A stretch of DNA of 64,000 nucleotides from contig NZ_SJDM01000006.1 of NCBI RefSeq assembly GCF_004761865.1, positions 1-64,000 on the forward strand, read 5' to 3'. Each line of letters starts with the position of its first letter. Within the stretch, counting starts at the first letter, position 1. Below, in pieces: positions 1 through 64,000 of this stretch. The position numbers and the translations under genes are program-made. The notes below the pieces were generated by a model that worked only from the letters and a program-made list of their open reading frames with translations, had not been told where the DNA came from and ran no database searches. The DNA is from Crenalkalicoccus roseus. GTDB lineage: Bacteria; Pseudomonadota; Alphaproteobacteria; Acetobacterales; Acetobacteraceae.

Positions 1-250
1 CCCCGCCGGCGCGCGGCGCGGTGCCGGGGCCGGACCGCGCGCCGGCAGGTCCGGCAGCGCCGGCCGCGCGCTGGCCCGGCGCGCCGCCCCGCTTCTTCAC
101 CACCTCGACCTGCACCGTCTTGCTGCGGCCATGGCTGAAGCTCTGGCGCACGCTGCCCGCGTCCACCGTCTTGCCCAGCTCCAGCCGGCCGGAAGCGGGC
201 CGAAGGGTCAGCCGGCTCTTGCCTGCGTCCTGCTCGTTCTGGTCGCTCAT
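1..250 (-). CDS. infB: Translation initiation factor IF-2, N-terminal part (runs off the window)
   Basis: Only the first 83 codons lie in the window; the gene continues past position 1. The start reads MSDQNEQDAGKSRLTLRP, followed by LELGKTVDAGSVRQSFSHGRSKTVQVEVVKK split over the next 30 residues, the conserved N-terminal signature of alphaproteobacterial IF-2, then an Ala/Gly/Pro/Arg-rich linker. IF-2 is the GTPase that places initiator tRNA on the 30S subunit; the GTPase domain is outside the window. It is the last visible gene of the rimP-nusA-ylxR-infB operon, 125 bp after ylxR. The Shine-Dalgarno sequence before the ATG is weak (GGCGG directly upstream). Confidence 0.93.
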   Translation of the reverse strand, partial: MSDQNEQDAGKSRLTLRPASGRLELGKTVDAGSVRQSFSHGRSKTVQVEVVKKRGGAPGQRAAGAAGPAGARSGPGTAPRAGG

Positions 251-307
251 CCGCCGATCCGAACCCGATCCGTCTTGCGTCATGCCTGCCATGCCACGGG
301 AGGCCCC

Positions 308-319
308 GGGACATGTCCC
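308..319. repeat. 12-bp perfect palindrome between ylxR and infB
   Basis: GGGACATGTCCC lies in the 125-bp gap between ylxR and infB, followed on the plus strand by AAAAAA. In the direction of transcription (minus) the T-run precedes the hairpin, so it is not an intrinsic terminator. It could be a processing or regulatory site, or chance. Confidence 0.3.
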
Positions 320-375
320 AAAAAATCACCGGCGCGAATGGGCGCGCCCCCGTCCAGTCCGCCTCGGCGTCCCGG

Positions 376-996
376 TCACACCGCCTCGGTGCCGAAGCCC
401 CCGAGGCGGGCGGCTTCCGTTGCGATGGCCTCCGCCAGCCGCCCGGGCGCGATGGCCACATGGACCACATGCTCGCGCCCGAAGACGCCGCCGAGCTGCC
501 CTGCCGGCAGTGGCGCCACCACCGGCACGGCCCGCCCGCCCAGGAGACGGGCCCGCTCCGCCGGGCTGCCGTCCGAAGCCTCCACCAGCAGACCGGCCTT
601 GCCGGCCTGCAGCCATTCGCGCACCGCTTCCCGCCCGCACACCGCCTGCCCGCCGCGCCGGGCGAAGCCGATGAGGTCCCGGACCCGGCGCCTCAGGCCG
701 TCCTCGATCCGCGCGCGAAGGTCGGGGGGCAGGTGCACGGGGCCGCGGGCCGCCCTTGCGAAGGCGCCGCGCTGCGCCGCGCGTTCTAGCACATCGGCCC
801 TCGCGGACAACCACATTCCCCGCCCCGGCAGCCGCCCCTCCAGATCCGGCACCAGGACCCGGTCCGGCCCCAGCACGAAGCGGATCATCGCCTCCTTCGG
901 CAGCCGCTCGCGCGTGACGACGCAGCGGCGGAGCGGGCCGCGTTCCGGCTCCTCCTCCGCCTCGGGGCCAGGATCAGGCGCGGGCGCCGCTGTCAT
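376..996 (-). CDS. YlxR/RnpM-type RNA-binding protein fused to an L7Ae-like domain
   Basis: 206 aa. Residues about 20-95 are a DUF448/YlxR domain (GPLRRCVVTRE, then PDLEGRLPGRGMWLSA), a small RNA-binding fold; the Bacillus homologue RnpM acts on RNase P. Residues about 100-195 resemble the L7Ae/L30e fold (RDLIGFARRGGQAVCG). This two-domain form is usual in alphaproteobacteria between nusA and infB. The ATG lies inside the end of nusA (23-nt overlap), so translation is probably coupled. An acidic stretch (EAEEEPE) precedes the YlxR domain. The family is secure; the cellular role in this lineage is not. Confidence 0.9.
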   Translation of the reverse strand: MTAAPAPDPGPEAEEEPERGPLRRCVVTRERLPKEAMIRFVLGPDRVLVPDLEGRLPGRGMWLSARADVLERAAQRGAFARAARGPVHLPPDLRARIEDGLRRRVRDLIGFARRGGQAVCGREAVREWLQAGKAGLLVEASDGSPAERARLLGGRAVPVVAPLPAGQLGGVFGREHVVHVAIAPGRLAEAIATEAARLGGFGTEAV

Positions 997-2548
997 CGGC
1001 AGCCTCGCCGGCGGCCGGGGCGGGCGCCGCCGCGGCCTCGCCCGAGAACCAGTGCTCGCGCGCGGCCATGATGACGGCGTTCGCGGTCTCCTCGTCGATC
1101 GCCTCGGAACCGAGGATCTCGATCAGCTCGTCGGAGGCGAGGTCGGCGAGGTCGTCGAGCGTCTTCACCCCCTTCTCGCCGAGGGTGACCAGCATCGCCG
1201 GGGTGAAGCCGCCCACCTCGGCCACCGCGTCCTCCACGCCGAGCTCGCGCCGCCTCGCGTCCAGCTCCTCGTCGCGGCGCTGCAGCCAGGCCTCGGCGCG
1301 GCGCTTCAGCTCGGCCGCCACGTTCTCGTCGAAGCCCTCGATGCCGGCGAGCTCCTCGTCCTCGACCGCGGCGATGTCCTCGACCGAGCCGAAGCCCTCG
1401 GTCACCAGCAGGCCGGCGATCACGTCGTCCACGTCCAGCGCCTCGACGAACAGGGCGCTGCGCTTGCGGAACTCCTCCTGCCGGCGCTCGCTCTCCTCGG
1501 CCTCGGTCAGGATGTCGATGTCCCAGCGGGTGAGCTGGCTGGCGAGGCGCACATTCTGCCCGCGCCTGCCGATGGCGAGGCTGAGCTGGTCGTCCGGCAC
1601 CACCACCTCGCAGCGGCGGTTCTCGTCGTCCAGCACCACCTTCGTCACCTCGGCCGGGGCGAGAGCGTTGACGATGAAGGTCGCCTGGTCTGGCGACCAG
1701 GGGATGATGTCGATCTTCTCGCCCTGCAGCTCGGCCACCACCGCCTGCACGCGGGAGCCGCGCATGCCGACGCAGGCACCGACCGGATCTATGCTGGAGT
1801 CGCGGCTGATCACCGCCATCTTGGCGCGGCTGCCGGGGTCGCGCGCCACCGCCTTGATTTCGATGATGCCGTCGTAGATCTCCGGCACCTCCTGCGCGAA
1901 AAGCTTGGCGAGGAAGCCGGGATGGGTGCGGGAGAGGAAGATCTGCGGTCCGCGTGGCTCCTCGCGCACGTCGTAGATGTAGGCGCGCACGCGGTCGCCG
2001 TTGCGCAGGCTCTCGCGCGGGATGGTCTCGTCGCGGCGCAGCAGCGCCTCGGCGCGGCCGAGGTCCACCATGAGGTTGCCGTACTCGGTGCGCTTGACCA
2101 CGCCGCTCACGATCTCGCCGACGCGGTCCTTGTACTCCTCGTACTGCTTCCTGCGCTCGACCTCGCGCACCCGCTGCACGATCACCTGCTTCGCGGTCTG
2201 CGCGGCGATGCGGCCGAAGTCTATCGGCGGCAGCGGATCTATGATGTGCTCGCCGGCCTTGATGCCGGGCCGGATCTTCTGCGCGATGCGCAGCGGGATC
2301 TGCGTCGCCTCGTTTTCCACCGGCTCCTGCTCGACCACCTCGGTCCAGCGCTCGAGCCTGACGCGACCGTCCTTGCGATCGATGAAGGCGCGAATGTCCT
2401 TCTCGTGCCCGTACTTGGCGCGGCCGGCCTTCTGGATGGCCTGCTCCATCGCCTCCAGCACCTCGTCGCGCTCGATCATCTTCTCGCGCGCGACGGCGTC
2501 GGCGACCTGCAGCAGCTCCGGGCGGGCGATGGCGACGTCAACGGCCAT
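974..2548 (-). CDS. nusA: Transcription termination/antitermination factor NusA
   Basis: 524 aa, the length expected for alphaproteobacterial NusA. The N-terminal RNA-polymerase-binding domain (about 1-125) is followed by an S1 domain (about 130-200, VVKRTEYGNLMVDLGRAEAL), two KH domains (about 230-350, including VGACVGMRGSRVQAV and AIGRRGQNVRLASQL) and C-terminal helix-hairpin-helix acidic repeats (about 370-510). The tail is Ala-rich and acidic. NusA modulates pausing, Rho-independent termination and antitermination. It starts 12 nt after rimP, and ylxR overlaps its end. NusA itself could act on the terminator in the leader of its own operon (inference). Confidence 0.97.
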   Translation of the reverse strand: MAVDVAIARPELLQVADAVAREKMIERDEVLEAMEQAIQKAGRAKYGHEKDIRAFIDRKDGRVRLERWTEVVEQEPVENEATQIPLRIAQKIRPGIKAGEHIIDPLPPIDFGRIAAQTAKQVIVQRVREVERRKQYEEYKDRVGEIVSGVVKRTEYGNLMVDLGRAEALLRRDETIPRESLRNGDRVRAYIYDVREEPRGPQIFLSRTHPGFLAKLFAQEVPEIYDGIIEIKAVARDPGSRAKMAVISRDSSIDPVGACVGMRGSRVQAVVAELQGEKIDIIPWSPDQATFIVNALAPAEVTKVVLDDENRRCEVVVPDDQLSLAIGRRGQNVRLASQLTRWDIDILTEAEESERRQEEFRKRSALFVEALDVDDVIAGLLVTEGFGSVEDIAAVEDEELAGIEGFDENVAAELKRRAEAWLQRRDEELDARRRELGVEDAVAEVGGFTPAMLVTLGEKGVKTLDDLADLASDELIEILGSEAIDEETANAVIMAAREHWFSGEAAAAPAPAAGEAADDSGARA

Positions 2549-2560
2549 GGCCTGTCTCTC

Positions 2561-3082
2561 CTAGTTCCTCTTGGCGTCCGCCGCCGTGGCGGCGATCAGC
2601 GCGTCGGTCAGCACCAGCTTGGCGCGGCGGATGTTGGAGCGGGGGAAGGCCATCTCCGTGCCGTCCTCCAGCCGCAGCCGCGCCATCTCGGCGTCGGCGC
2701 CGAGCGCGATGCCCTTGAAGCGCTTGCGCCCCTCGAGCGGCACGGCGAGCTCCAGGGTCGCCACATGCCCGGCGAAGCGGTTCCAGTCCTTGGCCCGCGT
2801 CAGCGGGCGGTCGATGCCGGCCGAGGAGACCTCGAGCGTCCATTCGCCGCGGATCGGATCCTCGACATCCAGCACCGCGCCGACGGCATGGCTGATCGCC
2901 TCGCAATCCTCGACGGTGAAGGGGGCGCCGTCGGCGCGGTCGGCCATGATCTGCACCACCGGCCGTTCCTTGCCGCTGACCTGCACGCGCACGAGCTCGT
3001 AGCCCATGTGCTCGATGGTCGGCGCCACCGCCTCGGCGATGCGCCCTTCCAGCCCTTCGTGAATCGGCCGCTCGATGTCCAA
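2561..3082 (-). CDS. rimP: Ribosome maturation factor RimP
   Basis: 173 aa with the proposed TTG start at 3082; an in-frame TTG at 3088 is an alternative. The protein has the RimP N-terminal domain ([21 protein letters not shown]) and C-terminal SH3-like domain ([15 protein letters not shown]). RimP binds 30S precursors during maturation. No ATG exists between the conserved N-terminus and position 3202, where an in-frame ATG would add 40 unlike residues upstream of the promoter, so that start is rejected. Unusually, the start codon sits inside the T-tract of a terminator hairpin and has no recognisable Shine-Dalgarno sequence. It is the first gene of the rimP-nusA-ylxR-infB operon. Confidence 0.9.
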
Positions 3083-3112
3083 AAACAAAAAAGGCGGCCC
3101 GTTAAGGCCACC
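3081..3112 (-). terminator. Leader terminator/attenuator abutting the rimP start
   Basis: On the minus strand GGTGGCC (3112-3106), loop TTAACG (3105-3100) and GGCCGCC (3099-3093) form a 7-bp stem with one G-T pair, followed at once by TTTTTTGTTTTT (3092-3081). This is a canonical intrinsic terminator. It lies between the proposed promoter and the rimP start and overlaps the TTG initiation codon, so it is placed to attenuate the rimP-nusA-infB operon, or to be ignored or processed by NusA. No leader peptide or antiterminator pairing was identified. Confidence 0.8.
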
Positions 3113-3144
3113 CCCCGCCTGCCTCGGATGGTGATGTTGGCCGC

Positions 3145-3173
3145 AATATAGGCCCGCCCCGCCGCGCCGGCAA
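3145..3173 (-). promoter_or_regulatory. Sigma-70-type promoter for the rimP-nusA-infB operon
   Basis: Minus strand TTGCCG (3173-3168), a 17-bp spacer, and TATATT (3150-3145): close to the housekeeping consensus in an otherwise very GC-rich region. The start of transcription would be near 3138, giving a leader of about 56 nt before the TTG at 3082, containing the terminator hairpin. Confidence 0.72.
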
Positions 3174-3269
3174 GCGGCCCCGATGCCGTTCCCCGCGAGC
3201 ATGGCCGGGCGAAGGCCGCGCCAGAGCGGATCCCGTCCGGGCGGGCTCCCCTGAACAGGGGAAGACGCC

Positions 3270-3992
3270 CTAGCGCCGGCGGGCCGACCAGTAGAGGGGG
3301 CGCCGGCCCTCGCGCAGGGCCTTCGCCTCGTAGCGGGTCGGCGGCCAGCCCTCGGGCCGCGCCCTCGCGGGGAGCGGCAGGTCGAACAGGGGCGAGGCGG
3401 CGAACACCTCCTCCACCCAGGCCTGGTAGGTCGGGTCGTCGGTGGCGATGCGCCACTCCGCCCCGGACCTCAGCACCCGCGCCACCACCGGTAGCATGGC
3501 CGGGTGGACAAAGCGGCGCTTGGCGTGGCGCGCCTTCGGCCAGGGATCGGGAAAGAGCAGGAACAGCCGGTCGAGGGAAGCCTCCGGCAATAGGGTCAGC
3601 AGCCGCCGCGCATCCTCGGGCCAGAGCCTGAGGTTCGGCGGCAGCGGCGCCGTCTCCTCCTCGCCCTCCGGCACCAGGCGCGAGAGAAGGGAGCATAGCC
3701 CGTTCTCGAACACCTCCGAGGCGATCAGCCCGACGCGGGGATGGGCGGCGACCTGCGCCAGCGCATGCTCGCCCCCGCCGAACCCCACCTCCAGCCACAG
3801 CGCCTCCAACGGCATGGGGAAGGCGGCACGCGGGTCGCCCGCCGCCTCGGCCGGGAGGCGCAGGCGGGGCAGCGTCACCTCCAGCAGACGTTGCTGGCGG
3901 GCGCGCAGCGGATGGCCGCGGCGGCGGCCATAAAGGCGGTCGGGAACGCCTTCGGGCATGATGCGGCCTGGCGGCGGCCTGTCATTCGTCAT
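3270..3992 (-). CDS. trmB: tRNA (guanine-N7-)-methyltransferase
   Basis: 240 aa. A Rossmann-type SAM-binding motif ([11 protein letters not shown], about 68-78) and the family hallmark [15 protein letters not shown] (about 147-161) identify TrmB, which makes m7G46 in tRNA. The first about 45 residues are basic. It lies 78 nt downstream of metK on the same strand and ends about 97 bp before the rimP promoter, the usual alphaproteobacterial order metK-trmB-rimP. The ATG at 3992 is the only good start and the length is normal. Confidence 0.95.
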
Positions 3993-4070
3993 GGCGGCGG
4001 AACGCGAAGGGGGCGGCGGGGCGCCGCCCCCGAGGCCTGAGGCATCCCCCCGGGCGGGAGGGGCGGCGCC

Positions 4071-5258
4071 TCAGCGCGAGAAGGCGCGCTTCAGCTCCGG
4101 CACGAGGTCGGTCCGCTCCCAGGTGAAGGTGCCCCTCTCCTCGTCCGGGGCGCGGCCGAAATGACCGTAGGCGCTGGTCGGCACGTAGATCGGGCGGTTG
4201 AGGTGCAGGTGCTCGCGTATGCCGCGGGGCGAGAGGTTCACCAGCTCGTTCACCACCCGCGCCAGCTTCGTCTCGTCCACGTCCCGCCCGGTGCCGTGCA
4301 GGTCGAAATAGACGGAGAGCGGGCGGGAGACGCCGATGGCGTAGCTCACCTGGATGGTGCAGCGATCCGCCAGCCCCGCCGCGACCACGTTCTTCGCCAG
4401 GTAGCGGCAGGCATAGGCGGCGGAGCGGTCCACCTTGGTCGGGTCCTTGCCGGAGAAGGCGCCGCCGCCGTGCGGCGCCGCGCCGCCATAGGTGTCCACG
4501 ATGATCTTGCGCCCGGTGAGACCGGCATCGCCGTCCGGCCCGCCGATCACGAACTTGCCGGTGGGGTTCACGTAGAACTCCGCCTCCGGGCACATCCAGC
4601 CGCGCGGCAGGCTGCTTTCCACGATCGGCCAGAGCATGCGCTTGATCTCCGCCTGCTCCATCCCCTCCTCGTGCTGGGTGGAGACGACGACGGAGGTCGC
4701 CTGCACGGGGCGGCCATCGACGTAGCGCAGCGTCACCTGGCTCTTGGCGTCGGGCAGGAGGCCCCTGACCATCGGGTCACCGCTGCGGCGCATCTCGCTG
4801 ATGCGGCGCAGGATCAGGTGCGCGTAATAGATCGGCGCCGGCATCAGCTCCGGCGTCTCGGTGCAGGCATAGCCGAACATGATGCCCTGGTCGCCGGCGC
4901 CCTCATCCTTGTTGCCGGCGGCGTCCACGCCCTGGGCGATGTCGGCGGACTGGGCGTGCAGGTGGCACTCCACCGCCGCCTTCTGCCAGTGGAAGCCCTC
5001 CTGCTCGTAGCCGATGTCGTGCACCGCCATGCGCGCCCGGTGCATCAGCAGCTCGGGCGTGATGGAGGCGGGGCCGCGCACCTCGCCGGCCAGGACGATC
5101 CGGTTGGTCGTCACCAGCGTCTCGCAGGCGACACGGGCGTAGGGATCGGCTTCCAGGTAGGTGTCGAGGACCGTATCGCTGATCCGGTCCGCCACCTTGT
5201 CCGGGTGGCCCTCGGAGACGCTCTCCGAGGTGAACAGGTACTCGCCCTTGTCGCGCAT
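4071..5258 (-). CDS. metK: S-adenosylmethionine synthetase
   Basis: 395 aa, full length. It shows the MetK signatures [16 protein letters not shown] (about 11-26), [12 protein letters not shown] (about 121-132) and the P-loop-like [21 protein letters not shown] region, here split into [11 protein letters not shown] and IIVDTYGG. It makes SAM from methionine and ATP, the cofactor used by the neighbouring TrmB. A 166-bp leader separates it from dapB upstream. No known SAM or SAH riboswitch consensus was recognised in that leader. Confidence 0.97.
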
Positions 5259-5424
5259 GGCGTGGTTCGTCCTCTTGTCGCGGCGGGGAGCGGGCAGCGC
5301 CCCGGAGAAGGGTGCAGGCGGTTCGGCGCCGGGGCAGGCGGCAGGCCCCGAGCGGGGCTGCCCGGCCGCCGGGGCCGCCGGTGTTTCGCAGCCGGCGCAC
5401 GGGGGGTCAAGCCGCGCCGTGCCA
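5259..5424 (-). other. metK upstream region with strong hairpin
   Basis: The 166 bp between dapB and metK hold a GC-rich hairpin at 5340-5362 (minus strand GGCAGCCCC, loop GCTC, GGGGCCTGCC with one bulged C) without a T-tract, and a TTGACC box (5410-5405) with only a poor -10 (GAAACA, 5387-5382) 17 bp downstream. It may be the metK promoter and a structured leader. I could not match it to a known riboswitch class. Confidence 0.35.
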
Positions 5425-6201
5425 TCAGGCCATGCCGAGCACGTGCCTCATATCATAGAGGCCGGGGGAGCGGCCCTGCAGCCACAGCGCCGCCCGCACC
5501 GCGCCGGTGGCATAGACCCGGCGGTCGAAGCTGCGGTGGGTCAGGGCGATGTGTTCCGAGGCGGCGGCGAAGAGCAGCGTATGCTCGCCCACCACCTGCC
5601 CGCCCCGCAGCGCCGCGAATCCGATCGTTCCGGTCCGCCGCGCCCCGCAATGGCCGTCCCGGCCGCTCTCCCGCCCCGCCGCCTCCAGCGTGGTGCCGCG
5701 GCCACGGGCGACGGCCCGGCCGAGAGCGAGCGCGGTGCCGGAGGGCGCGTCCACCTTCTGGCGGTGGTGCATCTCCACGATCTCGGCATCGTACTGGGCG
5801 GCGGGCAGGGCAGCGGCCATGCGCTCGGCGATGGCCAGCACCAGGTTCACGCCGGGGGCGAAATTGGCGGCATAGACCACCGGCACCTTCTCCGCCGCCG
5901 CCACGACCGCGGCCTCGTCCTCGGCCGAGAGGCCGGAGGTGCCGAGCACCAGGGGCTTGCCCGCCCGCGCGGCGGCGCTGGCATGGGCGGCGGCGGCCGA
6001 GGCGTGGGTGAAGTCGATCACCACGTCGCTGGCCGCAAACAGGCTGGCGGCGTCCGGCAGCACCGGGCCGGGCACACCTTGGCCTGCACCGCCCGGCCGC
6101 AGCGTCCCGCCGGCCAGGGTGGCGCCGGCCGCCGCCACTTCCTCCGCGAGCAAGCGCCCCATGCGCCCGGCGATGCCGGCGATCCCGATCCGGAGGGACA
6201 T
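5425..6201 (-). CDS. dapB: 4-hydroxy-tetrahydrodipicolinate reductase
   Basis: 258 aa from the ATG at 6201 ([21 protein letters not shown]); an ATG two codons earlier (6207) is possible. An N-terminal dinucleotide-binding [10 protein letters not shown] and the catalytic [13 protein letters not shown] motif (around residue 145) identify DapB, the NAD(P)H-dependent step of lysine/diaminopimelate synthesis. EMHHR and the C-terminal [15 protein letters not shown] block are intact. The frame stays open far upstream, but that extension has no homology-like content and crosses a non-coding gap. Confidence 0.95.
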
Positions 6202-6207
6202 CTCCAT

Positions 6208-6532
6208 GCTCCATGCCGCACCGCCACAGGCTTCGGGGATCGGCCTCACGGGGTCAAGCGACAAGGAGCGGGGGGGGGCGGGCGGTGGCGCGGATGGGAC
6301 CGCTTCCGCACCACCGCCTGCCAAGGCCGCCGCTGGGGGGAGGACGGCGGCTGCCCGGGTGAACGCGGCGGGCCAGAGGCGGTTCCCGCCCCTTCGACAG
6401 GATGAGGGTGCCCAGCGGCGGGCCATTGCCGCTTGCGGGCGGCCGAAGGTTGGATATCCTACGATTTCGGGAACAGGCCCTTCAGGGCCCGGCGGGAGGG
6501 TCCCGCCGCCACCGAGGGGAGGCCGGGTCCAG
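6208..6532. other. Intergenic region between dapB and the MarR gene
   Basis: A divergent 325-bp gap. It holds a run of nine G (6270-6278), a putative plus-strand promoter near 6433-6460, the 8-bp palindrome GGATATCC (6452-6459) over that -10, and a 7-bp hairpin GGCGGGA/TCCCGCC (6491-6507) in the leader of the MarR gene. I see no coding sequence here that I can support. Confidence 0.5.
6433..6460 (+). promoter_or_regulatory. Putative promoter of the MarR/benzoylformate operon
   Basis: TTGCGG (6433-6438), 16-bp spacer, TATCCT (6455-6460), with the palindrome GGATATCC overlapping the -10, a position suited to autoregulation by the MarR protein. The match to consensus is moderate. Confidence 0.45.
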
Positions 6533-7105
6533 GTGTCACATGCCCTGCCCGCAGCGCGCCGCCGGGCCGCGCCCACGCACTGGTCGCGCGGTGCCGGCAC
6601 GCCGGCGGCACGGAAGGCCGCGGCGCCGGAACGCGCCGGGCACGAGGAGGCGGGCCCGCCGCCGGCGGAGACCACGCTCGCCCTCGGCGGGCTCGACGGC
6701 CAGATCGGCTTCCTGCTGCGCGTGGCCCAGGAAGCCTCCTTCCAGGCCTTCGCGCGCCGCACGGGCGAGGCGAAGCTCCGCCCGGGCCGCTACGCCATCC
6801 TGGTGCTGATCGATGCCAATCCCGGCATCTCCCAGACCGCGCTCGGCGCCGCCGCGGGGCGCGACAAATCCACGCTGACGCCCGCCCTGGCCGATCTCGA
6901 GCGGCGCGGCCTCGTGCGGCGGCAGCGCATGGCGCATGACCGGCGGAGCTACGCCCTCACCCTCACCGAGGCGGGGCGCGCGGTGCTGCAGGCGCTCTCC
7001 CGGCATGCCGCGGCGCATGACCGGCGGCTCGACGCGCTGGTGGGCGAGGAGAACAGGCCGGCCTTCATGGAGGGCCTGCGCCGGATCATCGCCGGCCTGG
7101 GCTGA
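6533..7105 (+). CDS. MarR-family transcriptional regulator
   Basis: 190 aa from a GTG at 6533 preceded by GGGGAGG at 10 nt; no ATG fits. The winged-helix region is clear at about 95-165: ISQTALGAAAGRDKSTLTPALADLERRGLVRRQR with the wing DRRSYALTLTEAGRA (each quoted in part). The first about 50 residues are Ala/Arg-rich and may not all be translated. MarR proteins are dimeric repressors relieved by phenolic or aromatic ligands. The gene sits 56 nt before the benzoylformate decarboxylase and is probably its local regulator; the palindrome at 6452-6459 is a candidate operator. The start is uncertain. Confidence 0.82.
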   Translation: MSHALPAARRRAAPTHWSRGAGTPAARKAAAPERAGHEEAGPPPAETTLALGGLDGQIGFLLRVAQEASFQAFARRTGEAKLRPGRYAILVLIDANPGISQTALGAAAGRDKSTLTPALADLERRGLVRRQRMAHDRRSYALTLTEAGRAVLQALSRHAAAHDRRLDALVGEENRPAFMEGLRRIIAGLG

Positions 7106-7161
7106 AGGGGGAAGAAGTGGGCGACGCAACGGGCGGGCGGGCGGGCAGGGCTCCGGCGGGC

Positions 7162-8754
7162 ATGACGACGGTCCGGCAGGCGGTGTTCGACCTGCTGCGC
7201 TCCCTCGGCATGACCACGGTCTTCGGCAATCCGGGCTCCACCGAGCTCGGCTTCCTCGACCGGTGGCCCACCGATTTCCGCTACGTGCTGGGCTTGCAGG
7301 AGGCCTCGGTGATCGGCATGGCGGACGGCTACGCCCGCGCCACGGGCAGGGCGGCCTTCGTCAACCTGCACTCCGCGGCCGGGCTGGGCCACGCGCTGGG
7401 CAACGTCTTCACCGCCTACCGCAACCAGGCGCCCATGGTGATCACCGCGGGCCAGCAGGCCCGCGCCCTGCTGCCCAACCTGCCCTTCCTGGGCGCCAGC
7501 GAGGCCGCGGCCTTTCCCAGGCCCTACGTGAAATACAGCATCGAACCGGCGCGGGCCGAGGACGTGCCGGCCGCGATCGCCCATGCCTGGCATGTCGCGA
7601 TGCGAAAGCCCTGGGGTCCCACCTTCGTCTCCGTGCCCGCCGACGATTGGCGCGCGTCCTGCTGGCCGGTGCCGGCCCGCGTCGTGGCGCAGGATGTCGC
7701 CCCCGACCCGGCGCTGATCGCGGAGGCGGCCCGGGCCGTCGCCGCCGCCCGGCGCCCGGTGGTCGTCGTGGGGCCGGAGGTGGACCAGGAAGGCGCCGGC
7801 GAGGCGATGGTGCGGCTCGCGGAGCGCATCGGCGCGCCGGTGCTGACCAGCCCCTTCTCCTCCCGCCTCTCCTTCCCCGAGGACCATCCCCTCTTCGCCG
7901 GCTTCCTCACCGCCGCGCCCCAGGCCGTCTCGGAGGCGCTGGCGGGCCACGACCTCGTGCTGGTGGTGGGGGCGCCGGTCTTCACCTTCCATGTTCCGGG
8001 CGATGCCGCGATCTTCCGCAGCGGCACTCCCATCATCCACCTGACCACGGATGGGGAGGCGGCGGCCTCCGCCCCGGCCGGCACCAGCATCCTGGGCAGC
8101 CTGCGTCTCTCCCTCCCCGCCCTGGCGGAGAGGCTGCCGGAGGCTTCGGGGCGCGTGCCGCCACCACCGCGCCGGCGCCCGCCCCCGCCGGCGCCCGCCC
8201 ATCCCATCCCCGCGGAGTTCCTGCTGCACCGCCTGCACCGGGCCATGCCCGAGGACGCGATCCTGGTCGAGGAGGCGCCCTCCCACCGACCTGCGATGCA
8301 GGCGCAGGTGCCGATGCGGCGCTGGGGCAGCTTCTTCACCATGGCCAGCGGCGGGCTCGGCTACGCCCTGCCCGCCGCGGTGGGCATCGCGCTCGCCAAG
8401 CCGGAGCGGCGGGTCGTGTGCCTGATCGGCGACGGGTCCATGATGTACTCGCCCCAGGCGCTGTGGACGGCCGTGCAGCACCGGCTGCCGCTCGCGGTCG
8501 TGGTCGTCAACAACGGGGGCTATGGCGCGATGCGCTCCTTCAGCCAAGTGCTGCAAACGCGCGACGTGCCGGGCGTGGACCTTCCCGGCCTCGACTTCGT
8601 CAGTTTGGCGCGCGGCATGGGCTGCCCGGGCGCGCGGGTGACGCGCGCCGAGGAGCTGGACGACGCCCTGGCGGCGGCGATGCGGAGCACCGGGCCGGCG
8701 CTGGTCGAGGCGGTGGTCGATGCGGCCGTCCCGACGCTCTACGCCAGGTCCTGA
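7162..8754 (+). CDS. mdlC: Benzoylformate decarboxylase-like TPP enzyme
   Basis: 530 aa from ATG 7162 (MTTVRQAVFDLLRSLGMTTVFGNPGSTEL), matching the length of Pseudomonas MdlC (about 528); an in-frame GTG at 7117 has a better Shine-Dalgarno (AGGGGG) and would add 15 residues. The TPP-activating Glu is in LGLQEASVIGMADGYARATG, the benzoylformate-decarboxylase-type His in NLHSAAG, and the TPP/Mg motif in GDGSMMYSP...VVNNGGYGAMRSF. It would convert benzoylformate (phenylglyoxylate) to benzaldehyde and CO2. The next gene encodes an aldehyde dehydrogenase, giving benzoate. The exact 2-oxoacid substrate is inferred. Confidence 0.85.
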   Translation: MTTVRQAVFDLLRSLGMTTVFGNPGSTELGFLDRWPTDFRYVLGLQEASVIGMADGYARATGRAAFVNLHSAAGLGHALGNVFTAYRNQAPMVITAGQQARALLPNLPFLGASEAAAFPRPYVKYSIEPARAEDVPAAIAHAWHVAMRKPWGPTFVSVPADDWRASCWPVPARVVAQDVAPDPALIAEAARAVAAARRPVVVVGPEVDQEGAGEAMVRLAERIGAPVLTSPFSSRLSFPEDHPLFAGFLTAAPQAVSEALAGHDLVLVVGAPVFTFHVPGDAAIFRSGTPIIHLTTDGEAAASAPAGTSILGSLRLSLPALAERLPEASGRVPPPPRRRPPPPAPAHPIPAEFLLHRLHRAMPEDAILVEEAPSHRPAMQAQVPMRRWGSFFTMASGGLGYALPAAVGIALAKPERRVVCLIGDGSMMYSPQALWTAVQHRLPLAVVVVNNGGYGAMRSFSQVLQTRDVPGVDLPGLDFVSLARGMGCPGARVTRAEELDDALAAAMRSTGPALVEAVVDAAVPTLYARS

Positions 8755-8775
8755 ACACGGCACGGAGGAGGCATC

Positions 8776-10248
8776 ATGCCGGACGCTCCCCTGATGATCG
8801 GCGAGCGCGACCTGCCCGCCACCGGCAACGCGACCTTCGAGCGCCGCAACCCGGTGACCGGAGAGGTGGCGACCCGCGCGGCGGCGGCGACGGAGCAGGA
8901 CGCGATCGCGGCGGCGGATGCGGCGGCCGCGGCCTTCCCCGCCTGGTCGGCGCTCGGACCCAATGCGCGCCGCGCCCACCTGCTGAAGGCCGCCGACCTG
9001 CTCGCCGCCAGGACGCCGGAGTTCGTCCGGCTGATGGCGGAGGAGATCGGCGCCACCGCCGCCTGGGCCGGCTTCAACGCGCAGCTCGCCGCCTCGATGC
9101 TGCGCGAGGCCGCGGCGATGACGACGCAGGTGACGGGCGAGGTCATCCCGTCGGACAAGCCGGGCTGCATCGCCATGACGGTACGCCAGCCCGTGGGCGT
9201 GGTGCTGGGCATGGCGCCCTGGAACGCCCCCGTCATCCTCGGCGTGCGCGCCCTCGCCCTGCCGCTCGCCTGTGGCAACACCGTGGTGCTGAAGGCGAGC
9301 GAGCACTGCCCCGGCACGCACCGGCTGATCGGCCAGGTGATGCGCGAAGCCGGCCTGCCGCCGGGCGTGGTGAACGTGGTGACCCACGCCGCGGAGGACG
9401 CGCCGGGGATCGTGCGGGCGCTGATCGCCCACCGGGCGGTGCGGCGCATCAACTTCACCGGCTCCACCCGCGTCGGCCGCATCATCGCGCAGGAGGCGGC
9501 GAAGCACCTGAAGCCGGTGCTGCTGGAGCTTGGTGGCAAGGCGCCGATGATCGTGCTGGAGGACGCCGACCTGGACGAGGCGGTGAAGGCGGCCGCCTTC
9601 GGCGCCTTCATGAACCAGGGCCAGATCTGCATGTCCACCGAGCGGCTGGTGGTGCAGGAGGGCGTGGCCGACGAGTTCGCGCGGCGCCTGGCCGCCTTCG
9701 TCGCGACGCTGCCGGTGGGCGACCCGCGCGGTGGCAACGTCTTCCTCGGCTCGGTCGTGGACGAGGCGGCGGCGGCGAGGGTGGAGCGCCTGGTGCGCGA
9801 CGCGGTCGGCAAGGGCGCCAGGCTGCTCGGCGGCGGGCCGCGCCGGGGCACCATCATGCCCGCCTCCATCCTCGACCACGTCACGCCGGGGATGGAAATC
9901 TATTCCGAGGAGTCCTTCGGTCCCGTGGTCTGCATGATCCGCGTGAAGGACGAGGAGGAGGCGATCCGCATCGCCAACGACACGGAATACGGCCTCTCCG
10001 CCGCGATCTTCACCCGGGACGTGGCGCGCGGGCTGCGCCTAGCGCAGAGGATCGAGAGCGGCATCTGCCACGTCAACGGCCCGACCGTGCACGACGAGGC
10101 GCAGATGCCCTTCGGTGGCGTCAAGGCCAGCGGCTACGGCCGCTTCGGCGGCCGCGCCGGCGTGGCCGAATTCACCGAGCTGCGCTGGATCACGGTGGAG
10201 ACCCAGCCCGGAAGATACCCGTTCCCGGCGGAGACCGGGGCGCACTGA
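8776..10248 (+). CDS. Aromatic aldehyde dehydrogenase (benzaldehyde/salicylaldehyde type)
   Basis: 490 aa. NAD(P)-dependent aldehyde dehydrogenase with APWNAPVILGVRALALPLACGNTVVLKASE, typical of salicylaldehyde/vanillin/benzaldehyde dehydrogenases (here joined from two quoted parts: APWNAPVILGVR and LACGNTVVLKASE), the general base Glu in LELGGKAPMIVL and the nucleophile Cys in NQGQICMSTER. It follows the decarboxylase by 21 nt with GGAGG before the ATG. Expected role: oxidation of the aldehyde made by the decarboxylase to the aromatic acid. Family certain, substrate inferred from context. Confidence 0.88.
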   Translation: MPDAPLMIGERDLPATGNATFERRNPVTGEVATRAAAATEQDAIAAADAAAAAFPAWSALGPNARRAHLLKAADLLAARTPEFVRLMAEEIGATAAWAGFNAQLAASMLREAAAMTTQVTGEVIPSDKPGCIAMTVRQPVGVVLGMAPWNAPVILGVRALALPLACGNTVVLKASEHCPGTHRLIGQVMREAGLPPGVVNVVTHAAEDAPGIVRALIAHRAVRRINFTGSTRVGRIIAQEAAKHLKPVLLELGGKAPMIVLEDADLDEAVKAAAFGAFMNQGQICMSTERLVVQEGVADEFARRLAAFVATLPVGDPRGGNVFLGSVVDEAAAARVERLVRDAVGKGARLLGGGPRRGTIMPASILDHVTPGMEIYSEESFGPVVCMIRVKDEEEAIRIANDTEYGLSAAIFTRDVARGLRLAQRIESGICHVNGPTVHDEAQMPFGGVKASGYGRFGGRAGVAEFTELRWITVETQPGRYPFPAETGAH

Positions 10249-10283
10249 CCGGCGCCGCAACCAGGCAGGGAGGAGGACAGGGA

Positions 10284-11507
10284 ATGACGGGCTTCACCAT
10301 CGGCCGACGCGCCGCGCTGGCAGGCGCCGCGGCCTGCCTCGCCGCGCCGGCGATCGGGCGGGCGCAGGGCACGCCCGCGGCGGTGCGGATCGGCTACGCC
10401 ATCTCAAAGACCGGCCCCAACGCCGGCGGCGCCAGCATCACCACCATCCCCAATTACGAGCTCTGGGTCAGGGAGGTGAACGAGGCGGGCGGGCTGCGCC
10501 TCGGCGACCGGCGCGTGCGGATCGAGGTCGTGGAGTACGACGACCGCAGCATCAGCGAGGATGCGGTGCGGGCGGTGGAGCGGCTGGTCAACCAGGACCG
10601 CGTGGACTTCGTGCTCCCGCCCTGGGGCACGGCGCTGAACCTCGCGGTGGCGCCGATCCTGAACCGCGCCGGCTACCCGCAGCTCGCCGCGACGGCGGTG
10701 ACGGACCGCGCGCCGCAGCTCGGCCAGCGCTGGAGCAACTCCTTCTGGCTGCTCGGCACCGGCCAGGACGCCGGCGCGGGACTCGCCGAGGTGCTCGGCC
10801 CCGCGAAGCAGGCCGGGCTGATCGGCGACACGGTCGCCCTCGTCTCGGTCGCCGACGGCTTCGGCATCGAGCTAGCGAACGGCATGCGGCCGGCGCTGCA
10901 GCGCGCGGGCTTCCGCCTGACCTACGACCGCTCCTACCCGGTCGGCACGCAGGACATGGCGCCGATCCTGGCCGAGGCCGCGCGCGGCAACCCCGAGGTC
11001 TTCGTCGCCTGCTCCTACCCGCCCGACACGCTGGCGATCACCGAGCAGGCGCGCGTCTCGGGCTTCAACCCGAAGGTCTTCTACACCGGCGTCGGCACCG
11101 CCTTCCCGCTCTACAAGCAGCGCTTCGGCGCGAACGTCGAGGGCGTGATGGGCGTGGGCGGCGTGGACGCGGCGAGCCCGCGCTTCCAGGACTACAAGCG
11201 CCGCCACCTCGCGGCCTCCGGGCGGGAGCCAGACCGCTGGGCCTCGTCCATCGTCTTCGCCAGCCTCGAGATGCTGCAGCAGGCGATCGAGCGCGTCGGC
11301 CGCATCGACCGTGCGGCGGTGATCCGGGAGCTGCAGACCGGCAGCTTCGACACGGTGATCGGCACCGTCAGGCTGCAGAACAACCTGCTGACTGACACCT
11401 GGGTGGTCGGCCAGTGGCAGGACGGGGAGTTCTACGGCGTGGTGCCAACCCGCAAGCAGGGCGCCCGCCAGCCCATCGTGCCGAAGCCGGCTTGGCGGCC
11501 CACCTGA
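10284..11507 (+). CDS. Liv-type ABC transporter substrate-binding protein
   Basis: 407 aa. A twin-arginine-like signal (RRAALAGAAACLAAPAIGRAQG) is followed by a periplasmic binding protein type I fold (VRIGYAISKTGPNAGGAS, YDDRSISEDAVRAVERLV). The family binds branched-chain amino acids, amides or aromatic acids. As the first gene of a complete livKHMGF set directly after the decarboxylase and dehydrogenase, it probably captures mandelate, benzoylformate or a related aromatic acid. The ATG has AGGGAGGAGG upstream. Confidence 0.9.
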   Translation: MTGFTIGRRAALAGAAACLAAPAIGRAQGTPAAVRIGYAISKTGPNAGGASITTIPNYELWVREVNEAGGLRLGDRRVRIEVVEYDDRSISEDAVRAVERLVNQDRVDFVLPPWGTALNLAVAPILNRAGYPQLAATAVTDRAPQLGQRWSNSFWLLGTGQDAGAGLAEVLGPAKQAGLIGDTVALVSVADGFGIELANGMRPALQRAGFRLTYDRSYPVGTQDMAPILAEAARGNPEVFVACSYPPDTLAITEQARVSGFNPKVFYTGVGTAFPLYKQRFGANVEGVMGVGGVDAASPRFQDYKRRHLAASGREPDRWASSIVFASLEMLQQAIERVGRIDRAAVIRELQTGSFDTVIGTVRLQNNLLTDTWVVGQWQDGEFYGVVPTRKQGARQPIVPKPAWRPT

Positions 11508-11510
11508 GCC

Positions 11511-12389
11511 ATGGAGGCCGTCGGCGGCGTCCTCTTCTCCGGCATCGTGCTCGGGGGGATGTATGCGCTGGTGGCGATGGGGCTGACGCTGCAATACGGC
11601 GTCGCCCGCATCATGAACCTCGCCTATGGCGAGTTCGTGGTGGCGGCGGGCTTCGCGGCGCTGTGGCTGTTCACCGCAGCGCAGGTGAGCCCGCTCCTCG
11701 GGCTGCTCCTGGTGATGCCGGCGGCCTTCCTGCTCAACCTGATGATCTACCGCGTCCTGCTGCTGCCCCTGGTGCGCCGGGCAAGGAGCCCCGGCGCGCT
11801 GGAGACGGATAGCATCCTCGCCACCTTCGGCCTGCTTTTCGTCGTGCAGGGCGTGCTGCTCGCCGCCTTCGGCGGTGCCTACCAGAACTACAGCTACCTC
11901 TCCGTGCCGATCGGCCTGTTCGGCGCCACCGTCACGGCCAACCGCCTCGTCGCGCTGCTCTTCGCCGCGGCGATCGGCACCGCGCTGTGGCTCTGGCTGG
12001 CGCGGACGCGGGCCGGCACCGCGGTCCGCGCGGTGGCCGTCAACCCGGAAGCGGCACAGCTCGTCGCGATCGACGTCCGCCGGGTGGCGGCGCTCGCCTT
12101 CGCCGTGGGCGGCGCGATGGTCGCCGCGGGCGGCGTGCTGGTCAGCATGTTCCTGACCTTCAACGCAGCCATGGGCGTGGTCTTCACCATGAAGGCGCTG
12201 GTGGTCGTCATCATGGGCGGCGTCGGCAACCTGATGGGCTGCCTGGTGGCGGGGCTGTTGCTCGGCCTGGTGGAGACGGCGGTGGCGAGCTGGGTGGATC
12301 CGGGGCTGACCCTCGCCGCGACCTATGCGCTCTTCCTCTTCGTCCTCATCCTCCGGCCCGCCGGGCTGTTCGGCCGGCCCGCGCGATGA
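11511..12389 (+). CDS. livH: Branched-chain-type ABC permease, LivH family
   Basis: 292 aa integral membrane protein with about eight hydrophobic segments. It starts GGVLFSGIVLGGMYALVAMG, typical of LivH, and carries the cytoplasmic loop RAVAVNPEAAQLVAIDVRRV that contacts the ATPases, then VVVIMGGVGNLMGCLVAGLL. It begins 3 nt after the binding-protein stop and overlaps the next permease by 4 nt (ATGA). Inner-membrane subunit of the importer. Confidence 0.93.
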   Translation: MEAVGGVLFSGIVLGGMYALVAMGLTLQYGVARIMNLAYGEFVVAAGFAALWLFTAAQVSPLLGLLLVMPAAFLLNLMIYRVLLLPLVRRARSPGALETDSILATFGLLFVVQGVLLAAFGGAYQNYSYLSVPIGLFGATVTANRLVALLFAAAIGTALWLWLARTRAGTAVRAVAVNPEAAQLVAIDVRRVAALAFAVGGAMVAAGGVLVSMFLTFNAAMGVVFTMKALVVVIMGGVGNLMGCLVAGLLLGLVETAVASWVDPGLTLAATYALFLFVLILRPAGLFGRPAR

Positions 12390-13297
12390 GCGGCACCGCC
12401 CTCGCCCTGGCGCTCGCCGCCCTCCTGGCGCTCGGCACCGTGCCGCTGCTCGACGACGGCTTCTGGCTCGCGCTGGCGATCAACATCGCGCAGTACGCCG
12501 TGCTCGCCACCGCCTGGGCGCTGTTCTCGGGCCCGACGCGCTACATCTCCCTCGCCACCGCGGCCTTCTTCGGCATCGGCGCCTACACCGTGGCGGTGCT
12601 GGGCGAGGCGCTGCCCTGGCCGCTGGTGCTGCTGGCCGCCGGCGGCATCGGCGTGCTGGTCTCGCTGCTGGTGGGCCTCGCGACCCTGCGCCTGTCCGGG
12701 GTCTATTTCGTCGTCTTCACCTTCGGCCTGGCGGAGCTGATCCGCCAGCTCGTCACCTGGTTCGAGGTGAACGTCGCCCGCTCCATCGGCCGCTACGTCT
12801 TCGTGGACATCACGCAGCCGCAGATCTACTGGCAGCTCCTCGGCCTGTTCGGCCTGCTGCTGGTGATCGGCACCTGGCTCAGCCGCTCGCGCCTCGGCTT
12901 CGCGCTGCGCGTGATCGGGGAGGACGAGGTGGTGGCGCGGCATGCCGGCATCGACACGGCGCGCGTCAAGATCGCGCTCTTCGCCCTCTCGGCGCTGTTC
13001 CTCTCGCTGACCGGCGCGGTGATGGCGCCGCGCTGGACCTACATAGATCCCGCCATCGCCTTCAACATGACCACCTCCTTCCAGGTGCTGATCATGGCGC
13101 TGCTGGGCGGCGCGCAGAGCCTGCTCGGGCCGCTGCTCGGCGTGATCCCGCTGGTCCTGCTGTTCGAGGTGCTGGGCGCGAACTTCCCGAACCATTTCAG
13201 CATCCTGCTCGGCGCCGCCTTCATGCTGGTGGTCTATGCCGTGCCGCGGGGCATCGTCGGCCTGCTCGCGCGCGCGCGCCGGCGGGCGGCGGCATGA
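12386..13297 (+). CDS. livM: Branched-chain-type ABC permease, LivM family
   Basis: 303 aa with about nine membrane segments; the LivM hallmark LRLSGVYFVVFTFGLAELIR and the coupling loop RVIGEDEVVARHAGIDTARVK are present. It starts inside the stop of livH (ATGA) and overlaps livG by 4 nt, indicating translational coupling. Confidence 0.93.
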   Translation: MSGTALALALAALLALGTVPLLDDGFWLALAINIAQYAVLATAWALFSGPTRYISLATAAFFGIGAYTVAVLGEALPWPLVLLAAGGIGVLVSLLVGLATLRLSGVYFVVFTFGLAELIRQLVTWFEVNVARSIGRYVFVDITQPQIYWQLLGLFGLLLVIGTWLSRSRLGFALRVIGEDEVVARHAGIDTARVKIALFALSALFLSLTGAVMAPRWTYIDPAIAFNMTTSFQVLIMALLGGAQSLLGPLLGVIPLVLLFEVLGANFPNHFSILLGAAFMLVVYAVPRGIVGLLARARRRAAA

Positions 13298-14025
13298 GCG
13301 TGCCCCTGCTGCGCGTCGAGGGGCTGACCCGCGCCTTCGGCGGGCTGGTCGCGGTGCAGGATCTCTCCTTCGAGGTGCGCGAGGGGGAGATCCTCGGGCT
13401 GCTCGGACCGAACGGCTCCGGCAAGACCACGGCGCTCAACCTCGTCTCCGGCGCGCTGGCGCCGGATGCGGGGCGGGTGACGCTGCGGGACCGCGACGTC
13501 ACCGGCCTCGCGCCGCACCGGCTCAGCCGGCTCGGCATCGCCCGCACCTTCCAGCTCGTCCGCGTCCTGCCCGCCATGAGCTGCGCGGAGAACGTGCTGG
13601 CCGGCATCGCTTTCGGGCGCGACGCGGCATGGGGCGGCGCCGCGTGGGACCGGGCGCGGGCGCTGCTGGCCCGGGTGGGCCTGGCGGGCAGGGAGGATCA
13701 CCGCGCCGACACGCTGACCTATGTGGACCAGAAGCGGCTGGAGCTGGCCCGCGCCCTCGCCCTCTCGCCACGGCTGCTGCTGCTCGACGAGTGGCTCGCC
13801 GGGCTGAACCCGACGGAGCTGAGGGAGGGCATCGCGCTCATCCGCTCGCTGCGCGACGAGGGGCGGACCGTGCTGATGGTCGAGCACGTGATGGACGCCA
13901 TCCGCGCGCTGACCGACCGCTGCGTGGTGATGAATGCGGGCCGCCGGATCGCCGAGGGGCCGCCCGGCGCCGTGCTGGCCGAGCGCGAGGTCGTCCGCGC
14001 CTATCTGGGGGACGAGGATGCTTGA
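13294..14025 (+). CDS. livG: ABC transporter ATP-binding protein, LivG family
   Basis: 243 aa. Walker A is GLLGPNGSGKTTALN (about 38-52). Two motifs are unusual: the signature reads LTYVDQKRLELARAL instead of LSxGQ-type, and the Walker B Asp-Glu is followed by Trp (LLLLDEWLAGLNPTE) instead of Pro. Similar variants exist in some LivG subgroups, so the protein need not be inactive. The frame and length are intact and it overlaps livM and livF. Confidence 0.9.
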   Translation: MSVPLLRVEGLTRAFGGLVAVQDLSFEVREGEILGLLGPNGSGKTTALNLVSGALAPDAGRVTLRDRDVTGLAPHRLSRLGIARTFQLVRVLPAMSCAENVLAGIAFGRDAAWGGAAWDRARALLARVGLAGREDHRADTLTYVDQKRLELARALALSPRLLLLDEWLAGLNPTELREGIALIRSLRDEGRTVLMVEHVMDAIRALTDRCVVMNAGRRIAEGPPGAVLAEREVVRAYLGDEDA

Positions 14026-14734
14026 GGTCGCCCGCCTCTCCGTCAGCTACGGCCAGCATCGCGCGCTCGACGGCGTCGCCCTGCATGTCCGGCGCGGCGA
14101 GGTGCTGGCCGTGCTCGGCGCCAACGGCGCGGGCAAGAGCACGCTGCTGAAGGCGCTGGCCGGGCTGGTGCGCCCCGCGCCGGGGGCGCGCATCCGCCTC
14201 GGCGGGGCCGACATCGCCGCGATGGAACCGCACCGCGTGGTGGAGGCCGGCCTCACCCTCGTGCCGGAGGGGCGCGGATTGTTCGGCGAGCTGACGGTGC
14301 GGGAGAACCTCGCCCTCGGCGCCCACCCTCGCCGCGCCCGCGCGGGCGAGGCCGCGCGGCTCGACCAGGTGCTCTCCCTGTTTCCCCGCCTGACCGAGCG
14401 CATGGGCCAGGTCGTGCGCACCATGAGCGGCGGGGAGCAGCAGATGGTCGCGGTCGGCCGCGCGCTGATGTCGGCGCCGGAGATCCTGCTGCTGGACGAA
14501 CCCTCGCTCGGCCTCTCGCCGCTCATGTGCGGCGAGCTGTTCCGGGCGCTCGGCCGCATCCGCTCAACCGGCGTCGGGGTGCTGCTGGTGGAGCAGAACG
14601 CCAAGCGGAGTCTCGGAATCGCCGACCGGGGCATCCTGCTGGAGAACGGGCGCGTCGTCGGGGAGGGCGAGGCCGGCGCGCTCGCCGCCGATCCGGCGGT
14701 GCGCCGGGCCTATCTCGGCATCGATGCCGCCTGA
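14018..14734 (+). CDS. livF: ABC transporter ATP-binding protein, LivF family
   Basis: 238 aa with all nucleotide-binding motifs: Walker A GANGAGKSTLLKAL, signature MSGGEQQMVAVGRAL, Walker B EILLLDEPSLGLSP, and LVEQNAKRSLGIAD typical of LivF. It overlaps livG by 8 nt. With livG it powers the aromatic-acid or amino-acid importer of this operon; its canonical signature can pair with the degenerate one in LivG. Confidence 0.93.
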   Translation: MLEVARLSVSYGQHRALDGVALHVRRGEVLAVLGANGAGKSTLLKALAGLVRPAPGARIRLGGADIAAMEPHRVVEAGLTLVPEGRGLFGELTVRENLALGAHPRRARAGEAARLDQVLSLFPRLTERMGQVVRTMSGGEQQMVAVGRALMSAPEILLLDEPSLGLSPLMCGELFRALGRIRSTGVGVLLVEQNAKRSLGIADRGILLENGRVVGEGEAGALAADPAVRRAYLGIDAA

Positions 14735-14771
14735 ACGAGGAGCGCGCGTCCGCGCGGAAGGAGGAGAGGAA

Positions 14772-15749
14772 ATGCCCGAGACCACCCTGCCCCGCCGCCT
14801 GCTGCTCGCCATCGCCGCGAGCGGCCTGGCCCTGCCCGCCGCCAGGGCGCAGTCCTGGCCGTCGCGGCCCGTCCGCATCATCGTGCCCTTCCCGCCGGGC
14901 GGTCTCGTGGACGTGCTGGCCCGCCCCGTCGCGCAGCGCCTGACGGCGCAGCTCGGCCAGCCCTTCGTGGTGGAGAACCGCGCCGGCGCCGGCGGCAACA
15001 TCGGCGCCGACGTGGTCGCGAAGGCGGCGCCGGACGGCTATACCCTGCTGGCGAGCTCCCTCGGGCCGCTTGCGGTCAACCAGTACATCTACCGCACCAT
15101 GCCCTACGACACGCAGCGGGCCTTCACGCCCATCGTGCTGCTGGCGACCACGCCGAAGGTGATGTGCGTGGCGAATGCGCGGCCGTGGCGCGACGTGGCG
15201 GCCGTGGTCGCGGAAGCGAAGGCGAGGCCCGGCCGGCTCACCGGCGGCTCCGCCGGGCCCGGCACCAGCCTGCACCTCGCCCTGGAGCTGTTCAAGCAGG
15301 TCACCGGCACCGACATCCAGCACGTGCCCTATCGGGGCGCCGCGATGGCCGTCACCGATCTCGTCGCCGGCCAGATCGACATGATCATCGACAACGTGCC
15401 GAACATCCTGGGGCAGATCCGCGGCGGCCAAGTGCGGCCGCTCGCGGTGGCGACCGAGCGCCGCCTGCCGCAACTGCCGGAGGTGCCGACCATGCGCGAG
15501 GCGGGCGTCGACCTCGTCTTCGGCACCGCCTTCGGCATGGCGGCGCCGGCCGGCACGCCGCCCGAGATCATCAGCCGGGTGGCCGAGGTGGCCACCGCCG
15601 CGCTGCGGGATCCCGAGGTCGGGGGGCGGCTCGCGGAGCAGGGCGCCATCCTCGGCGGCGGCACACCGGAGCAGTTCGCGGCGCTGATCGAACGCGAGCG
15701 CAGCCTGCTCGAGCCGGTGATCCGCGGTGCCGGGATACGCGCGGAATAG
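14772..15749 (+). CDS. Bug/TctC-family periplasmic binding protein (orphan)
   Basis: 325 aa. A signal peptide (RRLLLAIAASGLALPAARAQ) precedes WPSRPVRIIVPFPPGGLVDVLAR, the Bug-family start, and GGSAGPGTSLHLALE and VPYRGAAMAVTDLVAGQIDM (about 130-200). These proteins usually deliver carboxylates to TctAB permeases, but no tctA or tctB is nearby. It is 37 nt after livF with GGAGAGGAAATG, so it may be cotranscribed and give a second carboxylate sensor or binder. Ligand unknown. Confidence 0.9.
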   Translation: MPETTLPRRLLLAIAASGLALPAARAQSWPSRPVRIIVPFPPGGLVDVLARPVAQRLTAQLGQPFVVENRAGAGGNIGADVVAKAAPDGYTLLASSLGPLAVNQYIYRTMPYDTQRAFTPIVLLATTPKVMCVANARPWRDVAAVVAEAKARPGRLTGGSAGPGTSLHLALELFKQVTGTDIQHVPYRGAAMAVTDLVAGQIDMIIDNVPNILGQIRGGQVRPLAVATERRLPQLPEVPTMREAGVDLVFGTAFGMAAPAGTPPEIISRVAEVATAALRDPEVGGRLAEQGAILGGGTPEQFAALIERERSLLEPVIRGAGIRAE

Positions 15750-15823
15750 CGTGCGGGCGGTCCGGCCGGCGGCGCCCTTCCCAAGCCTTCGGCGCGAAGC
15801 TCGGGCGCGCGCGGCCGCCGCCG

Positions 15824-16141
15824 TCAGCCCGCCGTCGCCTGCTGCTGCTGCCCCGCCGCGGCGCGCGGCGGCTGCTCCGTCTTCGGGCCGGGCAGCTCGA
15901 TCTCGATCGCCAGGGTGGACATGTCTCCCCCGCGGTCGAGGTTGACGGCGACCTTGCCCGGATCGATGGCGACGTAGCGCGCCACCACCGCGACCAGCTC
16001 CTGCTGCAGCCTCGGCAGGAAATCCTCGCGGGTGCGGCCGATCCGCTCATGGGCCAGCACGATCTGCAGCCGCTCCTTGGCCTGGTTGGCGGAAGGCGGC
16101 GCCTCCGGCTTGCGGGCGCGGAAGAAATCGAGCCAGCTCAT
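15824..16141 (-). CDS. minE: Cell division topological specificity factor MinE
   Basis: 105 aa from ATG 16141; an ATG one codon earlier (16144) overlaps the minD stop and is possible. It begins MSWLDFFRARKPEAPPSANQAKERL, with ERLQIVLAHER and the C-terminal topological domain LVAVVARYVAIDPGKVAVNLD. MinE stimulates MinD ATPase to drive pole-to-pole oscillation. A Gln/Pro/Ala-rich tail (residues about 88-105, GQQQQ) extends beyond the usual end. Confidence 0.94.
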   Translation of the reverse strand: MSWLDFFRARKPEAPPSANQAKERLQIVLAHERIGRTREDFLPRLQQELVAVVARYVAIDPGKVAVNLDRGGDMSTLAIEIELPGPKTEQPPRAAAGQQQQATAG

Positions 16142-16968
16142 CATGCGGCCCTCCCGCCGAACAGGCGGCGGAACAGCCCGGCCTTGCGTTCGGGTTCGAG
16201 GAAGCGGTGCGGCACGCTCTCGCCAAGGAAGCGGGAAACCGCGTCCTTGTAAGCTTGGCCCGCGTTGCTCTCCTGGTCGAGGATCACCGGCGTGCCGGTG
16301 TTGGAGGCGCGGAGCACGCTCTCGCTCTCCGGCACCACGCCGAGGAGGGGAATCGCCAGGATCTCCTGCACGTCCTCGAGCTTCAGCATCTCGCCGCGGG
16401 TCACGCGCTCCGGGTCGTAGCGGGTGACGAGCAGGTGCTCCTTCACCTTGTCCCGCTTCTCCTCGGCGCGCTTCGACTTCGACTGCAGGACGCCGAGGAT
16501 GCGGTCCGAGTCGCGCACCGAGGAGACCTCGGGGTTGGTCACGATCACCGCCTGGTCGGCGAAGTAGAGGGCGAGCAGCGCCCCCTTCTCGATCCCGGCG
16601 GGGCTGTCGCACAGGATGTAGTCATGATCGGCCGACAGCTCCTCGATGATCTGGCCCACGCCCTCGCGGGTCAGCGCATCCTTGTCGCGGGTTTGGCTGG
16701 CCGGCAGGATGGAGAGCGTGTCCACCCGCTTGTCCCGGATCAGCGCCTGGGAGAGCCGCGCCTCGCCCTGGATGACGTTGACGATGTCGAACACCACCCG
16801 CCGCTCGACGCCCATGATCAGGTCGAGGTTGCGCAGGCCGACATCGAAGTCGATGACGACGGTCTTCTTGCCCCGCTGCGCGAGGCCGGTGGCGAAGGCC
16901 GCGCTGGTCGTGGTCTTGCCAACGCCGCCCTTGCCCGAGGTGACGACGATCACTTGCGCCATGGGCAC
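16141..16968 (-). CDS. minD: Septum site-determining ATPase MinD
   Basis: 275 aa. The deviant Walker A KGGVGKTTTSAAFATGLAQ, FDVGLRNLDLIMGVERR, and DSPAGIEKGALLAL identify MinD; a C-terminal amphipathic membrane-targeting stretch (PERKAGLFRRLFG) is present. It recruits MinC and MinE at the inner membrane. Order minC-minD-minE, with minE overlapping the stop and minC ending 32 nt upstream. Confidence 0.96.
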   Translation of the reverse strand: MPMAQVIVVTSGKGGVGKTTTSAAFATGLAQRGKKTVVIDFDVGLRNLDLIMGVERRVVFDIVNVIQGEARLSQALIRDKRVDTLSILPASQTRDKDALTREGVGQIIEELSADHDYILCDSPAGIEKGALLALYFADQAVIVTNPEVSSVRDSDRILGVLQSKSKRAEEKRDKVKEHLLVTRYDPERVTRGEMLKLEDVQEILAIPLLGVVPESESVLRASNTGTPVILDQESNAGQAYKDAVSRFLGESVPHRFLEPERKAGLFRRLFGGRAA

Positions 16969-17000
16969 ATCCCCCTGCTGAAATCCCCTGCGTCCCAGCC

Positions 17001-17753
17001 TCAGCCCAGCGGCTCGAACCGCATCTGCTCCCCCTCCAGCCGCACCTGCACGGCGCGGCCGATCGGCGCCTCCCCCAGCCCCTCGCGCACCGCGTAGTAG
17101 CCGGCGATCGCGACCAGCTCGGGATCGAAATTCATGGCGAAGATCCGCGCCTCCGGATTGTCCGACGCGCCGGCCACCGCCCGGCCGCGCAGCGTACCGT
17201 AGACGTGGATGTTGCCGTCGGCGATGATCTCCGCCCCCGGATTGACCGTCGAGACGACGACGAGGTCGGTTCCCTGCGCGTAGATCCTCTGGCCGGAGCG
17301 CACCGGCTCGGTCACCAGCAGCGCGGCACGCGTCCCGCCGGCGAGGGCGGGGGCCTGCGCCGGCGGCTGGCGGGGCTGCGGCGCCTCGGGGGCGGGTGCA
17401 GCGGCGAGCGGCACCTCCTCCTCCTTCCCGCCCGCGGCGCGCACCGGCGGCAGCCCCGCGGCCAGGGCGGCCTGGCGCTGGGCGGGCGTGCCCCCGATGG
17501 TGCCGATCGGCACGATCTCCAGCGCGTGCAGCCCCTCGACCAGGGCGCGGAAATCCACCGCCTCGGCCGAGGCCTCCAGGTCCTGCAGCCCGATCACGAT
17601 CGGGGCGAATCGGAGGAAGCCGGGGGCGCGGCGGAACTGGTCCCCGAGCACCGGCAGGACGGCCTCCGGCCGGGGATCGAGCAGGCGCAGCACCAGCAGG
17701 CTGAAATTGCTGGCGCGCAGGCGGAAGGTCTCGGTGCGGGCTGATGCGGACAA
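17001..17753 (-). CDS. minC: Septum site-determining protein MinC
   Basis: 250 aa from a TTG start at 17753 (reading SASARTETFRLRASNFSLLVL after the initiator), with GAGAG about 5 nt upstream; no ATG or GTG fits. The N-terminal FtsZ-inhibitory domain (about 1-105) is joined by a Pro/Ala-rich linker (about 110-145) to the C-terminal beta-helix domain (QRIYAQGTDLVVVSTVNPGAEIIADG, quoted in part; YGTLRGRAVAG). It prevents FtsZ ring formation near the poles. Confidence 0.92.
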   Translation of the reverse strand: MSASARTETFRLRASNFSLLVLRLLDPRPEAVLPVLGDQFRRAPGFLRFAPIVIGLQDLEASAEAVDFRALVEGLHALEIVPIGTIGGTPAQRQAALAAGLPPVRAAGGKEEEVPLAAAPAPEAPQPRQPPAQAPALAGGTRAALLVTEPVRSGQRIYAQGTDLVVVSTVNPGAEIIADGNIHVYGTLRGRAVAGASDNPEARIFAMNFDPELVAIAGYYAVREGLGEAPIGRAVQVRLEGEQMRFEPLG

Positions 17754-17786
17754 GAGGCTCTCGGGTCGAGGGCGGACAGGATTCCG

Positions 17787-17815
17787 TCTATAGCGGCGCC
17801 GTGAGCGCGGGCGAA
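17787..17815 (-). promoter_or_regulatory. Putative minCDE promoter
   Basis: Minus strand TTCGCC (17815-17810), 17-bp spacer, TATAGA (17792-17787). The -10 is good, the -35 weak. Transcription would begin about 27 nt before the TTG start of minC. Confidence 0.4.
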
Positions 17816-17983
17816 GCGGCAATCCGCCACCGGTGCGGTTTTGTCCCGGCCCCGGCCCGGCGATAATGTCGCCGGCCCCGGGCCGGGGAGAGCGACAGCC
17901 CCCCGGAGCCGGCCCCCGCGCGGGCTGCCGCCGCGCGGCCCGCGCCCGCGGCGCCACCCAGCCCAAGGAGAGGCCTCGCCCAC

Positions 17984-18439
17984 ATGAGCGGCAAGATGAT
18001 CGGCACCCGTGCCGATTACCGTTGGTTCGTCACCATGGACACGCGCTGGATGGACAACGACGTCTACCGGCACGTGAACAACGTCCAGTACTACAGCTTC
18101 TTCGACACGGCGGTGGCCCGCTTCCTGCTCGAGGCCGGCATGTTCGGCGAGGGCACGCTCGACCTCGATTCGGTCCCGAGCGTCGGCCTGGTGGTGGAAA
18201 CGCAGTGCCGCTACCACGCCCCCCTCGCCTTCCCCGACCGGGTCGCCGTCGGGCTGCGGCTCGGCCGCCTCGGCACCTCCTCGGTCCGCTACGAGATCGG
18301 CGTGTTCCGCAACGAGGAGGACCGCGCCTGCGCGGAGGGGCATTTCGTGCACGTCTATGTGGACCGGCGCGAACAGTCCCGGACCGTGCCGGTGCCCGGC
18401 CGGCTGCGCGAGGCGCTGGCGCGGCACCTGCAGGGCTGA
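17984..18439 (+). CDS. 4HBT-family acyl-CoA thioesterase
   Basis: 151 aa hot-dog protein. DTRWMDNDVYRHVNNVQYYSFFDTAV (about 18-43; quoted here as DNDVYRHVNN and YYSFFDTAV) carries the 4-hydroxybenzoyl-CoA thioesterase-type motif with the catalytic Asp region; VHVYVDRREQS is near the end. It hydrolyses an acyl-CoA thioester of unknown identity. It lies in the gap after minC, divergent from it, followed at 75 nt by a dehydrogenase gene. Confidence 0.88.
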   Translation: MSGKMIGTRADYRWFVTMDTRWMDNDVYRHVNNVQYYSFFDTAVARFLLEAGMFGEGTLDLDSVPSVGLVVETQCRYHAPLAFPDRVAVGLRLGRLGTSSVRYEIGVFRNEEDRACAEGHFVHVYVDRREQSRTVPVPGRLREALARHLQG

Positions 18440-18514
18440 GCGCCGCCCCCTTGACGGCCAGGGCGCGGGGTCGCGTGATCGCGCCGCGCATGGCCGGAGG
18501 CATGGGAGGAAGCG

Positions 18515-19480
18515 ATGCCGGGACTGAGCCGCCTCGGGATTCTCGACGACTACCAGGGCGTGGCACTGGCCATGGGCCCCTGGGACCGGCTGCCGCAGGG
18601 CCTCGCGGTCGAGGTGTTCCGCGACACCCTCACCGACCGCGAGGCGCTGGCGCGGCGCCTCGCCCCCTTCGACGCGCTGGTGATCATGCGCGAGCGCACC
18701 CCCTTCCCCCGCGCGCTGATCGAGCGCCTGCCCAATCTGCGCCTGCTCGTCACCACCGGCCTGCGCAACCGCGCCATCGACCTAGAGGCCTGCGCCGAGC
18801 GCGGCATCACCGTCTGCGGCACGCCGAGCTTCGGCAACCCCACCGTCGACCTGACCTGGGGGCTGATCCTCTCGCTCATGCGCCGCATTCCGGAACAGGA
18901 GCGGGCGCTGCGCGAGGGGCGCTGGCAGGTGGCGCTCGGCCGCGGGCTCGAGGGAAAGACGCTCGGCATCGTCGGCCTCGGCAATCTCGGGAGCCGGGTG
19001 GCGAGGATCGGCGCCGCCTTCGGCATGCGCCTCCTCGCCTGGAGCCAGAACCTGACCGAGGAGCGGGCCGCCGCCGTCGGCGCGGCGCGGGTGGACAAGG
19101 AGACGCTGCTCGCCGAGGCCGATGTGGTGACGCTGCACCTGATCCTGTCGGAGCGCACGCAGGGCATCATCGGCGCCGCCGACATCGCGCGGATGAAGCG
19201 GAGCGCCGTGCTGGTGAACACCAGCCGCGGCCCGCTGGTGGATCAGGAGGCGCTGATCGCGGCGCTGCGGGAGGGACGGATCGCCGGCGCCGGCCTCGAC
19301 GTGTTCGACCAGGAGCCGCTGCCGCCGGGCCACCCCATCCTCTCGGCGCCGAACACGGTGCTGACCCCGCATCTCGGCTACGTGACGGAGGAGAATTACC
19401 GGGCCTATTTCGCGGGCGCGGTGGAGGCCGTGCTCGGCTACCTGGCCGGCACGCCGGTGCGGGAGCTGCGCCCGGGCTGA
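18515..19480 (+). CDS. D-2-hydroxyacid dehydrogenase (PGDH-like)
   Basis: 321 aa. NAD-binding GIVGLGNLGSRVARIG (about 150-165) and the catalytic triad Arg (VNTSRGPLVDQEAL), Glu (DVFDQEPLP) and His (LTPHLGYVTEENY) are all present. The enzyme reversibly oxidises a D-2-hydroxy acid; lack of an ACT domain and the short length argue against serine-pathway SerA. Its stop is 8 nt from the convergent amidohydrolase gene. Confidence 0.88.
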   Translation: MPGLSRLGILDDYQGVALAMGPWDRLPQGLAVEVFRDTLTDREALARRLAPFDALVIMRERTPFPRALIERLPNLRLLVTTGLRNRAIDLEACAERGITVCGTPSFGNPTVDLTWGLILSLMRRIPEQERALREGRWQVALGRGLEGKTLGIVGLGNLGSRVARIGAAFGMRLLAWSQNLTEERAAAVGAARVDKETLLAEADVVTLHLILSERTQGIIGAADIARMKRSAVLVNTSRGPLVDQEALIAALREGRIAGAGLDVFDQEPLPPGHPILSAPNTVLTPHLGYVTEENYRAYFAGAVEAVLGYLAGTPVRELRPG

Positions 19481-19487
19481 GCCGCCC

Positions 19488-20690
19488 TCAGCCCTTGAGG
19501 AACGCCTCGGCGGCGTCGGCGAGCACCTGGCAGCCGAGGACGAGGTCCTCCTCCTTCGTGTCCTCCGCCCAGTGGTGGCTGATGCCCCCGATCGAGGGCA
19601 CGAACAGCATGGCCACCGGCATGCGGCGGGCGATGTACTGCGCGTCATGCCCGGCGCCCGAGGGCATGCGCTGCCAGGCGCCCGGCGCGTGCCGCTCCGC
19701 CGCCGCGTCGAGCGCGGCCATCATCGCCGGGTCGCAGAGCGCGGGCGTGGCGCGGCTCATCTGCGTCAGCGTGGCGGCGCAGCGCTCGCGGCGGTTGCTC
19801 TCCCGCACCAGGGCGCGCAGCCCCGCCTCCATCCGCTCCAGCACCTCCACGGAGACGTCGCGGAACTGGAACAGCACCTCGGCGCGGCCGGGGATGATGC
19901 TCGGCGCGCCGGGGTCGAGCAGGATGCGCCCGGTGGTCCAGGTGCTGCGCTCGCCGCAGATGCGGGGGAACTCCCGGTCGATGGCGGCGAGCAGGCGCAC
20001 CGCGGCGAGGCCGGCATCCCTGCGCTCGGCCATGGTGGTGCCGCCGGCATGGTCCTGCTGGCCCTCGATCACGATCCGCCACTGCCAGATCGCCACGATG
20101 CCGGTGACCACGCCGAGGCGCAGCCCCGCGCCCTCGAGCTGGGTCCCCTGCTCGATGTGCATCTCGAAGAAGCCTTTGTGCCGCCCGGGCTCGATCCGCA
20201 GGCGCGGCCTGCCGGCGAGCCCCGCGGCGGCGAGAGCGTCGCGCAGCGCCGTGCCGTCGTTGCGGCTGCGGCTGCGGTCGATCTCCTCCTCCGTCAGGTC
20301 GCCGATGATGGAGCGGGAGCCGAGGAAGCCGCCCTCGAAATGCCCCTCCTCGTCGGCGAAGGCGCAGACATCCACCGGCAGGCCGGCGCGGGCGAGCGCC
20401 ACCCCGGCCACCACCCCGAGCGCACCGTCCAGCCAGCCCGCCTGGTTCTGGCTCTCGATGTGGCTGCCGACGAGCAGGTGCGGCCCGGGTCCGCGGTGGC
20501 GGCCGTAGACGTTGCCGATGCCGTCCATGCTGGCTTCCAGCCCGCATTCCTCGAGCCGCTCCATCAGCCAGCGCCGCGCCTCCATGTCCTGCGGCGAGTA
20601 GGTCGGGCGGTGCACGCCGGTGCGGTACTTGCCGATCTGCCGGAGGTCGTGCAGGTCCTGGAGGAAGCGCGCGGCGTCGATCTGCGGCAT
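19488..20690 (-). CDS. M20-family Zn-dependent amidohydrolase (N-carbamoyl-L-amino acid hydrolase/allantoate type)
   Basis: 400 aa from ATG 20690 (MPQIDAARFLQDLHDLRQIG). Metal-site regions: LLVGSHIESQNQAGWLDGALGV, FADEEGHFEGGFLGS, EMHIEQGTQLE and the C-terminal GGISHHWAEDT. The usual SHxD at the first site reads SHIE, a conservative change. Family members hydrolyse N-carbamoyl amino acids, ureidoglycolate or allantoate. It follows the cyclase-family gene by 71 nt on the same strand; that pairing suggests degradation of a cyclic or N-acyl compound, substrate unknown. Confidence 0.85.
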   Translation of the reverse strand: MPQIDAARFLQDLHDLRQIGKYRTGVHRPTYSPQDMEARRWLMERLEECGLEASMDGIGNVYGRHRGPGPHLLVGSHIESQNQAGWLDGALGVVAGVALARAGLPVDVCAFADEEGHFEGGFLGSRSIIGDLTEEEIDRSRSRNDGTALRDALAAAGLAGRPRLRIEPGRHKGFFEMHIEQGTQLEGAGLRLGVVTGIVAIWQWRIVIEGQQDHAGGTTMAERRDAGLAAVRLLAAIDREFPRICGERSTWTTGRILLDPGAPSIIPGRAEVLFQFRDVSVEVLERMEAGLRALVRESNRRERCAATLTQMSRATPALCDPAMMAALDAAAERHAPGAWQRMPSGAGHDAQYIARRMPVAMLFVPSIGGISHHWAEDTKEEDLVLGCQVLADAAEAFLKG

Positions 20691-20761
20691 GGCCGGGTCT
20701 CGTTCCCTTCTTGGCGGACGATGCTGGCGCGGAGCGCCCGCGGCCGCAACCGGGTCGTCCG

Positions 20762-21550
20762 CTACTCGTCGAGGATCGCCACCGCGCGGGTCCAGCCGGC
20801 GGAGCCGCGGTGCACCTTCACCGGGAAGCACACCACCTGGAAGCCGCGCGGGGGCAGCGCCTCCAGGTTGTGCAGCTTCTCGAGGTGGCAGTAGCCGATC
20901 TCCCGCCCCGCGCGATGGCCCTCCCAGATCAGCTCCGGCGAGCCGCCCTCGGCGATGCGGCGCCTCGTGAAGCTGAAGGGCGCGTCCCAGGACCAGCCGT
21001 CGGTGCCGACCACGCGCACGCCGCGCTCCAGCAGCCACAGCGTCGCCGCCTTGCCCATGCCGCAGCCGCTGTCCACATAGTCGTCCTCGCCGTAGCGGCT
21101 GCCGGCGCGCGTGTTCACCAGCACGATCTCGAGCGGCCTGAGCTCGTGGCCGATGCGCCGGAGCTCCGCCTCGACATCGGCGGGCTGCACCACGTAGCCG
21201 TCCTCGAAATGGCGGAAGTCGAGCTTCACGCCGGGCTGGTGGCACCATTCGAGCGGCACCTCGTCTATGCGCCAGGAAGGCTCGCCGCCCGGCTTCAGCC
21301 GTTCGTTCATGCGCGAGAAGTAGTGGTAGGGCGCATCCAGATGGGTGCCGTTGTGGGTGGAGATGCGCACCCGCTCCACCGCGGCGTATTCGCCCTCCGG
21401 CAGGTCCTCGACGCGCACGCCCATGTACTCCGCCATCTGCGGCGCGGTCTGGTGATGGTCGAGATACTCGATCTGCGGCAGGCTGTGCGGCGGATCGCTC
21501 CTGATCCCGGCCTTGAGGGGAACGGAGATGTCGATGAAGCGGCGGGGCAT
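20762..21550 (-). CDS. Cyclase/kynurenine-formamidase-like hydrolase
   Basis: 262 aa from ATG 21550. The family metal motif HxGTHxDxPxH is present as STHNGTHLDAPYHYFSRM (about 65-82), with RFIDISVPLKAGI at the start and GTDGWSWDAPF near residue 190. Members hydrolyse formyl-kynurenine or isatin-like amides. Upstream of and codirectional with the M20 amidohydrolase, so both may act in one ring-opening pathway (inference). No tryptophan dioxygenase or kynureninase is near, so kynurenine is not favoured as the substrate. Confidence 0.85.
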   Translation of the reverse strand: MPRRFIDISVPLKAGIRSDPPHSLPQIEYLDHHQTAPQMAEYMGVRVEDLPEGEYAAVERVRISTHNGTHLDAPYHYFSRMNERLKPGGEPSWRIDEVPLEWCHQPGVKLDFRHFEDGYVVQPADVEAELRRIGHELRPLEIVLVNTRAGSRYGEDDYVDSGCGMGKAATLWLLERGVRVVGTDGWSWDAPFSFTRRRIAEGGSPELIWEGHRAGREIGYCHLEKLHNLEALPPRGFQVVCFPVKVHRGSAGWTRAVAILDE

Positions 21551-21713
21551 GGGGCTGTCTCCTGCGGGACGGCCGGCAGCCTGCATGGCGCGAGGCCCGG
21601 GCGGCAAGCGCTGCCGGCGCCCGATCCGCCGGGCCGGAGGCGCCGGTTCCGCGCCGCCTTGGGGCGGGCTATGAGGCTGCGCACCCGGAACGCTGCGAGG
21701 AACGGTCAGACAG

Positions 21714-22151
21714 ATGGAGGCGAAGGACGAGGTGGCGGAGCGGATTCCCGCGGGCTTCGTGCCGCGGCCCGTGGGCGGCGGCTTCCTGGAGCCCTTCGGG
21801 CCGCTCTACATCCGCCGCGGCGAGGGGCCGAGCGTCTTCGGCCTCCGCATCGAGCGGCGCCACTGCAACGCCAAGGACATGGCGCATGGCGGGATGCTGG
21901 CCACGCTCGCCGACATCGTCCTCGGCATCGGCGGCTTGGAGCAGGCGGGGGTGCCCGGCTTCTTCGTGACCGTCAGCCTGCAGACGGATTTCCTCGGCCC
22001 TGCCCCTCTCGGCGCCTGGGTCGAATGCCGGCCGGAATTGCTGCGGCGGACGCGTACGCTGATGTTCGTCCAGGGCACCTTCGCCGCCGAAGGCCGGCCG
22101 GTGCTGCGCGCGAGCGGCGTGTTCCATCTTCCGAAGCCGGCGGCCGCGTAG
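21714..22151 (+). CDS. PaaI-family thioesterase
   Basis: 145 aa hot-dog fold protein. HGGMLATLADIVLGIGG (about 59-75) carries the HGG motif of PaaI-type thioesterases, followed by VTVSLQTDFLGPAPLGAWVE. Predicted to hydrolyse acyl-CoA, possibly aromatic. It is divergent from the cyclase gene (163-bp gap) and convergent with the TPP enzyme gene. A second PaaI-type gene lies at 55050. Confidence 0.87.
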   Translation: MEAKDEVAERIPAGFVPRPVGGGFLEPFGPLYIRRGEGPSVFGLRIERRHCNAKDMAHGGMLATLADIVLGIGGLEQAGVPGFFVTVSLQTDFLGPAPLGAWVECRPELLRRTRTLMFVQGTFAAEGRPVLRASGVFHLPKPAAA

Positions 22152-22218
22152 CTTTCCGTCCGCCCGGAGCATCCCCGTCCGTTTCGGATCGCGGCGAATG
22201 CCCCGGTTCCCCGGCATG

Positions 22219-22250
22219 TCTAGGCCCGCCGCACTCTAGGCCCGCCGCAC
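22219..22250. repeat. Tandem 16-bp duplication across a stop codon
   Basis: The 16-mer TCTAGGCCCGCCGCAC occurs twice head-to-tail (22219-22234, 22235-22250). On the minus strand the upstream copy encodes the final VRRA and stop of the TPP enzyme gene, so the second copy repeats the stop region just downstream. It looks like a recent slippage duplication without effect on the protein. Confidence 0.9.
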
Positions 22251-23876
22251 CACCGGCGCCGGCTCGCCGGCGATCAGCACGTTGACGCAGGCCGGCCTGT
22301 CGCTGGCGAAGGCGCGTTCCAGCGCCGCGGGCAGATCCGCCGCGCGCTCCACGAACTCGCCATGCCCGCCGAGGGCCGCCGCCGCCAGGTCGTAGCGCGT
22401 GCCCGGCGCCAGCGCGCAGCCATGCGCCCGCTCGGCGCCATAGTCGCGGAGCTGGATCTGGTACTCCGCATTCCATCTCGAATCATTGCCGACCACCGCG
22501 ACGAAGGGCAGGCCGTGGCGGCAGGCGGTGTCGAACTCCGCCATGTGGAAGCCGAAGCTGCCGTCGCCCATCACCGCCAGCACCGGCGCGCCCGGCCGGG
22601 CGGCGCGGGCGGCGAGGGCGAAGGGCAGGCCGGCGCCGATCGCGCCCGCCACGCCGTTGATGATGCGCGTCGGCGCCGAGAGCAGCGACTGCGCCCACTG
22701 CCCGATCTCGCCGCCATCGCAGACCAGCACCGCCTCCGGGCTGCGGGCCAGGTGGGGCTGCAACGCCGCGCAGAGCGCCACCGGATGGATCGGTTCGGCG
22801 GCCGCGCGCAGCGCCTCCCACGCCGCCGGACGGTGAGCGATGGCCGCCTCGGCCTGCACCGTCCAGCCGGTATGGGGGCCGGCGGAGCCCTGCGCCGCCT
22901 CGGCCAGCGCCGCCGCCGCCTCCGCCGCGCCGGAGAGCGCGGCCAGCGCCAGACGCCCCGGCAGCAGCCGCGCCGCGCGCGCCAGCAGCGCCGGCTCGGG
23001 GTCGAGCACGATCCAGCGGCAATCCTTGGCCACTGCAGGCGGGCGGCCGAAGCGCAGGGTGAAGTCCAGCGCCTTGCCGAGCAGCAGGATCAGGTCCGCC
23101 TCCGCCAGTACCTCCGGGAAGGCGCCGAGCGAGGGATCGTTGACGCCGCGCGGGCTCTCCATGGGGACGACGGGAATGCCGAGGGCGTTGCGCAGCGCCG
23201 CCAGCCGCGCGCGGCCGCTCGGCGTGCACAGCGCCGGCGGCGCCAGCACCAGCGGGCGCCTGGCCGCCGCGATCTCGGACACCACCGCCGCCGCCATGCG
23301 CGGCGGCAGCGGCAGCGGCTCGGGCGCGAAATCGGCCGCCTGCGGCCATGCGACTTGGGAGGCGTCCACCTCCGCCTCCAGCACGTCGGTCGGCAGGCCG
23401 AGATGCACCGGCCCCGGCCGGCCGCCGCGCGCGAGCCGCACCGCCCGCGCCAGCTCGCCGGCGAGCCCCGCCGCCGAGCGCGCCACCCAGGACCCCTTGG
23501 CCACCGGCGCGGCGAGGGCGGCGTTGTCCAGTTCCTGGAAGGCGCCGAGGCCGAGCTCGGCGAGCGGAGCGTGGCCGGAGAGCAGCACCAGCGGCACCTC
23601 CCCCGCCAGGGCCGTGGCCAGGCCCGCCACCGCGTTGGCATGACCCTGGCCGCCGGTGACCAGGGCGATCCCCGCCTCGCCCGTCAGCCGCCCCCAGGCA
23701 TCGGCCATGTGCACCGCCGCCGCCTCGTGACGCGTGTGGATCAGCGACGTGCCACGGCCGAACAGGGCATCGAAGACCGGCATGATGTGGTTGCCGGAGA
23801 GGGTGAACACCGTTCCGACGCCGGCGCGCCGCAGCCCCTCCACCAGCACCTCCGCGCCGCGGATCCTTCCCTTCAT
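22236..23876 (-). CDS. Thiamine pyrophosphate-dependent enzyme (acetolactate synthase-like)
   Basis: 546 aa. The TPP-activating Glu lies in HTRHEAAAVHMADAWGRLTG (about 48-67) and the TPP/Mg motif in GDGSFGFHMAEFDTACRHG followed by VVGNDSRWNAEYQIQ (about 430-465). The length and layout match the acetolactate synthase/oxalyl-CoA decarboxylase/glyoxylate carboligase group but no diagnostic FAD or CoA motif singles one out. It is divergent from the succinate dehydrogenase-like operon (92-bp gap), so it may share its regulation. Substrate unknown. Confidence 0.85.
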   Translation of the reverse strand: MKGRIRGAEVLVEGLRRAGVGTVFTLSGNHIMPVFDALFGRGTSLIHTRHEAAAVHMADAWGRLTGEAGIALVTGGQGHANAVAGLATALAGEVPLVLLSGHAPLAELGLGAFQELDNAALAAPVAKGSWVARSAAGLAGELARAVRLARGGRPGPVHLGLPTDVLEAEVDASQVAWPQAADFAPEPLPLPPRMAAAVVSEIAAARRPLVLAPPALCTPSGRARLAALRNALGIPVVPMESPRGVNDPSLGAFPEVLAEADLILLLGKALDFTLRFGRPPAVAKDCRWIVLDPEPALLARAARLLPGRLALAALSGAAEAAAALAEAAQGSAGPHTGWTVQAEAAIAHRPAAWEALRAAAEPIHPVALCAALQPHLARSPEAVLVCDGGEIGQWAQSLLSAPTRIINGVAGAIGAGLPFALAARAARPGAPVLAVMGDGSFGFHMAEFDTACRHGLPFVAVVGNDSRWNAEYQIQLRDYGAERAHGCALAPGTRYDLAAAALGGHGEFVERAADLPAALERAFASDRPACVNVLIAGEPAPVVRRA

Positions 23877-23920
23877 GCCGCGCTCCTCCCGCCTCGGGTC
23901 CGGCGGACCTTGGGCCGGCC

Positions 23921-23948
23921 TTGTGCCCGCGGCAAGACCGGTTAGTTT
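23921..23948 (+). promoter_or_regulatory. Weak putative promoter for the Sdh-like operon
   Basis: TTGTGC (23921-23926), 16-bp spacer, TAGTTT (23943-23948), about 20 bp before the ATG at 23969. It is the only sigma-70-like pair in the short divergent gap; both hexamers are poor. Confidence 0.3.
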
Positions 23949-23968
23949 GCCGGGACGGAGGGAACGGG

Positions 23969-24733
23969 ATGCCGCAGACCAGCAGGGAGGAACGGGAGGG
24001 GCCGCGCACGCTCGCGGTCCGCGTCTGGCGTGGCCGGGAGGAAGGCGGCTTCCGCGAGTACCGCGTGCCGGCCCAGGCCAACCAGACGGTGCTGGACGTG
24101 GTCACCTGGATCCAGCGCGAGCTCGACCCCACCCTCGCCTACCGCTTCGCCTGCCGCGTCGGCATGTGCGGCTCCTGCGCCATGACGGTGAACGGCCGCG
24201 CGCGCTGGACCTGCCGCACCCATGTCAGCCGCGTCGCCGGGCCGGAGGGGCGGCTGGAGCTGCGCCCGCTCGCCAACCTGCCGGTGATCCGCGACCTCGC
24301 CGCCGACATGACGCCCTTCTTCGACAAGTGGGCGAAGGCGCGCGGCCGCTTCCAGCCGAAGGACGCGCCGGACGGCGCGGTGCCGGAGGAGTTTCACGTG
24401 GTGCCGCCCGCCTCGCGGCAGCGGCGGGAGGCCGATGCCGGCATCGAGTGCATCGGCTGTGGCGTCTGCTACGCGAGCTGCGACGTGGTGTCCTGGAACC
24501 CGGACTATCTCGGCCCCGCCGCGCTGAACCGCGCCTGGACCCTGGTGAACGACGTGCGCGACGGGGCGCAGGCGGAGCGGCTGGCGGCGGTGGCCGGCGA
24601 CGCCGGCTGCCATTCCTGCCACTCCACCCAGTCCTGCACGGAGCACTGCCCGAAGCAGCTCGACCCCTCGGCGGCGATCGCGGGGCTGAAGCGGCGGCTG
24701 TTCTGGGACACGCTGCTCGGGCGGCGCGCATGA
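23969..24733 (+). CDS. Succinate dehydrogenase/fumarate reductase iron-sulfur subunit homologue
   Basis: 254 aa from ATG 23969 with GGAGGGAACGGG upstream. The [2Fe-2S] ligands are in FACRVGMCGSCAMTVNGRARWTC (quoted CRVGMCGSCAMTVNG and RWTC), the [4Fe-4S] cluster in CIGCGVCYASCDV and the [3Fe-4S] region in CHSCHSTQSCTEHCPK, all near the usual SdhB/FrdB positions. It passes electrons between the flavoprotein (encoded six genes later) and the membrane anchors that follow at once. First gene of a tight seven-gene operon. Confidence 0.9.
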   Translation: MPQTSREEREGPRTLAVRVWRGREEGGFREYRVPAQANQTVLDVVTWIQRELDPTLAYRFACRVGMCGSCAMTVNGRARWTCRTHVSRVAGPEGRLELRPLANLPVIRDLAADMTPFFDKWAKARGRFQPKDAPDGAVPEEFHVVPPASRQRREADAGIECIGCGVCYASCDVVSWNPDYLGPAALNRAWTLVNDVRDGAQAERLAAVAGDAGCHSCHSTQSCTEHCPKQLDPSAAIAGLKRRLFWDTLLGRRA

Positions 24734-25083
24734 GGGCGATGACGAGCGTGCGCGGGCAGGTGCATCTCTGGGTCGCGCAGCGCGTCACCGCCATGCTGCT
24801 GGCGGTGGCGGTGACGGTGCATCTCGTCACCATCATCCTCGCCGTGCGCGGCGGCCTCACCGCCGCCGACATCCTGGGACGGCTGCGCGGGCACGAGGGC
24901 TGGCTGGCGTTCTACGCGGTCTTCGCCCTCGCCGCCGGGCTGCACGGCGCCATCGGGCTGCGCAACATCGCCGCCGAGATGCTGGGTTGGCGCGGCCGGG
25001 GCTTCGACCTCGCCTGGCTCGGCATCGGGCTGCTGACAGCGGCCTTCGGCATCCGCGCCGCCTGGGGGCTCTACGCGGCATGA
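24730..25083 (+). CDS. Membrane anchor subunit, SdhD-like
   Basis: 117 aa with three hydrophobic segments (about 18-40, 58-78, 92-112). WVAQRVTAMLLAVAV and AAGLHGAIGLRNI resemble the quinone/haem-binding signatures of SdhC/SdhD anchors; the His in LHGAIGLR is a candidate haem ligand. It starts inside the stop of the Fe-S gene (ATGA overlap) and overlaps the next anchor gene in the same way. Assignment as SdhD rather than SdhC is by elimination. Confidence 0.75.
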   Translation: MRAMTSVRGQVHLWVAQRVTAMLLAVAVTVHLVTIILAVRGGLTAADILGRLRGHEGWLAFYAVFALAAGLHGAIGLRNIAAEMLGWRGRGFDLAWLGIGLLTAAFGIRAAWGLYAA

Positions 25084-25472
25084 GGGCGCAGGCCCCCTCC
25101 CCCGTCGGCCCGGCGGCGCCGCGGCGCCCGGGGGGGCTGCGGGCGCGTCCGCATCCGACCTACCTCGCCTTCCTGGTGCACCGGGTCTCCGGCCTGCTGC
25201 TGGCGCTGTTCCTGCCCCTGCATTTCTGGGCGCTCTCGCGCGCCATCGAGGGCGAGGCGGCGCTGGAGGGCTTCCTGCGCTGGGCGGATACCCCGCTGGT
25301 GAAGGCCGGGGAGTGGCTGCTGGTGGTGCTGCTGGCGGCGCATCTCGCCGGCGGGCTGCGCGTGCTGGCGCTGGAATTCCTCGGCTGGCGGCGCCGGCAG
25401 AAGGACATGGTGGCGGTGACCGCGGGCTTCGCCTTGGCCTGCGGCCTGCTCTTCCTGCTCAACCTGCTCTAG
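25080..25472 (+). CDS. Membrane anchor subunit, SdhC-like cytochrome b556
   Basis: 130 aa with three membrane segments. RPHPTYLAFLVHRVSGLLLALFLPLH contains the SdhC signature HRxSG (quoted RPHPTYLAF and LVHRVSGLLLA), and AAHLAGGLRVLALEF has the HxxxGxR haem-ligand motif. With the preceding 117-aa protein it forms a two-chain anchor. It is followed after 10 nt by the DUF3604 gene. Confidence 0.82.
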   Translation: MRAQAPSPVGPAAPRRPGGLRARPHPTYLAFLVHRVSGLLLALFLPLHFWALSRAIEGEAALEGFLRWADTPLVKAGEWLLVVLLAAHLAGGLRVLALEFLGWRRRQKDMVAVTAGFALACGLLFLLNLL

Positions 25473-25482
25473 GGCCGCCGTC

Positions 25483-27750
25483 ATGCCGCATGTCGCCCGC
25501 CACACCGACTACATGGCCGCGGAGGTGGGCACGGCGCGCCTGCTGGAAGGCCAGGGGCAGGGGTTCGAGGCCGGAAGCTGGCAGGACTTCACCCTGGTCT
25601 TCACCGCCGGCCGCTTCGGCATGGACGACACCGGCTCGATCCGCATCGTCCACCGCTTCGCTTCCGACATGGGCGCACCGCAATTCGCCGACCCGGCGGC
25701 GCCCAACTACGTCACGGCGGCGGCGTCGAACGGCGCGCAGCTTCAGCTGTCCTACCACCCGCGGCTGAACCTGCGCCCCTGGGGCAAGTGCCTGACCGTG
25801 GCGGTGGGGCGCGGCTACCTGGCGCCGGGCGACACGATCACGGTCAGGCTCGGCGACCGGCGCGGCGGCTCGCCGGGCATGCGGCTGCAGACCTTCTGCG
25901 AGGACCGGTTCGAGTTCCGCGTCCTCGCCGACGTCTTCGCCACCTGCAACTGGGCGCTGCTGCCCGAACAGCCCTGGATACGCATCCTGCCCGGCGCGCC
26001 GGCGCAGTGGCGCGCCGTGCTGCCGACGGTGCGCCGCGCCGGCGAGGGCTTCGCCCTGTCGCTGCGCGCCGACGACCGCTGGGGCAACCCCTCCCACCTG
26101 GCGCGCGGCCGCTTCCGCCTCGCCGCCAGCGCCCCGGTGCGGGGCCTGCCGGAGAGCTTCGCTTGGCCCGAGGGCGCGCGCAGCCACCGCATCGAGGGGC
26201 TGGCCGCCGGGCCCGGCGACCTCTCCATCGCGCTGCTGGACGAAGCCGGGCGGGAGCTTGCGCGCAGCAACCCGCTGCGGCTGGTGGAGCACGCCTCGCA
26301 CCTGCCCTTCTGGGCCGACATGCACGGCCAGAGCGAGGAGACGATCGGCACCAACAGCGCCCGGCGCCTGGCCGAATACGCGCGCGACCTCGCCTTCCTG
26401 GACGCCATGTGCCACCAGGGCAACGACTTCCAGATCACGGCGGCGTTCTGGCGCGACCTGAACGCCCTGGCGGCGGAGTTCACCGCGCCCGGCCGCTTCG
26501 TCTTCTTCCCCGGCTGGGAGTGGTCGGGCAACACCGCGCTCGGCGGCGACCGCAACGTGGTGCTGCGGCGGGAGGGCGGCACGCTGCACCGCTCCTGCCA
26601 CGCCCTGGTCGAGGACCTCTCCGACGCCGAGACCGACGCGCTGGACGTGAAGGCGCTGCACGCGACGCTGCGGCGGGAGGGCGACGCGCTCTGCCTGCCG
26701 CATGTCGGCGGGCGGTACGCCGATCTGCGCTACGCCCACGACAAGGCGCTGGAGCGCAGCGTGGAGGTGCATTCCGACTGGGGCACCTTCGACTGGCTGC
26801 TGGAGGATGCCTTCGCCGTCGGCGGCCGCGTCGGCATCGCCGCCAATTCCGATGGCCACAAGGGGCGGCACGGCGCCTCGCACCCCGGCGCCTCGCTGTT
26901 CGGCGCCTATGGCGGCCTTACCTGCTACCTGGCCGAGGAGCTGTCGCGCGAGGCGCTGTGGGACGCCATGCTGTGGCGGCGCCAGTACGCGACGACCGGC
27001 GCGGCGCGGGTGCACTGCGACGCCTGGGTGACGCTCTCCGCCCCCGCGGCGCTGCACCGCGACGACCCCGCCCTCGGCGGCGCGCCGGTGGGGCGGACGG
27101 AGCGCGCGACGCTCGGCAACATCCTCACCGGCGTGCGCGACGAGGCGGTGGAGTTCGGCTTCGAGATCCTGGCCGGCAGCCCGGTGGAGAGGGTCGAGAT
27201 CCGCAACCGCACGCGGCTGCTGGAGGTGTTCCGCCCCTACGCCGCGGCCGGTCCCGGCCGGCGCATCCGCGTGCTGTGGGAGGGCTCGGAATACCGCGGC
27301 CGGGGGCGGGAGACGCTGTGGCGGGGCGAGATCGCGCTCTCCGGCAATGCCTGGCGGGATGCGCGGCCGATCAACCGCTTCAACCTCGATCGCCGCTTCG
27401 AGCCCTCGCCGCAGGGCCTCGTCTTCGACGGCGTGACCACCGGCGGCTTCATGGGCGTGGAGGCGATGCTGGAGGATCCGCGCGCCGGCACGCTCAGCCT
27501 GCGCACCAACCTGGTCGAGGGCAGCGTGCCGATCGCCGAGCTCGGCCTGGAGGACCGGGTGTGGGAGGCGGGCGGCCTCGGCCGGCGCATCCGCGCCTTC
27601 CGCCTGCCGGATGCGAACCCGCACCGCGCCGTGCGGCACGGCCTGCGCGTGCCGCTGCGGCGGGACGAGGACAATGCGCTGTTCATCCGCGCGACGCTGG
27701 AGGACGGCAACGTCCTGTGGTCCAGCCCCATCTACCTGATCACGGCCTGA
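25483..27750 (+). CDS. DUF3604 family protein (predicted metal-dependent hydrolase, function unknown)
   Basis: 755 aa cytoplasmic protein with no signal peptide. The DUF3604 core from about residue 270 has WADMHGQSEETIGTN, a His/Asp-rich set (MCHQGND, LPHVGGRYADLRYAHD, EVHSDWGT) and GIAANSDGHKGRHGAS near residue 450, a pattern like the PHP metal-dependent phosphoesterase fold. An N-terminal about 260-residue region is beta-rich and not assigned. No reaction is established for the family that I can name. It lies between Sdh-like anchors and fumarase genes with gaps of 10 and 11 nt, so it very likely acts in the same pathway. Confidence 0.82.
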   Translation: MPHVARHTDYMAAEVGTARLLEGQGQGFEAGSWQDFTLVFTAGRFGMDDTGSIRIVHRFASDMGAPQFADPAAPNYVTAAASNGAQLQLSYHPRLNLRPWGKCLTVAVGRGYLAPGDTITVRLGDRRGGSPGMRLQTFCEDRFEFRVLADVFATCNWALLPEQPWIRILPGAPAQWRAVLPTVRRAGEGFALSLRADDRWGNPSHLARGRFRLAASAPVRGLPESFAWPEGARSHRIEGLAAGPGDLSIALLDEAGRELARSNPLRLVEHASHLPFWADMHGQSEETIGTNSARRLAEYARDLAFLDAMCHQGNDFQITAAFWRDLNALAAEFTAPGRFVFFPGWEWSGNTALGGDRNVVLRREGGTLHRSCHALVEDLSDAETDALDVKALHATLRREGDALCLPHVGGRYADLRYAHDKALERSVEVHSDWGTFDWLLEDAFAVGGRVGIAANSDGHKGRHGASHPGASLFGAYGGLTCYLAEELSREALWDAMLWRRQYATTGAARVHCDAWVTLSAPAALHRDDPALGGAPVGRTERATLGNILTGVRDEAVEFGFEILAGSPVERVEIRNRTRLLEVFRPYAAAGPGRRIRVLWEGSEYRGRGRETLWRGEIALSGNAWRDARPINRFNLDRRFEPSPQGLVFDGVTTGGFMGVEAMLEDPRAGTLSLRTNLVEGSVPIAELGLEDRVWEAGGLGRRIRAFRLPDANPHRAVRHGLRVPLRRDEDNALFIRATLEDGNVLWSSPIYLITA

Positions 27751-27761
27751 GGAAACGCCCC

Positions 27762-28676
27762 ATGACCGACACGGCCACCCTCTCCCGCCCCAACGTCCCG
27801 CTGGCGCCGGAGCCGGAGGCAATCGAGGAGGCGGCGAAGCTCCTCTACATCCGCGCCCTGAAGATCCTTCCCGACGACGTCAAGGAGGGCTTCGCGCGGC
27901 TGGACGCCGGCGAGACGGACGCGACGGCGAAGACGATCCTGGCCACGATGATCGAGAACATCGGCGTCGCCGAGCGGACCGAGAACCTGCTCTGCCAGGA
28001 CACCGGCATCCCGATCTTCAACGTGCTGATCGGGCGCAACGTGCTGGTGGACGGCTGGGCGCTGAAGCAGGCGATCATACGCGGCACGGCGCGGGCGACG
28101 CGCGAGCACCCGCTGCGCTCCTCCGTCGTGCATCCCATCACCCGCCGCAACGAGCACACCTCCTGCGGCGAGCGGGTGCCGGTGATCAACATAGACTTCA
28201 CCGACCGCGACCGCGAGCTGCGCCTGGAGATGATCCCCAAGGGCTCGGGCAGCGAGAACGGCTCCTTCCTGCAGATGCTGATCCCGGCCGACGGGGTCGC
28301 CGCGGTGAAGCGCTTCGTGGTGGACCGGGTGCTGCAGGCCGGTGGCAAGGTCTGCCCGCCGACCATCGTCGGCGTCGGCGTCGGGGGCACCTCCGACCTC
28401 TGCATGCATCTCGCCAAGATCGCCGCCACCCGTCCCCTGGGAACGCGCTGCGCCGACCCCGAGGGGGCCAGGCTGGAGGCGGAGCTGTCCGAGGCGGTGA
28501 ACGCCCTCGGCATCGGGCCGCAGGGGCTGGGCGGCGACAGCACGGCCTTCGCCGTGCATGTGGAGACGGCGGCGACGCACATCACCATGAACCCGGTGGC
28601 GGTCAACATCCAGTGCCACAGCGCGCGCCGGGCGAGCGCCACCTTCACCCCCGACGGCATCCGGATCGGGTTCTGA
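27762..28676 (+). CDS. Class I fumarase / L(+)-tartrate dehydratase, alpha subunit
   Basis: 304 aa, the length of TtdA. Cys residues suited to a [4Fe-4S] cluster occur in LLCQDTGIPIFNV, HTSCGERVP and GKVCPPTIVGVGVGGTSD. The alpha/beta pair hydrates or dehydrates a C4 dicarboxylate (fumarate/malate, tartrate/oxaloacetate, or a methyl analogue); sequence alone does not separate these here. The beta subunit follows 4 nt later. Located between the DUF3604 gene and the beta subunit. Confidence 0.9.
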   Translation: MTDTATLSRPNVPLAPEPEAIEEAAKLLYIRALKILPDDVKEGFARLDAGETDATAKTILATMIENIGVAERTENLLCQDTGIPIFNVLIGRNVLVDGWALKQAIIRGTARATREHPLRSSVVHPITRRNEHTSCGERVPVINIDFTDRDRELRLEMIPKGSGSENGSFLQMLIPADGVAAVKRFVVDRVLQAGGKVCPPTIVGVGVGGTSDLCMHLAKIAATRPLGTRCADPEGARLEAELSEAVNALGIGPQGLGGDSTAFAVHVETAATHITMNPVAVNIQCHSARRASATFTPDGIRIGF

Positions 28677-28680
28677 CGCC

Positions 28681-29289
28681 ATGGCCGACCATGTCCTGAC
28701 CACGCCCGTCTCCGAGGCCGACATCCGCGGGCTGCGCGTGGGCGACCGCGTGACGCTCGAAGGCACGCTGTTCGGCATCCGCGACGCCACGCAGATCCAC
28801 ATGTTCGACCGCGGCCGCCGCACCCGCTTCGACCTGCGCGGCCACGCCGTGATCCACACCGCGCCCAACCTGCGCAAGGTGGAGCCCTCGCCGGAGCACC
28901 CCACCGGCTATGTCCCGGTCTGCGTCGGCACCACCACCTCCGACCGGATGGAGCGCTTCACCCGCCCGCTGATGGAGCGCGAGGGCGTGCGCATCATCAT
29001 CGGCAAGGGCGGGCTGCGCGAGGAGTCGCTGCGCGCCTTCCAGGAGCTCGGCGGCTGCTACCTCGCCGTGGTCGGCGGCGCGGCGGCGCTGGAGACCACC
29101 TGGATCGAGGCGCTGGAGGATGTGGACCTCGACGACCTCAACCCGGAGAGCCTCTACCGCTTCCGCATCCGCGGCTTCGGGCCGCTGCTGGTGGCCATGG
29201 ACAGCCATGGCGGCAGCCTCTACGCGCAGGTGAACGCCGCCGCCGCCGCGCGCCGACAGGCGGTGCTGGAAAGGCTGGGCGCGGCATGA
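28681..29289 (+). CDS. Class I fumarase / L(+)-tartrate dehydratase, beta subunit
   Basis: 202 aa, like TtdB (about 201). It starts LTTPVSEADIRGLRVGDRVTLEGTLFG (quoted as VSEADIRGLRVGDRVTLEG) and contains MERFTRPLMEREGVRIIIGKG and FQELGGCYLAVVGGAAAL, conserved in this swivelling domain. With the alpha subunit it forms the dehydratase. Its end overlaps the flavoprotein gene by 4 nt. Confidence 0.9.
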   Translation: MADHVLTTPVSEADIRGLRVGDRVTLEGTLFGIRDATQIHMFDRGRRTRFDLRGHAVIHTAPNLRKVEPSPEHPTGYVPVCVGTTTSDRMERFTRPLMEREGVRIIIGKGGLREESLRAFQELGGCYLAVVGGAAALETTWIEALEDVDLDDLNPESLYRFRIRGFGPLLVAMDSHGGSLYAQVNAAAAARRQAVLERLGAA

Positions 29290-31034
29290 CGGGCGTTCCG
29301 GTCGCGGCGCCGCGCCGCCTCTCCACCGACATCCTGGTGCTCGGCTCTGGCGGCGCGGGGCTGCTCGCGGCGCTGCACGCCAAGGACGCGGCGCCCGATC
29401 TTCGGGTGACCATCGCGGTGAAGGGGCTGCTCGGCAAGTCCGGCTGCACCCGCATGGTGCAGGGCGGCTACAACGTCGCCCTCGCCCCCGGCGATTCCGC
29501 CGAGCGCCACTTCATGGACACGCTGGAGGGCGGGAAGTGGCTGAACGACCAGGATCTGGCCTGGACCCTGGTCACCGTCGCGCAGCGCCGCATCCGCGAA
29601 CTCGAGAACCGCTGGGGCTGCTTCTTCGACCGCAACCCGGACGGCACCATCCACCAGAAGGCCTTCGCCGGCCAGACCTTCGACCGCACCGTCCACAAGG
29701 GCGACCTGACGGGCATCGAGATCATCAACCGCCTCGCCGAGCAGGCCTGGGCGCGCGGCATCGAACGGCTGGAGGAGCACCGCGCGGTCGCGCTGATCCG
29801 CAGCGCCGACGGCTCCCGCCTCTCGGGCGTGCTGCTGATCGACATCCGCTCGGGCGGGCTGGTCTTCGTGCAGGCGCGCGCGGTGCTGCTCGGCACCGGC
29901 GGCGGACCGACCATGTACACCTATCACACCCCCTCCGGCGACAAGTCCTGCGACGGCATGGCGATGGCGCTGCGCGCCGGCCTCGCGCTCCGCGACATGG
30001 AGATGGTGCAGTTCCACCCGACCGGCGTGCTGGCCGGCCCCGGCACGCGGATGACCGGCACCATCATCGAGGAGGGGCTGCGCGGCGCCGGCGGCTACCT
30101 GCTGAACGGCGCCGGCGAGCGCTTCATGCTGAGGCACGACCCGCGCGGCGAGCGGGCGACGCGCGACATCGTCAGCCGCGCCATGTACCGCGAGATGCTG
30201 GCCGGCAACGTGAACGAGGCGGGCGGCCTGTGGATCGAGATGGCGCATCTCGGCCCCGAGAACGTCCGCCGCATGTTCAAGGGCATGGTCGAGCGCTGCG
30301 CCGATTGCGGCTTCGACCTCGCCGGCGGGCGCGTGCCGGTGGTGCCGACCGCGCACTACATGATGGGCGGCCTGGTCTTCGCCCCGGACGGCTCCACCGC
30401 GCTTCCCGGCCTGTTCGCCGCGGGCGAGGACACGGGCGGCGTGCACGGCGCCAACCGTCTCGGCGGCAACGGCGTCGCCAACTCCACCGTCTTCGGCGGC
30501 ATCGCCGGCGACACGATGGCCGCCTGGGTGCCGCGCCACGGCACCTTCGAGGAGCCGGACCGCGCCGAGCTCGACGCCGCCATCGCCGCCGTGCTGGCGC
30601 CCTTCGGCCGCCGGCCCACGCCCCTCTCGCCGATCCGCGACACGCTGCACGCGCTGATGTGGGAGAAGGCGGGCATACTGCGCGACGCCGCGAGCCTCGC
30701 CGCCGCCGCGCGCGGCCTCGACGATCTGGACGCGGCGCTGGACGCCGCCGGCGTCGAGGACGGCGACCGCGCCTTCAATCTCACCTGGCACGACTGGCTG
30801 AACCTGAAGTCCCTGGTGCTGGTCAGCCGTGCCATCGTCGCCGCCGCCGATGCCCGGCGGGAGAGCCGCGGCGCGCACTGGCGCGAGGACTTCCCGCACA
30901 CCGACCCGGACGCGGAGGGCCTCCGCTACACCCTGGTGACGCTGCGCGAGGGGCGCATCGCCCTCGGCTGGGAGGAGGTGCGCTTCACACGCCTGCGCCC
31001 GGGCGAGAGCCTGCTGCCGCGCGCGGCGGAATAG
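29286..31034 (+). CDS. Fumarate reductase/succinate dehydrogenase-type flavoprotein subunit lacking the FAD-linking His
   Basis: 582 aa. FAD-binding ILVLGSGGAGLLAALHA at the start; catalytic residues of SdhA/FrdA are kept: QFHPTGVLAG, EEGLRGAGGYL, RATRDIVSRAMY, VPTAHYMMGG, GGVHGANRLGGNGVANS. The segment that holds the covalent-FAD histidine in SdhA (SHTxxAQGG) reads GCTRMVQGG, Cys in place of His, so FAD is probably non-covalent. Last of seven overlapping or near-overlapping genes; with the Fe-S and anchor subunits it would form a membrane quinone-linked C4-dicarboxylate oxidoreductase. Confidence 0.88.
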   Translation: MTGVPVAAPRRLSTDILVLGSGGAGLLAALHAKDAAPDLRVTIAVKGLLGKSGCTRMVQGGYNVALAPGDSAERHFMDTLEGGKWLNDQDLAWTLVTVAQRRIRELENRWGCFFDRNPDGTIHQKAFAGQTFDRTVHKGDLTGIEIINRLAEQAWARGIERLEEHRAVALIRSADGSRLSGVLLIDIRSGGLVFVQARAVLLGTGGGPTMYTYHTPSGDKSCDGMAMALRAGLALRDMEMVQFHPTGVLAGPGTRMTGTIIEEGLRGAGGYLLNGAGERFMLRHDPRGERATRDIVSRAMYREMLAGNVNEAGGLWIEMAHLGPENVRRMFKGMVERCADCGFDLAGGRVPVVPTAHYMMGGLVFAPDGSTALPGLFAAGEDTGGVHGANRLGGNGVANSTVFGGIAGDTMAAWVPRHGTFEEPDRAELDAAIAAVLAPFGRRPTPLSPIRDTLHALMWEKAGILRDAASLAAAARGLDDLDAALDAAGVEDGDRAFNLTWHDWLNLKSLVLVSRAIVAAADARRESRGAHWREDFPHTDPDAEGLRYTLVTLREGRIALGWEEVRFTRLRPGESLLPRAAE

Positions 31035-31140
31035 CGCCGCGCGTCACGCCTCCGCGATACTGCGGCGTCGTTGCCGCTGCGGCGCCGAACCCCGGCGCGG
31101 CTGCCTCGCTTGCCCTGCGGTCCATCGTGCAGGAGCGGCC

Positions 31141-32031
31141 ATGTTCTACACCGACAACAAGCTGCAGTTCCCGGTGCGGGTCGAGCGCCCGAACCCCGTC
31201 TTCGCCCGCGCGCTGCAGCAGGCGATCGGCGGCGTCGAGGGCGAGATCCGCGTCATGCTGCAGTACCTGTTCCAGGCCTGGGGCAGCCGCGGCCCGAAGC
31301 GCTACCGCGACATGCTGATGAACACCGGCACCGAGGAGATCGGCCATGTGGAGATGCTCTCCACGTCGGTGGCGCTGAACCTCGAGGGCGCGCCCCTCTC
31401 CTTCCAGGAGCAGGTGTCGAAGGACCCGGTGGCCGGCGCGGTGCTGAACGGCATGAACCTGCGCCACATCCTCTCCGCCGGCATGGCGGCGACGGTCGAG
31501 GACGCCAACGGCGTGCCCTTCAACGGCAGCCACGTCTATGCCAGCGGCAACATCGCCGCCGACATGTACGCCAACGTCACCGCCGAGGCGACGGGCCGCG
31601 CGCTGGCGGTGCGCCTGCACGGCATGACCGACGATCCGGGCATGAAGGAGATGCTCTCCTTCCTGATCGCCCGCGACGCCATGCACCAGCAGCAGTGGCT
31701 GGCGGTGATCGAGGAACTCGGCGGCATGGGGAAGGTGCTGCCCATCCCCAACAGCTTCGATCAGTCCCAGGAGCAGCAGCGCTTCTCCTACGCCTTCTTC
31801 GGCCACCAGACCGACCGGCAGGTGCCGCAGGGGCGCTGGACCCGGGGCGCCAGCTATGACGGCAAGGGCAGGTTCGAGCCGATGGTCTCGCAGCCGCTCG
31901 GCACCGAGCCGATGCTGAAGCCGCCGCCCGAGGGCAGCGGCGCGCAGCGCGAGCAGATCGCGGTGCAGGAAACCCCGCCCGCCGCCAACGACCCGAGCGC
32001 CGCTGGGGCGAAGCCGGGCATGGCCCGGTAG
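31141..32031 (+). CDS. Manganese catalase
   Basis: 296 aa. Di-manganese catalase family: MFYTDNKLQFPVRVERPNP at the start, carboxylate/His ligands in GGVEGEIRVMLQYLFQ, NTGTEEIGHVEML and later FLIARDAMHQQQW, which together supply the bridging Glu and two Glu-His pairs. It disproportionates hydrogen peroxide without haem. The C-terminal about 45 residues are Pro/Ala/Glu-rich. Monocistronic-looking: 106 bp upstream gap and a strong hairpin 15 bp after the stop. Confidence 0.93.
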   Translation: MFYTDNKLQFPVRVERPNPVFARALQQAIGGVEGEIRVMLQYLFQAWGSRGPKRYRDMLMNTGTEEIGHVEMLSTSVALNLEGAPLSFQEQVSKDPVAGAVLNGMNLRHILSAGMAATVEDANGVPFNGSHVYASGNIAADMYANVTAEATGRALAVRLHGMTDDPGMKEMLSFLIARDAMHQQQWLAVIEELGGMGKVLPIPNSFDQSQEQQRFSYAFFGHQTDRQVPQGRWTRGASYDGKGRFEPMVSQPLGTEPMLKPPPEGSGAQREQIAVQETPPAANDPSAAGAKPGMAR

Positions 32032-32045
32032 GGCAAGCAGCTTAT

Positions 32046-32077
32046 CCGCTCCGGCACCTTCCATGGCGCCGGAGCGG
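32046..32077 (+). terminator. Strong hairpin after the Mn catalase gene
   Basis: CCGCTCCGGC (32046-32055) and GCCGGAGCGG (32068-32077) form a perfect 10-bp stem with a 12-nt loop, 15 bp past the stop. There is no T-tract after it, so it is more a transcript-stabilising or Rho-assisted terminator than a classic intrinsic one. Confidence 0.5.
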
Positions 32078-32229
32078 CCCCGTCCCCGCCTTCCTTGACT
32101 CCCCGATGCCGTGGAGTGCACCATCCGCGCACCGGCGCCATACGCAGGCGCGCCGTCAGCCGCGGCCCTCCGTGTCCAAGCCTGCGCCCCATCAGCCCGG
32201 CCCTTCCGCCGGGCCGAACGGAGGCGCCC

Positions 32230-33033
32230 ATGGACCCCGTGCCGATCTCCGCCGAAGAATTGCTCGCCGCCACCCTCGCCTTCCCCGGTCCACAGATTTT
32301 GGACGTGCGGCGTGATGCCGCCTTCACCGCCGCCACGCAGAGCCTGCCGCGGGCGATCCGCCGCGACCCGGAGGCGGTTCCGGGCTGGGCCGGCGCGCTG
32401 GAGGCGCACCGCCCGGTCATCGCCTTCTGCGTCCACGGCCATGAGGTGAGCCAAGGCGTCGCCGCCGCGCTCGCCGCGCGCGGGCTGACGACGCGCTACC
32501 TGGAGGGTGGCATCGAGGGCTGGGCCGCGCTCGGCCTGCCGCTCGCCGGGAAGCCGGGCCGCCCCTCCCTCTGGGTGACGCGAGCACGGCCGAAGGTGGA
32601 TCGCGTCGCCTGCCCCTGGCTGATCCGCCGCTTCCTCGACCCCGATGCGCGCCTCCTCTTCGTCCCGCCGGCGGAGGTGGCGTGCGTCGCGGAGGCCACC
32701 GGCGCCACCGCCTTCGACATCCCCGATGCCCCCTACACCCATGAGGGCGAGGGCTGCAGCTTCGACGCCTTCGTCGCCCGTCACCGCCCGCAGGACGAGG
32801 CGCTGGCGCTACTCGCCCGCATCGTCCGCGGGGCGGATACGGAGCGGCCGGACCTCCACCCCGCTGCCGGCGGGCTGTTCGCCGCCGCTCTCGGCTTCTC
32901 CGCCCTGATCGCCGAGGATCACGCGCTGCTGCGGCACGCCTTTCCGCTCTACGACGCGCTGTATCTCTGGTGCCGCGACCTGCAGGACGAGGCGCATCGC
33001 TGGCCGCCGGCGATGCAGGCGTCCCGCGCATGA
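32230..33033 (+). CDS. chrB: Rhodanese domain fused to chromate-resistance ChrB C-terminal domain
   Basis: 267 aa. Residues about 1-110 are a rhodanese domain with active-site loop AFCVHGHEVSQGVAAAL (Cys followed by VHGHE); residues about 120-260 are the ChrB C-terminal domain (VTRARPKVDRVACPWLIRRFLDP). Such proteins accompany ChrA and may sense or handle chromate. The ATG overlaps nothing upstream; a TTGACT (32095-32100) with a poor -10 lies 130 bp upstream. The stop overlaps the chrA start by 4 nt. Confidence 0.87.
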   Translation: MDPVPISAEELLAATLAFPGPQILDVRRDAAFTAATQSLPRAIRRDPEAVPGWAGALEAHRPVIAFCVHGHEVSQGVAAALAARGLTTRYLEGGIEGWAALGLPLAGKPGRPSLWVTRARPKVDRVACPWLIRRFLDPDARLLFVPPAEVACVAEATGATAFDIPDAPYTHEGEGCSFDAFVARHRPQDEALALLARIVRGADTERPDLHPAAGGLFAAALGFSALIAEDHALLRHAFPLYDALYLWCRDLQDEAHRWPPAMQASRA

Positions 33034-34427
33034 CCCGGCGCCTGCCGTTCCACCGCTCCGGCGAGGCCACCGCCGCGGATCAGGCGCCGGCCGATCCCGG
33101 CGCGGCGGAGGGCGCCCTGCCCAGCTTCGCCGAGGCGGTGCGGGTCTGGTTCCGCATCGGCTGCCTCTCCTTCGGCGGGCCGGCGGGGCAGATCGCGCTG
33201 ATGCACCGCGAGGTGGTGGAGGAGCGCCGCTGGATCTCCGACGCGCGCTTCCTGCACGCGCTGAATTTCTGCAACCTGCTGCCGGGCCCCGAGGCGCAGC
33301 AGCTCGCCACCTATCTCGGCTGGCTGCTGCACGGGGTGAAGGGCGGCCTGGCCGCGGGGCTGCTGTTCATCCTGCCGGGCGCCGCGGTGATGCTGGCGCT
33401 CTCCATCGTCTATGCGCTGCTCGGCGAGGTGCCGCTGGTGGCGGCGCTGTTCTTCGGGCTGAAATGCGCGGTGCTGGTGCTGGTGGTCGAGGCGCTGCTG
33501 CGCGTCGCGCGGCGGGCCCTAAAGGGCGGACTGGCCTGGGGGGTGGCGGCGGCGGCCTTCCTCGCCCTGTTCGCCTTCCGCATCCCCTTCCCCTTCGTGG
33601 TGCTGGGGGCGGCGCTGGCGGGGCTCCTCCTGCCGCGCGCCTTCGCCCCGCCCGGCCACGGGGCGGTGCGGGAAGGGCCGCCGGCGCTGCTCGACGCGCT
33701 GGTGGCGCGCGATCCGCACCGCATCGCGCGGCTCGGGACCGCGGCGCGGCGGGCGGGGCTGGTCGCGCTCGTGCTCTGGCTGTGGCCCGCCGCGCTGCTG
33801 CATGCCGAAGGCGGGCTGTTCGCCGACATCGCCTGGTTCTTCTCCAAGCTGGCGGTGGTCACCTTCGGCGGCGCCTATGCGGTGCTCGCCTATGTGGCGC
33901 AGGAGGCGGTGGAGCATTACCGCTGGCTGACGGCGGGGGAGATGCTGGCCGGCCTCGGCCTCGCCGAGACCACGCCGGGGCCGCTGATCCTGGTGCTGCA
34001 ATTCGTCGGCTACATGGCCGGCCATGGCTGGGGCGGCATTGCGGGCGGCACGCTGGCCTCGGCGTTGACCCTCTGGGTCACCTTCGCCCCCTGCTTCGCC
34101 TGGATCTTCCTTGGCGCCCCCCATGTGGAGCGGCTGCACGACCAGGAGCGGCTCAAGGGCGCCCTGGCCGGCGTGACGGCGGCGGTGGTGGGCGTGATCG
34201 CCAACCTGGCGCTGTGGTTCGGCCTGCGGGTGCTCTTCGGCGAGGTGCGGGCGGTCCCGCTCGGTCCGGTGCGGCTGGACCTGCCGGTGCCGGGGACGCT
34301 CGACCCGCTGGCCCTCGCCCTCGCCGCCCTGGCCGCGCTCTGCCTGTTCCGGCTGCGGCTCGGCGTGGTGCGCACGCTCGGCATCGCGGCGGCGGCGGGG
34401 CTGGCGCTGCGGTTCGCGCTCGGCTGA
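33030..34427 (+). CDS. chrA: Chromate efflux transporter ChrA (long-chain, two CHR domains)
   Basis: 465 aa inner-membrane protein with two CHR halves: the first has FRIGCLSFGGPAGQIALMHREVV and LLPGPEAQQLATYLGW (about 42-100), the second FFSKLAVVTFGGAYAVLAYVAQ and GLAETTPGPLILVLQFVGY (about 270-335). Family members export chromate. A long cytoplasmic linker (about 205-240) joins the halves. Translationally coupled to chrB (ATGA overlap). Confidence 0.92.
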   Translation: MTRRLPFHRSGEATAADQAPADPGAAEGALPSFAEAVRVWFRIGCLSFGGPAGQIALMHREVVEERRWISDARFLHALNFCNLLPGPEAQQLATYLGWLLHGVKGGLAAGLLFILPGAAVMLALSIVYALLGEVPLVAALFFGLKCAVLVLVVEALLRVARRALKGGLAWGVAAAAFLALFAFRIPFPFVVLGAALAGLLLPRAFAPPGHGAVREGPPALLDALVARDPHRIARLGTAARRAGLVALVLWLWPAALLHAEGGLFADIAWFFSKLAVVTFGGAYAVLAYVAQEAVEHYRWLTAGEMLAGLGLAETTPGPLILVLQFVGYMAGHGWGGIAGGTLASALTLWVTFAPCFAWIFLGAPHVERLHDQERLKGALAGVTAAVVGVIANLALWFGLRVLFGEVRAVPLGPVRLDLPVPGTLDPLALALAALAALCLFRLRLGVVRTLGIAAAAGLALRFALG

Positions 34428-34628
34428 CACGGCCGGAGCAGCGCCGGAGATATCCGCGCGCGGGGCTGCCGGGATCGCATCGCCGCCGCGGCGGGGCCGA
34501 AGCGGCGGCCGCGCGCGAAAGCGGGCGCGGGCAGCGGCTACGGGCCTCGGTGACCGCAGCCGCTGCCGGCATGAGGGGCCGCGAATCGCCGCTGGCGCCG
34601 CGCGTCGCCGCCCCTATCCTGGCCCGCT

Positions 34629-34898
34629 ATGCCGGACCCCGCCGAGGACCCGATCGCTGCCGAGATCCTGCGCCAGGCCGCCCTGCGCGGCCGGGAACGC
34701 TCCCTGTGCCCGAGCGAGGTCGCCCGCGCCCTCGCCGACGGCGAGGAGGGCGCCTGGCGCCCGCTGCTGGGGCGGGTGCGGGAGGCCGCCTTCCGCCTCG
34801 CCCGCGAGGGAAGGATCGAGATCCTGCGCAAGGGCAAACCCGTCCCGCCCGAGGGCGTGCGCGGCGTGATCCGGCTGCGCCAGGCGCCGCAGCCGTGA
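34629..34898 (+). CDS. DUF3253 domain protein
   Basis: 89 aa. Matches DUF3253 in layout: RSLCPSEVARALADGEEGAW, RVREAAFRLAREGRIEILRKG, VPPEGVRGVIRL. It resembles a small winged-helix protein; function unknown. A 201-bp gap separates it from chrA, with no clear promoter, and it ends 10 nt before the DUF1499 gene, so the two may be cotranscribed. Confidence 0.82.
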   Translation: MPDPAEDPIAAEILRQAALRGRERSLCPSEVARALADGEEGAWRPLLGRVREAAFRLAREGRIEILRKGKPVPPEGVRGVIRLRQAPQP

Positions 34899-34908
34899 AG
34901 GAGGGCCG

Positions 34909-35361
34909 ATGAGGGCCGCAGCGCCCCTTTCCGCCCTGTTCGCCCGCGGCGCCGCCGGGCTGCCGCCGGCCGCGCCGGTAGAGTTCGCCACCCTCGCGCT
35001 GCCGCGCTCGCCCAATGCCTGCCTCGCCGCGCCGCCGGGCTTTCCCGGCGCGCATCTCGCAACCCCGCCCCTGCCCGTGGATGCCGCCACCGCCTGGCCA
35101 GTGCTGCGCCGCCTGCCGGAGCGCTTCCCCCGCACCCACCTTCTCGCCGCCTGGCCGGAGCGATGGCAAACGCAATGGGTGGTGCGCTCCGTCCTGCTGA
35201 ACTTCCCCGATCTGGTGGTGGCGGAGCTGGTCTCCGGCCCGGCCGGGGCGGGGCTGTTTCTCTACTCGCGCAGCCTGTTCGGCTGGTCCGATTTCGGCGT
35301 GAACCGCCGGCGGGTGATCGCCTGGCTCGCCGCGCTCGACGAGGCCCTGCGCCGGGGCTGA
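34909..35361 (+). CDS. DUF1499 family protein
   Basis: 150 aa. The family features are SPNACLAAP near the start and the C-terminal SRSLFGWSDFGVNRRRVIAWLAAL (quoted SLFGWSDFGVNRRRVIAWL). No signal peptide or clear membrane segment is present. Function unknown. It sits between DUF3253 and the ABC protein, all on the plus strand with gaps of 10 and 29 nt. Confidence 0.82.
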   Translation: MRAAAPLSALFARGAAGLPPAAPVEFATLALPRSPNACLAAPPGFPGAHLATPPLPVDAATAWPVLRRLPERFPRTHLLAAWPERWQTQWVVRSVLLNFPDLVVAELVSGPAGAGLFLYSRSLFGWSDFGVNRRRVIAWLAALDEALRRG

Positions 35362-35390
35362 CCCCCTTCCCTTCCCCAGCGGAGACCGCG

Positions 35391-37130
35391 ATGCGCCGCC
35401 TCAGCCCCTTCCTGCGCGATGCCTGGCGCCTCGCCGCCCCCTACTGGCGGAGCGAGGAGCGCGGGCGGGCCTGGCTGCTGCTCGGCGTGGTGGTGGCGCT
35501 GAACCTCGGGCTTGTCGGCATGAGCGTGCTGCTCAGCTACTGGAACCGGGAGTTCTTCAACGCCCTGCAGGACCGCGACGCCGGCGCCTTCCGCGACCTC
35601 CTGTTCTGGTGGCGGCCGACCGACAGCGGGCCCATGCCGGGCTTCATGTTCATCGCCGCGCTCTACATCCTGGTCGCGGTCTATGCGCTCTACCTGCGCC
35701 AGGCGCTGCAGATCCGCTGGCGGCGCTGGCTGACGCGCCAGTACCTCGACCGCTGGCTGGACGGGCGCGCCTACTACCGCATCGCGCTGACCGATCCGGG
35801 CACCGACAACCCGGACCAGCGCATCGCCGAGGACATCAGGCTGTTCGTGGACGACACGCTGGGCCTCGGCCTCGGCCTGCTGACCTCGGTGGTGACGCTG
35901 GCGAGCTTCGTCGTGGTGCTGTGGAGCCTCTCCGGCCCCCTGACCGTGCTCGGCCTCGACATCCCGGGCTACATGGTCTGGGTGGCGCTGGGCTATGCGG
36001 TGCTCGGCACCTGGCTGGCGCACCGGGTCGGCTGGCGGCTGATCGGCCTCAACTTCAACCAGCAGAAGGTGGAGGCGGATTTCCGCTTCGCCCTGGTGCG
36101 GCTGCGCGAGAATGCCGAAGGCGTCGCGCTCTACGGCGGGGAGGCCGACGAGAAGCGCGGCCTGCTCGGGCGCTTCCGCAGGCTGATGGAGAATTGGTGG
36201 GCGATCATGGTCGCCACCAAGCGCCTGACCTTCTTCACGGCGAGCTACAACCAGGTGGCGGTGGTCTTTCCCTTCGTCGTCGCCGCCCCCTCCTACTTCG
36301 CCGGGATCATCCCGCTCGGCGGGCTGACGCAGACGGCCACCGCCTTCGGCCAGGTGCAGGGGGCGCTCTCCTGGTTCGTGGACAACTACGCCCGGCTGGC
36401 GGAATGGCGCGCGACGGTGGAGCGGCTGACCGGCTTCACCCGGGCCGTCGAGCGCGCCGAGGCCGCCGCCGCGCGGGGCGAGGGCGTGGCGGTCGTGCGT
36501 TCGGAGGCGCCGGAACTGGCGCTGGAGGACGTCACCCTCGCCCTGCCCGACGGACGGGTGCTGGTGGAGGCGGCGGAGGGCCGGTTCCGCCCCGGCGAGG
36601 CGGTGCTGATCGCCGGTCCCTCGGGCAGCGGCAAGTCCACCCTGTTCCGTGCCATCGCCGGCATCTGGCCCTTCGGCTCCGGCCGCGTGCGGGTACCGGC
36701 GGGGGCCTCGGCGCTGTTCCTGCCGCAGCGGCCCTACCTGCCGCTCGGCAGCCTGCGCCGCGCCGTCTGCTACCCGCGCGACGCCGCCGCCTGCACCGAG
36801 GCCGAGATCGCGGCGGCGCTGACGGAGGCCGGGCTGCCGCACCTCGTGCCGCTCCTGGAGGAGGAGGCGAACTGGGCGCAGCGCCTCTCGGGCGGGGAGC
36901 AGCAGCGCCTGGCGCTCGCCCGTGCCCTGCTGCTCCGCCCGGACTGGCTGTTCCTGGACGAGGCGACCTCGAACCTCGACCCGGAGGCGGAGGCGCGCTT
37001 CTACGAGACGCTGCGCGCGAAGCTGCCCGGCACGACGCTGGTCTCCATTGCCCACCGCCCGGGCCTGGCCGCCCACCACGCCCGGACGCTGCGGCTGCGG
37101 GAGGGGCGGCTGGCGGAGGCCGTAGCCTGA
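35391..37130 (+). CDS. ABC transporter, SbmA/BacA-like permease fused to ATPase
   Basis: 579 aa. The N-terminal about 360 residues form an ABC_membrane_2/SbmA-BacA type domain (LLSYWNREFFNALQDRD, RWRRWLTRQYLDRWL, DNPDQRIAEDIRLF), followed by a nucleotide-binding domain: Walker A AGPSGSGKSTLFRAIAG, signature LSGGEQQRLALARALL, Walker B DWLFLDEATSNLD. Relatives take up peptides or transport long-chain fatty acyl compounds. It probably works as a homodimer in the inner membrane. Substrate unknown. Confidence 0.9.
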   Translation: MRRLSPFLRDAWRLAAPYWRSEERGRAWLLLGVVVALNLGLVGMSVLLSYWNREFFNALQDRDAGAFRDLLFWWRPTDSGPMPGFMFIAALYILVAVYALYLRQALQIRWRRWLTRQYLDRWLDGRAYYRIALTDPGTDNPDQRIAEDIRLFVDDTLGLGLGLLTSVVTLASFVVVLWSLSGPLTVLGLDIPGYMVWVALGYAVLGTWLAHRVGWRLIGLNFNQQKVEADFRFALVRLRENAEGVALYGGEADEKRGLLGRFRRLMENWWAIMVATKRLTFFTASYNQVAVVFPFVVAAPSYFAGIIPLGGLTQTATAFGQVQGALSWFVDNYARLAEWRATVERLTGFTRAVERAEAAAARGEGVAVVRSEAPELALEDVTLALPDGRVLVEAAEGRFRPGEAVLIAGPSGSGKSTLFRAIAGIWPFGSGRVRVPAGASALFLPQRPYLPLGSLRRAVCYPRDAAACTEAEIAAALTEAGLPHLVPLLEEEANWAQRLSGGEQQRLALARALLLRPDWLFLDEATSNLDPEAEARFYETLRAKLPGTTLVSIAHRPGLAAHHARTLRLREGRLAEAVA

Positions 37131-37160
37131 CGGGCGGCGGCCAGCTTCCTCTGCGGGCGC

Positions 37161-38673
37161 TCAGCGCGCGGCATTGATGTTCACGCCGGGCGACCCGCCG
37201 TTGCCGCCCACAGGGCGTCCACGATGGCAGACGATGCGCACGATGGAGCGCTCCACCTGCTCGACCAGCGCAGCGAAATCCGGCGCGCCAGGCGTCGCCG
37301 GGGCTGCGGCACGCCATGGTCGGCCAGGAAGCGGGCGATCGAGTCGGGCGCCACGGCGAAGTTCACGTTTTGTGGAATGTTCAGGCCGGCGAGCAGATCC
37401 CGCAGCGCATCGCGGGACATGATCGCGATGCCGACCACCCGACCCTGCCGGTCGAGCAGGGGACCGCCGCTGTTGCCCGCCTGGACCGGAGCGCTGAACT
37501 GCATGATGTCCTCCGCCTTGCCCGGACCGATGGCGCTGACGTTACCGATGGTGACGACCGGCCGCCCCGTCTGCAGGCTCTGGCCGGGAAAGCCCATCAC
37601 CGCCACCTCGGCACCGAGGCGCGTTTCTCCTGCGACAGGCAAGGGCGTGCGCTCAAGCCCCGGCACCACCACCAGTGCCAGATCGAGCCTGGCGTTGGTC
37701 ACGCGGACCTCGGCGCCCCCGAGGCGAGCGAGCCCGGCCTGCACCTCGATGTCCGTGCAGCCCCGCACGACATGCGCGGCGGTCAGCAGCACGCCCGGCC
37801 GGGCAATGACGACACCGGTGCCGATGCCCGCGGAGGAGCCTGGCTGCGGCGGGCGCGGCAGGGCGACCGGCTGCGCTCCCCACGCGGCCGGCCAAATCGG
37901 CGCCGGCGGGTCCACGGTGGATGGGGTGAGGACAGGGGTCGTGCCGTCCGGCGTTGGCGAGCGGCATCGGCGCGGAGACGGCGGCGGATGCTTCGGGCAT
38001 GGCAGCCGGGGCCAGCGACATCCGGGGCAGCTGGACAGGCTTGAAGGCGATGGCCAGGGTTTCCGCCGCCCTTCGCCGCGCCTCCAGCATTTCCGCCGCC
38101 GGCAGCGCCCGCTCGAACTCGGCGGCGGTCGGGCGAAGCAGGCTGCGCCCGCGCGTCTTCCCCTCCCGCAGCAGCGCCCACCGGGCCGCCTCGATGACAT
38201 CGGTCTCCGCCCCCCTGCCGAGGAGGTAGGCAGCGCTCAGGCAGGCCATGGAGCGCGCGTCACCCAGCGCGGCGCCATAGCGCCACCAGGCGACGGCCCG
38301 CTCGGCGTCCAGCGGCGCCCCGTGGCCGGCGGCATATGCCTGGCCGACCTCTCCGGCCGCGCCGGCATGGCCGGCCGCCGCCGCCCGCTCCAGCCAGGAT
38401 AACGCCTGACGCAACGAGGCGACGTCGTTCTGGGCGAGGTAACCTTCCGCCACGCGCGCCATGGCGGCCGGCTCACCCTGCAGCGCGGCGGCGGCTATGT
38501 GGGCCGGGGGTGCGGGGGCGTGAGGACGGGACGGAGCCAGGAAGCACGCCGAGGATCGCCTCCTCGATCAGGGCAATGATCCGGTCGGTCGCCGTCCCGT
38601 GCACGGTTTGCGCAGGACTCATCAGGGCCGCGAGGAAACCGGCTGTCGTCGGAAGCGCTTTTCGGCGCCGCAT
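37161..38673 (-). pseudogene. Sel1-repeat/trypsin-like serine protease gene with three frameshifts
   Basis: The reading shifts frame three times but stays free of other damage. From ATG 38673 (AGGAG upstream) a signal peptide (MRRRKALPTTAGFLAALMSP) and about 30 residues are read; near 38505-38535 the frame moves to Sel1 repeats (GHAGAAGEVGQAYAAGHGAPL, ARSMACLSAAYLLGRG); near 37941-37965 it moves to a trypsin-like domain with intact triad (LLTAAHVV, RLDLALVV, QAGNSGGPLLD); near 37300-37303 (a CCCC run) it moves to the end, TPGAPDFAALVEQVERSIVRIV then NINAAR and stop. Two shifts are at G/C runs, so sequencing error is a real alternative to decay. It would be a periplasmic protease. Confidence 0.8.
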
Positions 38674-38718
38674 GACCTCTCCTGACGCTGACGGTTATGC
38701 CGAGCCAAGCCTATACTT

Positions 38719-38740
38719 TATGTGTCGATTTCGCAACATA
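38719..38740. promoter_or_regulatory. 22-bp imperfect dyad in an AT-rich divergent gap
   Basis: TATGTGTCGAT/TTCGCAACATA: outer arms TATGT and ACATA and inner CGA/TCG are symmetric (8 of 11 pairs). It lies in the only AT-rich stretch nearby, between the protease gene and the divergent yihY, with TATA-like hexamers on both strands. It is a candidate operator for one or both genes. Confidence 0.4.
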
Positions 38741-38792
38741 ATGTCCACCTTCGCCGGCGCGCCCGCCGTTCCGCCATCGGGAGATCCGCCGC

Positions 38793-39740
38793 ATGCTCCG
38801 CCGCACCTGGTCGCTGCTGCGCGCCACCGTCGAGGGCTTCATCGAGGACGAGGCAATGACCCGCGGCGCGGCCATCACCTGCTATTCGATGTTCTCCCTC
38901 GCCCCGCTCATCGTCATCGTCACCGCCATCGCCGGCCTCGCCTACGGGGAGCAGGCGGTGGAGGGCATCATCGCCGAGCAGCTCCAGGACCTGCTCGGCG
39001 CGCGGGGGGCGGAGGCGGTGCAGGCGCTGGTGCGCAGCGCCTACAACCCGGATCAGGGCAACCTCGCCGCGCTGATCGGCGCGGGCACGCTGCTCATCAC
39101 CTCGACCGTGGTCTTCGCCGAGGTGCAGGCGGCGCTCGACGCCATCTGGCGGGCGCCGCCGCCGCCCGGCAACACCGTCATGCAGATCATCCGCACCAGG
39201 CTGCTCGGCTTCCTCCTGGTGGCGCTGACCGGCCTGCTGCTGATGGCCTCCGTGGTGGCGAGCACCGTGCTCTCCGCCCTCGCCACCTGGGCGACGGCGG
39301 TGCTGCCGCAGACGCGGGAGCTGATGTCGCTCGTCAATTTCGGCCTGTCCTTCCTGATGGTCACGGCGCTCTTCGCCGCCATCTACAAGGTGCTGCCGAA
39401 CCGGCGCCTGGCCTGGATGGACGTGCTGGTCGGCGCGCTGGTCACCGCCCTGCTCTTCACCATCGGCAAGTCGCTGCTCGGCTGGTATCTCGGCAGCGCC
39501 GCCGTCGCCAACGTCTATGGCGCGGCGGGGGCGCTGATGGTGGTGCTGCTGTGGATCTACTACTCGACGCAGATCTTCCTGCTCGGCGCCGAGTTCACCC
39601 GCGCCTGGGCCGGCCTGCGCGCGATCAGGCCGCAGGCGCCGAAGCCCGCGGCGCCCGAGCCGCCGCCGCGGCCGCCCTCGAAGGGCTGGGGCATCGCCGC
39701 GCTGGGGGGCATCCTGGCCGCCCTGCTGCGCCGGCGATGA
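38793..39740 (+). CDS. YihY/BrkB-family inner-membrane protein
   Basis: 315 aa with about six membrane segments. GFIEDEAMTRGAAITCYSMFSLAPLIVIV (quoted DEAMTRGAAITCYSMFSLAP) is the family start; ANVYGAAGALMVVLLWIYYS and QIFLLGAEFTRAWA are the conserved C-terminal membrane motifs. The tail is Pro/Ala-rich and cytoplasmic. Despite the old ribonuclease BN label, the function is unsettled. Convergent with recQ. Confidence 0.9.
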   Translation: MLRRTWSLLRATVEGFIEDEAMTRGAAITCYSMFSLAPLIVIVTAIAGLAYGEQAVEGIIAEQLQDLLGARGAEAVQALVRSAYNPDQGNLAALIGAGTLLITSTVVFAEVQAALDAIWRAPPPPGNTVMQIIRTRLLGFLLVALTGLLLMASVVASTVLSALATWATAVLPQTRELMSLVNFGLSFLMVTALFAAIYKVLPNRRLAWMDVLVGALVTALLFTIGKSLLGWYLGSAAVANVYGAAGALMVVLLWIYYSTQIFLLGAEFTRAWAGLRAIRPQAPKPAAPEPPPRPPSKGWGIAALGGILAALLRRR

Positions 39741-39750
39741 GGCCGGCGGG

Positions 39751-41598
39751 TCAGCCGCCCCCGGCCGCCACCACGCGCAGCACCGCCTCGCCGTAGCGGT
39801 CGAGCTTGCTCCGCCCGATGCCCGGAAGCTGCGCCAGCTCGCCGAGGCCGCGCGGCCGGCGGGCGGCGATCTCCGCCAGGGTGTCGTTCTGGAAGATCAC
39901 GTAGGCGGGCACGCCCTGCGCGGCGGCCTCCTGCCGCCGCCATGCCCGCAGTGCCTCGAACAGCGCATCGCCCGCCATGCCGGGCGTGGCGGCCTTCGCC
40001 GCCTTCCGCCCCGGCGCGGCGGCGAGCGTGTCCTCGCGCAGCATCACCGGCGCCTCGCCCCGCAGGATCGGCCGCGCCGCCTCGGTCGGCACCAGCTCGC
40101 CATGGCCCTCCACCGCGACGTCGAGCGCGCCCCGCGCCACGAGCTGGCGGGCGACGCTGCGCCAGCCCGCGTCCGGAAGCTCTGTGCCCACGCCGAAGGT
40201 CGGCAGGCGGTCGTGCCCGTGCTGGATCACCTTGTCGGTGTGCCGCCCGCGCAGCACGTCCACCACGTGCCCGAGGCCGAAGCGCCGGCCGGTGCGGAGC
40301 ACGGCGGAGAGCAGCTTCTGCGCCGCCACCGTGCCGTCCCAGAGGCGCGGCGGGTTGAGGCAGACGTCGCAGCGGCCACAGCGCTCCGGATCGGGGGCTT
40401 CCGGCCCCGGTTCCTCCCCGAAGCAGCGGAGCAGGATGCGGCGGCGGCAGGTGGCGGCCTCGGCGATCGCCACCATCGCCTCCAGCCGCTGCCGCTCGAT
40501 GCGCTTCTGCTCCTCCGGCGCCGGGCTTTCGGCGATGCGGTGCCGGGCCAGCGCGATGTCGCCGGCGCCGTAGAGCAGCAGGGCGCGCGCCGGCAGCCCG
40601 TCGCGCCCGGCGCGGCCGATCTCCTGGTACCAGCTCTCCGGGCTGCGCGGCAGGTCGAGATGCGCCACCCAGCGCACGTCGGGGCGGTCTATCCCCATGC
40701 CGAAGGCGACGGTCGCCGCCATCACCACCGCGTCGCCGCGGGCGAAGCGCCGGTGCGCCTCCCGCTTGGCCGCCGCATCCATGCCGGCATGGAAGGCGAG
40801 CGCGTCGTGCCCCTCGGCGCGGAGCCACTGCGCCGTCTGCTCGGTCCGCGCCCGCGTCGCGCAGTAGACGATGCCGGCGCCGGAACCATCGGCGGCGCGG
40901 CGGATGAAGGCGCGGAGCTGCGCCCTCTCCTGCTCGCGCGGCGCGGCGGCGATCAGGATGTTCGGCCGGTCGAAGCTGCCGCGGAACACCGGCGCGTCGC
41001 GGAGGCCGAGCTGGGCGCGGATGTCCTCCACCGTGCGCGGATCGGCGGTCGCGGTCAGGGCGAGGCGCGGCACCCCGGGAAAGCGCTCCGCCAGCACGGC
41101 CAGGCCGCGGTATTCGGGGCGGAAATGGTGTCCCCACTGGGAGACGCAATGCGCCTCGTCCACCGCGAAGAGGGCGAGCGGCCGCTCTTCGAGGCGCGCC
41201 AGGGTCGCTTCCAGCGTCAGCCGCTCGGGGGAGACGTAGAGCAGCTTGAGCGCGCCGCGGGCGAGGTCCCGCCGCACCTCCCGCCCCGCCTCCTCGGGCA
41301 GTTCGGAATGCAGCGCGGCGGCGGCGACCCCCTGCTGGCGCAGGGCCGCCACCTGGTCCTCCATCAGCGCGATCAGCGGCGAGACCACGACGGCGAGGCC
41401 GGGGCGGCACAGCGCTGGCACCTGGTAGCAGAGGCTCTTGCCCCCGCCCGTCGGCATCAGCACGAGGCCCGACCCGCCCGCCACCACGTGGCGCACGACC
41501 TCCGCCTGGAGGCCGCGGAAGCCGGGATGGCCGAAGACGCGGCGCAGCACCTCGGCCGGGTCGGCGCCGGCCGCCTCAGGGGTCATGGACTCGGGCAT
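39751..41598 (-). CDS. recQ: ATP-dependent DNA helicase RecQ
   Basis: 615 aa. Walker A MPTGGGKSLCYQVPAL, DEAH box FAVDEAHCVSQWGHHFRPEY, motif IV-VI region WVAHLDLPRSPESWYQEIGR, a zinc-binding region (CRRRILLRCFG, CGRCDVCLNPP), an RQC winged helix, and a C-terminal HRDC domain (FEALRAWRRQEAAAQGVPAY, then GLGELAQLPGIGRSKLDRYG). Length and domain order are those of full RecQ. It unwinds DNA 3'-5' in recombination repair. Confidence 0.95.
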   Translation of the reverse strand: MPESMTPEAAGADPAEVLRRVFGHPGFRGLQAEVVRHVVAGGSGLVLMPTGGGKSLCYQVPALCRPGLAVVVSPLIALMEDQVAALRQQGVAAAALHSELPEEAGREVRRDLARGALKLLYVSPERLTLEATLARLEERPLALFAVDEAHCVSQWGHHFRPEYRGLAVLAERFPGVPRLALTATADPRTVEDIRAQLGLRDAPVFRGSFDRPNILIAAAPREQERAQLRAFIRRAADGSGAGIVYCATRARTEQTAQWLRAEGHDALAFHAGMDAAAKREAHRRFARGDAVVMAATVAFGMGIDRPDVRWVAHLDLPRSPESWYQEIGRAGRDGLPARALLLYGAGDIALARHRIAESPAPEEQKRIERQRLEAMVAIAEAATCRRRILLRCFGEEPGPEAPDPERCGRCDVCLNPPRLWDGTVAAQKLLSAVLRTGRRFGLGHVVDVLRGRHTDKVIQHGHDRLPTFGVGTELPDAGWRSVARQLVARGALDVAVEGHGELVPTEAARPILRGEAPVMLREDTLAAAPGRKAAKAATPGMAGDALFEALRAWRRQEAAAQGVPAYVIFQNDTLAEIAARRPRGLGELAQLPGIGRSKLDRYGEAVLRVVAAGGG

Positions 41599-41640
41599 GG
41601 CCCCGTGATGCCACGCCCGGCGCCGCGCGTCAGCGGCGGA

Positions 41641-42045
41641 TCAGCCGCCGATGCGGATCTCCACCCGCCGGCTCTCGGTCGGCATCTGCTCGAAGGGCAC
41701 CGGGCCGCGCGGACGGATGGCGATGCGCGCCGGCTCCACTCCCGCGGCCACGAGCTCGTCCGCCACATGGCGGGCGCGGGCGTCCGACAGCGCCTGGTTG
41801 TAGCCCTGGCTGCCCACGGGCCCGGCGAAGCCGAGCACGGCGACCGGAGCGCGGGGCGCCGCGCGGGCGGCGGCGGCCGCCTCCCGCACCACGGCGAGGC
41901 CCCCCTCGTCGAGCGCCGCGCTGTCCTGGTTGAAGAACACCACGCGGACCGGCGCTGTCCCCGCCTCGGCCATCCGGGGCGACGGGGCCTGGCAGGCGGC
42001 GAGGCCGAGCAGGAGCGGGATGGCGAGAAGGCGGCGGCGGATCAT
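41641..42045 (-). CDS. OmpA-domain lipoprotein
   Basis: 134 aa. A lipoprotein signal ends in the lipobox LAAC (residues 15-18). The rest is a compact OmpA-like peptidoglycan-binding domain: VRVVFFNQDSAALDEGG, VAVLGFAGPVGSQGYNQALSDARARHVADELVA (quoted GSQGYNQALSDARARHVAD), RPRGPVPFEQMPTESRRVEI. It should be anchored in the outer membrane facing the periplasm. Related to Pal/YiaD-type proteins but short. Confidence 0.87.
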   Translation of the reverse strand: MIRRRLLAIPLLLGLAACQAPSPRMAEAGTAPVRVVFFNQDSAALDEGGLAVVREAAAAARAAPRAPVAVLGFAGPVGSQGYNQALSDARARHVADELVAAGVEPARIAIRPRGPVPFEQMPTESRRVEIRIGG

Positions 42046-42108
42046 GACGGCTCCGGTGCGGGTCGGGAGGGCAACGTCCGGCAGCGCCCCTCGCCTGTCA
42101 ACCGCGCA

Positions 42109-43062
42109 TCAGCGCGAGCAGGACGCGCCGCCGAGAACGCAGAAGCGCGCGCAGTGCGGATGGGCGAGCGGCACCGGCCGCATCGCCCCGGCAAGCGTCG
42201 CGCCGAGCTCGAAGCGCGGGTCGTAGGGGATCAGGGTGCAGGCCACCACCGCCGGGCGCGCGGCGCCGCGCCGCTTCACCACCATGCGGGCGGAGGCGCA
42301 CATCATCGCCTCGGGGCTGCGGCCGAGCATGCCCCAGCAGGCCTCGGTTATCTCCGGCACCTCCGCCGCCGCGTCCATCTCGGGAAACAGCATCAGCGCC
42401 ACCGGATCGGCGGCATCCACCGGAATGCCGTGCGCGGCGAAGAGGCGGGCGTAGCCGGCGCGCAGCGACGCCTCGTCCTCGCCCCCGAAGGCGGCGCGGC
42501 CGGCGACATGGACGCGGAACCCCTCCCGCGCCAGCCAGGCCAGGCCCTCCAGCGCCTGGGCGAAGCTGCCCGGCTGGCGCTCCCGGTCGTGCAGCGCCGG
42601 CCCGTAGTGGTCGAGGCTGACGCGCAGCGTCAGCCGCGTGCCGAAGTCGCGGCGCAGGGCGCGGAGCGCCCCGGCCTGGTTGCGCATCGGCTTCATCGCG
42701 TTGGTGAGCACGAGCGCCCGGTGGCCGCGCGAGAGGGCGTCCCGCAGCATCGCCGGCAGATCGCGGTTGAGGAAGGGCTCGCCGCCGGTGAAGCCCACCT
42801 CCTCCACCGGCATCCCCTCGCGCGCGGCCTCGTCCAGAAAGGCCGCGACCTCGGCGGCCGAGATGTAGGCCAGGGCGTCGTTGCGCGGGCTGCTCTCGAT
42901 GTAGCAGTTGCGGCAGGTGATGTTGCACAGCGTGCCGGTGTTGACCCAGAGGGTGCGCAGGGCCACCGGCGCGACCACGGCCCGCCTCTCCCCGGCCGCG
43001 GTGCGCAGCGGGTCGCGGAACCTGGCCGGAGGCGGGGGCGCGGGGCGGAGGCGGGCGGACAA
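42109..43062 (-). CDS. Radical SAM protein of unknown function
   Basis: 317 aa from a TTG start at 43062 (initiator then SARLRPAPPPPARFRDP), with AGGGAG 10 nt upstream; no suitable ATG or GTG. The [4Fe-4S]/SAM motif is CNITCRNCYIESSPR (about 56-70), followed by VGFTGGEPFLNRDLP and RVSLDHYGPALHD. The C-terminus has three closely spaced Cys (HCARFCVLGGASCSR) that could bind an auxiliary cluster. No precursor peptide or maturation partner is adjacent. Substrate unknown; resembles MoaA/Sec-peptide-type radical SAM enzymes only generally. Confidence 0.83.
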   Translation of the reverse strand: MSARLRPAPPPPARFRDPLRTAAGERRAVVAPVALRTLWVNTGTLCNITCRNCYIESSPRNDALAYISAAEVAAFLDEAAREGMPVEEVGFTGGEPFLNRDLPAMLRDALSRGHRALVLTNAMKPMRNQAGALRALRRDFGTRLTLRVSLDHYGPALHDRERQPGSFAQALEGLAWLAREGFRVHVAGRAAFGGEDEASLRAGYARLFAAHGIPVDAADPVALMLFPEMDAAAEVPEITEACWGMLGRSPEAMMCASARMVVKRRGAARPAVVACTLIPYDPRFELGATLAGAMRPVPLAHPHCARFCVLGGASCSR

Positions 43063-43155
43063 GCGGCTGGCTCTCCCTGTGGCGTCCGAGGCGGAAAACC
43101 GGCGCGGAGCGCGGCGGCGGCAGGGCCGGCGGCCCTCACGCGTCGCTGAAAACCC

Positions 43156-43198
43156 TGCGCTGGATCCCCCGCATAAGGGGCCCATTTGATCCAGCGCA
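43156..43198. repeat. 11-bp inverted repeat in the hsp20 promoter region
   Basis: TGCGCTGGATC (43156-43166) and GATCCAGCGCA (43188-43198) are perfectly inverted, 32 bp apart centre to centre, with an inner CCCC/GGGG pair (43167-43170, 43177-43180). The right arm lies within the FixK/FNR-type box; the left arm is the inverted core of the same box. It may be two half-related protein sites or an RNA stem. Confidence 0.65.
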
Positions 43199-43199
43199 A
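43186..43199 (+). promoter_or_regulatory. FixK/FNR-type box upstream of hsp20
   Basis: TTGATCCAGCGCAA fits the TTGA-N6-(T/G)CAA consensus of FixK/FNR-family activators. It lies 89 bp before the hsp20 ATG. If it is centred near -41.5, transcription starts near 43234 and leaves a leader of about 55 nt. A 12-of-14 match occurs upstream of the CBS/BON gene (56272-56285). Confidence 0.6.
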
Positions 43200-43288
43200 G
43201 GCGAAGCCGTCGCGGATGGGCGCAGCGTGCTGCCGCCGTCCCGGCGGGACGCCGGCACGGCCAATCCAGCCAAGGGAGAAGCAGCCTC

Positions 43289-43780
43289 ATGTTGTCCCGG
43301 TTCCTGCGTTCCGACCTGACGCGTGGCGACGACCCCTTCGCCCAGATCCAGCGGGAGATCGGCCGGGTGGTGGAGGACGCGTTCCGCGGCGCCCCGGCCC
43401 TGCGCGCCGCCTTCCCCGGCGGCTTCGCCCCGAACCTCGACGTGCGGGAGACGGCCGAGGGCCTGCAGCTCACCGCCGAGCTGCCGGGCGTGAAGGAGGA
43501 GGACATCGAGCTGTCGCTCGAGGGCGAGGTGCTGACCCTGCGCGGCGAGAAGAAGGAGGAGAAGACCTCGAACGAGCGGGGCGTGCACATCCAGGAGCGC
43601 AGCTACGGCAGCTTCCAGCGCAGCCTGCGCCTGCCCTTCGCCCCTGATCCGGGCGCGGTGACGGCGAGCTTCGACAAGGGCGTGCTGCAGGTGACGCTGC
43701 CCCGCCCGCCCGAGCAGCGGCAGAAGGACAACCGTATCCCGATCCGTGGCGCCCAGGGCGAGCCGCCGAAGGGGCAGTAG
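43289..43780 (+). CDS. Small heat shock protein, Hsp20/alpha-crystallin family
   Basis: 163 aa. The alpha-crystallin domain spans about 45-145: FAPNLDVRETAEGLQLTAELPGVKEEDI (quoted DVRETAEGLQLTAELPGVK), LEGEVLTLRGEKKEEK, SYGSFQRSLRLPFAPDP, and SFDKGVLQVTLPRPP; the oligomerising IxI-like motif RIPIRG is near the end. It is an ATP-independent holdase. An AGGGAG lies 10 nt before the ATG. The upstream box suggests low-oxygen control rather than, or in addition to, heat control. Confidence 0.94.
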   Translation: MLSRFLRSDLTRGDDPFAQIQREIGRVVEDAFRGAPALRAAFPGGFAPNLDVRETAEGLQLTAELPGVKEEDIELSLEGEVLTLRGEKKEEKTSNERGVHIQERSYGSFQRSLRLPFAPDPGAVTASFDKGVLQVTLPRPPEQRQKDNRIPIRGAQGEPPKGQ

Positions 43781-43876
43781 CCCGCGGCCGGGCCGGCGGC
43801 CCGCCCCCTCCCGCGGAGGGCGGGCCGCGCTCTGGCGGTAGAGGCGGCGTTAACCGGCCTGCGCCAGCATGGCCGG

Positions 43877-44884
43877 GTGCCGCACGCCGCCCTCGCCCCC
43901 GAGACCCTGCCGGATCCGCGCCGCTTCGACCCGGTGCGCTTCCCCGGCACCGAAAGCCCCGCCTGCTGGCCGCCGGAACGCTTCGATTTCGCCTCCCCCT
44001 GGATGCAGGAGCCCGGCCTCCACTTCGAGCGGGATGCGGGGGGAGGCATCGCGCTGGTGCGGCCGCTCGGGCACATGCGCCTGCTCCTCGACATCGAGCG
44101 CGCGCACCTTCCCCTCGACATCGCGCCCGGCACCCGCGACTTCCTGCTGCTCCGCCTCGTCCCGCCGGCGCTGCGCCTGCGCGAGACCATCGCCCCCGGC
44201 GACACCGTGCCCGAGCCGCTGCGCGACGACGAGCCGACCCTGCCCGAGCCGCATCACCTCTACGCCGCCACCGCAGCGCTGGTGGACGGCCTGTCGCGGA
44301 TCGCCGGGGAGGAGGGCGTGGCGCTGTGTGCGGCGCTGCGCCGCATCCCGCCCGGCCCGCGCATGATCGAGCAGGCGGTGGCGCGCTGCGTCACCCGCGA
44401 CGGCTTCGCCCTCGAGGCGATCGCCCCGCTGGCGCGGCGGCTGCAGCGCCTGGCGAACCTGCACGCGCAGGTGCTGGCCGCCGCCGCCGCGCAGCCCGAC
44501 TATGCGGGGATGGAGCGGGCGGTGCAGGCGGCGCGCGCCGCCATGGCCGGGGACCGGCGCTGGGCCGGAGACCTGCTGGCCCGGGCGCTGGCACGACTCG
44601 CGGGGGCGGTGGACCGGCCGCGCCTCGCCGCCGCGCGCTTCGCCCGCGAGGCCACAGCGGCGCTCGACGGGCAGGCGCTGCTGCACGACATCGGCGGCCT
44701 CACCCGCCAGCAGGAGGCGCTGCGCGACCGGCTGACCGACCTCGCCACCTTCTGGCGCCGCACCGTGAACGCATGGCTCGCCGTGGACCCCGTCACCACC
44801 GACCGCCGCGACATCGAGGCGCTGGCGCGCAACGCCGCCCGCCGCCTCGCCCTCGAGGCGCTCTACCGTGCCGAAGGCGGCTAG
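43877..44884 (+). CDS. Protein of unknown family
   Basis: 335 aa from a GTG (no in-frame ATG near). I recognise no domain. The N-terminal half has a Pro-rich, beta-type composition with FASPWMQEPGLHFERD and VRPLGHMRLLLDIERAHLPL; the C-terminal half (about 150-330) is Ala/Arg/Leu-rich and predicted helical, possibly coiled coil (RRLQRLANLHAQVLAAAAAQ). No signal peptide. It starts 96 bp after hsp20 on the same strand and is convergent with cydC. The codon use and frame integrity support a real gene. Confidence 0.7.
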   Translation: MPHAALAPETLPDPRRFDPVRFPGTESPACWPPERFDFASPWMQEPGLHFERDAGGGIALVRPLGHMRLLLDIERAHLPLDIAPGTRDFLLLRLVPPALRLRETIAPGDTVPEPLRDDEPTLPEPHHLYAATAALVDGLSRIAGEEGVALCAALRRIPPGPRMIEQAVARCVTRDGFALEAIAPLARRLQRLANLHAQVLAAAAAQPDYAGMERAVQAARAAMAGDRRWAGDLLARALARLAGAVDRPRLAAARFAREATAALDGQALLHDIGGLTRQQEALRDRLTDLATFWRRTVNAWLAVDPVTTDRRDIEALARNAARRLALEALYRAEGG

Positions 44885-44973
44885 AGGTGTTTCCACTCGG
44901 CTGTAGGTGCGGAAACGGCTCTGGTCCATTGCCTGCGGAGCGGGCCGCGGAGGGACGGAAGCGGCCCCATCCT

Positions 44974-46623
44974 TCACCCGGTCGCCGGGATCGCCCGCCC
45001 CGCCACCAGCCGCATGATGCGCGAGGGCCGCTCCACCCCGACCAGCCGGTGGGTGATCAGGATCACCGTCCGCCCGGCCAGCACCTGGCCGAGCGTCTCG
45101 AGGAAGGCGCGCTCGGTCGCCGCATCGAGCCCCGCCGTCGGCTCGTCGAGCACCACCACCGGCGCGGCGGAGAGCAGCACGCGCGCCAGCGCCAGCCGCC
45201 GCGCCTGCCCGCCGGAGAAGCGCGCGCCCCCCTCGCCGCAGAAGGTGGCGAGCCCCTCCGGCAGGGCGCGCACCAGGCCGCCGATGCCGGCGCGGTCGAG
45301 CGCCCGCCACAGCGCCGCGTCGGGGGCGAGCGGCGCGGCAATGCGCAGGTTGGCGGCGATGCTGTCGCCGAACAGCCGCGCATCCTGGGTAAGGCAGGCG
45401 ATGCGGCCCCGCACCTCCTCCGCCGCCAGCGCCTCGAGCGGCACGCCGCCGAGCGTGATCCGCCCCGCCTCCGGTGCCGCGAGCTTCAGCAGCAGCGCGG
45501 CGAGACTGGACTTGCCCGCACCCGAGGGGCCGAGCAGCGCCAGATGCGTCCCCTCCGGGATGTCGAGGTCGAGCCCGTCGAACACCGGCGGCCGGTCCGG
45601 CGCCCAGCGGAACCGCACCCCCTCCAGCCGGATGGCATGGCCGGCGGGGGCCGCCGCCGGCACGGCCGGATCGGGCACCGGCACCGGCGCGTCCGCCGCC
45701 TGGAACAGCCGCCCGGCCCCGGCGGCGGCGGCGGCGAGCGCGGCGCCGGCCCGCGGCAGCAGCCCCAGCGCCTCGGCCGCGGCGACCGCCAGGAACAGGG
45801 CGAGCGCGGCCATCGCCGCCCCCGCCGACCCGGCCGCCAGCCCCCAGGCGAGCGCGCCGAGCAGCGCCGCCTGCGCCAGCACCGTCCCCGCTGCGCCGGC
45901 CCAGGCGGCGCGCCAGGCGAGGCGGCGCTGCGCTGCCGCCAGCGCCGCGCCCTCCCGCTCCAGCGCCACCCCGGCCCGCGCCTCGGCATTGGCGGCGAGC
46001 GTGTCCTCGATGCCGGTCAGCGGGTCCACCGCCGCCGCGCGCAGCCGCCCCTGGGCGCGGGCCACGTCCGCCGCCGCGCGCGCCGCCCCGGGGGCGAGCA
46101 GCAGCGGCAGCAGCAGCGCCGCGAGCAGCGGCGCCGCGACCAGGGCCGCCAGCGCCGGCACGGCGCCGAGCAGCAGCGTCACCGCCAGCACTGAGACCAG
46201 CGCCGCCGTGGCCGGCACCAGGGCGCGCAGGTAGAGCCCGTCCAGCGCTTCCACATCGGCGACCAGCCGCCCGAGCAGGTCGCCGGCGCGGGCGAGGCCG
46301 ATCCCGGCCGGCATCCGCTCGGCCAGGCGGCGGAAGAACCAGACGCGGGTGTCGGCCAGGGCGCGGAAGGCGGCGTCGTGGGTCAGCATCCGCTCGGCCC
46401 AGCGCGCCGCCGGGCGCAGCAGCACCAGCGGGCGCAGCCAGAGCAGCGCCGCCACCCCGGCGAGGCCGGCGCTGCCGATCGCCGCCGCCACCCCCTGCCC
46501 CGCCAGCGCCAGCAGCGCCAGGCCGAGAAGGGCGGAGGCGGCGGCCATCGCCAGGCCGAGCAGCAGCCAGCCCGCCTGCGGCCGCCACAGGCGCAGCACC
46601 CGCGCGAGGTCGCGCCACATCAC
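44974..46623 (-). CDS. cydC: Cysteine/glutathione ABC exporter subunit CydC
   Basis: 549 aa. An N-terminal exporter-type membrane domain (six hydrophobic segments, 1-310) and a nucleotide-binding domain: Walker A LLGPSGAGKSSLAALLLKL, signature FSGGQARRLALARVLL, Walker B PVVVLDEPTAGLD. The pattern with cydD upstream and 4-nt overlap identifies the CydDC heterodimer that exports thiols to the periplasm and supports cytochrome bd assembly. No cydAB genes are in the window. Confidence 0.88.
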   Translation of the reverse strand: MMWRDLARVLRLWRPQAGWLLLGLAMAAASALLGLALLALAGQGVAAAIGSAGLAGVAALLWLRPLVLLRPAARWAERMLTHDAAFRALADTRVWFFRRLAERMPAGIGLARAGDLLGRLVADVEALDGLYLRALVPATAALVSVLAVTLLLGAVPALAALVAAPLLAALLLPLLLAPGAARAAADVARAQGRLRAAAVDPLTGIEDTLAANAEARAGVALEREGAALAAAQRRLAWRAAWAGAAGTVLAQAALLGALAWGLAAGSAGAAMAALALFLAVAAAEALGLLPRAGAALAAAAAGAGRLFQAADAPVPVPDPAVPAAAPAGHAIRLEGVRFRWAPDRPPVFDGLDLDIPEGTHLALLGPSGAGKSSLAALLLKLAAPEAGRITLGGVPLEALAAEEVRGRIACLTQDARLFGDSIAANLRIAAPLAPDAALWRALDRAGIGGLVRALPEGLATFCGEGGARFSGGQARRLALARVLLSAAPVVVLDEPTAGLDAATERAFLETLGQVLAGRTVILITHRLVGVERPSRIMRLVAGRAIPATG

Positions 46624-48311
46624 ACCGCCCCCTTGGCGGCACGCGGCCCGGTGACCGCCCGACCCTGCTCCATCTCCACCACCCGCCCGAGGCTCCGCGC
46701 CGCCGCGGCGTGGCTGGCGATGATCGCGGTGCGGCCGAGGCAGAGGCGGCGCAGGCTCTCCAGCACCTCCGCCTCGGTGCCCGGATCGAGATGCGCGGTC
46801 GGTTCGTCGAGCAGCACGAGCGGCGCGTTGCGCAGGAAGGCGCGGGCCAGCGCCACGCGCTGCGCCTGCCCGCCGGAGAGGCCCCAGCCGCCCTCGCCGA
46901 CCAGGGTGTCGAGCCCCTGCGGCAGGGCGGCGGCGAAGCCGGTGACGCGCGCCGCCTCCGCCGCCGCCTCCACCTCGGCATCCGTCGCCTCGGGGCGGGC
47001 GAAGCGGATGTTCTCGCGGATCGAGGCGCGGAACAGGTGGGCGCGCTGGCCGACATAGGCGCTGAGGCGGCGCAGCTCCTCCGGCCGCAGCGCTGTCGCG
47101 TCCTGGCCGTTGATGGCGATACGCCCGGAATCCGGCCGCACGAAGCCCATCAGCAGCCGCAGCACGCTGCTCTTGCCCGCCCCCGAGGGGCCGGACAGCA
47201 CCAGCGTCTCCCCGGCATTGGCGCGGAAGGAGAGGCCGTCGAGTGCCGGAGGGCGGGCCGGGTCGTAGCTCAGCCGGACGTCGGTGAAGGTCACCACCAC
47301 GCGCGGCGGCAGCGCCTCCAGCCGCAGGCCGGGGGCGGGCTCCGCCTCCAGCAGCGGGGCGAGCGCGGCGGCGGCGCCGGCGGCGGAGAGCCGCTCGTGG
47401 TAGGCGGCGGAGAAGCCGCGCAGCGGGGCGAAGAAGGCGGGCACCAGCAGCAGGGTGAAGATCGCCGCCGCCGGGCCGGGGTGCCCCGCCGGCACGCCGC
47501 CGAGCAGCGCCGCATGGCGCAGCGCCACCAGGGCGAGCGCCCCCGCCGCCAGCAGGTCGAGCGCGGTGACGGAGAGGAAGGCGACGCGCAGCACCCGCAG
47601 CGTGCGCCGGCGCAGCTCCCCGGCCGCCTGGGCCAGCGCCTCCGCCTCCGCCTCCTGGCGGTTGAACAGCACCAGGGTGGAGAGGCCGCGCATGCGGTCG
47701 AGGAAGCGCCCCGAGAGGTTCTGGAGCTGGTCGAATTGCCGCCGGCTGGCCTGCGCCGCCCCGATGCCGGTCACCGCCATCGCCGCCGGCACCAGCAGCC
47801 CGGCGAGCAGCAGGATCAGCCCGCTCGCCGGGTCGGCCAGCGCCGCCGCCAGCGCCACCAGGGCGGGGCCGAGCAGGGCAAGGCGCGCGGCGGGCAGCCA
47901 GCGGGCGAAGTAGCCGTCGAGCGCCTCCACCCGGTCCACCACCAGCGCCGCCTTCTCGCCCACCCCGCGCGCATCGGCCGGGCCGGCGGCGAGCAGGCGG
48001 GCGAAGGCGGCCGCACGCAGCCGGGCGCGCGCCGCCTCCCCGGCGCGGAGCTGGCTCCGCTCCTGCGCCAGGCCCAGCGCGGCGCCGAGCAGGGCGAGCG
48101 CGGCGGCGGCGGCCAGCGTTCCGGCCCCTGCCGCGCCGTGCCCGAGCACGGCAGCGAGCAGCCGCGCCGCCAGCCAGGCGCCGGCGATGCCGCAGAGGAT
48201 GGCCGCGAGGCCAAGCAGGACCGGCGCGAGAACCGGCAGGCGGAGCGCCCGCGCCTCGCGGCGGAGCAGGGCGCGCGCCGCCCCGTCCCGGGCGGCGGTG
48301 GGGGAGAGCAT
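46620..48311 (-). CDS. cydD: Cysteine/glutathione ABC exporter subunit CydD
   Basis: 563 aa. Exporter-type membrane domain (about 1-320) with LVDRVEALDGYFARWLPAA and ASRRQFDQLQNLSGRFLDRMRGLSTLVLF (quoted QNLSGRFLDRMRGLSTLVLF), typical of CydD; Walker A LSGPSGAGKSSVLRLLMGF, signature LSGGQAQRVALARAFL, Walker B PLVLLDEPTAHLD. Coupled to cydC by an ATGA overlap. It starts 33 bp after hutF on the same strand, so transcription may read through from hutF. Confidence 0.88.
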   Translation of the reverse strand: MLSPTAARDGAARALLRREARALRLPVLAPVLLGLAAILCGIAGAWLAARLLAAVLGHGAAGAGTLAAAAALALLGAALGLAQERSQLRAGEAARARLRAAAFARLLAAGPADARGVGEKAALVVDRVEALDGYFARWLPAARLALLGPALVALAAALADPASGLILLLAGLLVPAAMAVTGIGAAQASRRQFDQLQNLSGRFLDRMRGLSTLVLFNRQEAEAEALAQAAGELRRRTLRVLRVAFLSVTALDLLAAGALALVALRHAALLGGVPAGHPGPAAAIFTLLLVPAFFAPLRGFSAAYHERLSAAGAAAALAPLLEAEPAPGLRLEALPPRVVVTFTDVRLSYDPARPPALDGLSFRANAGETLVLSGPSGAGKSSVLRLLMGFVRPDSGRIAINGQDATALRPEELRRLSAYVGQRAHLFRASIRENIRFARPEATDAEVEAAAEAARVTGFAAALPQGLDTLVGEGGWGLSGGQAQRVALARAFLRNAPLVLLDEPTAHLDPGTEAEVLESLRRLCLGRTAIIASHAAAARSLGRVVEMEQGRAVTGPRAAKGAV

Positions 48312-48344
48312 GGCGCCATTCTTAGGCCAGCCCTGGCGCGCGGG

Positions 48345-49715
48345 TCACGCCCCCGCCCGCGCCAGCAGGCCGCGCATCGTCCGGCGGAAGGCCGCCGCCA
48401 CCTCCTCCCGCCGCGCGTGGCGCCCCGCCGCCACCACCCGCCGCCCGCCGCAGACCACCTCCTGCACCGGGTTGCCCTGGCCGGAGAACACCCAGGCGTC
48501 GAGCAGCGCGTCGCCGCCGCGCCCGACCAGCGCCGGGTGCTCGGGGTCGAGCGCCACTAGGTCGCAGCGCATCCCCGGCGCGATGGCGCCGAGCGGGCGG
48601 CCCGCGGCCTGCGCCCCGCCCGCCAGCGCCGCCTCCACCAGCAGGCGGCCGGGATGCGGCAGCGCCTCGCTGGTCGCCACCGCGCGCTCGCGCAGCGCCA
48701 GGCGCTGGCTGGTCTCGAGCTGACGCAGCTCGTCGCGCGGGCTGGTGCCGACATGGCTGTCGGTGCCGACGCCGAACCGCCCGCCCTGGGCCAGGTAGTC
48801 CCGCAGCGGGAACACGCCGTCGCCGAGCGAGGCCTCGGTGCTCGGGCAGAGGCCGGCGACGGCGCCCGAGGCGGCGAGGTCCTCGATCTCCTGCGCGTCC
48901 ATGTGGGTGGCGTGGATCAGGCACCAGCGCCCGTCCACCGGTGCGTTGTCGAGCAGCCACTCCACCGGCCGGGCATGGGTGGCGGCGAGGCACTCCTCCA
49001 CCTCCCGCGCCTGCTCGGCGGCGTGGATGTGGATCGGCCCGTCCATCGCCGCGACGGCAGCGAGCATCGCCGGCGTCACCGCGCGCAGCGAGTGCGGCGC
49101 GAGGCCGATGGCGGCCTGCGCATCCCCCGCCGCCGCCTCCCGGCAGCGCTCCACGATGCGGGCGAAGCCGTCGAGGTCGTTGAGGAAGCGGCGCTGCCCC
49201 GGCGCCGGCTCCTTCCCGAAGATGCCGCCGTGGCGGTAGAGGCAGGGCAGCAGGGTGATGCCGATGCCCGCCGCCCGCGCCGCCTGGAGGTGGCGCAGCG
49301 CCATCTCCGCCGGGTCGGCGTAGGGCGTGCCGTCGGGCTGGTGGTGCAGGTAGTGGAACTCGCAGACCGCGGTGAAGCCCCATTCCAGCAGCTCGACATA
49401 GAGCTGCGCCGCCACCGCCTCGACCTCCTCCGGGGTGAGCAGGGCGACGAAGCGGTACATGGTCTCCCGCCAGGTCCAGAAACTGTCCTGGCCGGCCGGG
49501 CTGCGCCGCTCCGCCCCGCCGGCCATGGCGCGCTGGAAGGCGTGGCTGTGCAGGTTGGGAATGCCCGGCAGCACCAGGCCGGGGAGGCGCTCCGCGCCCT
49601 CGGGGGCGGCACCCGGCCGGACCGAGGCGATCCGGCCCGCCTCGTCCACGGCGATGCGGACGTCGCGGGCCCAGCCGCCCGGCAGCAGCGCCTCGGCGGC
49701 GAAGAAGCTCGGCAT
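48345..49715 (-). CDS. hutF: Formimidoylglutamate deiminase
   Basis: 456 aa from ATG 49715. Amidohydrolase-superfamily metal sites: [16 protein letters not shown] (HSH, about 50-65), [31 protein letters not shown] and [18 protein letters not shown]. HutF converts N-formimino-L-glutamate to N-formyl-L-glutamate plus ammonia, the route used when hutG-type formiminoglutamase is absent. It is divergent from the hutU-side cluster. The next enzyme, N-formylglutamate deformylase, is not in the window. Confidence 0.92.
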
Positions 49716-49791
49716 CGGCTTCACGCTCCTGTCCCTTCCGTCCCGGCCGCGCCGGGCGCAGCATCGGCCGGGCAGCGGAGGGAAGTCCAGC

Positions 49792-50697
49792 ATGGCCGAG
49801 GTCACGATCCGCCACGAGGAGGTGGCCCTTCCCGGCATCCGCCTGCATGTCGCGCAGGCCGGGCAGGGGCGGCCGCTGCTGCTGCTGCATGGCTGGCCGG
49901 AATTCTGGCTGACCTGGGAGGGGGTGATGCGCCGCCTCGCCGGCCGCTTCCGCCTGATCGCGCCGGACCTGCGCGGCTTCGGCGACAGCGACAAGCCCGA
50001 TGCCGGCCCCTCCGACCGCGCGGGGGCGGAGGTGCACGCGGCGGACATGCTGGCGCTGCTGGAGGCGCTCGGCATCGGCCGCGCCGGGGTGGTCGGCCAC
50101 GATGTCGGCGCCATGGTGGCGCAGGCGATGGCGCAGCGGGCGCCGGAGCGCCTCTCCGCCCTGTTCTTCTTCGACTGCCCCTACCCCGGCATCGGAAGGC
50201 GCTGGGCGGAGCCCTCGCACCTGAAGGAGATCTGGTACCAGTCCTTCCACCAGAAGGACTTCGCCGCCGCCCTCGTCGGTTCCTCGCGCGAGGCCTGCCG
50301 GCTCTACATCGGCCATTTCCTGCGCCACTGGTCCGGCGGCAATCCGCGCGCCTTCGACGGCGTGCTGGAGGCGTGGGTGGACAATTTCATGAAGCCCGGC
50401 AACCTGCAGGGCGGGTTCAACTGGTACATCAGCCAGAACGCCGCCCGCCTTGCGGTGATGCGCGGCGAGGCGCCGAGGCCCGCGCCCATCGCCCTGCCCA
50501 CCTGCGTGCGCTGGGGCGACCGCGACCCGATCCTCCTCGCCGCCTGGATGGACCGCATGGGCGAGTACTTCACCGCGCTCGACGCCCGCCCGCTCGAAGG
50601 GCTCGGCCACTTCCCGCACATGGAGGACCCGGACCGCGCGGCGGGGGAGATCGCCGGCTTCTTCGACCGCGCCTGGCCGGAGGGAGGATCGCCGTGA
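49792..50697 (+). CDS. Alpha/beta hydrolase with Asp nucleophile (epoxide-hydrolase-like)
   Basis: 301 aa from ATG 49792. Oxyanion motif [16 protein letters not shown], nucleophile elbow [12 protein letters not shown] (Asp, not Ser), acid in [12 protein letters not shown] and His in [11 protein letters not shown]. An Asp nucleophile with HGWP is typical of epoxide hydrolases and haloalkane/haloacetate dehalogenases. It is the first gene of the plus-strand hut set, 76 bp from divergent hutF and overlapping hutU by 4 nt (GTGA), yet no step of histidine degradation needs it. Confidence 0.87.
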
Positions 50698-52367
50698 CCG
50701 ACACCGCCCGCTTCCGCAACGCCCCGGCGATCCGCGCCCCGCGCGGCCTCGCCCTCACCTGCCGCCACTGGAGCACGGAGGCGGCGATGCGGATGCTGAT
50801 GAACAACCTCGACGACGAGGTGGCCGAACGCCCGGGCGAGCTCGTGGTCTATGGCGGCATCGGCCGCGCCGCGCGCGACTGGGCGAGCTACGAGGCGATC
50901 GTCTCCGTGCTGAAGCGGCTGGCCGAGGACCAGACGCTGCTGGTGCAGTCCGGCAAGCCGGTCGGCGTGTTCGCCACCCACCCGGACGCGCCGCGGGTGC
51001 TGATCGCCAACTCCAACCTGGTGCCGCGCTGGGCGAGCTGGGAGCATTTCCACGAGCTCGACCGCAAGGGGCTGATGATGTACGGCCAGATGACGGCCGG
51101 CTCCTGGATCTACATCGGCTCGCAGGGCATCGTGCAGGGCACCTACGAGACCTTCGCCGAGGCCGGGCGCCAGCACTATGGCGGCGACCTCTCCGGGCGC
51201 TGGATCCTCACCGCGGGCCTCGGCGGCATGGGGGGCGCGCAGCCGCTGGCGGGCGTCTTCGCCGGCGCCTCGGTGCTGGCGGTGGAGTGCCAGCCCTCGC
51301 GCATCGAGAAGCGGCTGGAGACGAGATACCTCGACCACCGCGCCGACGACCTCGACACGGCGCTGGCGATGATCCGCCGCGCCTGCGCGGAGCGCCGGGC
51401 CGTCTCGGTCGGCCTGCTCGGCAACGCCGCGGAGGTGTTCCCGGAACTGGTCCGCCGCGGCATCCGCCCCGACATCGTCACCGACCAGACCAGCGCCCAC
51501 GACCCCGCCAACGGCTACCTCCCCGCCGACTGGACGCTGGCGCAGTGGGAGGAGATGCGCGCGCGCGACCCCGCCGCCGTCGCCGCCGCGGCGCGGCGCA
51601 GCATGGTCGCGCATGTGCAGGCGATGCTCGACTTCCAGCGCATGGGCAGCGCCGTGCTCGACTACGGCAACAACATCCGCCAGATGGCGAAGGACGAGGG
51701 GCTCGCGGGCGCCTTCGGCTTCCCCGGCTTCGTGCCGGCCTACATCCGCCCGCTGTTCTGCCGCGGCATCGGCCCGTTCCGCTGGGCGGCGCTCTCCGGC
51801 GACCCGGAGGACATACGCCGCACCGACGACAAGGTGCGGGAGCTGATCCCGGACGACCCCCACCTGCACCGCTGGCTCGACATGGCGCGCGCGCGCATCG
51901 CCTTCCAGGGCCTGCCGGCGCGCATCTGCTGGGTCGGCCTCGGGCAGCGCGACCGGCTCGGCCTCGCCTTCAACGACATGGTGGCGCGGGGCGAGATCGG
52001 CCCCATCGTCATCGGCCGCGACCACCTGGATTCCGGCTCCGTCGCCTCACCGAACCGGGAGACCGAGGCGATGCGGGACGGCTCGGACGCCGTCTCCGAC
52101 TGGCCGCTGCTCAACGCGCTGCTCAACACCGCCTCCGGCGCCACCTGGGTCTCGATCCACCATGGCGGCGGGGTCGGGCTCGGCTATTCGCAGCATGCGG
52201 GCATGGTCGTCGTCTGCGACGGCACCGAGGCGGCGGCGCGGCGCCTCGCCCGCGTGCTGTGGAACGACCCCGCCACCGGCGTGATGCGCCACGCCGACGC
52301 CGGCTACGAGATCGCCATCGCCTGCGCGCGGGAGCACGGGCTCGACCTGCCGATGGTGCGCGCATGA
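50694..52367 (+). CDS. hutU: Urocanate hydratase
   Basis: 557 aa from a GTG that overlaps the preceding stop. Signatures include [22 protein letters not shown] (quoted [17 protein letters not shown]), [39 protein letters not shown] (NAD-binding) and [20 protein letters not shown] with the conserved Cys. It converts urocanate to imidazolonepropionate using tightly bound NAD. Followed by hutH with a 4-nt overlap. Confidence 0.97.
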
Positions 52368-53851
52368 CCGCGACGCTGGCCGAACTCCGCGCGGTGATGG
52401 AGGGCGCGCCGCTCGCCCTGCCCGAGGGCTGGCGCGCGGCGACCGAGGCCGGCGCGGCGGCGCTCGCCGCCCGCCTCGCCGAGGGCGCGCCGATCTACGG
52501 CGTGAACACCGGCTTCGGCAGGCTCGCCTCCACCCGCATCGCGCCGGACCGCCTCGCGCAGTTGCAGCGCAACCTGCTGCGCAGCCACGCCGCCGGCACC
52601 GGGCCGCTGCTGCCGGCGCCGGTGGTGCGGCTGGTGCTGGCGCTGAAGGCGCTGTCGCTCGCGCGCGGCGCCTCCGGCGTGCGCCCCGAGGTGGTGGAGG
52701 CGCTGCTCGGGCTGCTCGGCGCCGAGGTGCTGCCGGCGATCCCGGCCAAGGGCTCGGTCGGCGCCTCCGGCGACCTCGCCCCCCTCGCCCATCTCGCCCT
52801 GGTGCTGATCGGCGAGGGCGAGGCCTTCTGCGGCGAGGCGGTGCTGGCCGGACCCGCGGCGATGGCGCGCGCGGGCCTCGCCCCGCTCGCCCTCGGGCCG
52901 AAGGAGGGGCTGGCGCTGCTGAACGGCACCCAGGTCTCCACCGCGCTCGCGCTCGCCGCGCTGTTCGCGGCGGAGAAGCTCCTGCGCACCGCCCTCGTCG
53001 CCGGGGCGATGAGCCTGGATGCGGCGCGCGGCAGCGACACGCCCTTCGACCCGCGGATCCACGCGCTGCGCGGCCAGCCCGGACAGATCCGCGCCGCCGC
53101 CGCGCTGCGCGCGCTGCTCGCCGGCAGCGCCATCCGCGACAGCCACCGCACCGGCGATCCCCGCGTGCAGGACCCCTACTGCCTGCGTTGCCAGCCCCAG
53201 GTCGCCGGCGCCTGCCTCGACCTGCTCGGCCAGGCGGGCCAGGTGCTGGAGCGGGAGGCGAACGCCGTCACCGACAACCCGCTGGTCGTGGAGGGGGGCG
53301 AGATCCTCTCGGGCGGCAATTTCCACGCCGAGCCGGTGGCCTTCGCCGCCGACATGATCGCGCTGGCGCTGGCGGAACTCGGCGCCATCGCCGAGCGGCG
53401 CATCGCCCTGCTCACCGACCCCGCCCTCTCCGGCCTGCCGGCCTTCCTGGTGCGCGAGGGCGGCCTCAACAGCGGCTTCATGCTGGCGCAGGTGACGGCG
53501 GCGGCGCTGGTGGCGGAGAACCGGGCGCTCGCCGCGCCGCGCAGCGTGGACAGCATCCCGACCAGCGCCAACCAGGAGGACCATGTCAGCATGGCGACCG
53601 GCGCCGCGCTGCGCCTGCACGAGATGGCGGACAACCTGGCCGGCATCCTGGCGATCGAGCTGCTGGCCGGCGCGCAGGGGCTGGAGTTCCACCGCCCGCT
53701 GCAGAGCAGCGCCGCGATCGAGCGCGCCCACGGGCTGGTGCGCGGCGCCGCCCCCTTCCTGGAGGAGGACCGGGTCATGGCCCCCCTCATCGCCGCGGTG
53801 AAGGCGCTGGTCGAGCGCGGCCTGTTCGCCGAGCTGGCGGAGGCGGGGTGA
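52364..53851 (+). CDS. hutH: Histidine ammonia-lyase
   Basis: 495 aa. The MIO-forming Ala-Ser-Gly lies in [20 protein letters not shown] (around residue 130); [13 protein letters not shown] near 47 and the C-terminal [14 protein letters not shown] and [17 protein letters not shown] are conserved. Deaminates histidine to urocanate. It overlaps hutU by 4 nt and hutI by 1 nt (TGATG), giving an order hutU-hutH-hutI. Confidence 0.97.
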
Positions 53852-55053
53852 TGTTCGACCGCGTCTGGACCGGGGCGCATCTCTGCACCATGGACGGCCC
53901 GCCGGAGGACCCGCTCGGCATCGTCGAGGACGGCGCCATCGCCGCGAAAGACGGGCGCATCGCCTGGATCGGGCGGCGGCGCGACCTGCCCGGCCGCGCG
54001 GCGCAGGCGACGGAGTGCCACGGCGCCTGGATCCTGCCCGGGCTGGTGGACTGCCACACCCACCTCGTCTTCGCCGGCGACCGCGCGGCGGAGTTCGAGC
54101 AGCGCCTCGCCGGTGCGAGCTACGAGGCGATCGCGCGCGCGGGGGGCGGCATCCTCTCCACCGTGCGCGCCACGCGCGCCGCCGGGGAGGACGCGCTGCT
54201 GCGCGAGGCCGAGCCCCGCCTCGTGGGCTTGATGGCGGAGGGGGTGACGACGGTGGAGATCAAGTCCGGCTACGGGCTGAGCCTGGAGGCCGAGCTCGCC
54301 CAGCTCCGCGTCGCCCGCCGCCTCGCCGCCGAGCATCCGGTGGAGGTCGCGACCACCCTGCTCGCCGCCCATGCCGTGCCGCCGGAATTCGCCGGCCGCC
54401 GGGCCGAGTATGCGCGCCACGTGGCGGAGGAGATCCTCCCCGCCGCCGCCGCCTCGGGGCTGGCGGACGCGGTGGACGCCTTCTGCGAGCGCATCGCCTT
54501 CACGCCGGAGGAGACGGAGATGGTGTTCGAGGCCGCGCGCGCCGCCGGGCTGCCGGTGAAGCTGCACGCCGACCAGCTTTCCGACGGCGGCGGCGCCGCG
54601 CTCGCCGCCCGCCACGGCGCACTGTCCGCCGACCACCTGGAATACGCGAATCCGGAGGGGCTCGCCGCCATGGCGCGCGCCGGAAGCGTCGCCGTGCTGC
54701 TGCCCGGCGCCTTCCACTTCCTGCGCGAGGAACGCCGCCCGGACATCGGCGCCATGCGCGCGGCGGGGCTTCGCATGGCGGTGGCGACCGACCTCAATCC
54801 CGGTTCCTCCCCCGCGCTGAGCCTGCTGCTGATGCTGAACCTCGCCTGCACCCTGTTCCGCCTGACCGTCGCCGAGGCGCTGCTCGGCGTGACGCGCCAC
54901 GCCGCCGCCGCGCTCGGCCTCTCTGACCGCGGCCGGCTCGCGCCGGGGCTGCGCTGCGACCTCGCGCTCTACCGCATCGGCCGGCCGGCCGAGCTCTGCT
55001 ACTGGATGGGCGGCAATCCCTGCACCGGCCGCGTGCTCGCGGGGCGCGGATGA
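53851..55053 (+). CDS. hutI: Imidazolonepropionase
   Basis: 400 aa. Amidohydrolase with [18 protein letters not shown] (HTH, about 65-82), [41 protein letters not shown] and [12 protein letters not shown]. It opens imidazolonepropionate to N-formimino-L-glutamate, which HutF then deiminates. The start codon shares one base with the hutH stop, and the next gene overlaps by 4 nt. Confidence 0.97.
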
Positions 55054-55487
55054 GCGCGCCCTCCCGCGCCGCCATCGAGGCGATCCTGCACGAGGGCGTG
55101 CCCCTGGCGCGCCTCTGGGGGGTGGAGGTGCTCGCCGCCGCGGAGGGACGCGCCACGCTGCGCCTGCCGCGGCGCGGCGACCTGCTCCGCCCCGGCAACA
55201 CCGTCTCCGGCCCGGCGCTGATGGGACTCGCGGACATGGCGGTCTGGGCCGCCCTGCTCTCCGTCACCGGGGGGAAGGACGAGAGCGTCACCTCGACGCT
55301 GACGGCGAATTTCCTCCGCCCCGTCGGTCCCGGCCCGGCGCTCGCCGAGGCGCGGCTCGTCAAGCGCGGCCGGCGCATGGTGTTCGCCGAGGTGCTGCTG
55401 CGCGCCGAAGGCAGCGAGGAGATCGCGATGCACGTCACCTCCACCTGGGCCGTGATCGCCCCCGCGCGGGAGAAGGCGCATGGCTGA
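55050..55487 (+). CDS. PaaI/YbgC-type thioesterase
   Basis: 145 aa hot-dog protein. [24 protein letters not shown] (quoted [19 protein letters not shown]) holds the family helix, with SGP where many PaaI proteins have [23 protein letters not shown] follows. Overlaps hutI and the next hydrolase (4 and 8 nt), so it is part of the hut transcription unit, though it has no known hut role. Confidence 0.82.
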
Positions 55488-56223
55488 GCCGTCCGGCCGG
55501 CCCCGGACCTTCGTGCTGCTGCACGGCGCCTGGCATGGCGGCTGGTGCTGGCGGGAGGTGGCGGCGGCGCTCGGCGCCCGGGGCCACCGCGTCACCACCC
55601 CCACCCAGACCGGCCTCGGCGAGCGGCGCCACCTGCTCTCGGCGCAGATCACGCCGGAGACCTTCGTCGCCGACCTCGTCGGGCACGTCGAGGCGGAGGA
55701 GCTGTCCGACATCGTGCTGGTCGGCCACAGCTTCGGCGGCATCGCCATCTCCGGCGCCGCCGACCGCGTGCCGGAGCGCATCCGCCACCTCGTCTATCTC
55801 GACAGCCTCATCCTCGAGGACGGCCAGGCGCCCTTCGACCTGGTGCCGCCGGAGGTGGCGGCGGCGCGGCGGGCACTGGCCCGCGAACAGGGCGCGGGCA
55901 TCGCCATCCCGCCGCCCCCCGTCGCCTCCTTCGGGATTCCGGAGGACCATCCCCTCGCCCCCTGGGTGGCGCGGCGCCTGACGCCCCATCCGCTCGGCGC
56001 CTACGAGACGCCGCTGCGCCTGCGCAACCCGCCCGGCAACGGGCTGCCCCGCACCTACATCGCCTGCACCGATCCGCCCTATGCGCCGCTCGAGCGCGTA
56101 TGGCACTGGGTGCGGGAACGTCCCGGCTGGGGGTGGGAGGAGATCGCCACCGGCCACGATGCCATGGTGACGGCGCCGGAGGCCCTGGCGCGGCTGCTGG
56201 AGCGGATCGCCGAGACCGGCTGA
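55480..56223 (+). CDS. Alpha/beta hydrolase (esterase, methyl-salicylate-esterase-like)
   Basis: 247 aa. FVLLHGAWHGGWCWREVAAAL (quoted LLHGAWHGGWCWREV) and TPTQTGLGERRHLLS are typical of small esterases related to plant hydroxynitrile lyase/methyl salicylate esterase. Ser nucleophile in LVGHSFGGIAISG and His in IATGHDAMVTAPEAL. It is the last gene of the hut-containing run. Substrate unknown. Confidence 0.85.
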   Translation: MAEPSGRPRTFVLLHGAWHGGWCWREVAAALGARGHRVTTPTQTGLGERRHLLSAQITPETFVADLVGHVEAEELSDIVLVGHSFGGIAISGAADRVPERIRHLVYLDSLILEDGQAPFDLVPPEVAAARRALAREQGAGIAIPPPPVASFGIPEDHPLAPWVARRLTPHPLGAYETPLRLRNPPGNGLPRTYIACTDPPYAPLERVWHWVRERPGWGWEEIATGHDAMVTAPEALARLLERIAETG

Positions 56224-56271
56224 CGCTCCAGCGCGCAAGGGCGGCGTGACCCGGGGCGGCGCCTGGGATAA

Positions 56272-56285
56272 TTGATCCCCCGCAA
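56272..56285 (+). promoter_or_regulatory. FixK/FNR-type box upstream of the CBS/BON gene
   Basis: TTGATCCCCCGCAA fits TTGA-N6-(T/G)CAA and differs from the hsp20 box (43186-43199) at only two spacer positions. It is 55 bp before the ATG; with a class II geometry transcription would start about 20 nt before it. No clear -10 is visible in the GC-rich stretch between. Confidence 0.6.
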
Positions 56286-56340
56286 TGCTCCGCCGCGCGC
56301 GGCCTGCTCCGCTGCGCGGGAGGAGAGGGAGACCATCGCC

Positions 56341-57036
56341 ATGCGCGCCGCCGACATCATGACCACCAGCCTGCTCACCCTCTCGCCGGACCTGCCGGTG
56401 GCGACGGCGGCGCGCATGCTCGCCGAGCGCGGCGTCTCCGGCGCGCCGGTCCTGGACAAGGACGGCAAGCTGCTCGGCATCCTGACCGAGGGAGACCTGA
56501 TCCGCCGCCTGGCCGCGGTGACGGAAAAGCCCCGCTCCTGGTTCCTCGGCCTGTTCGGCTCCGCCGCCGCGCAGGCCGACCACTACGCGCGCAGCCACGG
56601 CCGGCTCGTGCGCGACGTGATGACCACCGCGGTCGAGACGGTGGGGGAAGACACGCCGGTCGAGCAGGTCGCGGCTCTGCTCGAGAAGCGCAACATCCGC
56701 CGCCTGCCGGTGGTGGACCGGGAGGGCAGGCTGGTCGGCATCGTCTCCCGCGCCGACCTGCTGAAGGTGAGCCTGGAGGCGCCGCCGGCCGCGCCAGCCG
56801 CCGCCTCGGACGCGGAGATCCGCCGCGCCCTCTCCCGCGCCATGCGCGAGCAGCCCTGGATAGATGCCTACTTCATCTTCCCGGAGGTGCAGGACGGCGT
56901 CGTCACCATCCGCGGCTTCTGCCGTTCGGAAGAGGTGAAGCGCGGCCTGCGCGTGCTGGCCGAGGGCATTCCCGGCGTGCGCGAGGTGCGCATCGAGACC
57001 GACCCGACGCCGCCGGTGCTGCTCGGCGCGCCCTGA
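56341..57036 (+). CDS. CBS-domain pair with C-terminal BON domain
   Basis: 231 aa. Two CBS domains (AADIMTTSLLTLSPDLPVATAARMLAE in part; VSGAPVLDKDGKLLGILTEGD; and VRDVMTTAVETVGEDTPVEQVAALL in part, IRRLPVVDREGRLVGIVSRAD) form an adenosyl-nucleotide-binding module, followed by a BON-like domain (about 150-220, VVTIRGFCRSEEVKRGLRVLAEGIPGVREV, quoted here in part). Cytoplasmic, no signal. Such proteins are common in alphaproteobacterial stress sets. GGAGAGGGAG precedes the ATG. Confidence 0.9.
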   Translation: MRAADIMTTSLLTLSPDLPVATAARMLAERGVSGAPVLDKDGKLLGILTEGDLIRRLAAVTEKPRSWFLGLFGSAAAQADHYARSHGRLVRDVMTTAVETVGEDTPVEQVAALLEKRNIRRLPVVDREGRLVGIVSRADLLKVSLEAPPAAPAAASDAEIRRALSRAMREQPWIDAYFIFPEVQDGVVTIRGFCRSEEVKRGLRVLAEGIPGVREVRIETDPTPPVLLGAP

Positions 57037-57166
57037 CGGCGGTTCCGCCGGCGGCCGCATTCCCCGGGCCCGGCTGGCCGTGGCACGGCCGGTCGCGATC
57101 GCTCCCTGGGATGCGGCCCGCGCCGGCGCCCGAGGGTGGATCGGCCATGATCCACGAGACTCGGCA

Positions 57167-58477
57167 TCAGTCCCGCCGGTCGTTCCAGCGGTTCCGCGCC
57201 ACCTGCCAGGCGATGCCGAGGGCACGGAACCGGTGGCCGAATACGGTCCTGAGCCGCGTCTCCACCGGCGCCGCGATCTCCCGCGCCGGCACGCCGGCCG
57301 AGGCGCGGGCCAGCTCCCGCCCGAGCGCGGTGGCGAGCGCGACGCCGCGGCCGTTGCAGCCGGTCCAGGCCAGCACCCCCGGCGCCAGCTCATAGACATG
57401 CGGCAGCCGGTCGGCGGTGCCGCCGACATAGCCCCACCACACGTAGTCGAACCGTACCTCGCCGAGCTGCGGGAAGACGCGGGCAAGGCGGGCGCCGATG
57501 CGCCGGCGGATCCGCCCCTCCCAGCCGAGCGGCAGGATCAGCCCGCCGCCCGTCACCAGCCGTCCCTCCGCGTCGAAGCGGAAGAAGTGCAGGTCGCCGC
57601 GGGTGTCGGACAGCGCGTGCCCGCCGGGCAGGATGGTGCCGCGGATGTTGTCCGACAGGACCGGCGTGGCCATCTGATAGCTCCGCACCGGCACCACGCT
57701 GCGGTGCAGGCCGGGCCAGAGGCCGGGCGGGGTATGGGCGTTGGTGGCGAGGATCACCCGCTCCGCCCTGAGCGCGCCTTCGGGCGTCGCCAGGCGCCAG
57801 CCCGTCCCCTCGCGCGCGAGGGCGGTCACGCGGCTGCGGGTGTGCACCACCGCGCCGGCGCGGATCGCCGCCCCGGCGAGGCCGCGGGCGAAGCCGAGCG
57901 GGTTGATCCGCCCGCCGGTCGGGTTCTCCCACCCGCCATGCCAGTGCCCGCTGCCGGCGAGCGCCGCCATCTCCTCGCGCGAGAGCAGGCGCACCGGCGC
58001 GCCGCGCCGCGCCCATTGCCGCACGCGGCTCTCCACCAGCCTCATGCGGGAGGGGCGGTGCGCCGGCTGCAGCCACCCGTTCTGCACCGCCTCCGCCCGC
58101 ATGCCGTGCTTGCGGATCAGCTCGAAGACCAGGGCGGCGCTGTCGCGGATCAGCCCGACCAGCGCCTCGCCCTTCTCCGCCCCGCCAAGCTCCCGCGGCA
58201 CGCTGGCCACGATGGCGTCCGGGTCGGCGCGCGACAGGGTGGGAATGACCTGGCCGTTGTTGCGCCCCGAGGCGCCCCAGCCGATCTCGGCGGCCTCCAG
58301 CACGGTGCAGGGAATGCCCGCCTCGGCCAGGTGCAGCGCGGCGGAAAGGCCGGTGTAGCCGGCGCCGATCACGGCGACGCCCGTGCGCGCCTCGCCGCGC
58401 AGCGGCGCGGTCGGCGGGGCGGGCGGCGCCGTCGCGGCCCAGAGGCTCCTCGGCATGGCGGGCGGCGCGTCGGGCAT
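57167..58477 (-). CDS. FAD-dependent oxidoreductase (DAO family, PuuB-like)
   Basis: 436 aa from ATG 58477. FAD-binding TGVAVIGAGYTGLSAALHLAEAG (quoted VAVIGAGYTGLSAALHLAE), GWGASGRNNGQVIP, and C-terminal GCNGRGVALATALGRELA match the D-amino-acid-oxidase/gamma-glutamylputrescine-oxidase group. It oxidises an amine or amino acid. The frame remains open upstream to 58999 without a family match, so the internal ATG is preferred. No putrescine genes are nearby; substrate unknown. Confidence 0.85.
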   Translation of the reverse strand: MPDAPPAMPRSLWAATAPPAPPTAPLRGEARTGVAVIGAGYTGLSAALHLAEAGIPCTVLEAAEIGWGASGRNNGQVIPTLSRADPDAIVASVPRELGGAEKGEALVGLIRDSAALVFELIRKHGMRAEAVQNGWLQPAHRPSRMRLVESRVRQWARRGAPVRLLSREEMAALAGSGHWHGGWENPTGGRINPLGFARGLAGAAIRAGAVVHTRSRVTALAREGTGWRLATPEGALRAERVILATNAHTPPGLWPGLHRSVVPVRSYQMATPVLSDNIRGTILPGGHALSDTRGDLHFFRFDAEGRLVTGGGLILPLGWEGRIRRRIGARLARVFPQLGEVRFDYVWWGYVGGTADRLPHVYELAPGVLAWTGCNGRGVALATALGRELARASAGVPAREIAAPVETRLRTVFGHRFRALGIAWQVARNRWNDRRD

Positions 58478-58605
58478 CGGGGCCTCCTCGGTGGCGCGGG
58501 TCCTGGGACCGTTCTCCCTGGCCGCGCCCGCGGGAACGGCCCCAGCGCGTGTGTTCGTGCCGGCCGGATCGCGCGCCCGGCCGCTTCCAGACGCCGCGAT
58601 CCGCC

Positions 58606-59196
58606 CTAACCCGCCCGCAGCCGCTCCGGGATCGGCAGGCCGAGGCGCACCGGCACCCGCCACAGCTCGCGCACCGTGCGCAGCGTGACGAAGCCGGCGG
58701 CGCGATAGTTCGGCAGCGCCCGCGGATGGTCGGCGGTGCAGGTGTTCACCGTCACCGCCCGCGCGCCCTCGGCCCAGGCGGCGTCCACCGCATGGCGCAG
58801 GAAGGCACGCCCGAGCCCCTGCCCGATGGCGTGCGGCAGCAGCCCGAAATAGGCGAGGTTCACCGCCGGCCGGTTGCGGCGGTCGAGTTCGTAGAACCCC
58901 GCCGGCTCGCCGCCGCGGTAGAGCACGTGCACCGAGATGACTGGGTCGGCGAGGAGGGCGGCGAGCTCGGCGTCGGAGAGGGTGCGTCGCAGCCACCACA
59001 CGTAGTCGTGCCCCACCGTGTCGTAGAGGTAGCGGTAGAAGCGCACGGTGCAGCGCGCGAGGCGCTCCACCCGCGCATCGGCCGGCAGGGCCGGGGCGGG
59101 GTCGCGCGGGGGGCGGTCCATGCGCAGGAAGGTCACGTCCACCGCGACCGGCACCACCGCCTCGGGCGCCGCGCCGCCCGCCCCCGGCATGCGCAC
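58606..59196 (-). CDS. GNAT-family N-acetyltransferase
   Basis: 196 aa from a GTG at 59196, or 194 aa from ATG 59190. The acetyl-CoA-binding region is [28 protein letters not shown] (quoted [19 protein letters not shown], about 125-143), with [19 protein letters not shown] typical of GNAT C-termini. It starts 2 nt after the rpoD stop, so it may be expressed from the rpoD transcript. Substrate unknown. Confidence 0.87.
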
Positions 59197-59197
59197 C

Positions 59198-61114
<1,917 letters not shown>

Positions 61115-61217
61115 TCGCTGCTCCATCAACGCGCCGGGCCGGCAGAGCCCATCGGGGCCGGACGGCCCGCAGGAAGACGCCCCCGGCCGCGACGGCCGAC
61201 GGGGAAGTGCCACCACG

Positions 61218-63029
61218 CTATGTCATGGAAGTCTGCCCGGCCTCGCCCGCCCGCAGGGAGGCGAGGGCCGCGGTCAGGCGAATCAGGCGCTGCTGCGCCG
61301 AAGGGTGGTTGGTCTCGACCAGTTTCCGCTTCGCCTCGGCGCAATCCGCGACAAGCTCCGCCTCGCCTCGCAGCAGGCCGAAGAAGTGCCACCAGCCGTC
61401 CAGCGCTTCTCCGGGCTGCGCCTCGGGACGGCTGGCCTCGCACAGGCCTGGCGTCCCGAAGACCCAGGCGATGGCATCCCCCAGCCCGCTTCTGGCGAGT
61501 TGGTCCATCAGCAGCGCCGAGTCAAGCGCGCCGCCCTGCGCGGCGCAGGAGAGCAGCGCCGCCTGCAGCCGCGCGCAGGAGCCTTCCGGCATGTCGAGGG
61601 CGGCCAGCGCCTCCACCACCTCGGGCAGCAGCAGCGGGTGGCGAAGGAGGATGGCCAGCAGGTTGCGGGCCCGCTCCAGCCGCGCCGCGGCGGGATCGGG
61701 CGGCAGGCGCGGCCCGGCGGGGGCGCGTGAGGCCGCCCGGGCCGGCCCCGCCGCCCGCCGCGGCCTGTAGGCGGCGTAGAACTGGTCGAGCGCGTGCCGC
61801 CGCCACTCCTCGGCCAGGGCGCGGTGCGGGATCAGGCCGCAGAGGCGCAGGATCTCCTCCTTGGCGGCGGCCCGCTGCGTCGGGGTCGCATCGCCCTTCG
61901 CGTCCCGCGCCAGGCCGAGGATCGCGTCCTCCAGCCGCCGCGCCGCCGCCAGCACCGCCTCGAAGCCCCGCCTTCCCTGGCGCTGCAGCAGCGTGTCCGG
62001 ATCCTCGCCGGGCGGCAGGGTGGCGAGGCGGAGGCTGCGCCCGGGCCGCAGCCGCGGCAGGGCGAGCTCCGCGGCCCGCGCCGCCGCCCGCGCGCCGGCG
62101 GCGTCGCCGTCGAAGCAGAGCACCGGCTCGGGGCTGAGCTGCCACAGCGCCTCGAGCTGCTCCTCCGTCAGCGCCGTGCCCAAGGGGGCGACGGCGCCGG
62201 CGAAGCCCGCCTGGTGCAGGGCGATGACATCCATGTAGCCCTCCACCGCCACCACCGCGGCGCCGCGGAACGCCCCCTCCCGCGCCAGATCGAGGCCATA
62301 GAGGCTGTGCCGCTTGCGGAACAGCGCCGTCTCCGGCCCGTTGACGTATTTCGGCTGCCCCTCGCCGAGGATCCGCCCGCCGAAGCTGACGGTGCGCCCG
62401 CGGCGGTCGCGGATCGGGAAGATCACGCGCTGGAAGAACAGGTCCACGAGGCCGGAGCGGGGGTCGTCGGGATCGCGCGGCTTCATCAGCCCCGCCGCGA
62501 CGAGCTGCGCCGGCTCGATCCCCTCCGCCTTCAGCTCCGCCGCCAGCGCCCCCCGCCCCTCCCCGGCCCAGCCGAGGCCGAAGCGGGCGATGGTTTCCTC
62601 CGTGAGGCCGCGGCGGCGCAGGTAGTCGAGCGCGGCGCGCCCTTCGGGCAGGCGCAGGCGGCGGCGGAAGGCGGCCTCGGCGGCGGCGAGCACGGCATGG
62701 AGATCGCGCGCCCGCGCCTCCCGCGCCGCCGCCTCGCGCGAGGGCTTCGGCACCTCGATCCCCGCCTCGGCGGCGAGGCGCTCCACCGCCTCGGGGAAGG
62801 AGGCGCCCTCGGCGCGCATGACGAAGCTGATCGCGTCGCCATGGGCGCCGCAGCCGAAGCAGTGGAAATGGTCGTCGTAGACGTAGAAGCTCGGCGTCTT
62901 CTCGTTGTGGAAGGGGCAGCAGCCCTTCCACTGCCGCCCGTTGCGCACGAGGCGCACCTTCCGCCCGATCAGCGCCGGCAGCGGCGTGCGGGCGCGCAGC
63001 TCGTCGAGGAAGGCGGGAGGCAGGGCCAT
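61218..63029 (-). CDS. dnaG: DNA primase
   Basis: 603 aa. N-terminal zinc-binding domain [20 protein letters not shown]...[10 protein letters not shown] (Cys-His-Cys-Cys), TOPRIM catalytic core with [18 protein letters not shown] and [15 protein letters not shown], and a C-terminal DnaB-interaction region. It makes RNA primers for replication. Order yqeY-dnaG-rpoD on the minus strand. The 103-bp gap to rpoD shows no convincing promoter. Confidence 0.96.
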
Positions 63030-63101
63030 GCGAGGGGAAGTCTAGCGCCTGCCGCGCCCCCCGCCAGGGGCGGCCCGCAAAAGAAGGGAGAAACCGCGGG
63101 T

Positions 63102-63569
63102 TCAGCCGCCGAGCGCCTCCTTCACCAGCGGCCCCGCCCGGGAGAGGTCCATGCTCGCCGCGTGCCTGGCCCGCAGCAGGGCCATCACCTTGCCCATCTC
63201 CTTCACCCCGCTCGCCCCGGATTCGGCGATCGCGGCGCGGATCGCCTCCCGCATCGCCGCCTCGTCCATCTGCCGCGGCAGGAAGGATTCGATGACGCGG
63301 ATCTCCGCCTCCTCCTTCTCCGCGAGTTCGGGGCGGTTGCCCTGGCGGTAGAGCTCGGCGCTCTCCCGCCGCGACTTCACCATGCCCCGCAGCATGGTGG
63401 CGATCTGCTCGTCCGGCACCCTTTCCACGCCCGAGGGGCGGGCGGCGATGTCGGTCTCCTTCAGCTTCGCCATGATCATGCGGATGGTGGAGGTGCGGGC
63501 GGCATCGCCCGCCTTCATCGCCGCCTTCATCTCCTCGCTGAGGCGGCTGCGCAGGTCCTCGGCCATCAT
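63102..63569 (-). CDS. GatB/YqeY-domain protein
   Basis: 155 aa from ATG 63569 (AAGGAG at 5 nt). MAEDLRSRLSEEMKAAMKAGDA, RTSTIRMIMAKLKETDIAARP and SFLPRQMDEAAMREAIRAAI match YqeY, which resembles the tRNA-binding tail of GatB; function unsettled. A good -10 (TATAGA, minus strand, 63596-63591) lies 21 bp upstream with no clear -35. The divergent gene is carA, the common alphaproteobacterial arrangement. Confidence 0.93.
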   Translation of the reverse strand: MMAEDLRSRLSEEMKAAMKAGDAARTSTIRMIMAKLKETDIAARPSGVERVPDEQIATMLRGMVKSRRESAELYRQGNRPELAEKEEAEIRVIESFLPRQMDEAAMREAIRAAIAESGASGVKEMGKVMALLRARHAASMDLSRAGPLVKEALGG

Positions 63570-63630
63570 GCGGTCTCCTTCCTGCCCTTCTCTATAGGGC
63601 GCCCCCGTGGGCGGCGCACGGGGCCGCGGA

Positions 63631-63647
63631 CGGGAAACGCTTTCCGG
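63631..63647. promoter_or_regulatory. Second, imperfect copy of the carA palindrome
   Basis: CGGGAAACGCTTTCCGG has the same 17-bp layout (GGGAAA-N3-TTTCC) as the palindrome at 63668-63684, with centres 37 bp apart. It lies between the divergent carA and yqeY and could be an auxiliary operator. Confidence 0.5.
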
Positions 63648-63661
63648 ACCCATCAGGCGGC

Positions 63662-63690
63662 TTGTATTGGGAAATATTTTCCCACATAGT
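63662..63690 (+). promoter_or_regulatory. carA promoter with a 17-bp palindromic operator as spacer
   Basis: TTGTAT (63662-63667) and CATAGT (63685-63690) are separated by exactly 17 bp, and the spacer is the perfect palindrome TGGGAAATATTTTCCCA (63668-63684). The predicted transcript start (about 7 nt after the -10) coincides with the ATG at 63697, which suggests a leaderless mRNA; no Shine-Dalgarno sequence is present at a workable distance. Confidence 0.65.
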
Positions 63691-63696
63691 GGGGCC

Positions 63697-64000
63697 ATGC
63701 GGACGGTCGAGGACATCATCGCCCTGCTCGGCGGCCCGGAGGCCGCGGCGCAGCGCTGCGGCATCGGCACCGAGGCGGTGCGCAAATGGCGCCAGGCCCG
63801 CGCCATCCCGCCGAGGCACTGGCCGGCGATCCTCGCCGCCACCGGCCTCTCCCTCTCCGACCTTCCCGGCGCCCCCGTTGCGGAGACCCCTGCCCCCATG
63901 GCCCATCCGGACAGCCCCCCCGACGGCACGGCCCCCACCCGCGCACCCGACGGCGCGACCGCCTGCCTCGTGCTCGGCGACGGCACGGTGCTCTGGGGGG
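63697..64000 (+). CDS. carA: Carbamoyl-phosphate synthase small subunit with an N-terminal helix-turn-helix domain (runs off the window)
   Basis: 101 codons visible. Residues 1-57 (MRTVEDIIALLGG, EAAAQRCGIGTEAVRKWRQA, IPPRHWPAILAATGLSLSDL) read as a Cro/YdaS-like helix-turn-helix: two helices, then AVRKWRQARAIP as the recognition region. A Pro/Ala-rich linker follows (about 58-84), then GATACLVLGDGTVLWG from residue 85, the start of the CarA fold (CarA proteins begin with xLVLxDGTxFxG). CarA is the glutaminase subunit for arginine and pyrimidine synthesis. Identity rests on this short segment plus the conserved neighbourhood (divergent yqeY-dnaG-rpoD). Confidence 0.85.
   Translation, partial: MRTVEDIIALLGGPEAAAQRCGIGTEAVRKWRQARAIPPRHWPAILAATGLSLSDLPGAPVAETPAPMAHPDSPPDGTAPTRAPDGATACLVLGDGTVLWG

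Follow-up and report, generated by a model that had tools for sequence, protein, structure and literature searches.

The gene that begins at position 63697 of the stretch of Crenalkalicoccus roseus DNA analysed here (the window, 64,000 nucleotides) encodes CarA, the small subunit of carbamoyl-phosphate synthase (CPSase), with a Cro-like helix-turn-helix (HTH) domain at its N-terminus, and the conserved sequences at its promoter make it quite probable that this HTH-CarA is a fused enzyme–repressor of its own gene. From the ATG at 63697 the reading frame stays open up to the window's end; when the gene was completed from the adjoining sequence, the frame did not stop before CarA but ran to contig position 65091, giving a product of 464 residues with a Cro-type HTH, a Pro/Ala linker and a complete CarA. 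The first-pass annotation had taken the first 57 residues for a Cro/YdaS-type HTH joined by such a linker to CarA, a reading that the 464-residue frame and its matches to NF046037 and TIGR01368 confirm. The features referred to below are as follows.

63102-63569, minus strand: divergent neighbour gene for a presumed YqeY-type protein; judged not to own the operators
63631-63647, unstranded: candidate distal operator CGGGAAACGCTTTCCGG, lying 37 bp further upstream than the proximal one; palindrome, conserved in relatives
63662-63667, plus strand: putative -35 hexamer TTGTAT, abutting the proximal operator on its upstream side, from comparison
63668-63684, unstranded: candidate proximal operator TGGGAAATATTTTCCCA; palindrome, conserved in relatives
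63685-63690, plus strand: putative -10 hexamer CATAGT, abutting the proximal operator on its downstream side, from comparison
63697-63867, plus strand: N-terminal Cro-like HTH, residues 1-57 (NF046037, AlphaFold2, Foldseek)
63769-63798, plus strand: predicted recognition helix, residues 25-34 (AlphaFold2 model)
63868-63960, plus strand: Pro/Ala-rich linker, residues 58-88 (translation, low model confidence)
63882-63885, plus strand: possible internal Shine-Dalgarno sequence GGAG, a conserved kind of signal
63898-63900, plus strand: ATG of residue 68, a possible internal start but weak here, with a gap of 12 nt after GGAG
63961-64000, plus strand: start of the CarA domain, residue 89 onward (TIGR01368); the gene ends outside the window, at 65091

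Residues 4-56 match the NCBIfam model NF046037 ("carph-isopro") with an E-value of 2.2e-20 and 72.6 bits, above the cut-off of 38, and residues 89-460 match TIGR01368 (CarA, the glutamine-hydrolysing CPSase small subunit) with 462.8 bits against a cut-off of 307.35, covering positions 1-361 of that 361-position profile. The Pfam family P22_Cro (PF14549), whose fold is similar, scores 26.3 bits (E 6.4e-6), below its curated cut-off of 30.2; YdaS toxin (PF15943) was ruled out as a label for the HTH, at 23.8 bits against a cut-off of 30 (E 3.9e-5). AlphaFold2 predicts a four-helix HTH for residues 1-67 (helices 4-11, 14-21, 25-34 and 39-49; mean pLDDT 82.2) with a disordered end from residue 59 and low confidence at 59-67, and in the full-length model of one relative a low-confidence stretch, residues 59-69, connects the HTH with CarA. 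When Foldseek was run with the HTH model, N15 Cro ranked first (E 0.018) and the Cro proteins of Xfaso 1 and P22 were in the first ten; no structural match reached an E-value of 0.001 or better, and 6on0, 2hin and 3bd1 each gave a probability of 1.00 and a TM-score of about 0.6, which places the model within the Cro-like fold. A sequence profile made from the HTHs of 21 relatives matches Xfaso 1 Cro, its hybrid and N15 Cro with E-values of 2e-4 to 8e-4, and P22 Cro with one of only 0.11. Structure prediction and profile search, both proposed earlier for the N-terminus, thus return an HTH whose best structural matches are the N15 and Xfaso 1 Cro proteins. The 4.43-Mb genome contains one PF00988 match, one NF046037 match above the cut-off and a weak HTH paralogue (43% over 35 residues, E 3.4e-4). 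On the window's contig, two further genes, presumably SDR-like and LysE-like, lie between carA and carB (L002:2598-4281), so that the CPSase subunits need not be made together.

In the genomes sampled, the fusion is a lineage trait of the Acetobacterales, a name that we use because NCBI places the nearest named relative, Siccirubricoccus soli (80% identity), in the Acetobacterales, Roseomonadaceae. It is present in 129 of the 132 Acetobacterales loci examined (3 found first, 29 from the family genome search and 100 fetched afterwards). The exceptions are L130, which runs off its contig; L164, a second HTH protein in the genome that carries the fused L165; and L167, where the frame stops after the HTH. 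We analysed 128 fused loci further, L165 having been lost at a motif filter. In L070 and L167 the frame ends shortly past the HTH or in an early part of CarA, by frameshift, assembly error or a real separation of the domains. Of 200 genomes from the window's family, 191 match NF046037 (189 above the cut-off), an order-level sample, in which the order amounts to the window's family only, has the HTH in 148 of 150 genomes, and the domain persists almost throughout a lineage of some 100 genera. From 80 named loci we looked at 33, 20 with the HTH and 13 without; among the 20, 18 bear the titles of acetic acid bacteria or their kin, one of Acidobacteria and one of Proteobacteria (with the exception of Siccirubricoccus, the 18 were assigned by what we take to be the standing of their genera). 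The CarA proteins of 29 other alphaproteobacterial families include none with the HTH in frame (0/29). In a class-wide sample NF046037 is found in 57 of 190 genomes, and the 30 such loci that were read show the CarA fusion only in the 3 from the window's family; for 20 weaker class-wide matches, a narrow HTH model recovered 5, with CarA in frame in none of these 5, and tblastn gave no match to the HTH on plasmids. The "some alphaproteobacteria" in which the annotation placed such domains before CarA come down, in the genomes sampled, to one lineage, the Acetobacterales.

Both carA promoter palindromes are of the type TGGGAAAnnnTTTCCCA, and they are conserved as a pair. The proximal palindrome is the sole match in the window at two or fewer mismatches, with any match in 0 of 100 shuffles, and the window's distal copy is imperfect (3 mismatches in 14 positions). 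In the whole genome, GGGAAAnnnTTTCCC with at most one mismatch occurs only at these two palindromes, and a search for a wider regulon found no further operator site in this genome at two or fewer mismatches. At three mismatches there are 14 genomic places, the distal operator among them, against 8 for the reversed pattern, and a wider regulon was rejected. Among relatives, the best palindrome in the 220 bp upstream departs from the pattern at no more than 2 of 14 positions in 79 of 92 loci, as compared with 0 of 1840 mononucleotide shuffles. Two sites at four or fewer mismatches are present in 79 of 92 loci, spaced 36-41 bp apart in 68, 43-44 bp in 4 and 48-50 bp in 7. The exact sequence TGGGAAn5TTCCCA was found 54 times in 41 of 60 genomes (the other 19 have no exact site), the reversed pattern 6 times. 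Of these sites, 49 lie upstream of the HTH (37 by family HTH positions, 7 in six checked loci and 5 by order-sample positions), and the 5 elsewhere are about as many as the reversed-pattern control gives. Upstream of the HTH-less CarA of the 29 other families, no site better than 4 mismatches was found within 500 bp.

Natural losses of the domain within the family show the same association. CarA was searched for in 11 family genomes, namely the 10 without an HTH match plus G303 (with a weaker NF046037 match, E 7.9e-13): it was not found in 5, was cut by contig ends in 3 (G214, G364, G332) and was whole in 3 (G400, G217, G303), all of them without the HTH. Nor was an HTH found elsewhere in these three loci, which extend 1.5 kb beyond the CarA match on either side, and the best sites in the 450 bp upstream of their carA genes have 4, 5 and 5 mismatches. 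We count two losses, since the genus mates of G400 (L061, L186 and L192) retain the fusion and G217 and G303 belong to one genus. In all three genomes the HTH-less CarA starts at an ATG behind AGGA or GGAG; that of G400 begins MPDIQQPDGATAAL, and the fused L061 of the same genus has its linker ATG there, MPDARPDGATAAL. The single NF046037 match in the G303 genome could be a free HTH protein. Because the conserved palindromes share both presence and absence with the HTH, the earlier suggestion that the enzyme is its own DNA-binding regulator, with the region 63631-63690 as its target, finds good support in the two conserved palindromes there, as far as sequence can give it.

The position of the operators fits a repressor of carA. 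In the commonest promoter type (88 of 128 loci) the near operator starts 28-32 bp before the ATG, and TTG stands exactly six bases before this operator in 79 of the 88, as against 1.7% in shuffles. Of the bases that follow the operator in these 79 TTG loci, the second is A in 74 and the first is T in 54, and the ATG follows 12-15 bases on. From this arrangement we infer a promoter with TTGnnn as its -35 element, the 17-bp operator as its spacer and a -10 element, whose transcript would start at the ATG of the HTH and so be leaderless. A generic promoter and terminator scan of 63480-63780 found nothing and does not call the promoter, so the claim for a carA promoter rests on comparison. For the other 40 of the 128 loci, the operator lies further upstream and the main ATG has a Shine-Dalgarno sequence; the median pairing energy at the main ATG is -6.2 kcal/mol in these 40 and -0.4 in the commonest type (p 5.5e-11). 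Leaderless mRNA exists in the lineage, with 62 leaderless transcripts (5%) reported for Gluconobacter oxydans (PMC5756330).

A second start appears to lie in the linker. An ATG is found between the HTH and CarA, or in the first codons of CarA, in 88 of 128 genes; 20 have only GTG or TTG in the linker region and 20 have none of the three. A Shine-Dalgarno 4-mer at a gap of 4-9 nt precedes 55 of 107 linker ATGs and 6 of 468 in-frame ATGs in the body of CarA, and with a gap of 4-12 nt it precedes a linker start in 61 of the 128 genes. Pairing with the anti-Shine-Dalgarno sequence is stronger at the 107 linker ATGs than at the 468 CarA-body ATGs (p 4e-19) and stronger than after synonymous reshuffling (p 4e-11), and strongly paired linker ATGs are found in 53 of 88 genes of the leaderless class versus 13 of 40 of the other class (p 0.004); all these p values overstate the case, because related genes are not independent. 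Many relatives thus probably make a second product, a plain CarA from the linker ATG, and the idea of two forms appears well supported for the lineage and less so for the window's genome. The annotation's other thought, that the domain might be made separately, is upheld in part, in that an internal start would yield CarA without the HTH.

The predicted recognition helix offers a hint, from covariation, as to what reads the operators. Its residues A27, R29, K30, W31 and R32 do not vary among 21 relatives, and residue 33 varies with the half-sites: these are mainly NCGG in 7 of the 8 genes with S or A for Q33 (the exception being L153), in 2 of 115 genes with Q33 (L062 and L066; 7 ties), in 1 of 2 with H and in none of 3 with T (1 tie). 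The residue two beyond shows less covariation with the operator. Among named loci with NCGG-type operators, Acidocella (KWRAAG) agrees and L216, which keeps Q, does not. On a tree of 125 of the 128 genes, from which short rows were removed, there are three supported independent pairs, averaging 1.6 in agreement, none in conflict and 1.3 with no difference; we keep the covariation as a hint, not significant on the tree, because three independent pairs are too few for a test. Eight loci (L056, L057, L116, L138, L146, L154, L063 and L213) combine S or A for Q33 with operators that are mainly CCGGAAA/TTTCCGG, and a specificity switch is possible in the loci with S or A at residue 33.

Taken with the fusion itself, the paired palindromes, the promoter geometry, the joint absence of HTH and palindromes and the internal-start signals suggest how such a repressor would work. 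The long product, HTH-CarA, would be translated from an mRNA that starts at the ATG of the HTH, and its Cro-like domain would bind the two 17-bp palindromes on the carA promoter, covering the spacer between -35 and -10 and keeping RNA polymerase off. CPSase of E. coli forms a tetramer, and the four half-sites would suit its four small subunits, so repression would rise with the amount of enzyme or with its ligand state. Where relatives have the internal Shine-Dalgarno sequence and ATG, CarA without the HTH would also be made, and the repressor form would stay a fraction of the total. A fuller version, which we offer tentatively and would not yet call probable, has two forms of CarA, a leaderless HTH-CarA that sits within CPSase on both operators and a plain enzyme from the internal start, and treats the domain as a general plug-in. 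The holoenzyme itself, carrying up to four HTHs, would then convert the state of its assembly or of its effectors into transcription of carA, with the plain enzyme setting the dose of repressor.

We weighed three other readings against self-repression. The palindromes might be bound by a separate regulator, with the fused HTH having another target or only helping assembly; the genome does have other HTH proteins (weak paralogues), Cro-type domains also act as separate proteins, and the covariation between residue 33 and operator is not proven. We nevertheless consider this unlikely, given that the sites occur almost only at carA and that lack of the HTH goes with lack of the palindromes, in other families and in HTH-less members of the lineage alike. 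Still less probable, in our judgement, is a main role for HTH-CarA other than repressing carA, whether in activation or in repression of the divergent gene. The distal operator is 62 bp from the first codon of the divergent gene in the window, but the near operator occupies the spacer within the carA promoter, the place of a repressor, and both operators keep their place at carA in the 9 of 32 loci where the neighbour is distant (600-1127 bp away in L049, L055, L062 and L064) or was not found in the DNA at hand (5 loci). Ownership of the operators by the divergent gene was ruled out on this ground.

The last reading, which would make the fusion a neutral relic or an artefact of annotation and CarA from the internal start the only real product, we find hardly credible. 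It could appeal to the main ATG, which lacks a Shine-Dalgarno sequence in the common promoter type, and to the internal ATG, which often has one; yet the HTH persists across those many genera with invariant core residues and conserved operators, and identity at the first, second and third codon positions of the HTH is 0.71, 0.82 and 0.48 (1500 random pairs).

If it represses its own gene, HTH-CarA would be a trigger enzyme of a new make. An enzyme and a DNA-binding domain are combined in one protein, and a conserved palindrome pair lies at its own promoter. BirA, NadR and PutA of E. coli likewise join a metabolic enzyme to a DNA-binding domain and, as we think of HTH-CarA, are thought to control genes of their own pathway; CarA is absent from the five E. 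coli trigger-enzyme cases listed there (PMC8249747, PMC6978683). HTH-CarA would differ from the E. coli cases in its Cro-like HTH, in an operator that serves as promoter spacer and in a possible HTH-less form from an internal start. The E. coli carAB promoter P1 is controlled by PepA, which wraps about 230 bp, and PyrH (PMC6245113). There too, enzymes take on a second role in controlling the genes of carbamoyl-phosphate synthase, but PepA and PyrH are other enzymes acting in trans, whereas here CarA itself carries a canonical HTH. The phage Cro proteins of N15, Xfaso 1 and P22 resemble the domain in HTH fold and sequence, and paired promoter operators are a further likeness that we propose here; unlike them, HTH-CarA is cellular, fused to an enzyme and without a lytic or lysogenic role. 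The HTH is a clear member of NF046037, and that model, already at NCBI, names the domain; the operators and starts are new here. In the open-access literature we found no paper on the HTH-CarA fusion, on its domain (under the name carph-isopro included) or on its control.

Carbamoyl phosphate feeds arginine and pyrimidines, so that, if the proposal is right, a whole lineage, vinegar and cellulose producers among its members, sets its supply of it through an enzyme that represses its own gene. With an operator as spacer, a leaderless start for the repressor and an internal start for the enzyme, enzyme-level sensing would be testable in one gene.

The same HTH domain recurs on other enzymes, which is our reason for suggesting that it may be a general plug-in for enzyme autoregulation in the Alphaproteobacteria; such recurrence would reveal a hidden class of autoregulated enzymes. 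In another alphaproteobacterial family it stands in frame before Nnr (NAD(P)H-hydrate epimerase/dehydratase; L030), where it is preceded by the palindrome TTGTACGTAtttTACGTACAA, with 0 of 200 shuffles as good. The HTH was found in 9 of 11 genomes of that family, and by eye a similar motif lies upstream in all nine, in L342 only in a distant form; for L030 and L337-L345 the palindrome before the gene is of the TGTACGTnnnACGTACA type. It is also in frame before a phosphoglycerate dehydrogenase (L040:1489-3156), a zinc alcohol dehydrogenase (L034:1486-3069) and a histidyl-tRNA-synthetase-like protein (L085:450-1943). Before these three fusions no palindrome stood out beyond shuffles, in a test that is weak, as in the window it puts a different, GC-rich repeat at the top, with 3 of 200 shuffles scoring as well. 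In several alphaproteobacterial families, mitofilin-like membrane proteins begin with a close variant of the HTH (FGGIRPMA...TVQGWK; L016, L022 and similar loci), an odd site for a DNA-binding domain.
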